Shown: piece after piece, positions 1 to 49,023 of the stretch
Numbering within the stretch: position 1 is the first letter of the stretch
Layout of the letters: each line of letters starts with the position of its first letter
Origin: Fidelibacterota bacterium
Lineage (GTDB): Bacteria > Pseudomonadota > Alphaproteobacteria > Rhodospirillales > Rhodospirillaceae
NCBI GenBank assembly: GCA_947476895.1
Contig: CANJRX010000015.1
Location: forward strand, 1-49,023
Direction of reading: 5' to 3'
Length of the DNA stretch: 49,023 bases
Program-made: the position numbers and the translations under genes
The notes under the pieces: generated by a model
The model's database searches: none
What the model was told of the DNA's origin: nothing
Seen by the model: only the letters and a program-made list of their open reading frames with translations

Positions 1-125
1 GCGATAACGTCGGGATCACGGTCAACCTGATCGCCCCGATCGCCATGGATGAAGGTCTTCGCTTCGCCATTCGTGAAGGCGGCCGGACCGTCGGTTCGGG
101 CGTCGTCGCTAAGATTCTCGCGTAA
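1..125 (+). CDS. tuf: Elongation factor Tu, C-terminal end (partial)
   Basis: Only the last 40 codons are present, reading from base 3 to a TAA at 123-125. The translated tail contains [18 protein letters not shown] and ends VVAKILA, which is the C-terminal beta-barrel domain of EF-Tu, the GTPase that brings aminoacyl-tRNA to the ribosome. Its position just upstream of rpsJ is the usual bacterial str/S10 arrangement. The start lies outside the window. Confidence 0.97.
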
Positions 126-137
126 AAACGTTGATAC

Positions 138-166
138 GCGGCATCCGCCGATCAGGCGGGTGCCGC
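138..166 (+). terminator. Strong hairpin between tuf and rpsJ (terminator-like or attenuator)
   Basis: A 12-bp stem with one G-T wobble (138-149 paired with 155-166) encloses a 5-nt loop. It is followed by TTACTTTTGGG, a weak T-tract. It could partially terminate tuf transcripts, act as an RNA processing site, or belong to an S10-operon leader. No promoter is obvious between the hairpin and rpsJ, so read-through is probably needed. Confidence 0.5.
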
Positions 167-186
167 TTACTTTTGGGTAATAGGCC

Positions 187-498
187 ATGATCGACAGTCA
201 AAACATCCGCATCCGCCTTAAGGCGTTTGACCATCGTGTGTTGGATCAATCCACGAAGGAAATCGTCAGCACGGCGAAGCGCACGGGCGCCCAGGTGCGG
301 GGTCCTATCCCTTTGCCGACGCGGATCGAGAAGTTCACCGTTAACCGTTCGCCGCACGTCGATAAGAAGTCGCGCGAACAATTTGAAATTCGTACACACC
401 GTCGTCTGCTCGATATCGTCGACCCGACGCCGCAGACGGTCGATGCTTTGATGAAGCTCGATCTGGCTGCCGGTGTTGACGTCGAGATTAAGCTCTAA
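187..498 (+). CDS. rpsJ: 30S ribosomal protein S10
   Basis: This 103-aa protein has the normal S10 length. It begins [20 protein letters not shown] and carries the conserved stretch [25 protein letters not shown]10 sits in the 30S head and, as NusE, also takes part in transcription antitermination. It is the first gene of the S10 cluster, 61 nt after tuf, with rplC following 24 nt after its stop. Confidence 0.98.
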
Positions 499-522
499 GA
501 GCAAAGAAGTAAGGTGGGACAC

Positions 523-1206
523 ATGCGTTCCGGAATAGTTGCACAGAAGGTGGGTATGACCCGCCTGTTCACCGCAGAGGGCAATCACGTGCCCGTCACC
601 GTGCTTAAGGTTGACGGCGTACAAGTTGTTGCTCAACGCACTCAAGAAAAAGACGGCTACACGGCCGTTCAGCTTGGCATCGGCACGCGCAAGACTTCGC
701 GCGTCAACCGCGCCCTCAAGGGTCACTACGCCAAGGCGAATATCGAGCCGAAGCGCAAACTCGTCGAGTTCCGCGTTGGCGCCGACAAGATGTTGGACGT
801 TGGTGCCGAACTGGCAGCCTCGCACTTCCTCGCGGGCCAATTCGTCGATGTCACCGGCATCACGAACGGTAAGGGTTTTGCCGGCGCCATGAAGCGCTGG
901 AACTTCGCCGGTTTGGAAGCCTCGCACGGCGTGTCGGTCTCGCACCGTTCGCATGGTTCGACCGGTCAGCGTCAGGACCCAGGCCGTACCTTCAAGAACA
1001 AGAAGATGGCCGGCCACCTCGGCGCCGAGCAAGTCACCATTCAGAACCTGCAGGTCGTCTCGATCGACGACAACAAGGGTTTCATCTTCGTCAAAGGCGC
1101 TGTCCCCGGAAATCCCGGTGGTTACGTGCTGGTACGCGACGCCGTGAAGCTCAAGCTGCCCAAGGACGTGCCCCAACCGGCCGGCCTGAAGGCTAAGAAG
1201 GATTAA
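523..1206 (+). CDS. rplC: 50S ribosomal protein L3
   Basis: This 227-aa large-subunit protein is needed early in 50S assembly and reaches toward the peptidyl-transferase centre. Conserved blocks include QKVGMTRLF near the N-terminus and [18 protein letters not shown] in the central loop. An in-frame GTG at 514 would add three residues, but the ATG at 523 has the ribosome-binding sequence AGGTGG just upstream and gives the family N-terminus [12 protein letters not shown]. Confidence 0.97.
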
Positions 1207-1211
1207 CGGCC

Positions 1212-1832
1212 ATGAAGTTGGACGTCATCAATCTCGATAAGAAGAGCGTTGGCTCTGTCGACGTGGCCGATGCCGTGTTCGGCGCGCCGGTGCGTGGCGA
1301 TATTCTGCAGCGCGTCGTGCGTTGGCAGCTCGCCAAGCGCCAGGCTGGCACGCACAAAGCCAAGATCGTCAGCGAAGTCAGCGGCACCAGCAAAAAGCCG
1401 TTCAAGCAGAAGGGTACCGGCGGCGCTCGTCAGGGCTCCATGCGTTCGGCCCAGATGCGTGGCGGCGGCGTGATCTTCGGACCAGTTCCGCGCAGCCATG
1501 CTCACAGCCTGCCCAAGAAAATCCGCATCCTCGGCCTGAAGTCGGCGCTGTCGTCGAAGGCCAAGGAAGGCAAGCTCATCATCCTCGACACCGTCGAGAG
1601 CAAGAAGGGCAAGACCAAGGATCTGATGAAGAGCATTCAGAAACTCGGCTGGACCTCGGCTTTGATCATCGATGGCGCCGAAGTGAACGAGTCTTTCGCT
1701 CTGGCCGCCCGCAACATCAAGGGCATCGACGTACTGCCGACACAGGGTGCGAACGTTTACGACATCCTGCGCCGTGACACGCTGGTGCTCACCAAAGCTG
1801 CGATTGAAAAGCTTGAGGAGCGCCTGAAATGA
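1212..1832 (+). CDS. rplD: 50S ribosomal protein L4
   Basis: This 206-aa protein of L4/L1e type lines the peptide exit tunnel. Recognisable blocks are [19 protein letters not shown] (the extended tunnel loop) and the following [13 protein letters not shown]. The reading frame starts 6 nt after rplC and overlaps rplW by 4 nt, so the two are probably translationally coupled. In enterobacteria L4 autoregulates the S10 operon; nothing here shows whether that applies. Confidence 0.97.
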
Positions 1833-2197
1833 GCCCGGAAAAGAAAGCCGTGAAGGCTCCTGCAAAAGCGAAGAAGGCCAAAGCCGCGCCGGCGATCGGT
1901 GCTGCCATTGACCCGTCGCTCTATGACATCGTGCTCGCGCCGATGATCACGGAAAAGGCGACGCTGGCTTCTGAGTTCAATCAAGTGACGTTCCGCGTCG
2001 CTTTGAAGGCGACCAAGCCGCAGATCAAACTGGCAGTGGAAACGCTGTTCAAAGTGAACGTGACGCGCGTCAACACGCTGATCACCAAAGGTAAGCAAAA
2101 GCGCTTCCGCGGCCGTCTCGGCACGCGTGGCGATGTAAAGAAAGCAATCGTGACGTTGGCCGCTGGCCAGTCGATCGATGTGACCACGGGACTCTAA
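1829..2197 (+). CDS. rplW: 50S ribosomal protein L23 with basic N-terminal extension
   Basis: The protein is 122 aa; the L23 core (from about residue 28, [20 protein letters not shown]) forms the docking site at the tunnel exit for trigger factor, SRP and SecY. The first 25 or so residues are a Lys/Ala-rich tail ([16 protein letters not shown]), longer than in typical L23. The ATG overlaps the end of rplD (ATGA). Confidence 0.97.
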
Positions 2198-2200
2198 GCC

Positions 2201-3037
2201 ATGGCGTTGAAGACCTTCAATCCGGTTACTCCCTCGCTCCGTAATACGGTGCTTGTGGATCGTAGTGACCTGCACAAGGGCAAGCCGGTCAAAGCGTTGA
2301 CCGAAGGCATGCACTCCACGGGCGGTCGTAACCACTCGGGCAAGATCACCAGCCGTTTCATGGGCGGTGGTCATAAGCGTCGCTATCGTTTGGTCGACTT
2401 CAAGCGCAAGAAGCGCGACATGTCGGCGACCGTCGAACGCTTGGAATACGATCCGTACCGCACGGCGTTCATCGCCCTGGTGAAGTACGAAGACGGCGAG
2501 TTGGCCTACATCTTGGCGCCGCAGCGCCTGAAGGCCGGCGACAAAGTCATTGCGTCCGACCAGGCCGACATTAAGCCCGGCAACACCATGCCGCTTAAGA
2601 ACATGCCGGTTGGCACCATTGTTCATAACGTCGAGATCAAGCTTGGTCGCGGCGGCCAGATCGCCCGTTCCGCCGGCTGCTACGCGCAGCTGATCGGTAA
2701 GGACTCCGGCTACGCCCAGATCCGCTTGTCGTCCGGCGAAGTGCGTTTGGTCCGTGCGGAATGCGTCGCCACCGTTGGCGCCGTGTCGAACCCGGACAAC
2801 CAGAACATCAATTTTGGTAAAGCCGGCCGTATGCGTTGGTTGGGCTTCAAGGCGCACAACCGCGGCGTCTCGATGAACCCGGTCGACCACCCGCTCGGTG
2901 GTGGTGAAGGTAAAACCTCAGGCGGTCGTCACCCTGTGACGCCGTGGGGCAAGCCCACCAAAGGCAAACGTACTCGCAACAATAAGCGTACACAGAATTT
3001 GATCATGCGCAGCCGCCATTTGGCCAAAAAGGCCTAA
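2201..3037 (+). CDS. rplB: 50S ribosomal protein L2
   Basis: This 278-aa protein has standard L2 length. The highly conserved C-terminal segment [20 protein letters not shown] is present, including the His needed near the peptidyl-transferase centre. L2 joins the subunits and is one of the most conserved ribosomal proteins. It starts 3 nt after rplW; a 50-nt gap precedes rpsS. Confidence 0.98.
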
Positions 3038-3087
3038 GAGCAAAGCTTAAGCGCAGGTTGAGACAGATTTAGAAACGGAGATCGGAC

Positions 3088-3384
3088 TTGGCACGTTCAG
3101 TTTGGAAAGGCCCCTTTGTCGACGGTTACCTCCTTAAAAAGGCGGAAACAGTTCGCTCATCGGGCCGTAATGATGTGATCAAAACTTGGTCACGGCGCTC
3201 GACCATCTTGCCGCAGTTTGTGGGCCTGACGTTCGGCGTTCACAACGGGCATAAGCACGTACCTGTTCTGGTGACCGAAAATATGATCGGCCACAAGTTC
3301 GGTGAATTCGCTCCGACCCGGATGTTCCACGGCCACACCGCCGGGGATAAAAAAGCCGCTCCGGCTTCTGCGAAGAAGGACTAA
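3088..3384 (+). CDS. rpsS: 30S ribosomal protein S19
   Basis: This 98-aa protein reads [20 protein letters not shown] from a TTG start; no ATG gives the family N-terminus, and ACGGAG lies 8 nt upstream. It contains [20 protein letters not shown] and [11 protein letters not shown], which are S19 signatures. S19 lies in the 30S head and contacts S13 and the A-site region. A TTG start in such a highly expressed gene is unusual but recurs at rpsM. Confidence 0.97.
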
Positions 3385-3387
3385 GCC

Positions 3388-3768
3388 ATGAGCAAGAAAA
3401 GTGCTCCGCGCCGCGTCGGCGAAACAGAAGCCCGGGCTTTCTCGCGCTCCATGCGCGTTAGCCCCCGCAAGCTGAACCTGATGGCGCAGTTGATCCGCGG
3501 CAAGTCCGCTGAAGCCGCGCTCGCCGCGCTCTCGTTTTCGCCGCGCCGTATCGCGGTGGAAGTGAAGACGGTGCTCGAGTCCGCCATCGCCAACGCCGAA
3601 AACAACCACCAGCTCGATGTTGACCAGCTCATGGTCGCCGAAGCCTACGTCGGCAAGTCCTTGGTGATGAAACGCTTCCACGCCCGTGCGCGCGGCCGCG
3701 CCGGCGCGATCGAAAAACCGTTTAGCAATCTCACGATCATTGTTCGTGAGAAGAGGGAGACCGCCTAA
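3388..3768 (+). CDS. rplV: 50S ribosomal protein L22
   Basis: This 126-aa protein has the L22 core with the beta-hairpin that lines the exit tunnel; [18 protein letters not shown] is the family's C-terminal signature. The N-terminus [20 protein letters not shown] is also typical. Its TAA overlaps the ATG of rpsC by one base (TAATG). Confidence 0.97.
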
Positions 3769-4466
3769 TGGGTCAGAAAGTAAATCCGATAGGCTTACGC
3801 CTCGGCATTAACCGTACGTGGGACTCGCGTTGGTTCGCGAGCGGCGCCAGCTATAGCCAGTTGTTGCACGAAGACATCAAGATTCGCGATTACCTGCGCA
3901 AGCGTTTGCTGCAGGCTGGTGTTTCGCGCATCATCATCGAACGTCCGGCGAAGAAAGCCCGCGTCACCATTCACACCGCCCGTCCGGGTGTCGTGATCGG
4001 TAAGAAGGGCGCGGACATCGAAGTCATCCGCAAGGAATTGCAGAAGATGACGGGTAACGAAGTTCATTTGAACATCGTTGAAATCCGCAAGCCGGAAATC
4101 GACGCCGCCTTGGTCGCCGAAAACATTGCCCAGCAGCTTGAGCGCCGCGTGGCGTTCCGCCGCGCCATGAAGCGCGCCGTGCAGTCTGCCATGCGTCTCG
4201 GCGCCGAAGGCATTAAGATCACCTGCGCCGGTCGTTTGGGCGGCGCTGAAATCGCGCGCGTCGAATGGTATCGCGAAGGCCGCGTGCCGCTGCACACCTT
4301 GCGCGCCGATGTCGATTACGGTGAAGGCACTGCTTTCACCACCTACGGCACCTGCGGCGTGAAGGTTTGGATTTTCAAAGGCGAAATTCTGGAACACGAC
4401 CCGATGGCGCAGGACAAGCGCGCTGCCGAACAGGGTGGAACCACGAACAACGCTCGTCCTCAGTAG
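3768..4466 (+). CDS. rpsC: 30S ribosomal protein S3
   Basis: This 232-aa protein begins [20 protein letters not shown] and has the KH-domain GxxG loop in [16 protein letters not shown]3 forms part of the mRNA entry channel with helicase activity together with S4 and S5. The C-terminus ends in a polar tail. The start overlaps rplV by one base. Confidence 0.98.
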
Positions 4467-4525
4467 ATCGCTAGGATCGTTTGATGCCGGTGTCCGGCGT
4501 CATGATGGAAAACGGATAGACTAAA

Positions 4526-4951
4526 ATGTCGATGTTGCAACCGAAACGCACCAAATACCGCAAGGCCTTCAAGGGCCGCATCCATGGCAATGCCAAGGGC
4601 GGGTTCTCGTTGAACTTCGGCTCTTACGGCTTGAAGGCTTTGGAGCCCGAGCGCGTGACCTCGCGCCAGATCGAAGCGGCGCGTCGTGCGCTCACCCGCT
4701 TCATGAAGCGCCAAGGCCGCGTATGGATCCGTATTTTCCCGGACGTTCCGGTGTCGAAAAAGCCTGCCGAAGTTCGTCAGGGTAAGGGTAAGGGCACACC
4801 TGAGTTTTGGGTTTGCCGCATTAAACCGGGCCGCATCATGTTCGAAGTGGACGGTGTGCCGGCAGCGATGGCGCGCGAAGGCTTTGCCTTGGCAGCCGCT
4901 AAGTTGCCGATCAAGACCAAGATGGTCGCCCGTATCGGCCAAGCTCTTTAA
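4526..4951 (+). CDS. rplP: 50S ribosomal protein L16
   Basis: This 141-aa protein has N-terminal [16 protein letters not shown] and the [20 protein letters not shown] segment of L16, which organises the A-site region of 23S rRNA. Either the ATG at 4526 or the ATG at 4532 could start translation; the latter gives the usual family N-terminus MLQPKRTK. A 59-nt gap separates it from rpsC. Confidence 0.97.
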
Positions 4952-4963
4952 GGAAACGCCGTC

Positions 4964-5164
4964 ATGGCAAAAGCACAAGACATCCGCGCTCAGAAAGACG
5001 AAGAACTCGAAGGCCGCCTCGGCGAGCTGAAGAAAGAGCAATTCAACCTGCGCTTCCAGAAGGCTTCGGGTCAGCTGACCAACACTGCCCAATTTGGGAA
5101 AGTGCGCCAGGAAATTGCGCAAATTAAAACAATCCTGCGGCAGCGCCGCGATACGGCTGCTTAA
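4964..5164 (+). CDS. rpmC: 50S ribosomal protein L29
   Basis: This 66-aa helical protein has the standard L29 length. The motif [17 protein letters not shown] is the family signature. L29 sits near the tunnel exit beside L23. It starts 12 nt after rplP, with AGGAAACG upstream as ribosome-binding site. Confidence 0.97.
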
Positions 5165-5184
5165 GCAGGGAAGGACCAGGAACA

Positions 5185-5424
5185 ATGCCGAAACGAATTC
5201 TCCAGGGTGTCGTCGTTAGCGATAAAGGTCAAAAGACCATCATCGTGAAAGTCGAACGCCGCATGATGCACCCGATCTACAAGAAGTTTATCCGTCGCAG
5301 CAAAAAGTTCGCCGCGCACGATGAAAACAACGTGAGCAAGATTGGCGATGTGGTGCGTATCCGTGAGTGTGCCCCGATCTCCAAAACCAAGAAATGGGAG
5401 CTGGTTCAGGAAAAGGCGGAATAA
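5185..5424 (+). CDS. rpsQ: 30S ribosomal protein S17
   Basis: This 79-aa OB-fold protein starts [19 protein letters not shown] and carries the S17 motif [20 protein letters not shown]. It binds helices 7 and 11 of 16S rRNA and is a primary assembly protein. The start is 20 nt after rpmC with AGGGAAGGACCAGGA upstream. Confidence 0.97.
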
Positions 5425-5465
5425 ATTCCGCTAAAGTTTCCCGAAGCTCTTAAAGGACGACAGTC

Positions 5466-5834
5466 ATGATTCAGATGCAAAGTAATTTGGACGTTGCCGA
5501 CAACTCAGGCGCCAAGCGCGTGATGTGCATCAAGGTCCTGGGCGGTTCCAAGCGTCGTTTCGCTGCCATCGGCGATATCATCGTCGTGTCGGTGAAAGAT
5601 GCCATCCCGCGCGGCCGCGTGAAGAAGGGCGACGTTCACCGCGCCGTCATCGTGCGCACCGCGAAGGAATTGCGCCGCGCCGACGGCACCGCGATCCGCT
5701 TCGACCATAACGCCGCCGTCTTGATCAACAAGCAGGGCGAGCCCATCGGCACCCGTATCTTTGGACCGGTGACACGCGAACTACGCGGCAAGAAGTTCAT
5801 GAAGATCGTTTCGCTGGCACCGGAGGTGCTCTAA
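5466..5834 (+). CDS. rplN: 50S ribosomal protein L14
   Basis: This 122-aa protein starts [20 protein letters not shown] and has the signature [13 protein letters not shown] near its C-terminus. L14 lies at the subunit interface and is the docking site for RsfS-type silencing factors. Its last base is the first base of the rplX ATG (TAATG). Confidence 0.98.
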
Positions 5835-6151
5835 TGCCCAAGTTGAAAATCAAAAAGGGCGACACCGTCGTCGTTTTGACTGGCCGCGATAAAGGCAAGT
5901 CCGGTTCCGTGCTGCGCGCGCTGCCGACCGAAAACAAAGTTGTGGTGCAGGGCGTGAACATCGCCAAGCGTCATACGCGTCAGTCGGCGACGGCTGCCGG
6001 CGGCATCATCGAAAAAGAGATGCCGATCCACGTCTCTAACGTTTCTCATATTGATCCCAAGGACAATAAGCCGACCCGTATCGGCTTTAAGGTCGCGAAG
6101 GATGGCACCCGTGAGCGCATCGCCAAGCGCTCCGGCCAGGTCATCCGTTAA
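5834..6151 (+). CDS. rplX: 50S ribosomal protein L24
   Basis: This 105-aa protein has a KOW motif near its N-terminus ([20 protein letters not shown]). L24 is an assembly initiator near the tunnel exit. A one-base overlap with rplN suggests coupled translation. The gene is followed after 15 nt by rplE. Confidence 0.97.
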
Positions 6152-6166
6152 AAAGGACTGCAGGCA

Positions 6167-6706
6167 ATGGCCCGTCTCAGAAAAGAATACACCGACGTCG
6201 TTCGCCCCAAGCTGGCGGCGAAATTCGGCTACACGAACCCGATGGCTATCCCGAAGCTGACCAAGATCGTCATCAACATGGGTGTCGGCGAAGCGTCGCA
6301 GGACAAGAAGAAGATCGAAGGCGCTGTCGAGAACTTGACCGCGATCGCCGGCCAGAAGCCCGTGATCACCAAGTCCAAGAAGGCCATCGCCAACTTCAAG
6401 CTGCGCGAAAACCAGATGGTTGGCTGCAGCGTGACCTTGCGCTCGACCCGGATGTACGAATTCCTGGATCGCCTGATCAACATCGCAATGCCCCGCATCC
6501 GCGACTTCCGCGGTATCAATCCGAAAAGCTTTGATGGCGCCGGCAACTACAACATGGGTCTCAAAGAACAGATCGTGTTCCCTGAAATCAACTACGACAA
6601 AATCGACCGCGTCCGCGGCATGAACATCACCATCTGCACCACGGCAAAGACCGACGAAGAAGCTATGGCGCTTCTCGAAAGTTTCCAAATGCCGTTCCAG
6701 AAATAA
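6167..6706 (+). CDS. rplE: 50S ribosomal protein L5
   Basis: This 179-aa protein carries [18 protein letters not shown] and [15 protein letters not shown], both L5 signatures. L5 binds 5S rRNA in the central protuberance and contacts the P-site tRNA. AAGGACTGCAGGCA precedes the ATG. Confidence 0.98.
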
Positions 6707-6719
6707 GGCGGAAACTACC

Positions 6720-7025
6720 ATGGCAAAAACAAGCACTGTTGAGCGCAATACGAAGCGCCGTCGCATGGTCAAGTCCGCTTCAGCTAAGCGCTTGAAGCTG
6801 AAGACGATCATTAAGGACAAGAGCACGAGCGACGAAGATCGTTACACCGCAGTCGTCAAATTGGCGGAGATGCCGCGCAATTCGTCGAAGGTGCGTATCC
6901 GTAATCGCTGCGAGCTGACGGGCCGTCCGCGTGCGACGTACCGCAAGTTCAAAATGGCTCGTAATAAGCTGCGGGAATTTGCCTCGAAGGGCATGATTCC
7001 CGGCATGGTCAAGTCGAGCTGGTAA
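6720..7025 (+). CDS. rpsN: 30S ribosomal protein S14 (zinc-independent type)
   Basis: This 101-aa long-form S14 ends with the typical motif [11 protein letters not shown]. It has only one cysteine in the region [17 protein letters not shown] and therefore lacks the two CxxC knuckles of the short zinc-binding form. It lies in the 30S head. The start follows rplE after 13 nt. Confidence 0.97.
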
Positions 7026-7037
7026 GGAGAGAGAGCT

Positions 7038-7436
7038 GTGTCATTAACCGATCCTGTAGCCGATTTGTTGACCCGCATCCGTAACGGACAGCGCGCCGGC
7101 AAACCGACGATCACAACTCCGGCCTCTGGCTTGAGAGAGAACCTCCTGCGCGTTCTGGAACGCGAAGGTTACATCCGCGGCTTTGAACGCTATTCGCTTC
7201 GCGATGGCGTTGACGAGCTGCGCGTCGATCTGAAGTACAACGAAGGCACGCCGGTCATTAATAAGATCGAGCGTATTTCGAAGCCGGGTCGTCGCGTTTA
7301 CGCGAAAATCAAAGACCTGCAAAAGGTCTATAACGGGTTGGGTATTTCCATCCTGTCCACGCCGCGCGGCGTTATGTCCGATCAGGAAGCGCGCCAGGCG
7401 AACGTGGGCGGCGAAGTGCTCTGCCAAGTATTCTGA
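7038..7436 (+). CDS. rpsH: 30S ribosomal protein S8
   Basis: This 132-aa protein starts with GTG directly after AAGGAGAGAGAGCT and reads [20 protein letters not shown]. The C-terminal motif [18 protein letters not shown] is the S8 signature. S8 binds the central domain of 16S rRNA and in enterobacteria is the repressor of the spc operon. Confidence 0.97.
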
Positions 7437-7459
7437 TCTGGGTTTGAAGGAAGCGTACG

Positions 7460-7993
7460 ATGTCACGCGTAGGTAAATATCCAGTTCCCGTTCCCGCAGG
7501 CGTCACCGTCACTATGGCGGGCAAGACTGTCAGCGTTAAAGGCAAACTGGGCGAACTCAAGATCAACACCACGGACGACGTTGAAGCCAGCGTCACCGAT
7601 GGCAAAGTCTGGGTAAAAGTCCTGAACGAATCCAAGCGCGCCCGTGCGCAGTGGGGAACCACTCGCGCCACCTTGAAGAACATGGTGAAGGGTGTGAGCG
7701 AAGGCTACAAGAAGACGCTCGATATGACGGGCGTCGGCTACAAAGCTCAAGCGCAGGGCAAGAAGCTCAACCTCAACCTCGGCTTCTCGCACGACGTAGT
7801 TTACGAAGTGCCGGATGGCATCGAAGTGAAGACGCCGGTGCCGGTTCAGATCGAAATTTCGGGCGCCGACCGTCAGCGCGTCGGCCAGGTTGCGGCTGAA
7901 ATTCGCGCGTTCAAGCCGCCAGAGCCCTACAAAGGCAAAGGCATCCGTTACAGCGACGAAACCATCCTGCGCAAAGAAGGCAAGAAAAAGTAA
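7460..7993 (+). CDS. rplF: 50S ribosomal protein L6
   Basis: This 177-aa protein has the two-domain L6 layout; MSRVGKYPVPVPAGVTVTM at the start and PEPYKGKGIRYSDETILRKE at the end are conserved. L6 lies near the factor-binding site. A 23-nt gap after rpsH contains TTGAAGGAAGCG as ribosome-binding site. Confidence 0.98.
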   Translation: MSRVGKYPVPVPAGVTVTMAGKTVSVKGKLGELKINTTDDVEASVTDGKVWVKVLNESKRARAQWGTTRATLKNMVKGVSEGYKKTLDMTGVGYKAQAQGKKLNLNLGFSHDVVYEVPDGIEVKTPVPVQIEISGADRQRVGQVAAEIRAFKPPEPYKGKGIRYSDETILRKEGKKK

Positions 7994-8016
7994 AGCGCGG
8001 ATAAAAGGATCAAGTT

Positions 8017-8373
8017 ATGACCAAAGCACTCAAGCAAACCGCGCGCCGCAAAGGCCGTACACGTTTCTCCGTCAAGGCAGCGGCCCATGGACGTCCGCGC
8101 CTGTCGGTGTTCCGTTCTGGCCGTCACATCTACGCCCAGATCATCAAGGACGAAGACGGCAAGACACTGGCCGCCGCGTCCAGCATTGATGAAGGCATGA
8201 AGGGCAAGAAGGGCGCTACCAAGGACGCAGCTGCGGCCGTGGGCAAGCTTCTGGCCGAACGCGCGACCAAAGCCGGCGTCAAAGAAGTCGTCTTCGATCG
8301 CGGCGAATATATGTATCACGGACGTATTAAAGCGCTCGCGGAAGCGGCGCGCGAAGCCGGCCTGTCGTTCTAA
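8017..8373 (+). CDS. rplR: 50S ribosomal protein L18
   Basis: This 118-aa protein has [20 protein letters not shown] and the C-terminal [20 protein letters not shown] typical of L18, which binds 5S rRNA together with L5 in the central protuberance. It is followed after 26 nt by rpsE. Confidence 0.97.
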
Positions 8374-8399
8374 TCGGCCGGATGTAAGGGAAGAGATTT

Positions 8400-9074
8400 A
8401 TGGCACGGACACCCACAGGAACTTCAGAACGCGGCGCTGGCCGCGGCGATCGCCCCGGCAATCAGCGCGGCGGTGAACGCGAAGGTGGACGCGGTCGTCG
8501 CGAAGGCGGCGGTCGTGAAGGCGGCCGCGAAGGCGGTCAAGGTGGTCGCGATCGCGATGATGAGTTCATCGATAAGCTGGTCCACATCAACCGCGTCGCC
8601 AAAGTCGTAAAGGGTGGCCGTCGTTTCGCTTTCGCAGCACTCGTGCTGGTCGGCGATGCCAAAGGCCGCGTTGGTTACGGTTCCGGCAAGGCGCGTGAAG
8701 TGCCTGAAGCCATCCGCAAGGCGACCGAGGCCGCCAAGCGCAACATGATCCGCATCCCGTTGCGCGAAGGCCGCACGCTGCATCATGATTTGTACGGCCG
8801 CTTCGGCGCCGGCAAAGTCATCTTGCGCTCGGCGCCCGCCGGTACCGGTATCATCGCTGGTGGTCCGATGCGCGCTGTGTTCGAAACCATGGGCATCCAG
8901 GACATCGTCGCGAAGAGCGTCGGTTCCAACAACCCGCACAACATGGTGAAGGCGACGTTCAACGCGCTGCAATCCATGACCAGCCCGCGCGCCGTCGCTG
9001 CTAAGCGCGGCAAGAAGGTTGGCGACATCATTGGCCGCCGCGAAGAAGCCGGCGCCGCAGTGAAGGAAGCTTAA
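8400..9074 (+). CDS. rpsE: 30S ribosomal protein S5 with long Gly/Arg-rich N-terminal tail
   Basis: This 224-aa protein has the S5 double-stranded-RNA-binding core from about residue 55 ([20 protein letters not shown], later [18 protein letters not shown]). S5 shapes the mRNA entry channel and decoding fidelity. The first 50 or so residues are almost entirely Gly, Arg, Glu and Asp in repeating GGRE/REGG units, far longer than the short charged tail of most S5 proteins. The ATG at 8400 follows AAGGGAAGAG, and no internal start has a comparable site, so the tail is probably translated. Confidence 0.96.
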
Positions 9075-9077
9075 GTT

Positions 9078-9272
9078 ATGGCGACCGCTAAAAAAGGCAG
9101 CGTGACCATCACGCAGATCCACAGCGCCGCAGGCCGTCAGGCCTATCAGCGTCAGACCCTGATCGGTTTGGGTCTCAACAAGATTCGCCGCACCAGCACG
9201 TTGGAAGATACTCCGGCCGTGCGGGGCATGATCAACAAAGTAAAACACCTGGTGAAGGTGGACGAAGGCTGA
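9078..9272 (+). CDS. rpmD: 50S ribosomal protein L30
   Basis: This 64-aa protein has the L30 signature [20 protein letters not shown] and ends after [10 protein letters not shown]30 binds the 5S/23S interface region. The start is 3 nt after rpsE. An 83-nt gap with a small 7-bp hairpin (9293-9310) separates it from rplO. Confidence 0.96.
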
Positions 9273-9355
9273 ACCACGCCCTATCTCAGCATCGCATCCA
9301 TTGGGGTGCGGCGCGGAGACAGTGTTTAAGTTCCGCCGCGTAAAGGATTAAAGAC

Positions 9356-9901
9356 ATGAAACTCAATGAAATTCGCAATCGTCCGGGTTCGACCAAGAGG
9401 CCGAAGCTGTTGGGCCGCGGTATCGGTTCGGGCCTCGGCAAGACCTCTGGCCGCGGCGTAAAAGGTCAGAAGGCGCGTACCGGCGTGGCCATCAAAGGCT
9501 TCGAAGGTGGTCAGATGCCTCTGTTCCGCCGCATCCCGAAGCGCGGTTTCACCTCGATCGGCCGCAAGAAGTACGTGCCCGTCAACATCGGCCGCTTGCA
9601 GGCCGCTGTCGATGCCGGCCGCGTCGATGCGAAGAACACCATCACCATCAAGACGCTGGTTGAAGCCGGCATCGTGCGTCATGCGCACGACGGCATGCGC
9701 CTCTTGGGCGACGGCGAACTCAAGGCGAAGCTGAACATTGAAGCCGCGCACGCTTCCAAAACCGCTCTGGCGGCAGTGGAAAAGGCCGGCGGTTCGGTGA
9801 AGGTCGTTGCTAAAGTGCAGAGCGAGCACAGCAAGGCCCAGGCCGCGAAGACCAAAGCCAAAAAGACCAAGGGCGCGAAGCCTGCTCAAGCTTCGGCTTA
9901 A
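9356..9901 (+). CDS. rplO: 50S ribosomal protein L15 with Lys/Ala-rich C-terminal tail
   Basis: This 181-aa protein has [20 protein letters not shown] and [18 protein letters not shown], typical of L15, a late-assembly protein of the 50S subunit. The last 30 or so residues are a Lys/Ala-rich tail ([19 protein letters not shown]). AAAGGATTAAAG lies before the ATG. Confidence 0.97.
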
Positions 9902-9953
9902 GTCGCTTCCGCTTAATCGCTTTAGCTAAACGTAAGCTCTTACCGGAACTTAA

Positions 9954-11306
9954 ATGGCAGCTGCCGACCAAATTGCCGCGAACATCAACCTTGGAGTTTT
10001 CTCCAAGGCGACGGAGTTAAAGCGTCGCATCTGGTTCGCGCTGGGTGCGCTGGTCATCTATCGCATGGGCACGTTCATCACGCTGCCCGGCATTGATCCC
10101 ATTGCCATGGCCGACGTGATCAAAACGCAAAGCCGCGGCGTGCTCGGCTTGTTCGATGTGTTCGCCGGCGGTGCTCTGTCGCGCATGAGCATCTTTGCGC
10201 TCAACATCATGCCGTACATCTCGGCCGCCATTATCATTCAGCTGTTTGCCTCGGTCAGCCCGGCGCTTGAGCAGATGAAGAAAGAAGGCGTGTCCGGCCG
10301 CATCAAGATGAATCAATACACGCGGTACCTGACGGTGCTCATCACAGCCTTGCAGGCCGTGGGTATTGCTTCGGGTCTTGAAGGTGCGACCGCCAGCAAC
10401 GGTTTGCCTGTGGTGATGATGCCCGGCATGTTCTTCAAATTCACCACCATCATCACGCTTGTCGGCGGCACCATGTTTCTGGTGTGGCTGGGCGAACAAA
10501 TTTCCGAGCGCGGCATCGGGCAGGGGATCTCGCTCTTGATCTTCGCCGGCATCGTCGCGGGTCTGCCTGGCGGCATCGTCAATCTTTTGGAATTGGGCCG
10601 CACCGGCGCGATCTCGCCGATCATCATTGCGCTGCTGCTCGTAGGTTCCATTGCCGTCATCGGCGGTATCGTCTTCGTCGAACAGGCGCAGCGACGCATA
10701 TTGGTGCAGTATCCAAAGCGACAGCAAGGCAACAAGGTGTACGGCGGCGAAAGCTCGCACCTGCCGCTGAAGCTCAACACCTCGGGCGTTATTCCGCCGA
10801 TCTTCGCCAGCTCGCTTTTGTTGCTGCCGTTGACCATTGCCGGCTTCCAAGGCGGCACACCCGGCGCCGAAACCGGCGGCTTCCTGAACACGATGGGTGC
10901 GTTGCTCGGCCGCGGCCAGCCGCTCTATCTGTTCTTCTATTCGATCCTGATTACCTTCTTCGCGTTCTTCTATACGGCGGTCGTGTTCAACCCGACCGAC
11001 ACCGCGGAGAATCTGCGTAAGTACGGCGGCTTCATTCCGGGTATCCGTCCGGGCAAGAACACCGCCGACTATCTGGATTACGTGCTGACCCGTCTCACCG
11101 TGCTTGGTGCCATCTACCTGATCGTGGTCTGCCTGATCCCCGAATTTTTGATCACGCGCCTGTCGGTGCCCTTCTACTTCGGCGGCACCAGCTTGATGAT
11201 CGTGGTCAACGTCACGCTTAATACGGTGCAACAGGTGCAGGCGCACCTCTTGGCCCATCAATATGAAGGTCTGTTAAAGAAGTCGCGGTTGCGCGGAAAC
11301 AAGTAA
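9954..11306 (+). CDS. secY: Protein translocase subunit SecY
   Basis: This 450-aa polytopic protein has about ten hydrophobic segments. It forms the channel of the SecYEG translocon in the inner membrane. Conserved elements include the first segment YRMGTFITLPGIDP, the plug-region motif FDVFAGGALSRMSIFALNIM, and GIRPGKNTADYLD in a cytosolic loop that contacts SecA and the ribosome. Its place between rplO and adk is the usual end of the spc operon. Confidence 0.98.
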   Translation: MAAADQIAANINLGVFSKATELKRRIWFALGALVIYRMGTFITLPGIDPIAMADVIKTQSRGVLGLFDVFAGGALSRMSIFALNIMPYISAAIIIQLFASVSPALEQMKKEGVSGRIKMNQYTRYLTVLITALQAVGIASGLEGATASNGLPVVMMPGMFFKFTTIITLVGGTMFLVWLGEQISERGIGQGISLLIFAGIVAGLPGGIVNLLELGRTGAISPIIIALLLVGSIAVIGGIVFVEQAQRRILVQYPKRQQGNKVYGGESSHLPLKLNTSGVIPPIFASSLLLLPLTIAGFQGGTPGAETGGFLNTMGALLGRGQPLYLFFYSILITFFAFFYTAVVFNPTDTAENLRKYGGFIPGIRPGKNTADYLDYVLTRLTVLGAIYLIVVCLIPEFLITRLSVPFYFGGTSLMIVVNVTLNTVQQVQAHLLAHQYEGLLKKSRLRGNK

Positions 11307-11313
11307 GGCTGAC

Positions 11314-11970
11314 ATGTCGGGGAAGCGGCTGATTCTGATGGGACCGCCGGGGGGCGGTAAAGGGACGCAGGCCAAGCGCTTGCAGGACCGCTACGGGATC
11401 GTGCAGTTGTCCACGGGCGATATGCTCCGGGCGGCGGTGAAGGCCGGCACGGCTGTCGGTAAAGAGGCTAAGGCGGTCATGGATGCCGGAAAGCTGGTGT
11501 CTGATGACCTGATCGTGGCGATGATCGCAGAGCGGATCGCCATGGCGGATTGCGGCAACGGCTTTATTCTAGATGGCTTTCCCCGCACCGTTCCGCAGGC
11601 GGAAGCGCTGGATAAGTTTCTGAAAGATAAAGGAATTAAGCTTGATAGCGTGATTGAAGTGGCGGTTCCGGACGCGAAATTGATCGAACGGATCACCGGC
11701 CGCTTTACGTGTGCCAAGTGTGGTGAAGGCTATCACGACAAGTTCAAGCAACCCCGTAAGGCCGTGGTCTGTGATGTGTGCGGCGGCACCGAGTTTACCC
11801 GCCGGGCGGACGACAACGAGGCAACGGTCACGGCACGGCTTAAGGCCTACCATGACCAGACGGCGCCCCTGATGCCCTACTACAAGGCTCAAGGGCTATT
11901 GAAACTGATCGACGGAGACCGGGACATGGACCTGGTAACCGCTGATTTGGAAAGGATTTTGGGTACCTGA
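11314..11970 (+). CDS. adk: Adenylate kinase with four-cysteine (zinc-type) LID
   Basis: This 218-aa cytosolic enzyme catalyses ATP + AMP = 2 ADP. The P-loop GPPGGGKGTQAK is near residue 10, and DGFPRTVPQAEALD marks the AMP-binding region. The LID has CAKC and, about 20 residues later, CDVC, so four cysteines are positioned to bind a structural metal as in zinc-containing adenylate kinases; many proteobacterial enzymes lack them. It starts 7 nt after secY. Confidence 0.97.
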   Translation: MSGKRLILMGPPGGGKGTQAKRLQDRYGIVQLSTGDMLRAAVKAGTAVGKEAKAVMDAGKLVSDDLIVAMIAERIAMADCGNGFILDGFPRTVPQAEALDKFLKDKGIKLDSVIEVAVPDAKLIERITGRFTCAKCGEGYHDKFKQPRKAVVCDVCGGTEFTRRADDNEATVTARLKAYHDQTAPLMPYYKAQGLLKLIDGDRDMDLVTADLERILGT

Positions 11971-11976
11971 GGCGTG

Positions 11977-12004
11977 TTGACTCCCGACGCTAACTGCCTA
12001 TAAT
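11977..12004 (+). promoter_or_regulatory. Sigma70-type promoter of the alpha operon
   Basis: TTGACT (11977-11982) and a perfect TATAAT (11999-12004) are separated by 16 bp, close to the vegetative consensus. The start would fall near 12011, giving a leader of about 60 nt to rpsM. The leader contains a GC-rich inverted repeat around 12006-12029 and a run of seven Ts at about 12043-12049. This allows rpsM-rpsK-rpoA-rplQ to be expressed independently of secY-adk. Confidence 0.75.
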
Positions 12005-12072
12005 AGCGCGCTTTTCGGGTTGCGCGCAGCGCTCTCAGACATTTTTTTGACTCTAAATGAGGAGTACGGGCT

Positions 12073-12450
12073 TTGGCACGTATTGCTGGCGTAAATTTAC
12101 CGACTAATAAGCGCGTGATGATCGCATTGCGTTACATCTATGGCATTGGCCCGACCAACGCCGTGGAAATTTGTGAGCGCGTAGGCATTGCTGCCAATCG
12201 TCGCGTCAATCAGTTGACCGAAGACGAGATCATTCGTATCCGCGACACCATCGACCGTGACTTCACGGTGGAAGGCGATCTGCGCCGCGAAGTGGCAATG
12301 AACATCAAACGTCTGATGGATCTGGGTTGCTACAAGGGCCTGCGTCACCGCAAGGGTCTGCCCGTTCACGGTCAGCGTACGCACACAAACGCGCGTACCC
12401 GCAAAGGGCCGTCCAAGCCCATCGCCGGTAAGAAGAAAGTCACCAAGTAA
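12073..12450 (+). CDS. rpsM: 30S ribosomal protein S13
   Basis: This 125-aa protein reads [20 protein letters not shown] from a TTG start preceded by AATGAGGAGTACGG. It carries [20 protein letters not shown], the S13 signature that contacts tRNA and the 50S subunit. It is the first gene of the alpha operon, downstream of the promoter at 11977-12004. Confidence 0.98.
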
Positions 12451-12507
12451 TTTAGCTAGATATTTCGCACGGGCTGAATTCCAGTTCGCGCTTCAAGGAA
12501 GACTGCT

Positions 12508-12930
12508 ATGGCCAAGCCAGAAACCGCTGCCTCTGAAACTGCCGCTCCCGCCGCTGGTCGCTCGCGCAAACGCGAACGCAAGAACATCAGCTCGGGCGTC
12601 GCGCATGTGAACGCGAGCTTCAACAACACCATGATCACGATCTCGGACGTGCAGGGCAATACCATCGCCTGGTCGTCGGCTGGATCGCAGGGCTTCAAGG
12701 GTTCGCGCAAGTCGACCCCGTACGCCGCTCAGGTGGCTGCTGAAACCTGTGGCCGCAAAGCCATGGAACACGGCATGAAAGTGCTGTCGGTGTTGGTAAA
12801 GGGTCCGGGTACGGGCCGTGAGTCGGCGCTGCGCGCTTTGCAAGCTGTCGGCTTCACCATCACCTCGATCCAAGACGTAACGCCGGTGCCGCACAACGGC
12901 TGCCGTCCGCGCAAGCGCCGTCGCGTCTAA
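12508..12930 (+). CDS. rpsK: 30S ribosomal protein S11
   Basis: This 140-aa protein has [20 protein letters not shown] and ends with CRPRKRRRV, both typical of S11 in the 30S platform. The N-terminus has an Ala/Pro-rich leader of about 20 residues before the conserved core. CAAGGAAGACTGCT precedes the ATG. Confidence 0.98.
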
Positions 12931-12941
12931 TTGCAATTTCG

Positions 12942-12974
12942 CCGCCGGTGTTTTGACACCGGCGGTGTTTATTT
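12942..12974 (+). terminator. Hairpin with T-rich tail between rpsK and rpoA (partial terminator or attenuator)
   Basis: A perfect 10-bp stem (12942-12951 with 12956-12965) encloses a TTTG loop and is followed by TGTTTATTT. A second short hairpin (12975-12979 with 12990-12994) follows. No promoter is evident before rpoA, so polymerase must read through at least partly. The pair may adjust rpoA levels relative to the ribosomal proteins. Confidence 0.5.
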
Positions 12975-13026
12975 GGGCCTTAACCCTAGGGCCCATATCG
13001 GACTCAACACCTCAAAGGTGGAAACC

Positions 13027-14043
13027 GTGATACAGAAAAATTGGCAAGAACTGATTAAACCCAACAAGCTCGCCATCGAGACGGGCGACGATCAACGTCG
13101 CGTCGCCACGATCGTCGCTGAACCGCTCGAGCGCGGCTTCGGCGTGACCTTGGGTAACGCGCTGCGTCGCGTGCTGCTGTCGTCGCTGCAGGGTGCTGCC
13201 GTGACCAGCTTGCGCATCGATGGCGTGCTGCACGAGTTCTCATCCGTGCCGGGCGTGCGCGAAGATGTGACCGACCTCATTCTCAACATTAAGCAGCTGG
13301 CACTCACCATGCATGGTGACGGCCCGAAGCGCATGACGCTGAAGGCCAAAGGCCCGGGCGAAGTGACCGCCGGCCAGATCCAGGCTCCGGCTGACATTGA
13401 GATCATGAACTCCGATCTCGTCATCTGCCATCTCGATGAAGGCGCCGAGCTGCACATCGAACTCGAAGTCAACACGGGCAAGGGCTACGTCGCCGCGCAT
13501 CTGAACCGCAAGGAAGATGATCCGATTGGCTTGATCCCGATTGACTCGATCTTCTCACCGGTTCGCCGCGTGTCCTACAAGGTCGAGAACACCCGCGTCG
13601 GTCAGCAGACCGACTACGACAAGCTCTCGATGACCGTGGAAACCAACGGCGCCGTGAAGCCGGAAGACAGCGTGGCGCTGGCCGCCCGCATCCTCCAGGA
13701 CCAGCTGAAGCTGTTCATCAACTTCGAAGAGCCCCAGGCCTCGCTGGCCGAGCGCGTCGAAGAAGAGCTGCCGTTCAATAAGAACCTGCTCCGCAAGGTT
13801 GACGAGCTTGAGCTGTCGGTCCGTTCGGCCAACTGCCTCAAGAACGACAACATCATTTACATCGGCGACTTGGTCCAAAAGACCGAAGCCGAAATGCTCC
13901 GCACCCCGAACTTCGGCCGCAAGTCCTTAAACGAGATCAAGGAAGTGCTGGCGCAGATGGGTCTGCACCTGGGCATGGAAATCACCAATTGGCCGCCAGA
14001 GAACATCGAAGACCTGGCCAAGAAGCTCGAAGAGCCGTTCTAA
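13027..14043 (+). CDS. rpoA: DNA-directed RNA polymerase subunit alpha
   Basis: This 338-aa protein has an N-terminal dimerisation domain ([20 protein letters not shown]) and a C-terminal promoter- and activator-contacting domain ([20 protein letters not shown]). The GTG at 13027 is chosen because it gives the usual alphaproteobacterial N-terminus [18 protein letters not shown] and because AAGGTGG lies 6 nt upstream; the frame is open back to rpsK, but those codons are the hairpin region. Confidence 0.97.
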
Positions 14044-14159
14044 CTTACTGAGGGTCATGTGACCCGACCTCTCGGTGCCTCCTCATCGTTCAAGAGGGCG
14101 GCCGAGGGACCCGCAATAGGTTTCGCCCAGCGAAGCCAGGATGATGAAGGGATAATGCC

Positions 14160-14582
14160 ATGCGTCACGGTTATGCCGGTCGCCAGCTCAACCGCACCAA
14201 GAGCCACCGTCGTGCTCTGTTCGCGAACCTCGCGAACGCGCTTCTGAAGCACGAGCAGATCAAGACCACGGTCCCCAAGGCGAAGGACCTGCGTCCTTAC
14301 GTCGAAAAGCTCATCACCCTGGGCAAGCGCGGCGATCTTCACGCCCGCCGTCAGGCCAACGCCAAGCTGCGCGACGACAAGGTCGTGGCAAAGCTGTTTG
14401 CCGTGATCGGTCCGCGTTACAAAGATCGTTCGGGTGGCTACACCCGCATCATCAAAGCCGGCTTCCGTTACGGCGATGCCGCTCCGATGGCTGTGATCGA
14501 ATTGGTTGACCGCGACGTTGCTGCTAAGGGCTTGGACTCCGGTCCGGTCGAAGTGGCCGACGAAGTCGCCGCCGCCGAGTAG
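14160..14582 (+). CDS. rplQ: 50S ribosomal protein L17
   Basis: This 140-aa protein has [20 protein letters not shown] and [20 protein letters not shown], the L17 signature near the tunnel exit. The last 20 or so residues are an acidic Ala/Glu-rich tail. A 116-nt leader after rpoA contains small inverted repeats (GGGTCATGTGACCC at 14052-14065). It ends the alpha operon before an intrinsic terminator. Confidence 0.97.
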
Positions 14583-14604
14583 GCTTAGGCACAGACTATG
14601 AGAT

Positions 14605-14637
14605 AAAGGGCAGCCACCTTAACCGGGGCTGCCCTTT
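14605..14637 (+). terminator. Intrinsic terminator of the ribosomal supercluster
   Basis: An 11-bp perfect stem (14605-14615 with 14627-14637) is rich in GC and ends in TTT, followed by GTGTTTCGG. It lies 23 nt after the rplQ stop, where the alpha operon should end. Confidence 0.8.
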
Positions 14638-14741
14638 GTGTTTCGGCCGTTTTTCAGCCACATCTTAGTATCATGCTGTACGCGAAGATTGATTCTTACG
14701 CCGTTGATTATTAGGTATTTTCTGACAAGCTCGGGACTCAA

Positions 14742-16154
14742 ATGACAGCGATGACGACCCGCTTCCTCAACTACGCTTTAAGCACCGCGCTCGGCCTGGG
14801 TTTGACCTCGGCAGCAGTGGTCGCTCAGCAAGTTGTCCCGGCCTCACGCCAGCAGGTCACGCTGACCTTCGCCCCGGTCGTCAAGAAGGCAGCACCGGCG
14901 GTCGTAAACATCTATGCGCGCAAGGTCGTGCAGACCCAGCGCCCGGCCATGTTCAACGATCCCTTCTTCCGCCAGTTCTTTGGCGACATGGGCATGCCCC
15001 GCGACCAGGTGCAGAACTCGCTCGGCTCCGGGGTCATCGTCCGGGGAACCGGCGTGGTCATCACCAACAGCCACGTCGCCGGCGACGCCGACGAAATCCG
15101 CGTGGTCTTGAGCGACCGGCGCGAGTTTCCGGCCAAACTGGTCGGCAAGGATGAGCGCTCGGACCTAGCCGTGCTGCAGCTGCTAGGCGTGAACGAGACT
15201 CTGCCGGCTCTGGAGCTGTCGGAGTCCGACACCCTGGAAGTGGGCGACCTGGTGCTGGCCATCGGTAATCCGTTCGGGGTAGGGCAGACCGTCACCTCGG
15301 GCATCGTTTCGGCGCTGGCGCGCACCACCGTGGGCGTGACCGATTTCCGCTCGTTCATTCAGACCGACGCCGCCATCAACCCCGGAAATTCCGGCGGTGC
15401 GCTGATCACGTCCGACGGTCGGTTGGTCGGCATCAACACCGCAATTTACTCCGGCAACGGCGGCAGCATCGGAATCGGATTTGCGATTCCTGCCAACATG
15501 GTAAGCAGCGTTCTTTCCAGCATACTTAAAGAAGGCCGCGCGGTGCGCGCCTGGCTTGGCGCTTCTGGAAAAAGCATCACGGCCGACCTCGCCAAGAGTC
15601 TTTCCCTACCGCGTCCCAGCGGCGTGGTGGTCGACCGCGTGATCGCCGGCAGTCCTGCGAGCAAAGCCGGTCTGGCCGTGGGCGACATCGTGCGCACGGT
15701 CAACGGCCACGAGATCAACGACGTCGAGGAGCTGCGCTACCTGTTTGCCACCATGACCGTGGGCGGCAAGGCCCAGGTCGAGACCTCGCGTAACGGCATG
15801 ATCCGGAACGTGTCGGTATCCCTCGAGGCGCCGCCGGATACTCCCGCCCGCAACGTCACTCCGCTTTCGGGCCGCCAACCCTTCAGCGGCACCCAGGTCG
15901 CCAACTTCAATCCGGCCTTGGCCGAGGAGCTGGGCCTGGAGTTCGTTGAGCCTGGGGTCATCGTCCTCAGCGTGGCGCAGAACACCCCGGCGGCCAGCAT
16001 CGGCATCCGGATTGGCGACCGCGTTCTCGCCATCAACGACACGCCGGTGAAAACCGTGGCGGATCTGGCCCGTGTCACGGCCTCGCCGCAGCAAGCCTGG
16101 ACCGTTTCACTGGTCCGCGACGGCCAGGCCTATCAGTTCCGAGTAGGCGGGTGA
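14742..16154 (+). CDS. Periplasmic trypsin-like serine protease of the Deg/HtrA family
   Basis: This 470-aa protein has a hydrophobic N-terminal signal (about residues 8-28, ending near VVAQQ) and an HtrA protease domain. The catalytic triad is visible: His111 in TNSHVAGDA, Asp141 in RSDLAVLQ and Ser217 in NPGNSGGAL. Two PDZ-like regions follow (about 275-360 and 385-470). It would degrade or hold misfolded envelope proteins. It is close to DegQ/DegP in layout, but orthology cannot be fixed from sequence alone. Its stop overlaps the GTG of rarA by 4 nt. Confidence 0.93.
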   Translation: MTAMTTRFLNYALSTALGLGLTSAAVVAQQVVPASRQQVTLTFAPVVKKAAPAVVNIYARKVVQTQRPAMFNDPFFRQFFGDMGMPRDQVQNSLGSGVIVRGTGVVITNSHVAGDADEIRVVLSDRREFPAKLVGKDERSDLAVLQLLGVNETLPALELSESDTLEVGDLVLAIGNPFGVGQTVTSGIVSALARTTVGVTDFRSFIQTDAAINPGNSGGALITSDGRLVGINTAIYSGNGGSIGIGFAIPANMVSSVLSSILKEGRAVRAWLGASGKSITADLAKSLSLPRPSGVVVDRVIAGSPASKAGLAVGDIVRTVNGHEINDVEELRYLFATMTVGGKAQVETSRNGMIRNVSVSLEAPPDTPARNVTPLSGRQPFSGTQVANFNPALAEELGLEFVEPGVIVLSVAQNTPAASIGIRIGDRVLAINDTPVKTVADLARVTASPQQAWTVSLVRDGQAYQFRVGG

Positions 16155-17497
16155 GCGACCTTTTCGAAAGCGCCGAACCTGAACAACCCGGATCGAAAGC
16201 CGGTCAGCCGCTGGCAGACCGCCTGCGCCCGGCCGATCTGGCTGAGGTCGTAGGGCAGGAAAACCTTTTAGGTGCCGATGGCCCACTCGGCCGGATGCTG
16301 GCCGCCAAACGCCTCAGTTCCATGATTCTCTGGGGGCCGCCCGGCTGCGGCAAAACCACCATCGCGCGGCTGCTCGCCAAAGGCACCGATCTCTTCTTCC
16401 AACCACTCTCGGCGGTGTTCTCGGGCGTCGCGGACCTTCGCAAGATCTTCGATGCCGCCGTGAAGCGCCGCCGGACCGGGCAGGGCACCTTGCTGTTCGT
16501 CGACGAAATCCACCGCTTCAACCGTGCCCAGCAGGATGGCTTCCTGCCGTACGTCGAGGACGGCACGGTCGTCCTGGTCGGTGCGACCACCGAGAACCCG
16601 TCTTTCGAACTGAACGCCGCGCTCCTGTCCCGCTGCCAGGTCATGGTCTTGCGCCGCCTGGACGACGCGGCCCTCGATAAGCTGCTGTCGCGGGCTGAAA
16701 GCGATGCCGGCCGACCACTGCCTTTGAAGCCCGACGCAAGGGATGCTTTACGCGCCATGGCCGACGGGGATGGGCGCTATATGCTGGCACTTGCCGATGA
16801 TATCTTCGCTCTCAATAAAGATTCGCAAGTGCTTGATACGGCAGGATTAGCAAAGGCCATCCAGCGCCGTGCGCCGGTCTACGACAAGGACCGCGAAGGT
16901 CACTACAATCTCATCAGCGCCGTGCATAAATCCTTGCGCGGATCGGATCCGGACGCGGCTCTTTATTGGGTCACGCGTATGATTGATGCCGGCGAGGACA
17001 TGGCCTTCCTGCTCCGCCGCCTGACGGTCTTCGCCGCCGAGGATATCGGCATGGCCGATCCCCAGGCGTTGCAAATGGCCATCACGGTCTGGGAGGCTTT
17101 TGACCGCATAGGTCCGCCCGAGGCCAATATTCCGCTGGCGGAATTGGTGATCTACCTCGCCACGGCGCCCAAATCAAATGCTGGCTATGTAGCTTTGGGC
17201 GAAGCGATGTCTGCGGCCCGGAAAACCGGCTCGCTCATGCCGCCCGCCCATATCCTGAATGCGCCCACCAAGATGATGAAAGAGCTGGGGTACGGCAAAG
17301 GTTACGCCTACGACCACGACGATCCGGACGCCTTCTCGGGCAAGAACTACTTCCCAGACGATATGCCGCGCACCCAGTTTTACCGTCCCAATGAACGCGG
17401 CTTCGAACGCGAGATCAATAAACGGCTGGCCTATTGGCAGAGGCTGCGCGAGAAGAAGGCCGGAAATACAGACGAAGACCCCAAGGACGAACAATGA
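16151..17497 (+). CDS. rarA: Replication-associated recombination AAA+ ATPase RarA (MgsA)
   Basis: This 448-aa AAA+ protein acts at stalled replication forks. Walker A GPPGCGKT is at 62-69 and Walker B LLFVDEIHRF at about 114-123, with sensor 1 in GATTENPSFELNAALLSR. The C-terminal part (AEDIGMADPQAL, then NAGYVALGEAMSAAR) is the RarA-type lid and oligomerisation domain. The GTG start overlaps the protease stop (GTGA) and its own stop overlaps the next ATG (ATGA), so translation is probably coupled along the run. Confidence 0.95.
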   Translation: MSDLFESAEPEQPGSKAGQPLADRLRPADLAEVVGQENLLGADGPLGRMLAAKRLSSMILWGPPGCGKTTIARLLAKGTDLFFQPLSAVFSGVADLRKIFDAAVKRRRTGQGTLLFVDEIHRFNRAQQDGFLPYVEDGTVVLVGATTENPSFELNAALLSRCQVMVLRRLDDAALDKLLSRAESDAGRPLPLKPDARDALRAMADGDGRYMLALADDIFALNKDSQVLDTAGLAKAIQRRAPVYDKDREGHYNLISAVHKSLRGSDPDAALYWVTRMIDAGEDMAFLLRRLTVFAAEDIGMADPQALQMAITVWEAFDRIGPPEANIPLAELVIYLATAPKSNAGYVALGEAMSAARKTGSLMPPAHILNAPTKMMKELGYGKGYAYDHDDPDAFSGKNYFPDDMPRTQFYRPNERGFEREINKRLAYWQRLREKKAGNTDEDPKDEQ

Positions 17498-18489
17498 GCG
17501 GCGTACAGCAAATCACCGTCGAGCCGCAGGAGAGCGAAACCCGCCTTGACCGCTGGTTCAAACGCCGCTTTCCGGAAGTGAATCATAGCCGGCTGGAAAA
17601 GCTCCTCCGCACGGGCCAGATCCGCGTCGATGGGGGCCGGGCCAAAGCAAACATGCGTCTGGTCACCGGCCAGATTATTCGCGTTCCGCCGCTCGGGACG
17701 ACTGACGGAACGCCGTCCAAGAAGCGCGCCTTGCCGATCCTGACGGAAAAGGACTTCGCCGACGTCCAGCGCATGGTCCTTTACAAGGACGACGACCTGA
17801 TCGCCCTCAACAAGCCGCCCGGCCTCGCCGTTCAGGGCGGCACCGGCACCTTCAAACACCTCGACGGCATGCTGGATGGCCTGCGTTTTGACTCCGACGA
17901 GCGTCCGCGCCTGGTGCACCGCCTCGACCGTGACACCTCTGGTGTCATGATCGTCGCGCGCACGGCCAAGTCCGCGGCCGTCCTGGCCAAAGCCTTCCAA
18001 AAGCGCGACATGCAGAAGGTCTATTGGGCCCTGGTCATGGGCTATCCAGAGCATCCCGCCGGCACGATTTCCGCGGCTTTGGCCAAGTCCGGCATTTCCG
18101 GCAAAGAGCGCATGGAGTGGGACGATGAAGACGGCAAGTCCGCCGTGACTGATTACCGCGTGGTGGATACCGCCGCCCGCAAGATCAGCTGGCTGGAATT
18201 GATGCCCCGCACGGGCCGCACCCACCAGCTGCGCGCCCACTGCACCCTCATCGGCACGCCCATCGTCGGTGATGCCAAGTACGCCATCAAGCAAGTCCAC
18301 GTCGACCAGCGCATGGACCTGAGCGAAGGGCTGTTGTCCGAGATCGCCGACCGCATGTGCCTGCACGCCCGCTCGCTGGTGATTGAGCGCCCGGGCAAGA
18401 AGGCCCTGACCGTGACGGCGCCGCTGCCCAAGCACATGAAGGACGCTTTCAAGGACTTAGGCTTTGAGGAAAGCGAGGCGGGGACTTGA
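17494..18489 (+). CDS. 23S rRNA pseudouridine synthase, RluC/RluD type
   Basis: This 331-aa protein has an S4-like RNA-binding domain at about residues 16-70 (RLDRWFKRRFPEVNHSRLEK) and a pseudouridine synthase domain with the catalytic Asp145 in VHRLDRDTSG. It converts specific uridines of 23S rRNA (or a related RNA) to pseudouridine. The frame is open 60 nt upstream inside rarA, but the ATG at 17494 overlaps the rarA stop (ATGA) and gives a normal family length. RluC is the nearest recognisable member; the target site is inferred. Confidence 0.92.
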   Translation: MSGVQQITVEPQESETRLDRWFKRRFPEVNHSRLEKLLRTGQIRVDGGRAKANMRLVTGQIIRVPPLGTTDGTPSKKRALPILTEKDFADVQRMVLYKDDDLIALNKPPGLAVQGGTGTFKHLDGMLDGLRFDSDERPRLVHRLDRDTSGVMIVARTAKSAAVLAKAFQKRDMQKVYWALVMGYPEHPAGTISAALAKSGISGKERMEWDDEDGKSAVTDYRVVDTAARKISWLELMPRTGRTHQLRAHCTLIGTPIVGDAKYAIKQVHVDQRMDLSEGLLSEIADRMCLHARSLVIERPGKKALTVTAPLPKHMKDAFKDLGFEESEAGT

Positions 18490-19187
18490 GCGCCAAGACT
18501 CTAAGTTCCAAGCCCTTACGGCTGGCAGTGTTCGACCTGGACGGCACGATCGTCGACAGTAAGCACAACATCGTCCGGGCCGTGAACGAGGTGGCCCAGA
18601 GCCTGGGTCTGCCAGCCCCGCATCCAGAGGCGGTGCCCAAGGTTATCGGCCTTAGCCTGTTCGACGCTCTGGCAGCGCTTTTCCCCGAACTGGACGCTAC
18701 CGCCCATACGGATCTCGACCGCCGTTACCGGGAGATCTTCGTCCGCATGCGTACGGAGCCGGACTACAGCGAGCCGTTATTCGACGGAACGTTGGAGGTT
18801 CTGGACCAGCTTGAGAACGCCGGATTTCTGCTCGGCGTGGCCACCGGCAAGGCCACCCGCGGGGTCACTTACGTTCTTAATCGGCACGGTTTGACCAAGC
18901 GCTTCGTGACCGTATCGACCCCGGATAACTCACCAGGCAAACCACATCCCGGCATGGTCTTACGGGCGATGGCTGAGACGGGAGTTGAAGCGAGAAACAC
19001 AGTGGTTATCGGTGATACGACCTTCGATATTCAAATGGCCCTGGGTGCTGGCGCCCATGCGGTCGGCGTATCCTGGGGCAACCATCCGGTCGCCGATTTA
19101 AAGGCCGCCGGAGCGCACCGTTTGATTGATCGTTTGGACGACTTGCTGCACGCTGCCGAAGACCTCACTCATAAGGGGGCCCCATGA
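18486..19187 (+). CDS. HAD-superfamily hydrolase, phosphoglycolate-phosphatase-like
   Basis: This 233-aa protein has the HAD nucleophile motif FDLDGTIVDS (Asp17, Asp19), a helical cap, motif II in GVATGK, the lysine of GKPHPGM and the acidic motif VIGDTTFD. These features place it in the Gph-like subfamily that removes phosphate from small metabolites; the substrate is not determined by the sequence. It begins with TTG in a TTGA overlap with the preceding stop, and ends in an ATGA overlap with the AsmA gene. Confidence 0.88.
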   Translation: MSAKTLSSKPLRLAVFDLDGTIVDSKHNIVRAVNEVAQSLGLPAPHPEAVPKVIGLSLFDALAALFPELDATAHTDLDRRYREIFVRMRTEPDYSEPLFDGTLEVLDQLENAGFLLGVATGKATRGVTYVLNRHGLTKRFVTVSTPDNSPGKPHPGMVLRAMAETGVEARNTVVIGDTTFDIQMALGAGAHAVGVSWGNHPVADLKAAGAHRLIDRLDDLLHAAEDLTHKGAP

Positions 19188-21382
19188 AGGTTCTTAAAAT
19201 CGCCGCCGGCGTTGTCGCGGTTCTGATCCTCGGCTTGATCGTCGTGCTGATGACCGTGGACGTCAGCCAGTACAAAGGCGTCATACAGGACCAGGCCAAG
19301 GCGGCGACGGGCCGGGACGTCACCATCGGGGATATCAAGCTATCCATATCCCTAACTCCGTCCCTTGTGGTCAGTGACGTACAGGTTGCCAACGCACCCT
19401 GGGGCAGTCGGCCCCAAATGCTGACCCTGAAAAGCCTCGAGGCTCGCACCCAGCTTATTCCGCTTCTGTTCGGCACCGTAAATATCAGCGGCCTCAAGCT
19501 GGTGGAGCCTGATGTGGTTCTGGAAACCAATGCGCAGGGCAAGGGCAATTGGGAGTTTGAAACCCCGGCGGCGTCTTCCGGTGCCGGCGGCGATGCGGCC
19601 CTCCCGATCAACGTCAGCGACGTCGCGATTGAAGGCCTGAAGCTGGCCTTTCGCGACGGCAAGACCAAGGCTGCGGTTATGGTCGCCGCCAAAACAGCTG
19701 AAGCAGAAATCGACGGCGCGCTAGCCGATCTCAAGATTCCCTCAATCTCAGCGACCGACCTGACGGGCTCGTTTGCGCAAGGCGCCATGGCCGGGCAGGG
19801 ATCAGCCGCCGACCTTGCGCTCACTGCCGTTGGCCCCCTGATGGACTTCAACGTCACCAAGCTCACGGCCAAGGATGTGAAGGGCGCGTTCCAGAATGGG
19901 CCGGCGTCTTACGAGGGTACCGTCGGCAATCTCGCCCTGACAGGCGCGGCCCGGGCAATCTCGGGCAACGAAGCAACTTTGAACATGGCAGCCGCTCTCA
20001 AGGCCGTTAACGTCACCGCCCTGGTGCTGGAAAATGCCACGGCGGCGCTGAAGGATGCCAACACCGCGACGACCGCCGTCCTCGGCAAGGTCGCCATCGC
20101 CGCCAAGGGCCGCATCGGCGACCTGGGCATCACCAATCTCGCAGTCACCGACAGCAAGCTTTCCCGCAAGGGCGAGGGTGCGCCGTTGGATGCCGAAGTA
20201 ACCGCTTTCAGCATCAACGACGCCGGTGCGCTTGCGCTGACGGCCAAAGTCGGCGGCCAGGATGTAAAGGCCAGCGGCACGCTGGCCCCCGTCGCGACCC
20301 TCGCGCGTATGGACAAGGGCTTCCCGGCCAAGCTGACGTTTGAGGGCATGGGCCTGAAGGGCAGCACGGACCTGACCGTCAATGTCGCGCAGAAACGTCC
20401 GTCGGCGCGTGGCGCGATCAATATTCCCGAGCTCGATCTTTCGGCCTTCATGAAAGCGCCCAGCGGCGGCGCAGTAGGGGCCCCTGGCAATCAGCGCCTG
20501 TTCTCGTCTGATCCCTTGCCCTGGGACAGCCTGACTGGCGGCGATGGCAACGTGAAGATTTCCATCGGCAAGCTGACCTTGCCCAGTGGTCTGGTGTTGA
20601 ACAACGTCGTGCTGCCGGTCGAACTTGCCGACGGAAAAATGCAGGTCACGAATGCGTCGTTCGGTGTCGCGGGCGGCACCGTTACGTCGGACGTGACCTT
20701 GAACGCCAATGACAAATCGGTCGCCCTTAAAGCCGAAGCTCAAGGCCTGACAGCAGAAACCATCGCACGCGAAATGAAGAAGGGCGATTTGATCCAGCAA
20801 GGTCCTGTCGATCTGAACCTCAATGTGCGCGGTGCGGGCAACAGCCTGCAGGCGATTGCCGCGAGCATGAATGGCTCTGTCATCGCCGGCATGGGTGAAA
20901 GCCGCATCAAAAGCGGCGCGCTCAACATTATCGGCGCGGACGTCATCATGCAGGTGCTGGGTATGCTCAATCCGGTCGGCAACAAAGATCCTTACACCGT
21001 GGCGCGTTGTGGCGTGGTGAACTTGCAGATCGCCGACGGCGTGGCGCGCACCACCAACGGTATTGCGCTGGTCACCGACAAGATGCAGCTGACCTCGAGC
21101 GGCACGATCAATCTCGGCACCGAGCGCGTCGATCTCAGTGTTCGGCCCAAAGCTACCGGCGGTGTCGGCATTGGTCTGGGGGCGTTGGCGCAGTCGATTA
21201 AAGTGTCTGGCCCCTTAGCATCGCCCGGTATCGGTATCGATAAATCCGGGGCGATGAAGACACTCGGCAGTCTCGGTGCGGCCTTTGCCAGCGGCGGTTT
21301 AAGCGCCGTGGTGCAGGGCGCGAAAGGCCGTGCGACGGCCGCCGGCGATCCCTGCCAAGACGCGCACGTACCTGGCACCTGA
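19184..21382 (+). CDS. AsmA family envelope protein
   Basis: This 732-aa protein has one N-terminal membrane segment (about residues 4-24) followed by a large periplasmic region. The N-terminal part (TGRDVTIGDIKLSISLTPSL, then PQMLTLKSLEARTQLIPLL) is the AsmA signature, and the C-terminal part has the repeated beta-strand pattern of AsmA/TamB-type lipid-transfer bridge proteins. A role in outer-membrane lipid or protein homeostasis is inferred from the family. It sits between the HAD and ATP12 genes and is coupled to the HAD gene by ATGA. Confidence 0.88.
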   Translation: MKVLKIAAGVVAVLILGLIVVLMTVDVSQYKGVIQDQAKAATGRDVTIGDIKLSISLTPSLVVSDVQVANAPWGSRPQMLTLKSLEARTQLIPLLFGTVNISGLKLVEPDVVLETNAQGKGNWEFETPAASSGAGGDAALPINVSDVAIEGLKLAFRDGKTKAAVMVAAKTAEAEIDGALADLKIPSISATDLTGSFAQGAMAGQGSAADLALTAVGPLMDFNVTKLTAKDVKGAFQNGPASYEGTVGNLALTGAARAISGNEATLNMAAALKAVNVTALVLENATAALKDANTATTAVLGKVAIAAKGRIGDLGITNLAVTDSKLSRKGEGAPLDAEVTAFSINDAGALALTAKVGGQDVKASGTLAPVATLARMDKGFPAKLTFEGMGLKGSTDLTVNVAQKRPSARGAINIPELDLSAFMKAPSGGAVGAPGNQRLFSSDPLPWDSLTGGDGNVKISIGKLTLPSGLVLNNVVLPVELADGKMQVTNASFGVAGGTVTSDVTLNANDKSVALKAEAQGLTAETIAREMKKGDLIQQGPVDLNLNVRGAGNSLQAIAASMNGSVIAGMGESRIKSGALNIIGADVIMQVLGMLNPVGNKDPYTVARCGVVNLQIADGVARTTNGIALVTDKMQLTSSGTINLGTERVDLSVRPKATGGVGIGLGALAQSIKVSGPLASPGIGIDKSGAMKTLGSLGAAFASGGLSAVVQGAKGRATAAGDPCQDAHVPGT

Positions 21383-21391
21383 AGAAATAGC

Positions 21392-22141
21392 GTGGCCACT
21401 GATCCCAACGTTCTGGCCCGCGGCGGCGCGCCCCGGCCCAAAGTTAAGCGCGTCTATAAGTCCGTCGGCGTCGATGAGAAAGATGGCACGTTCCGCGTTC
21501 TTCTGGATGGTAAGCCGGTGATGACGCCTTTACGCGTCGCGCTTAGCACGCGCCAGCGCGCTTTGGCTGACGCGGTCGCTGCCGAATGGGATGCGCAAGT
21601 CCCGGATATCGACCCCGAGACCATGCCGCTCACACGCTTGGTTTCAACGGCGCTCGACAAAGTTACGCCACAGCGAGACATGCTGATCGGCGAACTGATG
21701 AAATATGCCGACGCTGATCTGTTGTGTTATCTCGCCGGCCATCCGGCGGACCTGAAAGCCCGGCAGGGGGCGATCTGGCAACCGGTGCTGGACTGGATGG
21801 ATGCGACCCACGGCGTCAAGCTGAGCACCATCACCGGCATCATGCCTCATGGCCAAACGCCGGAAACCCATGCAGCCTTGCGGCGCGCGATTGCGGCTTT
21901 GGATGACGAGCGTTTGACGGCTTTTCAGGCTGCGGCCGCCGTCACCAACTCGCTCGCGCTATCACTTGCCTTCACGCAAGACTGGATCACAAGCGAAGAA
22001 ACCTTTGCGGCGGCTTCGCTTGATGAAACTTACCAGATGGAGCAGTGGGGCGAGGACGACCTGGCTCTTGGCCGTCGCCGCCATATTAAAGCGGACCTGC
22101 TCGCCATCGGCGAATATCTCAGATTATTGAAGCTCGCTTAG
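21392..22141 (+). CDS. ATP12-family F1-ATPase assembly chaperone
   Basis: This 249-aa protein matches the ATP12 family, whose mitochondrial member binds the F1 alpha subunit before it joins beta. Recognisable segments are YKSVGVDEKDGTFRVLLDGK, DPETMPLTRLVSTALDKV and the C-terminal EQWGEDDLALGRRRHIKADL. The GTG start at 21392 follows GAAGAAATAGC, 9 nt after the AsmA stop. No ATP synthase genes are in the window; in alphaproteobacteria this gene is often near rluC and HAD genes, as here. Confidence 0.92.
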   Translation: MATDPNVLARGGAPRPKVKRVYKSVGVDEKDGTFRVLLDGKPVMTPLRVALSTRQRALADAVAAEWDAQVPDIDPETMPLTRLVSTALDKVTPQRDMLIGELMKYADADLLCYLAGHPADLKARQGAIWQPVLDWMDATHGVKLSTITGIMPHGQTPETHAALRRAIAALDDERLTAFQAAAAVTNSLALSLAFTQDWITSEETFAAASLDETYQMEQWGEDDLALGRRRHIKADLLAIGEYLRLLKLA

Positions 22142-22150
22142 CGAGCCGTC

Positions 22151-22297
22151 TTATCGTGCTCTGGCGAAGCTACCCATGGTGCGGATGACGCGCGCTGTCG
22201 GGCGGGCGGCTTGCGGAGCGGGTTTGATTTTTTTGGTTGCTGCGCCGGCTTTGAGGGCGAGCGATTTGACGGTGCTTTTAGCTTTGCGGACGGTCAT
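22151..22297 (-). CDS. Small basic protein, 48 aa, unknown
   Basis: On the reverse strand an ATG at 22297 opens a 48-codon frame ending in TAA. The product is strongly basic and Ala/Lys/Arg-rich, starting MTVRKAKSTVKSLALKAGAA and ending GSFARAR. Its composition resembles small nucleic-acid-binding or histone-H1-like peptides, but I recognise no family. It has no clear ribosome-binding site (a GGGG about 8 nt upstream is the best candidate). It lies between the ATP12 stop and yciB and explains an otherwise empty 220-nt gap. Confidence 0.45.
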   Translation of the reverse strand: MTVRKAKSTVKSLALKAGAATKKIKPAPQAARPTARVIRTMGSFARAR

Positions 22298-22359
22298 GAG
22301 GATACCCCAACTGTTACTGTCGTACCGGTCCTCCGCTTCCCGGTCCGGATATTACACAC

Positions 22360-22965
22360 TCAAACCTGGTTGCTGTCCACATCGGTTTTGTCATCACCTT
22401 CTGAGGAATCTGCTGGGATCGTGTAGCGCATAATTACCGGGAAAAGCGCCATGCTGAACAACAGGGTCATAGGCATAACGCCGAAAACTTTAAAGCTGAC
22501 CCAGGTGTCGGTCGGGAAGTTCCGCCAAACCACTTCATTCAAGACGGCCAGGAACAAAAAGAAGACGATCCAGGCGCGCGTGAGCAAAATCCAGCCACGC
22601 TCAACCAGTTGGAATGCGCCCTCAAAAATTAATTTGATGAACAGGCGCCCGGTCACAAGGCCAATAAACAGAATGCTCGCGAACATCAGGTTAACGATGG
22701 TCGGCTTCAGCTTGATGAAAGTATCGTCTTCCAGATAGAGCGTGAGGCCGCCGAAGACGATCACGAACACCGCCGTCACCAGCGGCATAATCGGGATTGA
22801 GCGGGTGAGGGCGTAGGATGCGCCGAGCGCGATGACGGTCGCCACCATGAAGGCGGCCGTGCCGGGATAGATGCCGAATTTCGCATTCACCCCGAAAAAA
22901 ATCACCAGCGGTCCCATCTCCAGAACAAGCTTGAGCAACGGATTTGTCTTGGTGGATTTAGCCAT
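22360..22965 (-). CDS. yciB: Inner-membrane septation protein A (YciB/IspZ family)
   Basis: This 201-aa protein has about five or six hydrophobic helices. The family signatures are LEMGPLVIFFGVNAKFGIYP near the start and LNEVVWRNFPTDTWVSFKVF near the end. YciB is linked to envelope synthesis and cell division at the septum. The frame is open further upstream, but the ATG at 22965 gives the normal length and N-terminus (MAKSTKTNPLLKLVLE), with GAGGA 10 nt upstream. It is divergent from the acylphosphatase gene. Confidence 0.92.
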   Translation of the reverse strand: MAKSTKTNPLLKLVLEMGPLVIFFGVNAKFGIYPGTAAFMVATVIALGASYALTRSIPIMPLVTAVFVIVFGGLTLYLEDDTFIKLKPTIVNLMFASILFIGLVTGRLFIKLIFEGAFQLVERGWILLTRAWIVFFLFLAVLNEVVWRNFPTDTWVSFKVFGVMPMTLLFSMALFPVIMRYTIPADSSEGDDKTDVDSNQV

Positions 22966-23038
22966 GGGTAAGCGGTCCTCGACGGGTGGGCAGGGGTTAT
23001 AGCTGGAGGACAGCGGACCGCCAAGGCATAGTGCCGTC

Positions 23039-23335
23039 ATGACGGTAACAGTTCGCCTCAAGATCAAAGGCCGTGTGCAGGGCGTGGGCTACCGCGCCTG
23101 GTGTATGCACGCTGCGCGCGGATTTGGCCTTTCGGGCTGGGTGCGCAACCTCACCGACGGTTCAGTAGAGGCCATGGCGCGCGGGCCCCAAGCGGCGGTC
23201 GATGCACTCGTGATGGCGTGTGAAAGTGGGCCTGTGTCAGCCCGCGTCACGTCGGTCGAAACGATGGAATTGGAATACGCCGAAATGTCTCCCGACAGTT
23301 TTCAGCAATACCCGACCGCTCAAGCCGACGACTGA
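23039..23335 (+). CDS. Acylphosphatase
   Basis: This 98-aa cytosolic enzyme hydrolyses carboxyl-phosphate bonds such as acetyl phosphate. The catalytic Arg19 lies in KGRVQGVGYRAW and Asn37 in WVRNLTDGSVEAM, at the spacing of the family. It is a single gene on the + strand, 73 nt from the divergent yciB start, and its stop is 6 nt from the end of the convergent receptor gene. Confidence 0.94.
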   Translation: MTVTVRLKIKGRVQGVGYRAWCMHAARGFGLSGWVRNLTDGSVEAMARGPQAAVDALVMACESGPVSARVTSVETMELEYAEMSPDSFQQYPTAQADD

Positions 23336-23341
23336 AGATCG

Positions 23342-25513
23342 TTAGAACGTTCCGCGCAGGCTGACCAGGAACAGGCGGTCCATGCGGTCGACGTAAGTTT
23401 CACGGCGTTGCACGGTGCCTTGGATAACGTCGTCGGCATAGACCACACGGTCGCGGTAATCGCGCGAGCGGTTCGGCATCAAGCCGTAGCCTTCAACGCG
23501 CAAAGTCAGTCCGCCGGTCAGTTTCTTTTCGGCGAAGGCCTGAATGCGTTGGCTTTGCCCTTCAAACTGCTGCACGCGGATGTCACTTCCACGCCGCACG
23601 CCGTTGCGGTTGTCGTAGGTCATGCCATAGGAAAAACCCCAGGCGGTGATGTCGTGACGGAAACCGATGTCGGTGGTCCACGTCCAATGCTCGCCGCCGG
23701 CTTGGCTGACGTTGATGCGGCGGGGCAAGCCGGTGAAGGGATCGGTGGTGTTGGAAAATTGACGCAAATAGCGTGCGTCGATGACAAAGTCGGGCAACCC
23801 TAAAAACGTCAGGCGGATGCTGGAGATGACTTCGAACCCGTAGTGCCGGCCGCCCCCGATGTTGCCTTCGGCCGACACACGCGTGCCGTCCGGCTCGGTG
23901 CGCAGGATGAATTTGTCGATGTGATCCTGGATGTCTTTGTAGAAAACGCGTCCTTCGAGAAGGCCTTGGTTGTTGGGCAACTGCCGCTGATAGCCGACTT
24001 CAAATTCCCATTCGCGCTCGGGTTTTATGTCCGGATTGCCGGCGTCAATTTCGTTGTCTTGGATATCAAATTGAGGAACGAAGTTGCCGAAGTTGAGTTG
24101 GCTGACGAGACGCTCGACTTTGAAACGCACTTGGTCGCTCGAAGTGAAGTCATAGCGCAGGTCGGCGCGCGGTTTCGGATAGATGTAGGTGTGGCTCGGG
24201 CTTCCCGGAAAATTGTTGGAGATGCGCGACATCTCGACAACGAGGGAGCTGTTCAAGGAAAGATCGCTCGTGATCTGCCAATTGTGATTAGCGAAGCTTT
24301 CGCCGCGCAGTTCTTTCACCTTGGCATGAGCGGTCGGAATGGCCACTTCCTCAAGTACGCCGTCGCCGTTGAGGTCGAAGAACGGTCGCAAGTTTTGATC
24401 GAGCCCGTTGCGCGCTGCTTCGGCGCCGATCTCTAAGGTCTGCCCGGTGAAGATCGGCCAAGTCACAGACCCGCGCACAATCGATTCCGTCTCCGTCTCG
24501 ACAATGATATTGCGGCTGCGCTCGACAATGCTTGATCCGAGATCTAGAAAGCGGAACTCCGTGCTCGGATCGTGTTCGTTGCGGTTGATGAACAGGACGG
24601 TCAAATTGCCGCCGAGAAGCCGGCCTTCGTAGTCGCCGCCGATTTCCCAGGTGCGTTCCCAACCGCTATGCCGGCGGCGGCTGTCGATGGCCGAAAGCGT
24701 CGGTGCGCCGGCCGTATTAAACCGCGTGAACACCGCATCGTCGTTTTCCTGAACGTCGCGGAATTCTAGAAGACCATTGAGGCGAAAGCGCGCGCCGCTT
24801 TCAAAGTTATAGGTGAGGTTGGTGGTGCCGGCGTATTTCTGCTGGTCGCTGTTGTCGAACTTTTGAATGCGCGCTTCCTGCACCGCGCCGTTGGGATAAA
24901 AATAAGTTTCCGTGCGCGTGTGGTTGATCGGGTCCTGACGGGTGGCGGGCTCTGTTCCCACGCTGCGCTCAAAACCGATGATGTAATCGAGCGAACGCCA
25001 GCTATCGCTGTACGACACGAGGCCGTCAGCGTTGACATAGCCTTGGTCATTGAAGCGGGCGTTGGCCTGCCATGTGCCTGCGCCGGTGCTCGCACCTTCG
25101 ACCAACACGACGTTGATAATCAGGCCTTCGCTCTGCACGTTGGTGTCGACGGTGTTGCCGCGGATAAGTTCCACGCGCTCAACCTTGGAGCTTTGAATGC
25201 GGCGAAGTGCGGAGAGCACCTGACCCTTGCCAGCAAAGCGCTTGCCGTTCAGCAAAACCTGATCGCCGCCTGAGCCGAAACCACGGCCTTGTTGATCGCG
25301 CCCCAGATTATCGAGCACGGCCGAGGTGCCCGGCACGCGCCGCAGCATGTCTTCGGCCGTGACCGCGTCGTATTTTTCGAAGTAAGCGCGATCAAAGACC
25401 TGCGTGGACGCGGCCTCCATGGCGTGTGCTTCGCCAGCCATAAGCAGGGCAATCGCCAAACCCATCGCGGGGCGGGCAAAACCGCTCCTGCGAAATACCG
25501 AACCGGAAACCAT
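23342..25513 (-). CDS. TonB-dependent outer-membrane receptor
   Basis: This 723-aa protein has a signal sequence of about 31 residues (hydrophobic GLAIALLMAGEAHA). The plug domain follows, with DMLRRVPGTSAVLDNLG, DQVLLNGKRFAGKGQVLSAL and VERVELIRG, and then a long series of amphipathic strands of a 22-strand barrel ending with Phe (LVSLRGTF). It would import a scarce ligand across the outer membrane using TonB energy; the ligand cannot be inferred. GGGGGA lies before the ATG. lipB is upstream on the same strand, 76 nt away. Confidence 0.9.
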   Translation of the reverse strand: MVSGSVFRRSGFARPAMGLAIALLMAGEAHAMEAASTQVFDRAYFEKYDAVTAEDMLRRVPGTSAVLDNLGRDQQGRGFGSGGDQVLLNGKRFAGKGQVLSALRRIQSSKVERVELIRGNTVDTNVQSEGLIINVVLVEGASTGAGTWQANARFNDQGYVNADGLVSYSDSWRSLDYIIGFERSVGTEPATRQDPINHTRTETYFYPNGAVQEARIQKFDNSDQQKYAGTTNLTYNFESGARFRLNGLLEFRDVQENDDAVFTRFNTAGAPTLSAIDSRRRHSGWERTWEIGGDYEGRLLGGNLTVLFINRNEHDPSTEFRFLDLGSSIVERSRNIIVETETESIVRGSVTWPIFTGQTLEIGAEAARNGLDQNLRPFFDLNGDGVLEEVAIPTAHAKVKELRGESFANHNWQITSDLSLNSSLVVEMSRISNNFPGSPSHTYIYPKPRADLRYDFTSSDQVRFKVERLVSQLNFGNFVPQFDIQDNEIDAGNPDIKPEREWEFEVGYQRQLPNNQGLLEGRVFYKDIQDHIDKFILRTEPDGTRVSAEGNIGGGRHYGFEVISSIRLTFLGLPDFVIDARYLRQFSNTTDPFTGLPRRINVSQAGGEHWTWTTDIGFRHDITAWGFSYGMTYDNRNGVRRGSDIRVQQFEGQSQRIQAFAEKKLTGGLTLRVEGYGLMPNRSRDYRDRVVYADDVIQGTVQRRETYVDRMDRLFLVSLRGTF

Positions 25514-25589
25514 CCGCTAAATCCCCCAAATGGCCGTAACGTGAAGGCCGCATGACGCCGACCTTACTGCTACGTTCCGTAACAGACGC

Positions 25590-26252
25590 CTAAGTTATCT
25601 GTAACACGATGCCGAATATCTCGGCAAAGGCGGCTTTCAAGGCGGTATCCAGCTCGGTCAGGCCCGCCTTAACCCCCAGATCGCGTAGGGACGTCACGCC
25701 GTGCGTGGTCACACCGCAAGGGACGATGCCGGTGAAATGCTCCAGGTCGGGTGACACGTTGATGGCGAGGCCGTGATAGGTGACCCAGTGACGCACCCGT
25801 ACGCCGATGGCGCCGATCTTGTCCTCGCGCTGCAGGCCGTTCAGATCGCGGGCCACCCAAATGCCGATGCGCCCGTCGCGGCGCTCGCCGGTAACACCCA
25901 AAGTTGCTAGTGCGCCGATGATGCAGTCCTCAAGATCGCGCACAAAGCAGCGCACATCCTCGCCGTGCTTTTTAAGGTCGAGCATGACGTAAACCACGCG
26001 CTGCCCGGGACCGTGATAGGTGTACTGGCCGCCGCGCCCGGTCTTGAAGACCGGGAACTTGTCAGGGCGCAGCAGATCGCCTTCCTGGGCGCTGGTGCCC
26101 GCGGTGTAAAGCGGCGGGTGCTCCAGGAACCATATGAGTTCTGGCGCCGTCCCGGCGTGGATGGCCGCGACCCGAGCCTCCATAGCCTCCACCGCCTCGG
26201 GATATGCAACGAGGCCGGGAGAAACTTTCAGTTCGACAGGCACTTGGCTCAT
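25590..26252 (-). CDS. lipB: Octanoyl-[ACP]:protein octanoyltransferase LipB
   Basis: This 220-aa enzyme moves the octanoyl group from ACP to lipoyl domains, the first step of lipoate synthesis. Motifs are [32 protein letters not shown], the catalytic Lys145 in [12 protein letters not shown] and Cys179 in TGIVPCGV. The frame runs 98 codons further upstream through the tRNA, so the ATG at 26252 ([20 protein letters not shown]) is chosen on family length. No lipA is present in the window. Confidence 0.95.
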
Positions 26253-26370
26253 ATCCGGGCTTAAATGGGGATGGGGTGTTTCCTTGCCAACCCATACCCG
26301 ATTTGCTATTGGACCGCACGCCCGACGACCTCTGAAAAGGGGACAGCCGGGATTTCTACCTAAGTACCGT

Positions 26371-26455
26371 GCGGTCATGGCGGAATTGGTAGACGCGCAG
26401 CGTTGAGGTCGCTGTGGGGCAACCCGTGGAAGTTCGAGTCTTCTTGACCGCACCA
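26371..26455 (+). tRNA. tRNA-Leu (anticodon GAG)
   Basis: A full cloverleaf can be drawn. The acceptor stem is GCGGTCA/TGACCGC with discriminator A and encoded CCA (26453-26455). The anticodon stem CAGCG/CGCTG carries loop TTGAGGT with GAG at 26405-26407, and the T arm has loop TTCGAGT. The long variable arm (26415-26427) is typical of type II tRNAs such as Leu. It reads CUC and CUU codons. Confidence 0.97.
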
Positions 26456-26462
26456 CTCTTCT

Positions 26463-26493
26463 AAAAGGCGCTCCCTTCGGGGTGCGCCTTTTT
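26463..26493 (+). terminator. Intrinsic terminator after tRNA-Leu
   Basis: A hairpin with a TTCG tetraloop (26476-26479), a stem of about nine pairs in its lower part plus CCC/GGG above a single mismatch, and a TTTTT tail starts 7 nt after the CCA end. It should end the tRNA transcript. Confidence 0.85.
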
Positions 26494-26665
26494 GCTTGGG
26501 GGTATGGCGGCAGCTCTAGGCGCGGTTGTTTCCCTTGATCTCCCAAAACCCCTCAGGCACAAGGAACGGAGCGGTTTCACAATGCCCCTTTGGCTGGGTG
26601 AGGACGCTCCTCAAACACAGTCCTAATCTCGCTTTTTCATCAACCCGCGCCGCAACGGGTCCGCC

Positions 26666-28123
26666 ATGACCAGCGTCGAAGCTCCTCCAGCGCCGCCTGC
26701 GCCGCCAAGCCAGGACCCTGTCTCTGCGCAGCCGCGCAGCACGCGGCGCGCTGTGGCGGGGGCTTTGGACGAGCATTTCGAACTCGACCCGGGATTCATC
26801 TATCGCGCGACCGCGTTGATACGCGCCGGCCAGACCGACCAGGTCCGGACCATGGTTGGCGATCTGCACTATGCCGATATGGCCAATTTGCTTGAACGTT
26901 TGAACGTCGCCGACCGCCGGGCGGTGGTGGACGTCATGCGCGACGGGTTCAACCCCGATGTCTTGCCGGAACTCACGGCGGAAGTGCGCGACGAAGTCAT
27001 CGATGTTCTAGGCTTTGAAGACATCGCCCTGGCCTTGCGCGAACTGGACTCCGATGATGCGGTTTATCTCGCCGGGAAATTGGATCCGGAAGAGCGCACC
27101 AAGGTGCTCGCGCGTCTGCCGGCGGACAACCGCGTTCTGATCGAGCAGGGCCTGGCTTACGGCGAACACACCGCCGGCCGTATTATGCAGCGTGAGCTGG
27201 TGGCCGTGCCCAACTACTGGACGGTTGGCGAAACCATCGACTATTTGCGCTCTGGCCGCCGCACGCCGGAAAAATTCTATGTCGTCTTTGTGGTCGATCC
27301 TAAACATCGGCCCCAGGGCGTTGTGGAATTGCACCGCATTCTGAAGTCCAAGCGCATCGAACGCATCAGCGATCTGGCCGACCCCGAGATCGAAGTGATC
27401 GCGACCGACATGGACCGCGAAGAAGTAGCCTTCCTGTTCCGCCAGCGCAACTTGACCGCAGCACCAGTGGTGGACAAATCCGGCCGCCTTCTGGGCCAGA
27501 TCACCATCGATGACGTGGTCGACGTCATCGACGAGGAAGCCAGCGAAGACATTCTGAAAATGGCCGGTGTGCGCTCGACGGAAGACTCCAGTCTTTACCG
27601 CTCGATCATGACCACGGCGCATTCGCGCTTTATCTGGCTGGTGATCAATCTCTTCACTGCCTTTTTGGCGTCTTCGGTGATTGGCCTGTTCGAGGCTTCG
27701 ATTGCCAAGCTTTCAGCGTTGGCGGTTCTGATGCCGATTTGCGCGTCCATGGGCGGCAACGCCGGCACGCAAACCCTTGCGACGGTTATTCGCTCGCTCG
27801 CGACACGCGAACTCAACGCCAGCAATATTTTCCGCGTGATGTGGAAAGAGACATTCATCGGCTCCATCAACGGTATTTTGTTCGCGGCGATTACCGGCGT
27901 GTTTGCCTATTTTTGGTTCGACGACATGCTGCTCGGGGTGGTGATCGGATTGGCGATGGTCACGAATATGGTCGCCGCCGGTATTGCCGGAATGACCATT
28001 CCCCTGGTGCTGGATAAGTTCGGGGCCGATCCGGCGGATTCGGCGGTGGTATTCCTGACGACCGTCACGGATTGCGTGGGTTTCTTTACCTTCCTGGGGC
28101 TCGCAACCTGGATTCTTCTTTAG
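26666..28123 (+). CDS. mgtE: Magnesium transporter MgtE
   Basis: This 485-aa protein has the MgtE layout: an N-terminal helical regulatory domain (about 40-150), a tandem CBS pair (about 155-280, with FRQRNLTAAPVVDKSGRLLG and ITIDDVVDVIDEEASEDI), and five hydrophobic helices from about residue 312. SMGGNAGTQTLATVIRSLAT and the Asp in TTVTDCVGFFTF (last helix) mark the ion pathway. It passes Mg2+ across the inner membrane and closes when Mg2+ binds its cytosolic domains. About 25 N-terminal residues are Pro/Ala-rich. Confidence 0.94.
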   Translation: MTSVEAPPAPPAPPSQDPVSAQPRSTRRAVAGALDEHFELDPGFIYRATALIRAGQTDQVRTMVGDLHYADMANLLERLNVADRRAVVDVMRDGFNPDVLPELTAEVRDEVIDVLGFEDIALALRELDSDDAVYLAGKLDPEERTKVLARLPADNRVLIEQGLAYGEHTAGRIMQRELVAVPNYWTVGETIDYLRSGRRTPEKFYVVFVVDPKHRPQGVVELHRILKSKRIERISDLADPEIEVIATDMDREEVAFLFRQRNLTAAPVVDKSGRLLGQITIDDVVDVIDEEASEDILKMAGVRSTEDSSLYRSIMTTAHSRFIWLVINLFTAFLASSVIGLFEASIAKLSALAVLMPICASMGGNAGTQTLATVIRSLATRELNASNIFRVMWKETFIGSINGILFAAITGVFAYFWFDDMLLGVVIGLAMVTNMVAAGIAGMTIPLVLDKFGADPADSAVVFLTTVTDCVGFFTFLGLATWILL

Positions 28124-28212
28124 CGTTATAACCTTGGCAGGGCGTATCAGCGCTGTAGTCAACACGCCAGGGTCCGGCTACACTCAGCGGCAGAGGCATC
28201 CAAGGTAGAACG

Positions 28213-28707
28213 ATGGCCGAAAAAGACGTTGTTTACATTACCCCGCCGAACAATCTTCGGCAAAAGCAGAAGTTAGCTGGGGTTTCCGGAACCATCGATC
28301 CGGTCTGGATGGAAGCTGCCGAACGCTCGATCCTCACAGCCAAATTCGACTATCTCGAAGCTGCACAAGAAGACATGGCGCGTCTGGCAGCGGCCTATGA
28401 CAAGGCCATCAAAGATCCGGCCAACCGGGTCCAGCACATGGAAGAATTATATGGCGTCGTGCAGTCCATCAAAGGGCAGGGCACGAGCTTCGGATATCCG
28501 CTGATGACGGCCGTCGGCAGCCAGCTGGCCCGCTTCATCGAAGACTGCGGCGAGAACCTGAGCGATGCCCAGATGGACGCCGTGAAGGTCCATCAGGAAG
28601 CCTTGCGTCTGGTGATGCAGCAAAAGATGGAAGGCGACGGCGGACCCATCGGCCAAAAACTCGTGGCCGGCCTCGGTCTCGTGATCAAAAAAATTAAGGG
28701 CGAGTAG
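28213..28707 (+). CDS. Hpt-domain-like protein lacking the phospho-accepting histidine
   Basis: This 164-aa, mostly helical protein has no signal or membrane segment. The central part (about 70-140) resembles histidine phosphotransfer (Hpt) proteins of alphaproteobacteria, whose core reads roughly H-x-x-K-G-Q-G-x-x-F-G-Y. Here the motif is VVQSIKGQGTSFGYPLM, so Gln84 stands where the phosphorylated His should be, while Lys87 and Gly88 are kept. His75 is nine residues earlier and not at the right place. It may be a pseudo-Hpt regulator or a structural relative. It converges with and overlaps the next gene by 14 nt. Confidence 0.6.
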   Translation: MAEKDVVYITPPNNLRQKQKLAGVSGTIDPVWMEAAERSILTAKFDYLEAAQEDMARLAAAYDKAIKDPANRVQHMEELYGVVQSIKGQGTSFGYPLMTAVGSQLARFIEDCGENLSDAQMDAVKVHQEALRLVMQQKMEGDGGPIGQKLVAGLGLVIKKIKGE

Positions 28708-30052
28708 TAGGCGCGGGCGCAGCGGTCGCGCCCGGCTGCGGCTTCGCCGCTGCAGCTGCAGGCGCATTTGCAGCCGGCAGTTTTGATGCGGCGGTTTGAG
28801 TCGGATCAATCGGCGTTCTGAATTCCCAGCGGCGATAAGCTTCCACGCCGTCCAGCACCACGCCGTCGAAACCTAAGTCCATGATGCCGGCAAAATACTT
28901 GCCGATGATGGCCTTCCACGCCGGGTTCCAATATTCAATCGCGTACTGGCCGGCGCCTTCGGGGCCGTAAGCTTGAATCCAGCTGGGTTCACCGATGCGC
29001 CACTCGCGCTTCCAGTAGTAACGCTGATCCTCGGCATAACCGATGCTGACGCGCGCCAGCACCAAACGGCGGGCGCCCATTTCTTTGAACTTCAGGCTGT
29101 GAACCTCTTCTTTGGTGAGGTTCTGTTTGCCTTTGTAGAAAGCGTCTGTGACCAGCACGTCGTAGTTCGTGCCTTGCAAAGCTGCCAGCCATTTTTCGCG
29201 CGATGGATAACTTGCGTTATCCAGCATCACGAGCATGTTCTTGGCCCCGCCCAGAATCTCGACGTTGCCGGAATTTTCAGGTTGGGGACGGGCTTTCGGC
29301 ACAGCAGAAAAGACATCGCTCTCATCAGCGTCGGTATGGGACACCACATTGGCGCGGATGGCCGTTTGCAATGCCGTCTGCGGCATGGCTGGCGTCTTGC
29401 AATGCTCGATGGACAGCACCTTCAAGCCAAGCTTGACCATGCTTTGCAAATCGTCGCGCGGCACACGCAAGGGCGCGCAGAACTGACCATTGAGGATCAG
29501 ACCATTCAGCTGCTGGATATAAAGGCGTAAAGGCATGCCCACCGGCATGATGGAATCCGCCGGCACGCGCATCAAAGGATCGCGCTTGATTTCGGCCAGA
29601 TCGAATTCGCGCCGGCTCCACGCCAAAAGGTCAAACCCGCCGCGCGTGGTGACGATGAATTTGGGATTGCGCGCTTGGGCGTACACCGACAGCTCGCCGA
29701 TGATGTCGCGCATGCTGTCGCGGTAGTTCGGAATTTCATTCAGTGGAATATCGAGGATGTCGACTTCACCCAAAAGAATGTTCGTGCGATCGGGCAGGGC
29801 TGCGCCACCGGTGGCGGGTTTGGCTTGCGGCGGGGCGACGGGGATCGGCGGTGCTTCGGGTAGCGGCGGGGGCGGCTCTTCCGGGCCGCTACCTTCCAAG
29901 CCAGCTCCAGCACCGGCGGGCGGGCCAAGCTGGCGTTGCGGAGCGGCCGGCGCAGCCGGAGCGCCAGGCTCTGCGGCATAGGCCGCGAGACCAACGGCCG
30001 CAAAGGCCGCCAAGAGAGACGCGCGCTTAAAGTATTTCAGCGAAGTGCTCAC
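28694..30052 (-). CDS. Secreted GH114-like (TM1410-type) protein with swapped half-barrels
   Basis: This 452-aa protein has a signal-like N-terminus (LLAAFAAVGLAAYA), a Pro/Ala-rich stretch (about 28-86), and a Pro/Ala tail. Residues about 270-412 hold features of the first half of the GH114/TM1410 TIM barrel: YDVLVTDAF, LARVSIGYAEDQRYYW, YWNPAWKAI and LGFDGVVLDGVEAYRRW. Residues about 108-250 (RDSMRDIIGELSVYAQARNP and LKVLSIEHC) resemble the second half, which normally follows. The order therefore looks permuted. Members are proposed to cut galactosaminoglycan; activity here is unproven. The GTG start at 30052 overlaps the upstream stop (GTGA). Confidence 0.65.
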   Translation of the reverse strand: MSTSLKYFKRASLLAAFAAVGLAAYAAEPGAPAAPAAPQRQLGPPAGAGAGLEGSGPEEPPPPLPEAPPIPVAPPQAKPATGGAALPDRTNILLGEVDILDIPLNEIPNYRDSMRDIIGELSVYAQARNPKFIVTTRGGFDLLAWSRREFDLAEIKRDPLMRVPADSIMPVGMPLRLYIQQLNGLILNGQFCAPLRVPRDDLQSMVKLGLKVLSIEHCKTPAMPQTALQTAIRANVVSHTDADESDVFSAVPKARPQPENSGNVEILGGAKNMLVMLDNASYPSREKWLAALQGTNYDVLVTDAFYKGKQNLTKEEVHSLKFKEMGARRLVLARVSIGYAEDQRYYWKREWRIGEPSWIQAYGPEGAGQYAIEYWNPAWKAIIGKYFAGIMDLGFDGVVLDGVEAYRRWEFRTPIDPTQTAASKLPAANAPAAAAAKPQPGATAAPAPTTRP

Positions 30053-31146
30053 GACACCCGATCAGCGACATAGTCGGCAATGGCAATACTGGAGGTCAAA
30101 CCGGGCGATTCTATGCCGTAAAGAGCAACGAAACCATTAACGCCCGTCTCCGCCGGGGATTGGATGATGAAATCCTGGGAGGATTCCCCAGGTCCCTGAA
30201 TTTTGGGGCGAATTCCAGTGTAACCGGGGCGCAAAGCGCCGTCCGGGAGCCCCGGCCAATATTTACGAATGGCCTCATAGAACGACGCCTCGCGGCTCTC
30301 GTTCACGCGGTAGTCGATCGTGTCGACCCATTCCAAATCGGGACCGAAGCGCCCCTGACCGGCGAGGTCGAGGGTGTAGTGCAAACCGAGGCTGGCGTGG
30401 CCGGGCAGGGGATAGATCAGGCGCGTAAAGGGCGGCTTGCCCGAGAGGTAGAAGTAATTGCCCTTGGCAAAGTGCTGCGGCGGGATCGTGCCCGGTTTCA
30501 CGCCTGTGATGCCCCGGCTGACACCTTGCGCGCCCAAGCCGGCGCAATTGACCACCGTGCGAGCCTTGAGACTCATTTTGGCGTCGCCGCCAACGTCCAA
30601 CACCACGCCGTCGTCTTCACCGCGGCCGCTCACGATGGGGCTGTTGTAGGCAATGGCTGCGCCGTGGGCTTCGGCATCGCCCAACAAGGCCAACATGTAA
30701 GCGTGACTATCGATAATGCCCGTCAGCGGCGAGTGCAGCGCCGCCACACAATGCAGGTTGGGTTCGATGCGCTTGATATCTTCCTGGGTCATCCAAACCA
30801 TGTGCACGCCGCTGTTGGCGGCGTGGGTTTGAAGTTTTTTGAGGGCAGGCAATTCGGACTCGTCGGTGGCGTAGACCAACTTTGTCGTGCGCTTATAGGT
30901 AATGCCGTAGACGTCGCAGAAGGCATAGAGCTTGTCGCGGCCTTCAATGCAGAGGCGCTCTTTCAGGCTGCCGTGGGTGTAAAAGATCCCGGCATGAATG
31001 ACTTCGCTGTTGCGCGAGCTGGTGGCGGTGCCGAAAGCATCTTCGGACTCTAAGATCAGCACTTCGCGGCCTTTGCGCGCCAACGCACGCGCCGTGGCAA
31101 GGCCCACGACGCCCGCGCCAATCACTACGCAATCTGCTGTTTCCAT
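30049..31146 (-). CDS. FAD-dependent oxidoreductase, L-2-hydroxyglutarate oxidase/dehydrogenase-like
   Basis: This 365-aa protein of the DAO fold starts with the dinucleotide-binding motif VVIGAGVVGLATARALA, followed by ATSSRNSEVIHAGIFYTHGS, which is typical of the LhgO/L2HGDH group. A second FAD-contact region is TVVNCAGLGAQG, and the C-terminal GIESPGLTSSIAIADYVA closes the fold. It would oxidise L-2-hydroxyglutarate or a similar 2-hydroxyacid. The ATG at 31146 has GGGG 7 nt upstream; an in-frame GTG at 31158 has none. It is coupled to the GH114-like gene by GTGA. Confidence 0.85.
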   Translation of the reverse strand: METADCVVIGAGVVGLATARALARKGREVLILESEDAFGTATSSRNSEVIHAGIFYTHGSLKERLCIEGRDKLYAFCDVYGITYKRTTKLVYATDESELPALKKLQTHAANSGVHMVWMTQEDIKRIEPNLHCVAALHSPLTGIIDSHAYMLALLGDAEAHGAAIAYNSPIVSGRGEDDGVVLDVGGDAKMSLKARTVVNCAGLGAQGVSRGITGVKPGTIPPQHFAKGNYFYLSGKPPFTRLIYPLPGHASLGLHYTLDLAGQGRFGPDLEWVDTIDYRVNESREASFYEAIRKYWPGLPDGALRPGYTGIRPKIQGPGESSQDFIIQSPAETGVNGFVALYGIESPGLTSSIAIADYVADRVS

Positions 31147-31236
31147 AGAGCGCCCCACTATCTAACGGTAAGTGTGAGGGCGGTTAGGCGATTGGTCAAG
31201 TTGCGCCAGACTCACAGCAGGGATAATGTCCGCCGC

Positions 31237-32040
31237 ATGACGTCTCTCTCAACCTCTCCGCGTTCCACGCCCCGTGTCATTGTCTTCGGTAACGAAAAAG
31301 GCGGCACGGGCAAGTCCACCTTGGCCATGCACTTGGCCGTGGCTTTGCTCAATCGCGGGCTGAAAGTCGCGACCATCGATCTAGACGCCCGCCAGGGCAC
31401 GATTTCGCGTTACGTCGCCAACCGCAGGCTGTTCGCCGAGCGCAGCGGCACGGCGGTGCCCATGCCCGAGCATCTCGCGCTCAATACGTCGCCCCATCAG
31501 ATCATTGAAACGGATTTGGGCAACGCGCTCGACCATGTGGCGGCGTGCTCCGTGGTGATCATCGACACACCCGGCCACGACGGCGCGTTGTCGCAAGCCG
31601 GTCACACCTATGCCGACGTTCTCGTCACGCCGATCAATGACAGCCTCATCGACTTGGATGTGCTGGCTCACGTTGATCCGCACAAGCAAACCATTCACCG
31701 CCCCAGCCACTATGCCGAGCGCGTATGGAAAGCCAAACAGGCGCGGGCCAAACGCGACGGTGGTTCCATGGATTGGGTCGTCGTGCGCAATCGCTTGGGC
31801 CAATTGGAAGCGCGTAACAAAAAACTGATGGAACGTCTGGTCGCTGATCTCGCGAAACGCATCGGATTTCGCGTGGCCGACGGCATTCATGAGCGCGTGA
31901 TCTACCGCGAACTTTTCCTCGACGGTTTGACGGCTGAAGATTTGGCGACCCTTGCGGATGCGCGCGAAGTCGCTATGTCACATGTGGCGGCCCGCCAAGA
32001 GATCCGCAATCTGATCAGCGTGTTAGGATTGAACCCGTGA
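31237..32040 (+). CDS. mipZ: MipZ, division-plane positioning ATPase (ParA/MinD superfamily)
   Basis: This 267-aa P-loop ATPase has the deviant Walker A GNEKGGTGKST (about 18-28), DLDARQG (switch I) and VIIDTPGHDGAL (Walker B). The MipZ-specific segments PINDSLIDLDVLAHVDP, MDWVVVRNRLGQLEARN and VIYRELFLDGLTAEDL are all present. In Caulobacter, MipZ binds ParB at the origins and blocks FtsZ assembly near the poles. The ATG at 31237 is chosen over an upstream open frame by comparison with the family. The TGA overlaps the GTG of the J-domain gene. Confidence 0.94.
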   Translation: MTSLSTSPRSTPRVIVFGNEKGGTGKSTLAMHLAVALLNRGLKVATIDLDARQGTISRYVANRRLFAERSGTAVPMPEHLALNTSPHQIIETDLGNALDHVAACSVVIIDTPGHDGALSQAGHTYADVLVTPINDSLIDLDVLAHVDPHKQTIHRPSHYAERVWKAKQARAKRDGGSMDWVVVRNRLGQLEARNKKLMERLVADLAKRIGFRVADGIHERVIYRELFLDGLTAEDLATLADAREVAMSHVAARQEIRNLISVLGLNP

Positions 32041-32528
32041 TAGCTCTGCTCCTTGGACTGCTGTTGCTTGTGATCGTAGTCCAAGTGTTGCGCTGGTTCG
32101 CCCACGCCGACGTTAAAGCCGCGCGCAAGGCGATCAACTGGGGCGGGCTTGGTTTTATTGCTCTGATTATTCTGGGCTTGGCCGTGACGGGACGCATGGG
32201 TGCGGCCCTGGCCGGCGTCGCGGCCTTGTTCGCCTGGGGCGGACGCATTTTGGGTCTCATGCATGCCGGTAAACGGTTCGCCGACATGTTCAGCTCGCGC
32301 GGTCAAAAAGAGCAGACTCAAAGCGGCGCGCGACCATCACCCAAGCAAGCCATGACCGCGGACGAAGCCTATCGCGTGCTCGGCCTCGCGCCGGGCGCCA
32401 GCGACGAGGACATCAAAGCCGCCTATCGCCGCCTCATGGGCCAAATGCACCCCGACCACGGCGGCAGCGACTATCTGGCGGCCCAGATCAACCAGGCCAA
32501 GGACGTCCTGCTGAAACGATCCAACTAA
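32037..32528 (+). CDS. Membrane-anchored J-domain protein (Tim14/DjlA-like layout)
   Basis: This 163-aa protein has a hydrophobic helix at the N-terminus (about 1-20) and a further hydrophobic region at about 35-75. The C-terminal J domain (about 105-160) reads DEAYRVLGLAPGASDEDIKA and has the HPD tripeptide in MGQMHPDHGG, so it should stimulate an Hsp70 such as DnaK at the membrane. The order of membrane segment then J domain matches mitochondrial Tim14/Pam18. The GTG start overlaps the mipZ stop (GTGA). Confidence 0.85.
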   Translation: MIALLLGLLLLVIVVQVLRWFAHADVKAARKAINWGGLGFIALIILGLAVTGRMGAALAGVAALFAWGGRILGLMHAGKRFADMFSSRGQKEQTQSGARPSPKQAMTADEAYRVLGLAPGASDEDIKAAYRRLMGQMHPDHGGSDYLAAQINQAKDVLLKRSN

Positions 32529-32583
32529 GTACGTCACGCAGGTTGCAAGCCCGCCCGGGGCGTGTCACAAATTTGTCCCGAGA

Positions 32584-32606
32584 CCGCCTTAAAAGGCGGC
32601 TTTATT
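32584..32606 (+). terminator. Probable terminator of mipZ-J-domain operon
   Basis: A 7-bp inverted repeat (CCGCCTT at 32584-32590 with AAGGCGG at 32593-32599) is followed by CTTTATTGTGTTG. The T-tract is imperfect. It lies between the J-domain stop and galU. Confidence 0.5.
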
Positions 32607-32638
32607 GTGTTGTTTCAATAGCTTTCCAGAGGTTCTCT

Positions 32639-33517
32639 ATGGCTCAGCGCGTGCGCAAAGCGGTCTTACCTGTTGCCGGTCTGGGCACACGCTTTCTCCC
32701 CGCGACCAAGGTGATCCCGAAAGAGATGATCCCGATCATCGATAAGCCTGTGGTCCAGTACGCCATCGAAGAAGCGCGGGCGGCAGGGATTGAAGAATTC
32801 ATCTTCGTCAGCGCCCCCGGCAAAGAATCCATTGCCCTGCATTTTTCGCCGCATGCGGGGCTGGAAGCCGCCCTGGAAGAAAAGGGCAAATTCGCCGAGT
32901 TGAAATTGGTGCGCGATGCTTCGCTGCCGGACGGCGCAATGCATACGGTGATTCAGCATAATCCATTAGGTCTTGGCCACGCTGTATGGTGCGCCTGGAA
33001 AGTCGTGGGCAATGAACCCTTCGCGGTCATGTTGCCCGATGACATGGTGCTGTCGCAGACGCCGTGCCTGAAACAGTTGATCGATGCGCACGCCAAAGTT
33101 GGCGGCCACGTGGTCGCGGTGGAAGATGTGCCGCGCGATCAGACCAACCGCTACGGCATCCTTGACGTGCTGACCGACGACGGCAAACTCGCCAAGGCGC
33201 GCGGCCTCGTCGAAAAGCCGCAGCCGGATAAAGCGCCGTCGACGCTAGCCATTATCGGACGCTACATCCTCGATCCTTCGGTGTTCACGGAACTTGATAA
33301 ACACACCAAGGGTGCGGGCAACGAAATTCAGCTGACCGATGGCTTGAACAAGACTCTCGACAAAGTTCCGTTCCACGGTTTGCGTTTTGAAGGCCGCCGC
33401 TACGATTGCGGCACGCGCGTCGGCTTCGTTGAAGCCAATCTCGCGTTTGGTCTCGCGCATCCCGAGATGGCTGATCGTCTGCGCCCCTTGGTGCAGAAGC
33501 TGATGGATATGAAATAG
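32639..33517 (+). CDS. galU: UTP-glucose-1-phosphate uridylyltransferase
   Basis: This 292-aa enzyme makes UDP-glucose from UTP and glucose-1-phosphate. The nucleotide-binding N-terminus VLPVAGLGTRFLPATKVIPK and the KEMIPIIDKPVVQYAIEEA motif are intact, as is FEGRRYDCGTRVGFVEAN near the C-terminus. The frame is open back to 32543, but the ATG at 32639 has AGAGG about 6 nt upstream and gives the family length. ugd and the hexose-phosphate mutase follow on the same strand. Confidence 0.96.
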   Translation: MAQRVRKAVLPVAGLGTRFLPATKVIPKEMIPIIDKPVVQYAIEEARAAGIEEFIFVSAPGKESIALHFSPHAGLEAALEEKGKFAELKLVRDASLPDGAMHTVIQHNPLGLGHAVWCAWKVVGNEPFAVMLPDDMVLSQTPCLKQLIDAHAKVGGHVVAVEDVPRDQTNRYGILDVLTDDGKLAKARGLVEKPQPDKAPSTLAIIGRYILDPSVFTELDKHTKGAGNEIQLTDGLNKTLDKVPFHGLRFEGRRYDCGTRVGFVEANLAFGLAHPEMADRLRPLVQKLMDMK

Positions 33518-33535
33518 ACAAACGAGAGAACTGTC

Positions 33536-34846
33536 ATGCGTATCGCGATGATTGGAACCGGCTACGTTGGCCTGGTCTCCGGCGCCTGCTTCTCTGAGTT
33601 CGGTATCGACGTGGTTTGCGTCGACCGTGACGAAAAGAAAATCGAGCGTTTAAAGCGCGGCGAAATTCCCATATTCGAGCCGGGCCTGGATGCGTTGGTG
33701 AAAACCAATGCTGACGCCGGACGGCTTACGTTCACCACTGACCTTAAGTCATCGATTGCCGGCGCGGATGCCGTGTTCATCGCAGTGGGCACGCCTAGCC
33801 GCCGTGGCGATGGTCATGCAGATTTGTCGTACGTCTATGGCGCGGCCATGGATATCGCCGGGCATCTCACCGGCTATGCAGTTGTGGTGACGAAGTCCAC
33901 CGTGCCCGTGGGCACAGGCCGCCAGGTTGAACGCATCATTCGGGCGGCGCGCCCCGAATTGGAATTCGACGTAGCGTCGAACCCGGAATTCTTACGTGAA
34001 GGTTCGGCCATCAACGATTTCATGCGGCCCGACCGCGTGGTCATCGGCTGCGAAAGCGAACGCGCCCGCGAAGTCATGCGCCAGCTGTACCGCGCGCTGT
34101 TCCTGATCGAGACGCCGATCCTGTTCACCAAACTGGAAACGTCCGAGATCATCAAATACGCCGCCAATACATTCCTCGCGACCAAGATCACGTTCATCAA
34201 CGAGATGGCGGACCTGTGCGAGAAGGTAGGCGCCGACGTGCATGATGTGGCGCGTGGCATCGGTCTCGATGGGCGCATTGGGAAGAAGTTCCTGCATCCA
34301 GGTCCCGGCTACGGCGGGTCGTGTTTCCCGAAGGATACGCTGGCGCTGGTCAAGACCGCGCAGGATTACGGCGCGCCCTTGCGCATCATTGAAACTGTCG
34401 TGGCCGTGAACGAGAAGCGCAAAGCCGCCATGGCCGAAAAGATCACGGCGGCCTGCGGCGGCGATGTGAAGGGCAAGACGATTGCGGTCTTGGGGCTGAC
34501 CTTCAAACCCAACACCGACGACATGCGTGATTCTCCGAGCCTTGTGATCGTGCCGGCTTTACAGGCGGCGGGGGCCACTGTGCGGGCCTATGACCCTGAA
34601 GGCACGCATGAGGCCAAAAAGCTGTTGGCCGATGTCACTTATGCCACCGACGCTTACGATGCCATGAAGGGCGCGGATGCGGTGGTGATCCTGACCGAGT
34701 GGAACCAGTTCCGTAATTTGGACACAAAGCGGATGAAAACTCTGCTTAAGGTGCCGGTGATGGTGGACTTGCGGAACGTCTACTCGCCCGCCGATATGAA
34801 AGCCGCTGGATTTAGCTACACTTGCGTCGGCCGTCCCTCTCTCTAG
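33536..34846 (+). CDS. ugd: UDP-glucose 6-dehydrogenase
   Basis: This 436-aa NAD-dependent enzyme oxidises UDP-glucose to UDP-glucuronate in two steps. The N-terminal Rossmann motif is IGTGYVGLVSGACFSEFG, the catalytic Cys263 is in PGYGGSCFPKD, and a second Rossmann-like domain starts at VLGLTFKPNTDDMRDSP. It lies 18 nt after galU, whose product is its substrate. The product is a precursor of acidic polysaccharide or modified lipid A. Confidence 0.96.
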   Translation: MRIAMIGTGYVGLVSGACFSEFGIDVVCVDRDEKKIERLKRGEIPIFEPGLDALVKTNADAGRLTFTTDLKSSIAGADAVFIAVGTPSRRGDGHADLSYVYGAAMDIAGHLTGYAVVVTKSTVPVGTGRQVERIIRAARPELEFDVASNPEFLREGSAINDFMRPDRVVIGCESERAREVMRQLYRALFLIETPILFTKLETSEIIKYAANTFLATKITFINEMADLCEKVGADVHDVARGIGLDGRIGKKFLHPGPGYGGSCFPKDTLALVKTAQDYGAPLRIIETVVAVNEKRKAAMAEKITAACGGDVKGKTIAVLGLTFKPNTDDMRDSPSLVIVPALQAAGATVRAYDPEGTHEAKKLLADVTYATDAYDAMKGADAVVILTEWNQFRNLDTKRMKTLLKVPVMVDLRNVYSPADMKAAGFSYTCVGRPSL

Positions 34847-34864
34847 TTCAGAATCCCACACATC

Positions 34865-36259
34865 ATGACCTCACATAAATTCCACGCATCGGTTTTGCGC
34901 GAGTACGACATTCGCGGCATTGTCGATGAAACCCTTTCGACCAAGGACGCGCTGGCCATCGGCCGCATCTTCGGCACCATCGTGCGTCGGGGCGGCGGGA
35001 GCCGCGTATGTGTCGGGTATGACGGCCGCTTGAGTTCGCCAAGCATGGAAGCGGCACTCGTTGAAGGCCTTACGTCTGCGGGTGTGGATGTGGAACGCGT
35101 GGGCCGCGGTCCGACGCCGATGCTCTACTTTGCGACAATGGACAGCAAGGCCGACGGCGGCATCATGGTGACGGGTTCGCACAATCCGCCTAACCATAAC
35201 GGCTTCAAGATGATGCTGGGCAAAAAGCCGTTCTTCGGCGCGGACATCAAGAACCTCGGCGAGATGGCGGCGAAAGCCGATGTTGAAACCGGCAAAGGCA
35301 CGTCGAAAGACGTGCCGGCTTTCGATCGTTACCTTGACCGTTTAATGAAAGACTTCACCGGCAAGCGACCGATCACAGCCGTGTGGGACCCGGGCAACGG
35401 TGCTGGTGCAGAAGCCGTCACCGAACTCGTGAAGCGCTTACCGGGCAAGCACATCGTGCTCAACGGTACCATCGACGGCACGTTCCCCGCGCACCATCCC
35501 GATCCGACGGTGCCGGCAAATCTTGAACAGCTCATCACGGCCGTGAAAGCGGAGAAGGCCGAAGTCGGTTTTGCTTTCGACGGCGATGCGGACCGCATCG
35601 GTGTCGTGGACGGTAAGGGCCGTATCCTCTGGGGCGATCAGATCCTGCAGATCCTGGCCGAGGATGTACTGAAATCTCATCCCGGTGCGCCGATCATCGC
35701 CGATGTCAAAGCCAGCCAGGCGTTGTTCGATGAAGTCTCTCGCATGGGCGGCACACCGATCGTGTGGAAGACCGGTCACTCATTGATCAAAAACAAAATG
35801 GCTGAAACCAAATCGCCGCTGGCCGGCGAGATGAGCGGCCACATTTTCTTCGCCGATAAATATTACGGTTTCGACGATGCGGTTTACGCCGCCATTCGCT
35901 TCCTCGGCATCATGACGCAAGGTGAGGGCTACGACTTAACGGCGCGTTACGACCGCATGCCTGTGCTCATCAACACGCCTGAGTTGCGCTTCCCATGCGC
36001 CGACGAGCGCAAGTTTGCGGTGATCGATGAAGTGAAACTGCGCCTGTCAAAATCGGGCGCCAAAGTTTCGGATATCGATGGCGTGCGTGTGACGGGTAAG
36101 GGCGGCTGGTGGCTGCTGCGCGCCTCCAATACGCAGGCCGTTTTAGTGGCGCGTGCCGAGGCTGATACCGAGGCCAATCTCGAAGGCCTGAAAGCCGAAT
36201 TGGCCGCGCAACTCCAGCAAAGCGGCCTGGAATTGCCCACAGAATCCGTCGGGCATTAA
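34865..36259 (+). CDS. Phosphomannomutase/phosphoglucomutase (ManB/AlgC type)
   Basis: This 464-aa alpha-D-phosphohexomutase interconverts hexose 6- and 1-phosphates. The phosphoserine Ser105 is in VTGSHNPPNHNG, the Mg2+ site in DGDADRIGVVD (Asp239, 241, 243), the sugar-binding loop in GEMSGHIFFAD, and the phosphate-contact loop near the C-terminus in RASNTQAVLVARAE. It supplies glucose-1-phosphate for galU two genes upstream or mannose-1-phosphate for GDP-mannose. It starts 18 nt after ugd. Confidence 0.94.
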   Translation: MTSHKFHASVLREYDIRGIVDETLSTKDALAIGRIFGTIVRRGGGSRVCVGYDGRLSSPSMEAALVEGLTSAGVDVERVGRGPTPMLYFATMDSKADGGIMVTGSHNPPNHNGFKMMLGKKPFFGADIKNLGEMAAKADVETGKGTSKDVPAFDRYLDRLMKDFTGKRPITAVWDPGNGAGAEAVTELVKRLPGKHIVLNGTIDGTFPAHHPDPTVPANLEQLITAVKAEKAEVGFAFDGDADRIGVVDGKGRILWGDQILQILAEDVLKSHPGAPIIADVKASQALFDEVSRMGGTPIVWKTGHSLIKNKMAETKSPLAGEMSGHIFFADKYYGFDDAVYAAIRFLGIMTQGEGYDLTARYDRMPVLINTPELRFPCADERKFAVIDEVKLRLSKSGAKVSDIDGVRVTGKGGWWLLRASNTQAVLVARAEADTEANLEGLKAELAAQLQQSGLELPTESVGH

Positions 36260-36279
36260 GGCCCCAGTTAAGGGTAAGT

Positions 36280-36323
36280 CTCACGTAATATTGTTAGCGC
36301 CGGGCTTGGGCGCGCATGTTATG
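36280..36323 (+). repeat. 44-nt upstream element, copy 1
   Basis: This segment before receptor A matches 39 of 44 positions of 38324-38367 before receptor B. It contains CTCACGTAATATTGTT (a possible TAATAT -10 box), a small inverted repeat GCGCC...GGCGC, and CATGTTATG. The paired arm base that differs (C to T) still allows a G-T pair. It is a shared promoter or operator, or part of a leader. Confidence 0.6.
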
Positions 36324-36371
36324 TAGTGCCCCGACCGGCCTTCAGGGGGCCGTTAAGCGCTGGGGAATCAC

Positions 36372-38306
36372 TTGAATACGAAACTGTTGCTTTGGGGCGG
36401 GCTCGCGGTTGCCGCGCCATTTGTGTTGGCAGACCAGGCCTATGCGCAGCGTGCTGGGGAGAACGTTATCGCGGCGGCAGAAGATGCCTTTGGCACGAAG
36501 GTCGGAAACGACAACGTTGGTCTTTATGATTCCCGAAACGCGCGCGGCTTTGATCCTCAGCTTACCGGCAACATGCGCATCGAAGGTTTGTACTTCGACC
36601 AGCAAGGCATGTTCGGCGCGCGTATCAGCAAAGCCCAGGTCATGCGCATCGGCTTGTCGGCGCAATCCTATCCATTCCCGGCGCCAAGCGGCATCACAGA
36701 TATTATTCTGCTGACGCCGCTGCCGCAATTTAGCGCCACTGTCGCGACGCAGTATCAGACCATTGGTTCGCGCTCGATCTCGGTCGATGTGTCGACGCCA
36801 ATCTTTGGCGAAAAGCTAGGCTTCGCCGGCGGCGTGAATGTGTTCAATCAAGCGAGCGAATGGAAAGGCAAGGGGTCGGTCGTCACCAAGGCCGGACTTC
36901 TCAATGCCAAGCCGACCGAAAACATAGAACTGATCCCGTTCTTCTTTCAGAACAAATTTTCCAGCTCAGAAGTACAGCCGCTGATCTTGCCGGGCGGCGC
37001 GTTTCTGCCACCGGAAGTTAATCGCAGCGTTTTCTACGGACAACGCTGGGCCGCGAGCAGGAACTCAAATCTCAACGCCGGGTTCATCGGCCGCGGAACT
37101 TTCGGCACGCACTGGCGGCTACAGACGGGCGTGTTTCGTTCGCTCCAAGATCGACCAGAGAACTACACGATCTTTTTCCGCAACACCCAAGCTAACGGCG
37201 CCGCGAGTCTCGACATCATCGGCTATCCCGCGCACAAGGCGACCTCGACATCTGGCGAGGTGCGCGCTTCCGGCATTTTCACGCAAGGCAGCTATCGCCA
37301 CACCGTGCATCTGGCCGTGCGCGCGCGTGACACCGAACGCACCTTCGGCGGCGGACAGACGGTTAACTTCGGCACGCGATTCATCGGCGTCAATGATCCC
37401 GTGCCCGAGCCTACGTACACATTCGGCGTTCGTGACCGTGATAAAGTGCGCCAGGTTTCACCGGGCATCACTTACGTAGGACAATGGTCCAACGTTGGTG
37501 AGTTCAGTGTTGGTGTGCAGAAGGCCTATTATCGCCGCAACTTCGGCAAAATCGGTGCAGTGCCGACGACGACGCGCGCAGCGCCGCTGCTGTTTAACGG
37601 CACGGTCTCGGCGATCGTGTCGCCAAGTCTCACGGTCTACGCCGGATATACGCGCGGGCTGGAAGAATTCGGCACCGCGCCTGATAACGCCGCCAACGCA
37701 GGCGAACCGTTGCCTGCTAAAGAAACCAAACAGATCGACGGCGGCCTGCGCTATCGCATTATGCCGGGCCTCAATCTGATGGCGGGTGTTTTTCAGGTTC
37801 AGAAGCCCTACTTCGACCGCAACACCGCCAACATCTACACCGATGTCGGCGCCTTGCGTCATCGCGGGATCGAAATGTCTTTGAGCGGCCAGCCCGTCAA
37901 AGGCCTTACGGTTGTCGCGGGACTCTTGTTGCTGGAAGCCAAAGCATCGGGCCTGCCGGTTACGTTGGGTTTGATCGGCGACACGTCGCCGGGCACACCG
38001 CCCGTAACCATTAAGTCAAACCTTCAATATGAACTGCCCTTCATGAAGGGCCTGTTGGTCGATACGCAGTTCGATATTCTGAAGGGCTATTACGCCAACC
38101 GCGCGAACACCTTCAAAACGCCTACACAGTCGGTGGTGTCCTTGGGCATGCGCTACAACTTCAAGCCCTTCGGCAAATCGTCATCGCTGCGCTTCCAGGT
38201 GCAGAACGTGTTTGATCAATATGCCTGGACAGCCGAAGGCGCATCGGGCCGCTTGGCCCCAATCCCGCCGCGGCGCTACACCGTGCGTCTGGCGACGGAC
38301 TTCTAG
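36372..38306 (+). CDS. TonB-dependent-receptor-like outer-membrane barrel A
   Basis: This 644-aa protein starts with TTG (GGGG 6 nt upstream); the signal peptide ends near QAYA/Q (residue 25). A plug-like region follows (DNVGLYDSRNARGFDPQLTG, then NMRIEGLYFDQQGMFG), then a large beta-strand region ending in LATDF with a terminal Phe and a late strand SSSLRFQVQNVFDQYAW. These are receptor features, but the N-terminal plug is short and I see no clear TonB box. It is a tandem paralogue of the next gene. The ligand is unknown. Confidence 0.82.
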   Translation: MNTKLLLWGGLAVAAPFVLADQAYAQRAGENVIAAAEDAFGTKVGNDNVGLYDSRNARGFDPQLTGNMRIEGLYFDQQGMFGARISKAQVMRIGLSAQSYPFPAPSGITDIILLTPLPQFSATVATQYQTIGSRSISVDVSTPIFGEKLGFAGGVNVFNQASEWKGKGSVVTKAGLLNAKPTENIELIPFFFQNKFSSSEVQPLILPGGAFLPPEVNRSVFYGQRWAASRNSNLNAGFIGRGTFGTHWRLQTGVFRSLQDRPENYTIFFRNTQANGAASLDIIGYPAHKATSTSGEVRASGIFTQGSYRHTVHLAVRARDTERTFGGGQTVNFGTRFIGVNDPVPEPTYTFGVRDRDKVRQVSPGITYVGQWSNVGEFSVGVQKAYYRRNFGKIGAVPTTTRAAPLLFNGTVSAIVSPSLTVYAGYTRGLEEFGTAPDNAANAGEPLPAKETKQIDGGLRYRIMPGLNLMAGVFQVQKPYFDRNTANIYTDVGALRHRGIEMSLSGQPVKGLTVVAGLLLLEAKASGLPVTLGLIGDTSPGTPPVTIKSNLQYELPFMKGLLVDTQFDILKGYYANRANTFKTPTQSVVSLGMRYNFKPFGKSSSLRFQVQNVFDQYAWTAEGASGRLAPIPPRRYTVRLATDF

Positions 38307-38323
38307 GGCGCGCAAAAATCATC

Positions 38324-38367
38324 CTCACGTAATATTGTTCGCGCTGGGCGAGGGCGCACATGTTATG
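38324..38367 (+). repeat. 44-nt upstream element, copy 2
   Basis: Second copy of the element at 36280-36323, at about the same distance from the start codon of the following gene (39 nt here, 49 nt in copy 1). A short GGCC-based hairpin lies between the element and the start codon in both copies. Confidence 0.6.
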
Positions 38368-38405
38368 AATTCCACCGGCCGACTTTGAAAGGCCAGGGGG
38401 ACGAT

Positions 38406-40337
38406 GTGAACACTAAGTTATTGTTTTTAGGAACTTTTCCGGTAGCATTGTTGTTTGCCACGAGCAGCGCTTACGCCCAACGCGCGGCGGAGAATGCCGT
38501 TACTTCTGCTGAAGATGCTTTTGGCACCCGCGTCGGCATGGACAGCGTTGGCCTTTACGATGCGCGCAGTGCCCGCGGTTTCGATCCGCAGTTGGCCGGC
38601 AACATGCGCATGGAAGGGCTCTACTTTGACCAGCAGGGCATGTTTGGCCCGCGCCTCACCAAAGCGCAGACCATGCGTATTGGGTTATCGGCGCAGTCTT
38701 ATCCTTTCCCAGCGCCCACCGGGATCGCCGACATCAGTCTGGTGATGCCGGCGCCGAAGACGGTCGTCAGCGTCTCGGCGCAATATCAGACGGTTGGTCC
38801 ACGCGCGCTGTTTGCCGACATTTCCACGCCGATCTTCGGCGACAAGCTGGGCATGGCGGGCGGCGTGAACGTTTTCAGACAGGCCACCGAGTGGAACGGG
38901 CGCGGCACTGTAGTCACCGCTGCGACGCTGTTTCGCGCAAGACCCAACGACAATGTCGAACTGATCCCGTTCATTTATTGGAATAAGAATTTCAGCTCTG
39001 AAGTGCAGCCGCTGATTCTGCCGGGTGGTGCATTCCTGCCGCCGCGCATCGACCGCAGTGTGTTCTTCGGACAGTACTGGGCCTCAAACGAGAATAGCAA
39101 TTTCAACAGCGGTTTGATCGCGCGCGTGACGCCATTTGCGAATTGGCGTTTACAAACAGGTATATTTCGTTCGGTGCAGGATCGTCCGCGCAACTTCACG
39201 ATTTTTTATCGCAACACCCAGCTCGACGGCACCGGCAACCTCGACATCATCGGCTTCCCGGCCCACAAGTCGGCATCGTGGTCAGGCGAAATGCGTGCCT
39301 CGGGTGTGTTCACGCAAGGGTCTTATCGCCACACCGTGCACCTCGCGGTGCGCGGGCGCGACACCGACCGTCTATTCGGCGGCGGCAACACGGTCAATTT
39401 TGGCCCGGCGAAGATCGGCGTTTATCAGGAACAGATTGAGCCGACGTATACCTTCGGCATACGCGACAAAGACGCCGTGCGCCAAATCACGCCGGGCGTG
39501 AGCTATGTCGGCCAGTGGGCCAATGTCGGTGAATTCAGCGTCGGTTTGCAGAAAGCTTATTATCGCCGCAGCTTCGGCAAACTTGGGGCAGTGCCCGTAA
39601 CGACACGCGCTGAGCCTTGGCTTTATAACGGCACCGTCGCTGTCACGGCGACGTCAAAGCTCTCGATTTATGGCGGCTATACGCGTGGACTGGAAGAATT
39701 CGGCACAGCGCCGGACAATGCTGCCAATGCCGGCGAGCCATTGCCCGCACGCGAGACTCAACAGATCGACGGCGGCGTGCGCTATCGCATTATGCCCGGC
39801 TTCAATCTGATGGCCGGTGTATTTCAGGTCGAGAAGCCATACTTCGATCGCAATACTGCCAACGTCTATACCGACGTGGGCAACCTGCGGCATCGCGGCA
39901 TAGAAATGTCGCTGGCGGGCAAGCCTGTGAAGGGCGTGACGGTCGTGGCCGGTGCCTTGTTCCTGCAGGCGAAAGCGTCGGGTCTGCCCGTGACGTCGGG
40001 CCTGATCGGCGACCGCTCGCCGGGTACGCCGCCCATGACGATCAAAACCAATATCCAGTATGATATCGCGTCCGTGCCGGGCCTGTCGGTGGATATGAAC
40101 CTCGAGGTGTTCAAGTCCTACTACGCCAACCGCGCCAATACGGTGAAGGTGCCGACCCAGACGCCGGTGGCGCTCGGCGCGCGATACGTTTTCAACGCCT
40201 TCGGCAATAGTTCTTCGCTGCGCTTCCAGGTCCAGAACATCACCGATGAATATGGCTGGACGGCGGAAGGCTCATCGGGACGCCTCGCGCCCATTCAGCC
40301 GCGCCGCTACACGGTGCGTCTGGCGACGGACTTTTGA
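38406..40337 (+). CDS. TonB-dependent-receptor-like outer-membrane barrel B
   Basis: This 643-aa paralogue of receptor A aligns with it without gaps over long stretches; in one 62-residue block near the plug I count 52 identities. The signal peptide ends near SAYA/Q. The GTG at 38406 is chosen because it has AGGGGG 5 nt upstream and matches the paralogue's N-terminus (NTKLL); a longer frame from 38385 would add seven residues. It ends with RLATDF. The role is presumably uptake of a related ligand. Confidence 0.82.
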   Translation: MNTKLLFLGTFPVALLFATSSAYAQRAAENAVTSAEDAFGTRVGMDSVGLYDARSARGFDPQLAGNMRMEGLYFDQQGMFGPRLTKAQTMRIGLSAQSYPFPAPTGIADISLVMPAPKTVVSVSAQYQTVGPRALFADISTPIFGDKLGMAGGVNVFRQATEWNGRGTVVTAATLFRARPNDNVELIPFIYWNKNFSSEVQPLILPGGAFLPPRIDRSVFFGQYWASNENSNFNSGLIARVTPFANWRLQTGIFRSVQDRPRNFTIFYRNTQLDGTGNLDIIGFPAHKSASWSGEMRASGVFTQGSYRHTVHLAVRGRDTDRLFGGGNTVNFGPAKIGVYQEQIEPTYTFGIRDKDAVRQITPGVSYVGQWANVGEFSVGLQKAYYRRSFGKLGAVPVTTRAEPWLYNGTVAVTATSKLSIYGGYTRGLEEFGTAPDNAANAGEPLPARETQQIDGGVRYRIMPGFNLMAGVFQVEKPYFDRNTANVYTDVGNLRHRGIEMSLAGKPVKGVTVVAGALFLQAKASGLPVTSGLIGDRSPGTPPMTIKTNIQYDIASVPGLSVDMNLEVFKSYYANRANTVKVPTQTPVALGARYVFNAFGNSSSLRFQVQNITDEYGWTAEGSSGRLAPIQPRRYTVRLATDF

Positions 40338-40351
40338 TGCGCCCTGCGATA

Positions 40352-40376
40352 CACTAAGATCGCGCTGTTCTTAGTG
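40352..40376 (+). terminator. Hairpin between receptor B and glycosyltransferase
   Basis: An 8-bp inverted repeat (CACTAAGA at 40352-40359 with TCTTAGTG at 40369-40376) is followed by GAATATTTTC. It may end the receptor transcript weakly or fold in the leader of the next gene, whose GTG is 10 nt downstream. Confidence 0.4.
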
Positions 40377-40386
40377 GAATATTTTC

Positions 40387-41358
40387 GTGATTCGCAACAC
40401 CAGCGACCTGAATGAGATTCTAAAAACGGGCGACGCCGAGTTGGTTTCGGCGCCGATCACCGACACGCTCGCAGTGTCGGCTGTGCTAGTAAAGCGCGGA
40501 ACACTGGTAGTGAGGGAAGGCCAAGCTCTGCCGATCATCGGCGACCTAACGAGTACCTACGTCTTCGGCGATCACCACGCCAACAAATATCAAGAAACGC
40601 TCAATTCAACATTTCCCAAGGTGGGAGAGCTTTCCCACGCCCTGTATGTGTGCGGCAGCAAGGGCTACTACAATTTTCTGAGGTTCAATTTTCCCGCGCT
40701 GCATTTTTTAGGTTTGATGGACGGTGAGCCGCTGAGCTTCGCGGTGTCGGATGGCTTTCCAGCGACGTCTGCCGTGTTTATTCATCAGATGATGTCGGTG
40801 CTGTCGGGAGGTTGCGCGGTTAAGGTCATTCAGCTTGCGACCGGAAGCTACGATCTGACAAACGTCATCATCCCGCTGCGCGCTTCAACGGCTGTGGTCG
40901 CGCACATGAGCCGCGAGGTGATCTTGCCGTTCGCGCTCGCGCAATGGCGCGCAAAGAATCCTGATGCGCCGCCGCTCTGGCCCTTGAAGCTCTTTCTGCG
41001 GCGCGACGGCGTCACGACGGGCCGGCGTCTCGCCAATCAGCAAGACGTCGAGGCGCATTACGTGAGCCAAGGCTATGTCTCGGTCAATCCGGGGGCGTTC
41101 TCGATGAGTGAGCAAGTGGTGCTGTTTTCGCGGGCCACACATATCGTGGGCGTCGAAGGTGCGGCGATGGCCAACATTCTATTTGCGGTCAACGCCGTCG
41201 AGGTCGTGATGCTCGCGACACCCGCCATTGACGACGAGGACTTCATCCCGCAACTGGCGAAGAACTACCGCTACAGCTTCCGCACGATTTTCGGCGAGGT
41301 TGTTGAAGGCGGAACAGGCCGCAATGCAGACTATAGGATGCCGCTAGATAAGCTTTAG
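40387..41358 (+). CDS. Glycosyltransferase family 61 (DUF563-like) protein
   Basis: This 323-aa protein has no signal or membrane helix. The C-terminal segment ATHIVGVEGAAMANILFAVN matches the nucleotide-sugar-binding loop of GT61/DUF563 enzymes, and LFLRRDGVTTGRRLANQQDV precedes it as in that family. It likely adds a sugar in surface-polysaccharide synthesis, which agrees with galU-ugd-mutase upstream. The start is GTG with no strong ribosome-binding site, so the exact N-terminus is uncertain. Confidence 0.72.
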   Translation: MIRNTSDLNEILKTGDAELVSAPITDTLAVSAVLVKRGTLVVREGQALPIIGDLTSTYVFGDHHANKYQETLNSTFPKVGELSHALYVCGSKGYYNFLRFNFPALHFLGLMDGEPLSFAVSDGFPATSAVFIHQMMSVLSGGCAVKVIQLATGSYDLTNVIIPLRASTAVVAHMSREVILPFALAQWRAKNPDAPPLWPLKLFLRRDGVTTGRRLANQQDVEAHYVSQGYVSVNPGAFSMSEQVVLFSRATHIVGVEGAAMANILFAVNAVEVVMLATPAIDDEDFIPQLAKNYRYSFRTIFGEVVEGGTGRNADYRMPLDKL

Positions 41359-41368
41359 CGCCCGGGCT

Positions 41369-42778
41369 CTAACGTGAGGCGACGCGCTTGGCGTCCGGTG
41401 GCACAGCTTGGCAACCGCCGGATTTCACCTGGGCCGGGATCATGGCGCAGGCACGCATCAAATCTTGGTTCTGAAGGCCCATGATGCGGGCGCGATAGAC
41501 CATCTTGCCGTTGGCTTTCACTGGAAGCACTTGCGCCGTGGCTTGCGCAAAGGTCGTCTTCAGCTGGCTGATTGCTGCCGCGACTTGGTCTTCGGCTTTA
41601 GCACGGGTCGAAAAGGCGCCGATCTGGACACCCCAGCTGCTGGACGCTGCCGGATTCACGACCGTGATCGAAGCCGCGGCGGCGGGGGACGATTGGGGCA
41701 GGGGCGGCAGAATGGTGGTTTCGATGGGCGAGCCGGTCTGGGTCACCGCCACGAAAGGTTCGTCGCGGTCGCCTTCTTCGGTCGTGGTTTCTTCTTCGAT
41801 CTGCGCGATCTGGGTACCGATACGGTCGGAGCTGACCCGGTCAGTCGTGGGCAGGTTGTTGTTGCGGGCGATGGCCATATCAGACGGCGGGGTGCCGGCC
41901 ATGACGGCGAAGCCTTGGTCCATGAGACCGGCCAGCTTGCGGTCGCGGGCATTGGCGGAGGTGCCGCCGAACATGACGCCGATGAGGCGGTAACCGTTGC
42001 GGGTGGCCGAGGCCACCAGATTGAAGCCCGAGGCGGTCGTATAACCGGTTTTGATGCCGTCGGCGCCTTCATAGAACTCCAACAGGTGGTTGTGGGTGCG
42101 GATGGTCTGGCCCTGATAGGCGAATTCCATGCGGCTGAACTGGCTGTAGTACTGCGGGAAGTCTTTGATCAAATGGCTGGCCAGGATGGACATGTCGCGG
42201 GCGGTTGAGAACTGGCCGGGATTGGGCAGGCCGTGAGCGTTCTTGAAGGTGGTCTTGCTCATGCCCAGCGTGCGGGCGCGGACGGTCATTTTTTCGGCGA
42301 AGTGGTCTTCGGTGCCGCCCAGATATTCGCCGGTCACCACGGCCACATCGTTGGCCGACTTGGTGATCAAAGCGCCGATGGCCTGTTCAACAGTGATTTT
42401 GGACTTCGGACGCAGGCCCAGCTTCGAAGGGGCGGCCGAGGCCGCGCGCTGCGACACAGGCATGGGGCTTTCCAAGCTGACGTCGCCGCGTTCCAGGGCT
42501 TCGAACAGCATGTAAAGCGTCATCATCTTGGTCAAAGACGCAGGGTAGCTGGGGGTGTCGGCGTTGACTTCGGACAGAACCTGTCCGGTGGTCGCATCGA
42601 TCACGATGGCGGTGTAAATCGGGGCTTGGTACTGGGACTTCTTTGCGGCGACGGCTTTTTTGACGGGAGCTTTAGCGACCTTCTGGACCGATGCCTTCTT
42701 TGCTGACGCCGCCATGACGAGGCTGGGCGAGCACAACAGCATTCCGATGGCGAGTAACCGAACCAGACCAACGCGCAT
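41369..42778 (-). CDS. D-alanyl-D-alanine carboxypeptidase with C-terminal SPOR domain
   Basis: This 469-aa penicillin-binding protein (DacA/DacF type) has a signal peptide ending near VMAA. The active-site motifs are SLTK (Ser81, Lys84), SAN (141-143) and KTG (243-245). After a low-complexity linker rich in Thr, Glu and Pro, residues about 395-465 form a SPOR domain (SSSWGVQIGAFSTRAKAEDQ), which binds denuded peptidoglycan at the septum. It trims D-Ala from pentapeptides and is likely recruited to division sites. The ATG at 42778 is preferred over upstream in-frame starts because the signal peptide begins there. Confidence 0.93.
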   Translation of the reverse strand: MRVGLVRLLAIGMLLCSPSLVMAASAKKASVQKVAKAPVKKAVAAKKSQYQAPIYTAIVIDATTGQVLSEVNADTPSYPASLTKMMTLYMLFEALERGDVSLESPMPVSQRAASAAPSKLGLRPKSKITVEQAIGALITKSANDVAVVTGEYLGGTEDHFAEKMTVRARTLGMSKTTFKNAHGLPNPGQFSTARDMSILASHLIKDFPQYYSQFSRMEFAYQGQTIRTHNHLLEFYEGADGIKTGYTTASGFNLVASATRNGYRLIGVMFGGTSANARDRKLAGLMDQGFAVMAGTPPSDMAIARNNNLPTTDRVSSDRIGTQIAQIEEETTTEEGDRDEPFVAVTQTGSPIETTILPPLPQSSPAAAASITVVNPAASSSWGVQIGAFSTRAKAEDQVAAAISQLKTTFAQATAQVLPVKANGKMVYRARIMGLQNQDLMRACAMIPAQVKSGGCQAVPPDAKRVASR

Positions 42779-43280
42779 CCGCAAATCCCTATTTCGCTCA
42801 AAGTTACAGTGAGCCACCAAAAAGGGGGCTGTGGATTAAGTCGCTCGCGTCTTCGATCCCCGTTTTTTGTATCCGCCATCTTACGGCGGTTCCGGTTAAC
42901 CCGGCGTTATTGTCTCAAAAATACGTGGTTCGAGTCGGCCTGTCTACTCCATCTTACACATGTCCTTGAATCTGCGCCTTTTTCCCGCATTTTAAGAAAA
43001 TATCCGGAAACTCGCGCTGCCGGTTGCGGTTAACTTCAACGGGACCCACTGCAAAAAGATGCGCCCTTGGAGGCAATCTCCACGTCCATCCAGTGCCGGG
43101 GGTAAGGCATTAAATTTTCGCCTGCCCCCTGGCGCAGAAGGATTTTTGACACATACTTAAGGCTAGCTTTGGTATCCTAGCTGCGAGCAACCGCTATACC
43201 TTCTGTCACCGATGATGAGCGTTTTTTTGACCCTTAATAATACCTCAGCCCAAACCGGCCTCTCCCGTCCCGCCATACGC
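42779..43280. other. Divergent intergenic region between the carboxypeptidase and clpS
   Basis: About 500 nt hold no convincing gene. The region includes a TTAA-N7-TTAT motif (42896-42910), the vegetative-like TTGACA at 43146-43151 without a well-spaced -10 box, and T-rich stretches. Promoters for both flanking genes must lie here. Short open frames on the + strand at 42809-43033 and upstream of the clpS start lack coding features. Confidence 0.6.
42896..42910 (+). promoter_or_regulatory. Possible CtrA-type binding site
   Basis: TTAACCCGGCGTTAT is a TTAA-N7-TTA(T/A) arrangement close to the alphaproteobacterial CtrA consensus TTAA-N7-TTAA. It lies 118 nt upstream of the carboxypeptidase start. 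One position deviates and chance occurrence is possible. Confidence 0.25.
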
Positions 43281-43622
43281 ATGGGCGATGAACGGAAAGA
43301 CGGCGGCAACGGCAATGACGACGGGCGCACGACCACCGGCGTGGTGGTCAAGCCGCGCACCAAGGTCAAAAAGCCGTCGATGTACAAAGTTTTGATGCTG
43401 AACGACGACTACACCCCGATGGAGTTCGTCATTCACGTCCTGGAACGCTACTTCGCTAAGACCACGGAAGAGGCCACGCGGATCATGCTTCATGTGCACC
43501 AAAAGGGTGTCGGGATCTGCGGCGTGTTCACCTTCGAGGTGGCGGAGACCAAAGTGAACCAAACGATGGAGCTGGCGCGTAAGAACCAGCACCCGCTGCA
43601 ATGCACTCTCGAGAAGGAGTGA
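43281..43622 (+). CDS. clpS: ATP-dependent Clp protease adaptor ClpS
   Basis: This 113-aa adaptor delivers N-degron substrates to ClpA. The substrate-pocket and ClpA-contact motifs are present: [40 protein letters not shown] and the C-terminal [10 protein letters not shown]. The frame is open from 43212, but codon use upstream of the ATG at 43281 is less like the rest, and known ClpS proteins start near here (MGDERKDGG). No clear ribosome-binding site precedes either start. clpA follows after 48 nt. Confidence 0.93.
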
Positions 43623-43670
43623 GGCGTTAGACCTGAGAACTAAGAACCGCTGGAAAGGATCATAATTCCC

Positions 43671-46019
43671 TTGTCAATGTTGTCTCAAAATCTGGAAAAG
43701 ACCCTTCATCACGCGCTTGCCGCCGCCGCTGAGCGCCGGCACGAATACGCCACCCTTGAACATTTGCTGATCGCACTTTGCGACGACACCGACGCCATCG
43801 CCGTGATGCGCGCCTGCAACGTCGACATCGAACTGCTGCGCGAAAGCGTGCGCCAGTTCCTGAACGACGATCTGCGCGACCTGGTGTCAACCAACGGCGA
43901 AGACCCCAAGCCCACTGCCGGTTTTCAGCGCGTGGTGCAGCGTGCCGCCATTCATGTGCAGTCGTCGGGCCGCGAGGAAGTGACCGGCGCCAATGTGTTG
44001 GTCGCCTTGTTCTCTGAACGCGAAAGCCATGCGGTCTATTTCCTGCAACAGCAGGAAATGTCGCGCCTGGATGCCGTGAATTACATTTCGCATGGCATCG
44101 CCAAGCGCCCTGCCGCTGGTGGTGGCGACCGTAAAACCGTGCACGGCGCGGACCAGGAAGCCAAATCGGAAGAAGTGGTCAAGAAGGGCCGCGAAGCGCT
44201 GACCGCTTATTGCGTCGATCTCAATGAAAAGGCCAAGCAGGGCAAGATTGATCCGCTCATCGGCCGCGACAAAGAGATTGAGCGCACCATTCAAATTCTC
44301 TGCCGCCGTAGCAAGAACAACCCGCTTTATGTTGGCGACGCCGGCGTAGGCAAGACCGCGATTGCTGAAGGTCTCGCACGCCGTATCATCAACAAAGAAG
44401 TGCCGGAAGTTCTGCACGACGCCATCATCTTCTCGCTGGATATGGGCGCGTTGCTCGCTGGCACGCGCTATCGCGGCGACTTCGAAGAACGCCTGAAAGC
44501 CGTGGTTTCCGAATTGGAAGCCATGAAGGGCGCCGTGTTGTTCATCGACGAAATCCACACCGTGATCGGTGCAGGTGCGACGTCGGGTGGGGCTATGGAC
44601 GCCTCGAACCTTCTGAAGCCGGCATTGGCTTCGGGTGGGCTGCGCTGCATCGGCTCGACCACCTACAAAGAATATCGCACGCACTTCGAGAAAGACCGCG
44701 CCCTGGTGCGCCGTTTCCAGAAGATCGACGTGGCCGAACCGTCCGTCGAAGATGCGATTAAGATCCTCAAAGGTCTGAAGCCTTACTACGAAGCGCATCA
44801 CAAGGTGCGCTACACGGCCGAAGCTATCCGCTCGGCGGTGGAGCTGTCGGTGAAGTACATCCACGACCGCAAGCTGCCCGACAAAGCCATCGACGTCATA
44901 GATGAAGTCGGCGCGTCGCGCATGCTGCTGCCGGAAAACAAGCGCAAGAAAGTCGTTACGGTCAAAGACGTGGAAGACGTGATTGCTAAAATCGCGCGTG
45001 TCCCGCCCAAAACCGTATCCCGCGACGACAAAAAATCGCTGCAGAACCTTGAGCGCGACTTGAAGACCATGGTGTTCGGTCAGAACGACGCCATCGTTGC
45101 CCTGTCGAGCGCCATCAAACTGAGCCGCGCTGGCCTGCGCGAGCCGGAAAAGCCCATTGGCAGTTACCTGTTCTCTGGCCCGACCGGCGTCGGTAAAACC
45201 GAAGTCGCGCGCCAGCTGGCAACGTCGCTGGGTGTTGAACTGCACCGCTTTGATATGTCGGAATACATGGAGCGTCATTCGGTCTCGCGTTTGATCGGCG
45301 CGCCGCCGGGTTATGTCGGCTTCGACCAGGGCGGCTTGCTCACCGATGCCGTCGACCAGCATCCGCATTGCGTGTTGCTGTTGGACGAAATCGAAAAAGC
45401 GCATCCGGACCTGTTCAACATCCTGTTGCAGGTCATGGACCACGGCAAGCTTACCGACCACAACGGCAAGAGCGTGAACTTCCGCAACGCCATCCTGATC
45501 ATGACCACCAACGCCGGTGCGTCTGACCTCGCCAAGAACGCCATGGGCTTCGAGCGTGAATCCCGTGACGGCGAAGACAAGGAAGCCATCGAGCGTATGT
45601 TCACGCCGGAGTTCCGCAACCGTCTGGATGCGATCATCGCTTTCGCGCCGCTCAATACCGAAGTCGTCGGCAAGGTGGTGGACAAGTTCGTGATGCAGCT
45701 GGAAGGCCAACTGTCGGACCGCAACGTCACCATCGACCTCACGCAAGCTGCGCGGGCTTGGCTGGCGAAACGCGGGTACGACAACCGCATGGGCGCGAGA
45801 CCGTTGTCTCGTGTCATCCAGCAGGAGATCAAAAAACCTTTGGCCGATCACCTGCTGTTCGGCGATCTCATCACCGGTGGACATGTGGCCGTGGACGTGG
45901 CGAACGACAAGCTGACGTTCGTCATCACGCCCAATAAGTCTGCACCGAAGAAAGAGAGCGAAGAAGAGGACGACCTTCCACCGGAAGGTGGAACCAAGTC
46001 GCCGGAAACGGTGAAGTAG
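43671..46019 (+). CDS. clpA: ATP-dependent Clp protease ATPase subunit ClpA
   Basis: This 782-aa AAA+ unfoldase feeds ClpP. It has an N-terminal repeat domain that binds ClpS (about 1-145; [15 protein letters not shown]), a first ATPase domain (Walker A GDAGVGKT at 222-229, [14 protein letters not shown]), and a second (GPTGVGKT at 503-510, [14 protein letters not shown]). The start is TTG, 11 nt after AAAGGAT; it gives the same N-terminal length as other ClpA proteins, whereas the next ATG is too far from that site. The tail is acidic. Confidence 0.97.
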
Positions 46020-46052
46020 AAATTAGGGGACGGAAACGTCCCCTAATTTTTT
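46020..46052 (+). terminator. Strong intrinsic terminator after clpA
   Basis: A 13-bp perfect stem (46020-46032 with 46037-46049) closes on a GAAA tetraloop and runs into TTTTTT. It begins at the base after the clpA stop and also marks the boundary to the convergent DUF805 gene. Confidence 0.9.
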
Positions 46053-46059
46053 GCCTTCT

Positions 46060-46479
46060 TTAAAGCGCAAGCGGATCAGGACCGAAGCGGTTGGGTCCAA
46101 ACGTTCCGCGTTTACAAACCCAGACGATAAAAACGATAAACCCAATGAGGGGGATAAATATAATCAGGCTCCACCAGCCCGAGCGATCGATATCGTGGAA
46201 GCGGCGCACCATGACAGCGAGCGAAGGTACGAACGTGCTGAGGGAAAAGAGCAAGCTCACTACGCCGAATATAGTTTGTAAGCTGGTGCTAAACAGTCCG
46301 AAGACGGCGCCGGTTATCCCGAGGGCCAGGGTAATGGTGAATATAAATAATGCCGGGTACCAATATTCCGCACGCGATGCGCGTCCGTTGAAGACAGCAT
46401 ATTTTTTGTAGAAGAGTTTTACCGCATCATTAAAATCCACGGCGGGGCTTTCATTGTGGTGCAAGACCGTGTCGGTCAT
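46060..46479 (-). CDS. DUF805 family inner-membrane protein
   Basis: This 139-aa protein has about four hydrophobic segments. The DUF805 signatures are the N-terminal FNGRASRAEYWYPALF and the central VRRFHDIDRSGWWSLIIFIP. The function of the family is not established. GGGAGG precedes the ATG by 7 nt. It converges with clpA across the terminator at 46020-46052. Confidence 0.88.
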   Translation of the reverse strand: MTDTVLHHNESPAVDFNDAVKLFYKKYAVFNGRASRAEYWYPALFIFTITLALGITGAVFGLFSTSLQTIFGVVSLLFSLSTFVPSLAVMVRRFHDIDRSGWWSLIIFIPLIGFIVFIVWVCKRGTFGPNRFGPDPLAL

Positions 46480-46557
46480 TGGCGCCTCCCTTAAGGGGTT
46501 TAAGGGAAACGGATGACGCGGGTAGAAGTTGCACTAAATTCTAGCGGACGGTGTTAT

Positions 46558-48627
46558 TCACGCCGGCTTCTTGAAAAGTGCGCTAAAAGCGGCCGGGTCC
46601 ACGGGTTTGCTGAACAGATAGCCCTGTAGCAGCTCGCACTGGCTGGCTTTCAGAAGATCAGCCTGCTCGTCGGTTTCAACCCCTTCGGCTACCACGTTAA
46701 AGCCCAAACGGTCCGCGAGGGTGATGATAGCGCCCACGATCTGGCCGTCGGCGGCGGTCTTGCCCAGGTCTTTTACGAAGGACCTATCAATCTTCACCAC
46801 GTCGATGGGTAAACGCTTGAGATAGGCGAGGGACGAGTAGCCCGTGCCGAAGTCGTCAATCGAGAGCTTCACGCCCAAGGCGCGCAGATTTCCGAGCGTG
46901 GTAATGGCCTGCTCGATATCGACCGACATCGCACCTTCGGTCAACTCCAGTTCCAAGCTGCCCGGCGGCATTTTGGTTTCGACAATAATGCGCTGAACAA
47001 CGTCAACCAGGTTGCGATCCAAGAACTGTAAAGGCGACAGATTCACCGACACACTTTTGATAGGTGTGCCTTCAGCCTGCCAGCGTACAAACTGATTGCA
47101 GGCCTCGCGCAAGGTCCATTCGCCGATGGCAGTGATCAGGCCGCATTCTTCGGCCAGCGAGATGAACGAACCCGGCGGCACAAAACCCTTTTCGGGATGC
47201 TGCCAGCGTACCAGCGCTTCGGCGCCGAGAATCTCGTGCGTCGTAGAGTCCACCTTCGGCTGGTAATAGAGCACGAATTCCTGGCGGGCGAGGGCGCGGC
47301 GCAAATCGTTTTCAATGTCGAGGCGCTCTTCGGCGACCGACAGCATGTGCGGTTCGAACACCACAACGGGCCGCGCCTTATTCTGCTTGGCGGCGTACAT
47401 GGCCATATCGGCATTGCGCACCAAAAGGTCGGCGGTGTTGCCGTCGTTGGGATAATGCGCGACGCCGATGGACGGCAGACAGTAAATCTCGCGGCCGCTG
47501 ATCACAAAGGGATCGGCGAAGTTATAAAGAATCTTGTGCGCGAGGTTGGAACCCGCCTTGGGATAGGTGAGGTCCGAGGCGCCGATGATGAATTCATCGC
47601 CCCCTAAACGGCCGACAACATCCGAAAGCCGTGTGGAGGCGCGCAAGCGTTTTGCGACAAGCCGCAGCAACTCGTCGCCGGCCTGATGGCCCATGCCGTC
47701 GTTCACTTGCTTGAAGCCATTGAGATCGAGATAGAGCACGGCAAGGCCGCTCTTCTGGCGTTGCGCAAGCAGGATAGCCTGCTCAAGGCGCTCGGTCGCA
47801 AGCCAGCGGTTGGGAAGTTGCGTCAACAAATCATAGTTCGCCTGATGGCGAATGCGCTGTTCTTGTTTCTTACGGAAACTAATGTCGGAACAGGTGACGA
47901 TGAAGTGCCCCGGCGCATCACCGCTGCCGTCGACAGCCGCGAGCGAAAGAGCTGCAACAAACGGTGAGCCGTTCAAACGCCGGCAGGTCGCTTCACCCGA
48001 CCAATGACCGCGCGCGTTCAGCTCCGCCCACACCGACGGCAGAAAAGTTTTTTCGTGATAGCCGGGTGCCAGAATGTCGAGCTTGGTGCCAACGAGTTCT
48101 TCGGCAGAGAAAGAGGTGATCGCTTCATACGCCGGATTGACGGCTTTAATGGTGAGGCTGCGATCAACGATCAGAATGCCATCGCCGACGCTGTCGAAAA
48201 CTTTCGCAAGCAGTTTGATTTGTTCTTCGTCGGATTTGCGGCGGGTAATGTCTTCGACAGTACCTTCGTAGAACATGATGCTGCCGTCGCTGCCGCGAAC
48301 GCAGCGCGCGTTTTCCGTGATCCAGATGACGGAATGATCGGCGCGATAAACCTGGGCTTCGAAGTCTCGCACGACGCCGTCGTCGGACATGATGCGTTTG
48401 AAGTCGTCGCGCCGCGTCGGGTCGACGTACAACTGCCCGGCAATGTCGGTGAGACCTTTGATCAGATCTTCTGTCGTGTCGTAGCCGTAGACTTTTGCAA
48501 GCGCGGGATTGACCCGCAGATAACGGCCTTCGACAGTCGTCTGATAGATACCTTCAACGGCATTTTCGAAAATACTGCGGTATTGGCTTTCGATGTCTGC
48601 CGTCACGTTTTTTGAAACCTTATTCAA
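46558..48627 (-). CDS. PAS-PAS-GGDEF-EAL cyclic-di-GMP signalling protein
   Basis: This 689-aa cytosolic protein has two PAS domains (about 15-125 and 135-255; YRSIFENAVEGIYQTTVEGR), a GGDEF domain (about 265-420; VVGRLGGDEFIIG with RxxD I-site RLSD five residues before) and an EAL domain (about 430-685; GAEALVRWQHPE, SIDDFGTGYSSLAYLKRLP). Both catalytic signatures are intact, so it could make and break c-di-GMP depending on the PAS input. The TTG at 48627 is 5 nt from GGAGG; the longer frame from 48666 has no such site. Confidence 0.9.
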   Translation of the reverse strand: MNKVSKNVTADIESQYRSIFENAVEGIYQTTVEGRYLRVNPALAKVYGYDTTEDLIKGLTDIAGQLYVDPTRRDDFKRIMSDDGVVRDFEAQVYRADHSVIWITENARCVRGSDGSIMFYEGTVEDITRRKSDEEQIKLLAKVFDSVGDGILIVDRSLTIKAVNPAYEAITSFSAEELVGTKLDILAPGYHEKTFLPSVWAELNARGHWSGEATCRRLNGSPFVAALSLAAVDGSGDAPGHFIVTCSDISFRKKQEQRIRHQANYDLLTQLPNRWLATERLEQAILLAQRQKSGLAVLYLDLNGFKQVNDGMGHQAGDELLRLVAKRLRASTRLSDVVGRLGGDEFIIGASDLTYPKAGSNLAHKILYNFADPFVISGREIYCLPSIGVAHYPNDGNTADLLVRNADMAMYAAKQNKARPVVVFEPHMLSVAEERLDIENDLRRALARQEFVLYYQPKVDSTTHEILGAEALVRWQHPEKGFVPPGSFISLAEECGLITAIGEWTLREACNQFVRWQAEGTPIKSVSVNLSPLQFLDRNLVDVVQRIIVETKMPPGSLELELTEGAMSVDIEQAITTLGNLRALGVKLSIDDFGTGYSSLAYLKRLPIDVVKIDRSFVKDLGKTAADGQIVGAIITLADRLGFNVVAEGVETDEQADLLKASQCELLQGYLFSKPVDPAAFSALFKKPA

Positions 48628-48844
48628 CAAAACCTCCGTCCGGTGCGGCCTCCCAGCCCGCGGCACGGTTCACGTTATAATACTCATCTCCCTCGGCATC
48701 CAAAATCATAAGTAGCAGAAGCTTTCAGCAATCTGTCATCAAAACTAGCATCACGATTGTATCAGTGCGAGTCCCAACTAACGACTTTAAGCTTTTATTT
48801 ACAGGCCTTCGTGACTGATTCACCTTTGTGAAAATTAGTTCCGT

Positions 48845-48883
48845 TCAAAATAAAAGGCCCCGCTGGACATGCCAGCGGGGCCT
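48845..48883 (-). terminator. Intrinsic terminator facing the reverse strand
   Basis: A 12-bp perfect GC-rich stem (48855-48866 with 48872-48883) has a 5-nt loop and, read on the reverse strand, runs into TTTTATTTT. It would end transcripts from the reverse-strand gene at the right edge of the window. Confidence 0.8.
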
Positions 48884-48892
48884 GCTCCGATA

Positions 48893-48940
48893 GAACACGT
48901 CCCGGAAAAGTGGGAACCGGTTTTCCGGTCGGACGTGTTC
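48893..48940. repeat. REP-like nested inverted repeat
   Basis: Outer arms GAACACGTCC (48893-48902) and GGACGTGTTC (48931-48940) flank inner arms CCGGAAAA and TTTTCCGG. The core GGAAAAGTGGGAACCGGTTTTCC resembles dispersed palindromic elements common in alphaproteobacterial intergenic regions. One copy is seen in this window. Confidence 0.6.
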
Positions 48941-48965
48941 GTAATTTAGATTAGCGGCCTTCTAT

Positions 48966-48991
48966 CCGGCGCAGTGAATTCACTGCGCCGG
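48966..48991. repeat. Perfect 26-bp palindrome next to glnA stop
   Basis: CCGGCGCAGTGAA and its exact reverse complement meet without a spacer. It lies 8 nt after the glnA stop codon (reverse strand). It has no T-tract, so it may stabilise the 3-prime end rather than terminate. Confidence 0.7.
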
Positions 48992-48999
48992 GAAGGACG

Positions 49000-49023
49000 C
49001 TAGACCGAGTAGTACATTTCGTA
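49000..49023 (-). CDS. glnA: Glutamine synthetase, C-terminal end (partial)
   Basis: Only seven codons and TAG are present on the reverse strand, reading YEMYYSV. This matches the conserved C-terminus of bacterial type I glutamine synthetase (in Escherichia coli the tail is EFELYYSV). The call rests on a very short tail, but a stop followed by a palindrome and terminator supports a gene end here. Confidence 0.6.
   Translation of the reverse strand, partial: YEMYYSV

Follow-up and report, generated by a model that had tools for sequence, protein, structure and literature searches.

In the window, the 49,023-nucleotide stretch of DNA analysed here, we identified a gene whose product is, with near certainty, a circularly permuted chain. 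Each half of the protein matches the TM1410 family, with the two standing in swapped order, and together they form one predicted (beta/alpha)8 barrel. The reversal of the halves had been proposed from motif order in a sequence-only reading, and it was borne out by profile comparison with controls, by single relatives, by an AF2 model and by Foldseek. That reading had assigned the protein to GH114/TM1410; the TM1410 part of the assignment stands, and the GH114 part is refined to GH191, in which bacterial TM1410 homologues are now classed; the two families have the same fold (available sections of PMC12054363). We propose that the ancestral ends of an exported TM1410/GH191-type barrel were joined and that the chain was reopened in the loop that follows strand 4. 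The chain would now run from a signal peptide through a disordered linker to strands 5-8 and then strands 1-4, with the three-dimensional barrel preserved, including the beta-3 insertion over the groove. The probable role of the permuted GH191 barrel here is to bind an amino-sugar polymer, not to cleave it.

Gene layout and neighbourhood

The gene, its parts and its neighbours are as follows.

28213-28707, plus strand: small Hpt-like protein (Pfam Hpt 15.9 bits, below the cut-off)
28694..30052, minus strand: whole gene, starting with GTG and encoding the permuted GH191-like barrel protein of 452 aa (open reading frame and profile matches)
28694..28807, minus strand: Pro/Ala-rich C-terminal tail, residues 416-452, and stop codon (sequence)
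28808..29281, minus strand: ancestral first half, residues 258-415, with strands 1-4 at 272-276, 299-302, 330-336 and 397-401 and a three-strand beta-3 insertion at 339-341, 359-362 and 369-372 (hhalign, TIGR01370 match of 104.7 bits, strand mapping)
29303..29755, minus strand: ancestral second half, residues 100-250, with a helix at 110-128 and strands 5-8 at 133-137, 184-188, 211-217 and 237-241 (hhalign and strand mapping)
29756..29974, minus strand: Pro/Ala/Gly-rich linker of low confidence, residues ~27-99 (sequence; pLDDT block means of ~49-65)
29975..30052, minus strand: probable Sec-type signal peptide, residues ~1-26 (hydrophobic core and AYA-A, by eye)
30049..31158, minus strand: DAO-family FAD oxidoreductase, upstream (best NCBIfam model L-2-hydroxyglutarate oxidase, 204.9 bits, below the cut-off of 299)
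31174-36259, plus strand: MipZ-like ATPase and DnaJ-domain genes, then GalU, UDP-glucose dehydrogenase and phosphomannomutase-like genes (named from sequence)

The barrel protein is probably exported, judging from its N-terminal sequence. The AF2 model has a low-confidence helix at residues 6-21, and a hydrophobic 12-mer lies within the first 60 residues in 44 of 58 relatives (a count made without a control); a clear hydrophobic N-terminus is absent in 14 of the 58 as called. The C-terminal tail extends beyond the point where the permuted chain now ends, in the former loop after strand 4, and the pLDDT of the model drops from residue 411 onward.

The stop codon of the FAD oxidoreductase gene overlaps the start of the barrel gene by 4 bp (GTGA), suggesting that the two genes are likely to be translationally coupled. 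Twenty regions were hand-picked for spread, among them 16 with permuted copies from the taxonomic order of the window, two with canonical-order copies (L136 and L137) and a 100-base dummy (L126). Besides the window itself, 13 of the 16 permuted regions carry an oxidoreductase homologue upstream on the same strand and 11 of the 16 a homologue of the MipZ-like ATPase; parts of the 31174-36259 neighbourhood recur in many sampled relatives. No matched oxidoreductase gene was found near the barrel gene in L138, which comes from another order. The Hpt-like gene is convergent with the barrel gene and overlaps its 3' end by 14 bp, and homologues with 29-30% identity adjoin the canonical-order barrel genes in L136 and L137. 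Elsewhere in the window, the LipB open reading frame (25590-26546, minus strand) has a long N-terminal extension as called; its best family match begins at residue 97, and the true start is probably further in.

Order of the two halves

The sequence-only reading had placed second-half motifs at about residues 108-250 and first-half motifs at about 270-412, and we find them there: MRDIIGELSVYAQARNPKF (residues 114-132) and GLKVLSIEHC (209-218) precede YDVLVTDAF (297-305), GYAEDQRYYW (338-347), IEYWNPAW (372-379) and GFDGVVLDGVEAY (394-406). The gene shows up as a partial match in searches because the family model reads the halves in the wrong order. The NCBIfam model for MJ1477/TM1410, TIGR01370, aligns only through its positions 18-177 of 315, on residues 248-411, and at 104.7 bits falls short of the 181.25 cut-off, so there is no full-length collinear match above threshold. 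Pfam GH114 (PF03537) matches residues 314-410 through profile positions 29-120 of 231, with 22.4 bits against a gathering score of 27, and in phmmer the TmGH191 chains align only over residues 289-422.

A family profile was built from 46 aligned permuted relatives and compared with canonical-order sets of five and then eight rows, the eight being L070-L073 (over the TIGR01370 cut-off), L117, L118, L116 (incomplete at its end) and L041. With the eight rows, residues 258-415 of the family matched the canonical first half (hhalign probability 99.9, E 5.3e-37; probability 0.2 against the second half), and residues 100-250 matched the canonical second half (probability 99.0, E 2.3e-18, score 108.8; probability 1.4 against the first half). 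For the latter segment, the best of 100 column shuffles scored 20.7 and reversed columns scored 12.7. A rotation scan over 21 cut points gave a score of 338.7 at cut 265 and 338.4 at 256 and 260, compared with 231.0 in native order, and the rotated family aligned to the canonical profile in a single 260-column alignment that reaches from canonical column 1 to column 277 of 285. Order apart, both halves are thus homologous to GH191 and TIGR01370.

The window protein alone gives a second-half HMM match of 11.2 bits in total (E 0.005), with a best single stretch of 6.3 bits, and ranks top among the 385 open reading frames of the window. Because this signal is weak in the single sequence, the proof rests on the family profile. 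A second-half match (E < 0.01) lies ahead of the first-half match in 49 of 58 permuted proteins, the window's own being among the weak ones, and in one relative (G130) TIGR01370 itself matches twice in swapped order, with positions 179-283 upstream of 39-177. The set of 58 omits four partial or split proteins (L014, L029, L069 and L115), three intact ones by choice (L007, L010 and L037), repeat fetches of the same genes and matches lacking a locus; L101 and L017 were kept despite a missing part of the N-terminus and a contig-edge start, respectively.

An AF2 model from the 46-row alignment (pTM 0.75, 285 residues at pLDDT >= 90) places all eight strands in one confident domain, in the order 5-6-7-8-1-2-3-4. 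Residues 108-250 lying outside the barrel would have refuted the sequence-only reading; in this predicted model they supply strands 5-8 of it, and model and strand mapping together predict a (beta/alpha)8 barrel with the three-strand beta-3 insertion. A model of the unpermuted relative L117, built on eight aligned rows, reached pTM 0.84; all 11 of its strands map to 11 strands of the window model in permuted order, by a mapping made through the profile alignment between two predicted structures. Foldseek follows chain order, and a permutation therefore predicts a partial match for the window model and a full-length one for L117. The outcome fits: against the crystal structure of TmGH191 (9eux_A), 156 columns align for the window model (TMt 0.45) and 286 for L117 (TMt 0.87), the window model giving after that loose full-length pairings with unrelated barrels.

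It is extremely improbable that the N-terminal part is an unrelated domain whose likeness comes from (beta/alpha)8 symmetry or chance: the low score of the second-half match in the window sequence and a native-order Foldseek pairing with methylenetetrahydrofolate reductase (TMt 0.45, 344 columns, rmsd 9.4) would suit such an origin, but the half-specific matches, the 100 column shuffles and the reversal speak against it at the level of profiles, and the model packs this part into the same barrel.

Active site and proposed polymer binding

In TmGH191, Asp156 and Glu225 are putative active-site residues (available text of PMC12054363); we located them in the printed alignment by counting their 69-residue spacing. 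Profile mapping carries Asp161 of the canonical L117 to Asp401 of the window protein and L117 Glu225 to Asn188. The catalytic Asp is therefore present at the end of strand 4, whereas at the end of strand 6 the acid/base position holds Asn in place of Glu, a replacement that the sequence-only reading does not mention. The Asp and Glu occur as a pair in 8 of 8 canonical rows and in 3 of 3 permuted copies from Fusobacteriota, and in 7 of the 58 other permuted rows. Among these 58, the nucleophile position is Asp in 29 and the acid/base position Glu in 13; the pair has been lost in varied ways across genera, with many different replacements, and in close kin of the window protein the acid/base residue is Asn or Asp. 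In two row sets, 45 of 46 and 50 of 58 proteins retain the beta-2 Asp (Asp303), and Tyr346 and Trp375 are retained in 46 of 46 proteins of the first set. We read these patterns as a groove that is kept in the window's lineage while the GH191 cutting mechanism is mostly lost.

The acid/base Glu is replaced by Asn in what would be, in this lineage, a mostly single-copy envelope gene linked to an FAD oxidoreductase gene, and we therefore propose binding without cleavage. The window protein probably binds a cationic or amino-sugar polymer in the periplasm, with no cleavage or only feeble cleavage; binding would be the simplest remaining role. With Asp401 kept and Asn or Asp at the acid/base position in close kin, residual or different chemistry is possible. 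The strongest alternative, which we consider unlikely, is that the barrel is an active glycosidase in this lineage as well, in which Asp401 works with water or a different residue as acid/base and the substrate is an envelope or environmental polymer. The presence of Asp401, the near-invariant Asp303, Tyr346 and Trp375 and the few permuted copies with a full pair speak for it, although conservation of Asp303 fits binding as well as catalysis. Against it stand the low frequencies of Asp and Glu at the two catalytic positions and the differing losses in different genera. An intact pair alone does not demonstrate activity either, since a lack of activity is mentioned for TmGH191 itself (available text of PMC12054363).

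The putative parent of the permuted form would have been a hydrolase acting on alpha-1,4-galactosamine polymers of Pel/galactosaminogalactan type. Enzymes of the GH191/GH114 group cut Pel and fungal galactosaminogalactan. The permuted order was also found in Cetobacterium somerae and Fusobacterium vincentii, with three copies in a search of a plasmid collection, where copies outside the window's phylum were sought. These fusobacterial proteins, annotated as 'endo alpha-1,4 polygalactosaminidase' (Cetobacterium WP_040406902.1 and two F. vincentii copies), share the permuted order with the window protein but are compact (299-319 aa) and have the Asp/Glu pair intact. The Cetobacterium locus contains genes for a GAF protein, a DUF2194 protein, PelF and PelG, and one F. 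vincentii copy comes after genes matching a PelF-type DUF3492/glycosyltransferase and PelG; by eye, no Pel gene was recognised among the listed open reading frames around the other. All three copies still resemble such hydrolases, and two of them sit in Pel loci. The F. vincentii record with its two permuted barrel genes (NZ_CP084075.1; L140, L143) is 2.1 Mb long and labelled a plasmid, and by its size looks chromosomal.

A canonical-order GH191 gene also lies near pelG in Cereibacter. We looked for a Pel link in the window's lineage and rejected it: PelG turned up in a single one of 118 related genomes and is absent from the window's own genome, indicating that the barrel gene does not belong to a Pel locus here and that Pel is not the obvious ligand.

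Distribution, origin and known relatives

The window protein has matches in 58 of 73 genomes of its family, and other proteins with the permuted order, which the sequence-only reading had suggested seeking, proved common. A permuted profile, built partly from the searched genomes, detected the barrel in 252 of 298 relatives, corresponding to 185 of 208 good-quality genomes and 96 of 112 genera; a few of the 252 matches are weak or perhaps canonical. By our reading of the matches, 237 of the 252 have one each and the others two or three, some of these being a single gene split into two parts. Matches in the wider class come from 25 of 385 genomes, some with canonical-order genes (L116-L118). 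TIGR01370 matches occur in 251 of 297 genomes of relatives; among the matches listed none is above the cut-off, and only L040 (93-308) and L041 (37-241) extend well past profile position 200. L041 has the canonical order, L040 starts at a contig edge, and L047 has only the first half in frame. Unpermuted copies thus seem rare in the window's order. In G060 contig 15 and L115 the barrel gene is split over two frames, reflecting sequencing error or decay. Nine relatives fetched by protein similarity carry names: four bear the labels Rhodospirillaceae, Caenispirillum or Caulobacteraceae, and five that of Candidatus Marinimicrobia (L031, L032, L034-L036); the labels on these five MAG records look wrong. 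In the plasmid collection the UDP-glucose dehydrogenase-like protein of the window has its nearest match in Azospirillum (77.7%) and the MipZ-like protein in Alphaproteobacteria, so the host is probably alphaproteobacterial.

Phylogenetic analyses group the permuted proteins. A 40-row tree separates 30 permuted rows (27 from the window's class and 3 fusobacterial) from 10 canonical ones with support 100/99; because it is unrooted and without a distant outgroup, and its rows were cut at matching columns in a way that possibly favours the permuted grouping, it allows a single origin and does not prove one. In a tree with distant GH114-like rows and without the fusobacterial ones, 28 permuted rows, taken from the 58 proteins, stand apart from 21 canonical rows (97/87); this tree leaves out five rows longer than 420 aa as well as L040 and L047. 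Trees of each half (23 permuted, 8 canonical and 4 distant rows) also split off the permuted rows at a single branch, with support of 99/96 and 95/87, as expected for one parent, though two close paralogues could give the same picture; the half trees differ in which canonical rows stand nearest.

The permuted form would most likely have arisen once, and the route was probably a tandem duplication with loss of the outer halves. The rotated alignment reaches canonical column 277, which suggests that the ancestral C-terminal end was retained before the join and suits this route. We found no duplication intermediate among the relatives; one candidate, L113, was rejected as its second N-part match is an Ala-rich tail. 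It is improbable that the protein instead arose when half-barrels of two different TM1410 paralogues were fused. Such a fusion would yield the same order from any C-terminal half joined to an N-terminal half, and two TM1410/GH114-type genes annotated as overlapping tandem neighbours on a plasmid of Deinococcus aquaticus (L142:1919-3729) represent an arrangement from which it could arise, but the tree of each half groups the permuted set and the rotated profile outscores either half alone against the canonical profile.

We tentatively extend permutation of one gene to a fuller account. The form would have arisen once and be present in at least two phyla, with the catalytic pair kept in Pel-associated copies of Fusobacteriota; in one alphaproteobacterial order it would have turned into an exported pseudo-glycosidase, widespread and mostly present in single copy, with an amino-sugar polymer as its ligand and translational coupling to a 2-hydroxyglutarate-oxidase-like flavoenzyme.

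The closest described proteins are those of GH191 (TM1410/MJ1477, TIGR01370; TmGH191 2aam/9eux and Env-GH191 9ep5), with which the window protein shares both half-profiles, the strand set, the beta-3 insertion and the position of the nucleophile Asp. It differs from them in its permuted order, its Asn at the acid/base position, its score below the TIGR01370 cut-off, and its probable signal peptide, long linker and Pro/Ala tail. To GH114 (PF03537; Ega3, FsGH114) the likeness lies in the fold shared with GH191 and a weak Pfam match over one half, but the window protein is below the gathering score, permuted and without the acid/base Glu. Natural circular permutation in glycosidases is described, in the available text of the respective papers, for the GH70 glucansucrases, permuted relatives of GH13 (PMC11299179), and for the GH13 enzyme MalS (PMC10223318), which have permutation in common with the window protein but are unrelated to it in family, chemistry and cut point. 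We found no description of a permuted GH114/GH191 protein in the best-ranked literature, which covered few subscription journals, so a prior mention is possible. The string 'permut' is absent from the GH191 paper (PMC12054363), the available portions of two Pel-operon papers do not mention permutation, and in that of PMC4817252 circular permutation is mentioned once, for CE4 deacetylase motifs.

The protein would be a separate case of natural glycosidase permutation beside GH70 and MalS, with unpermuted, permuted-intact and permuted-decayed forms all at hand for comparison. Should the window's form prove to be a pseudo-enzyme, it would indicate that the envelope of these bacteria holds an uncharacterised polymer or sensor.
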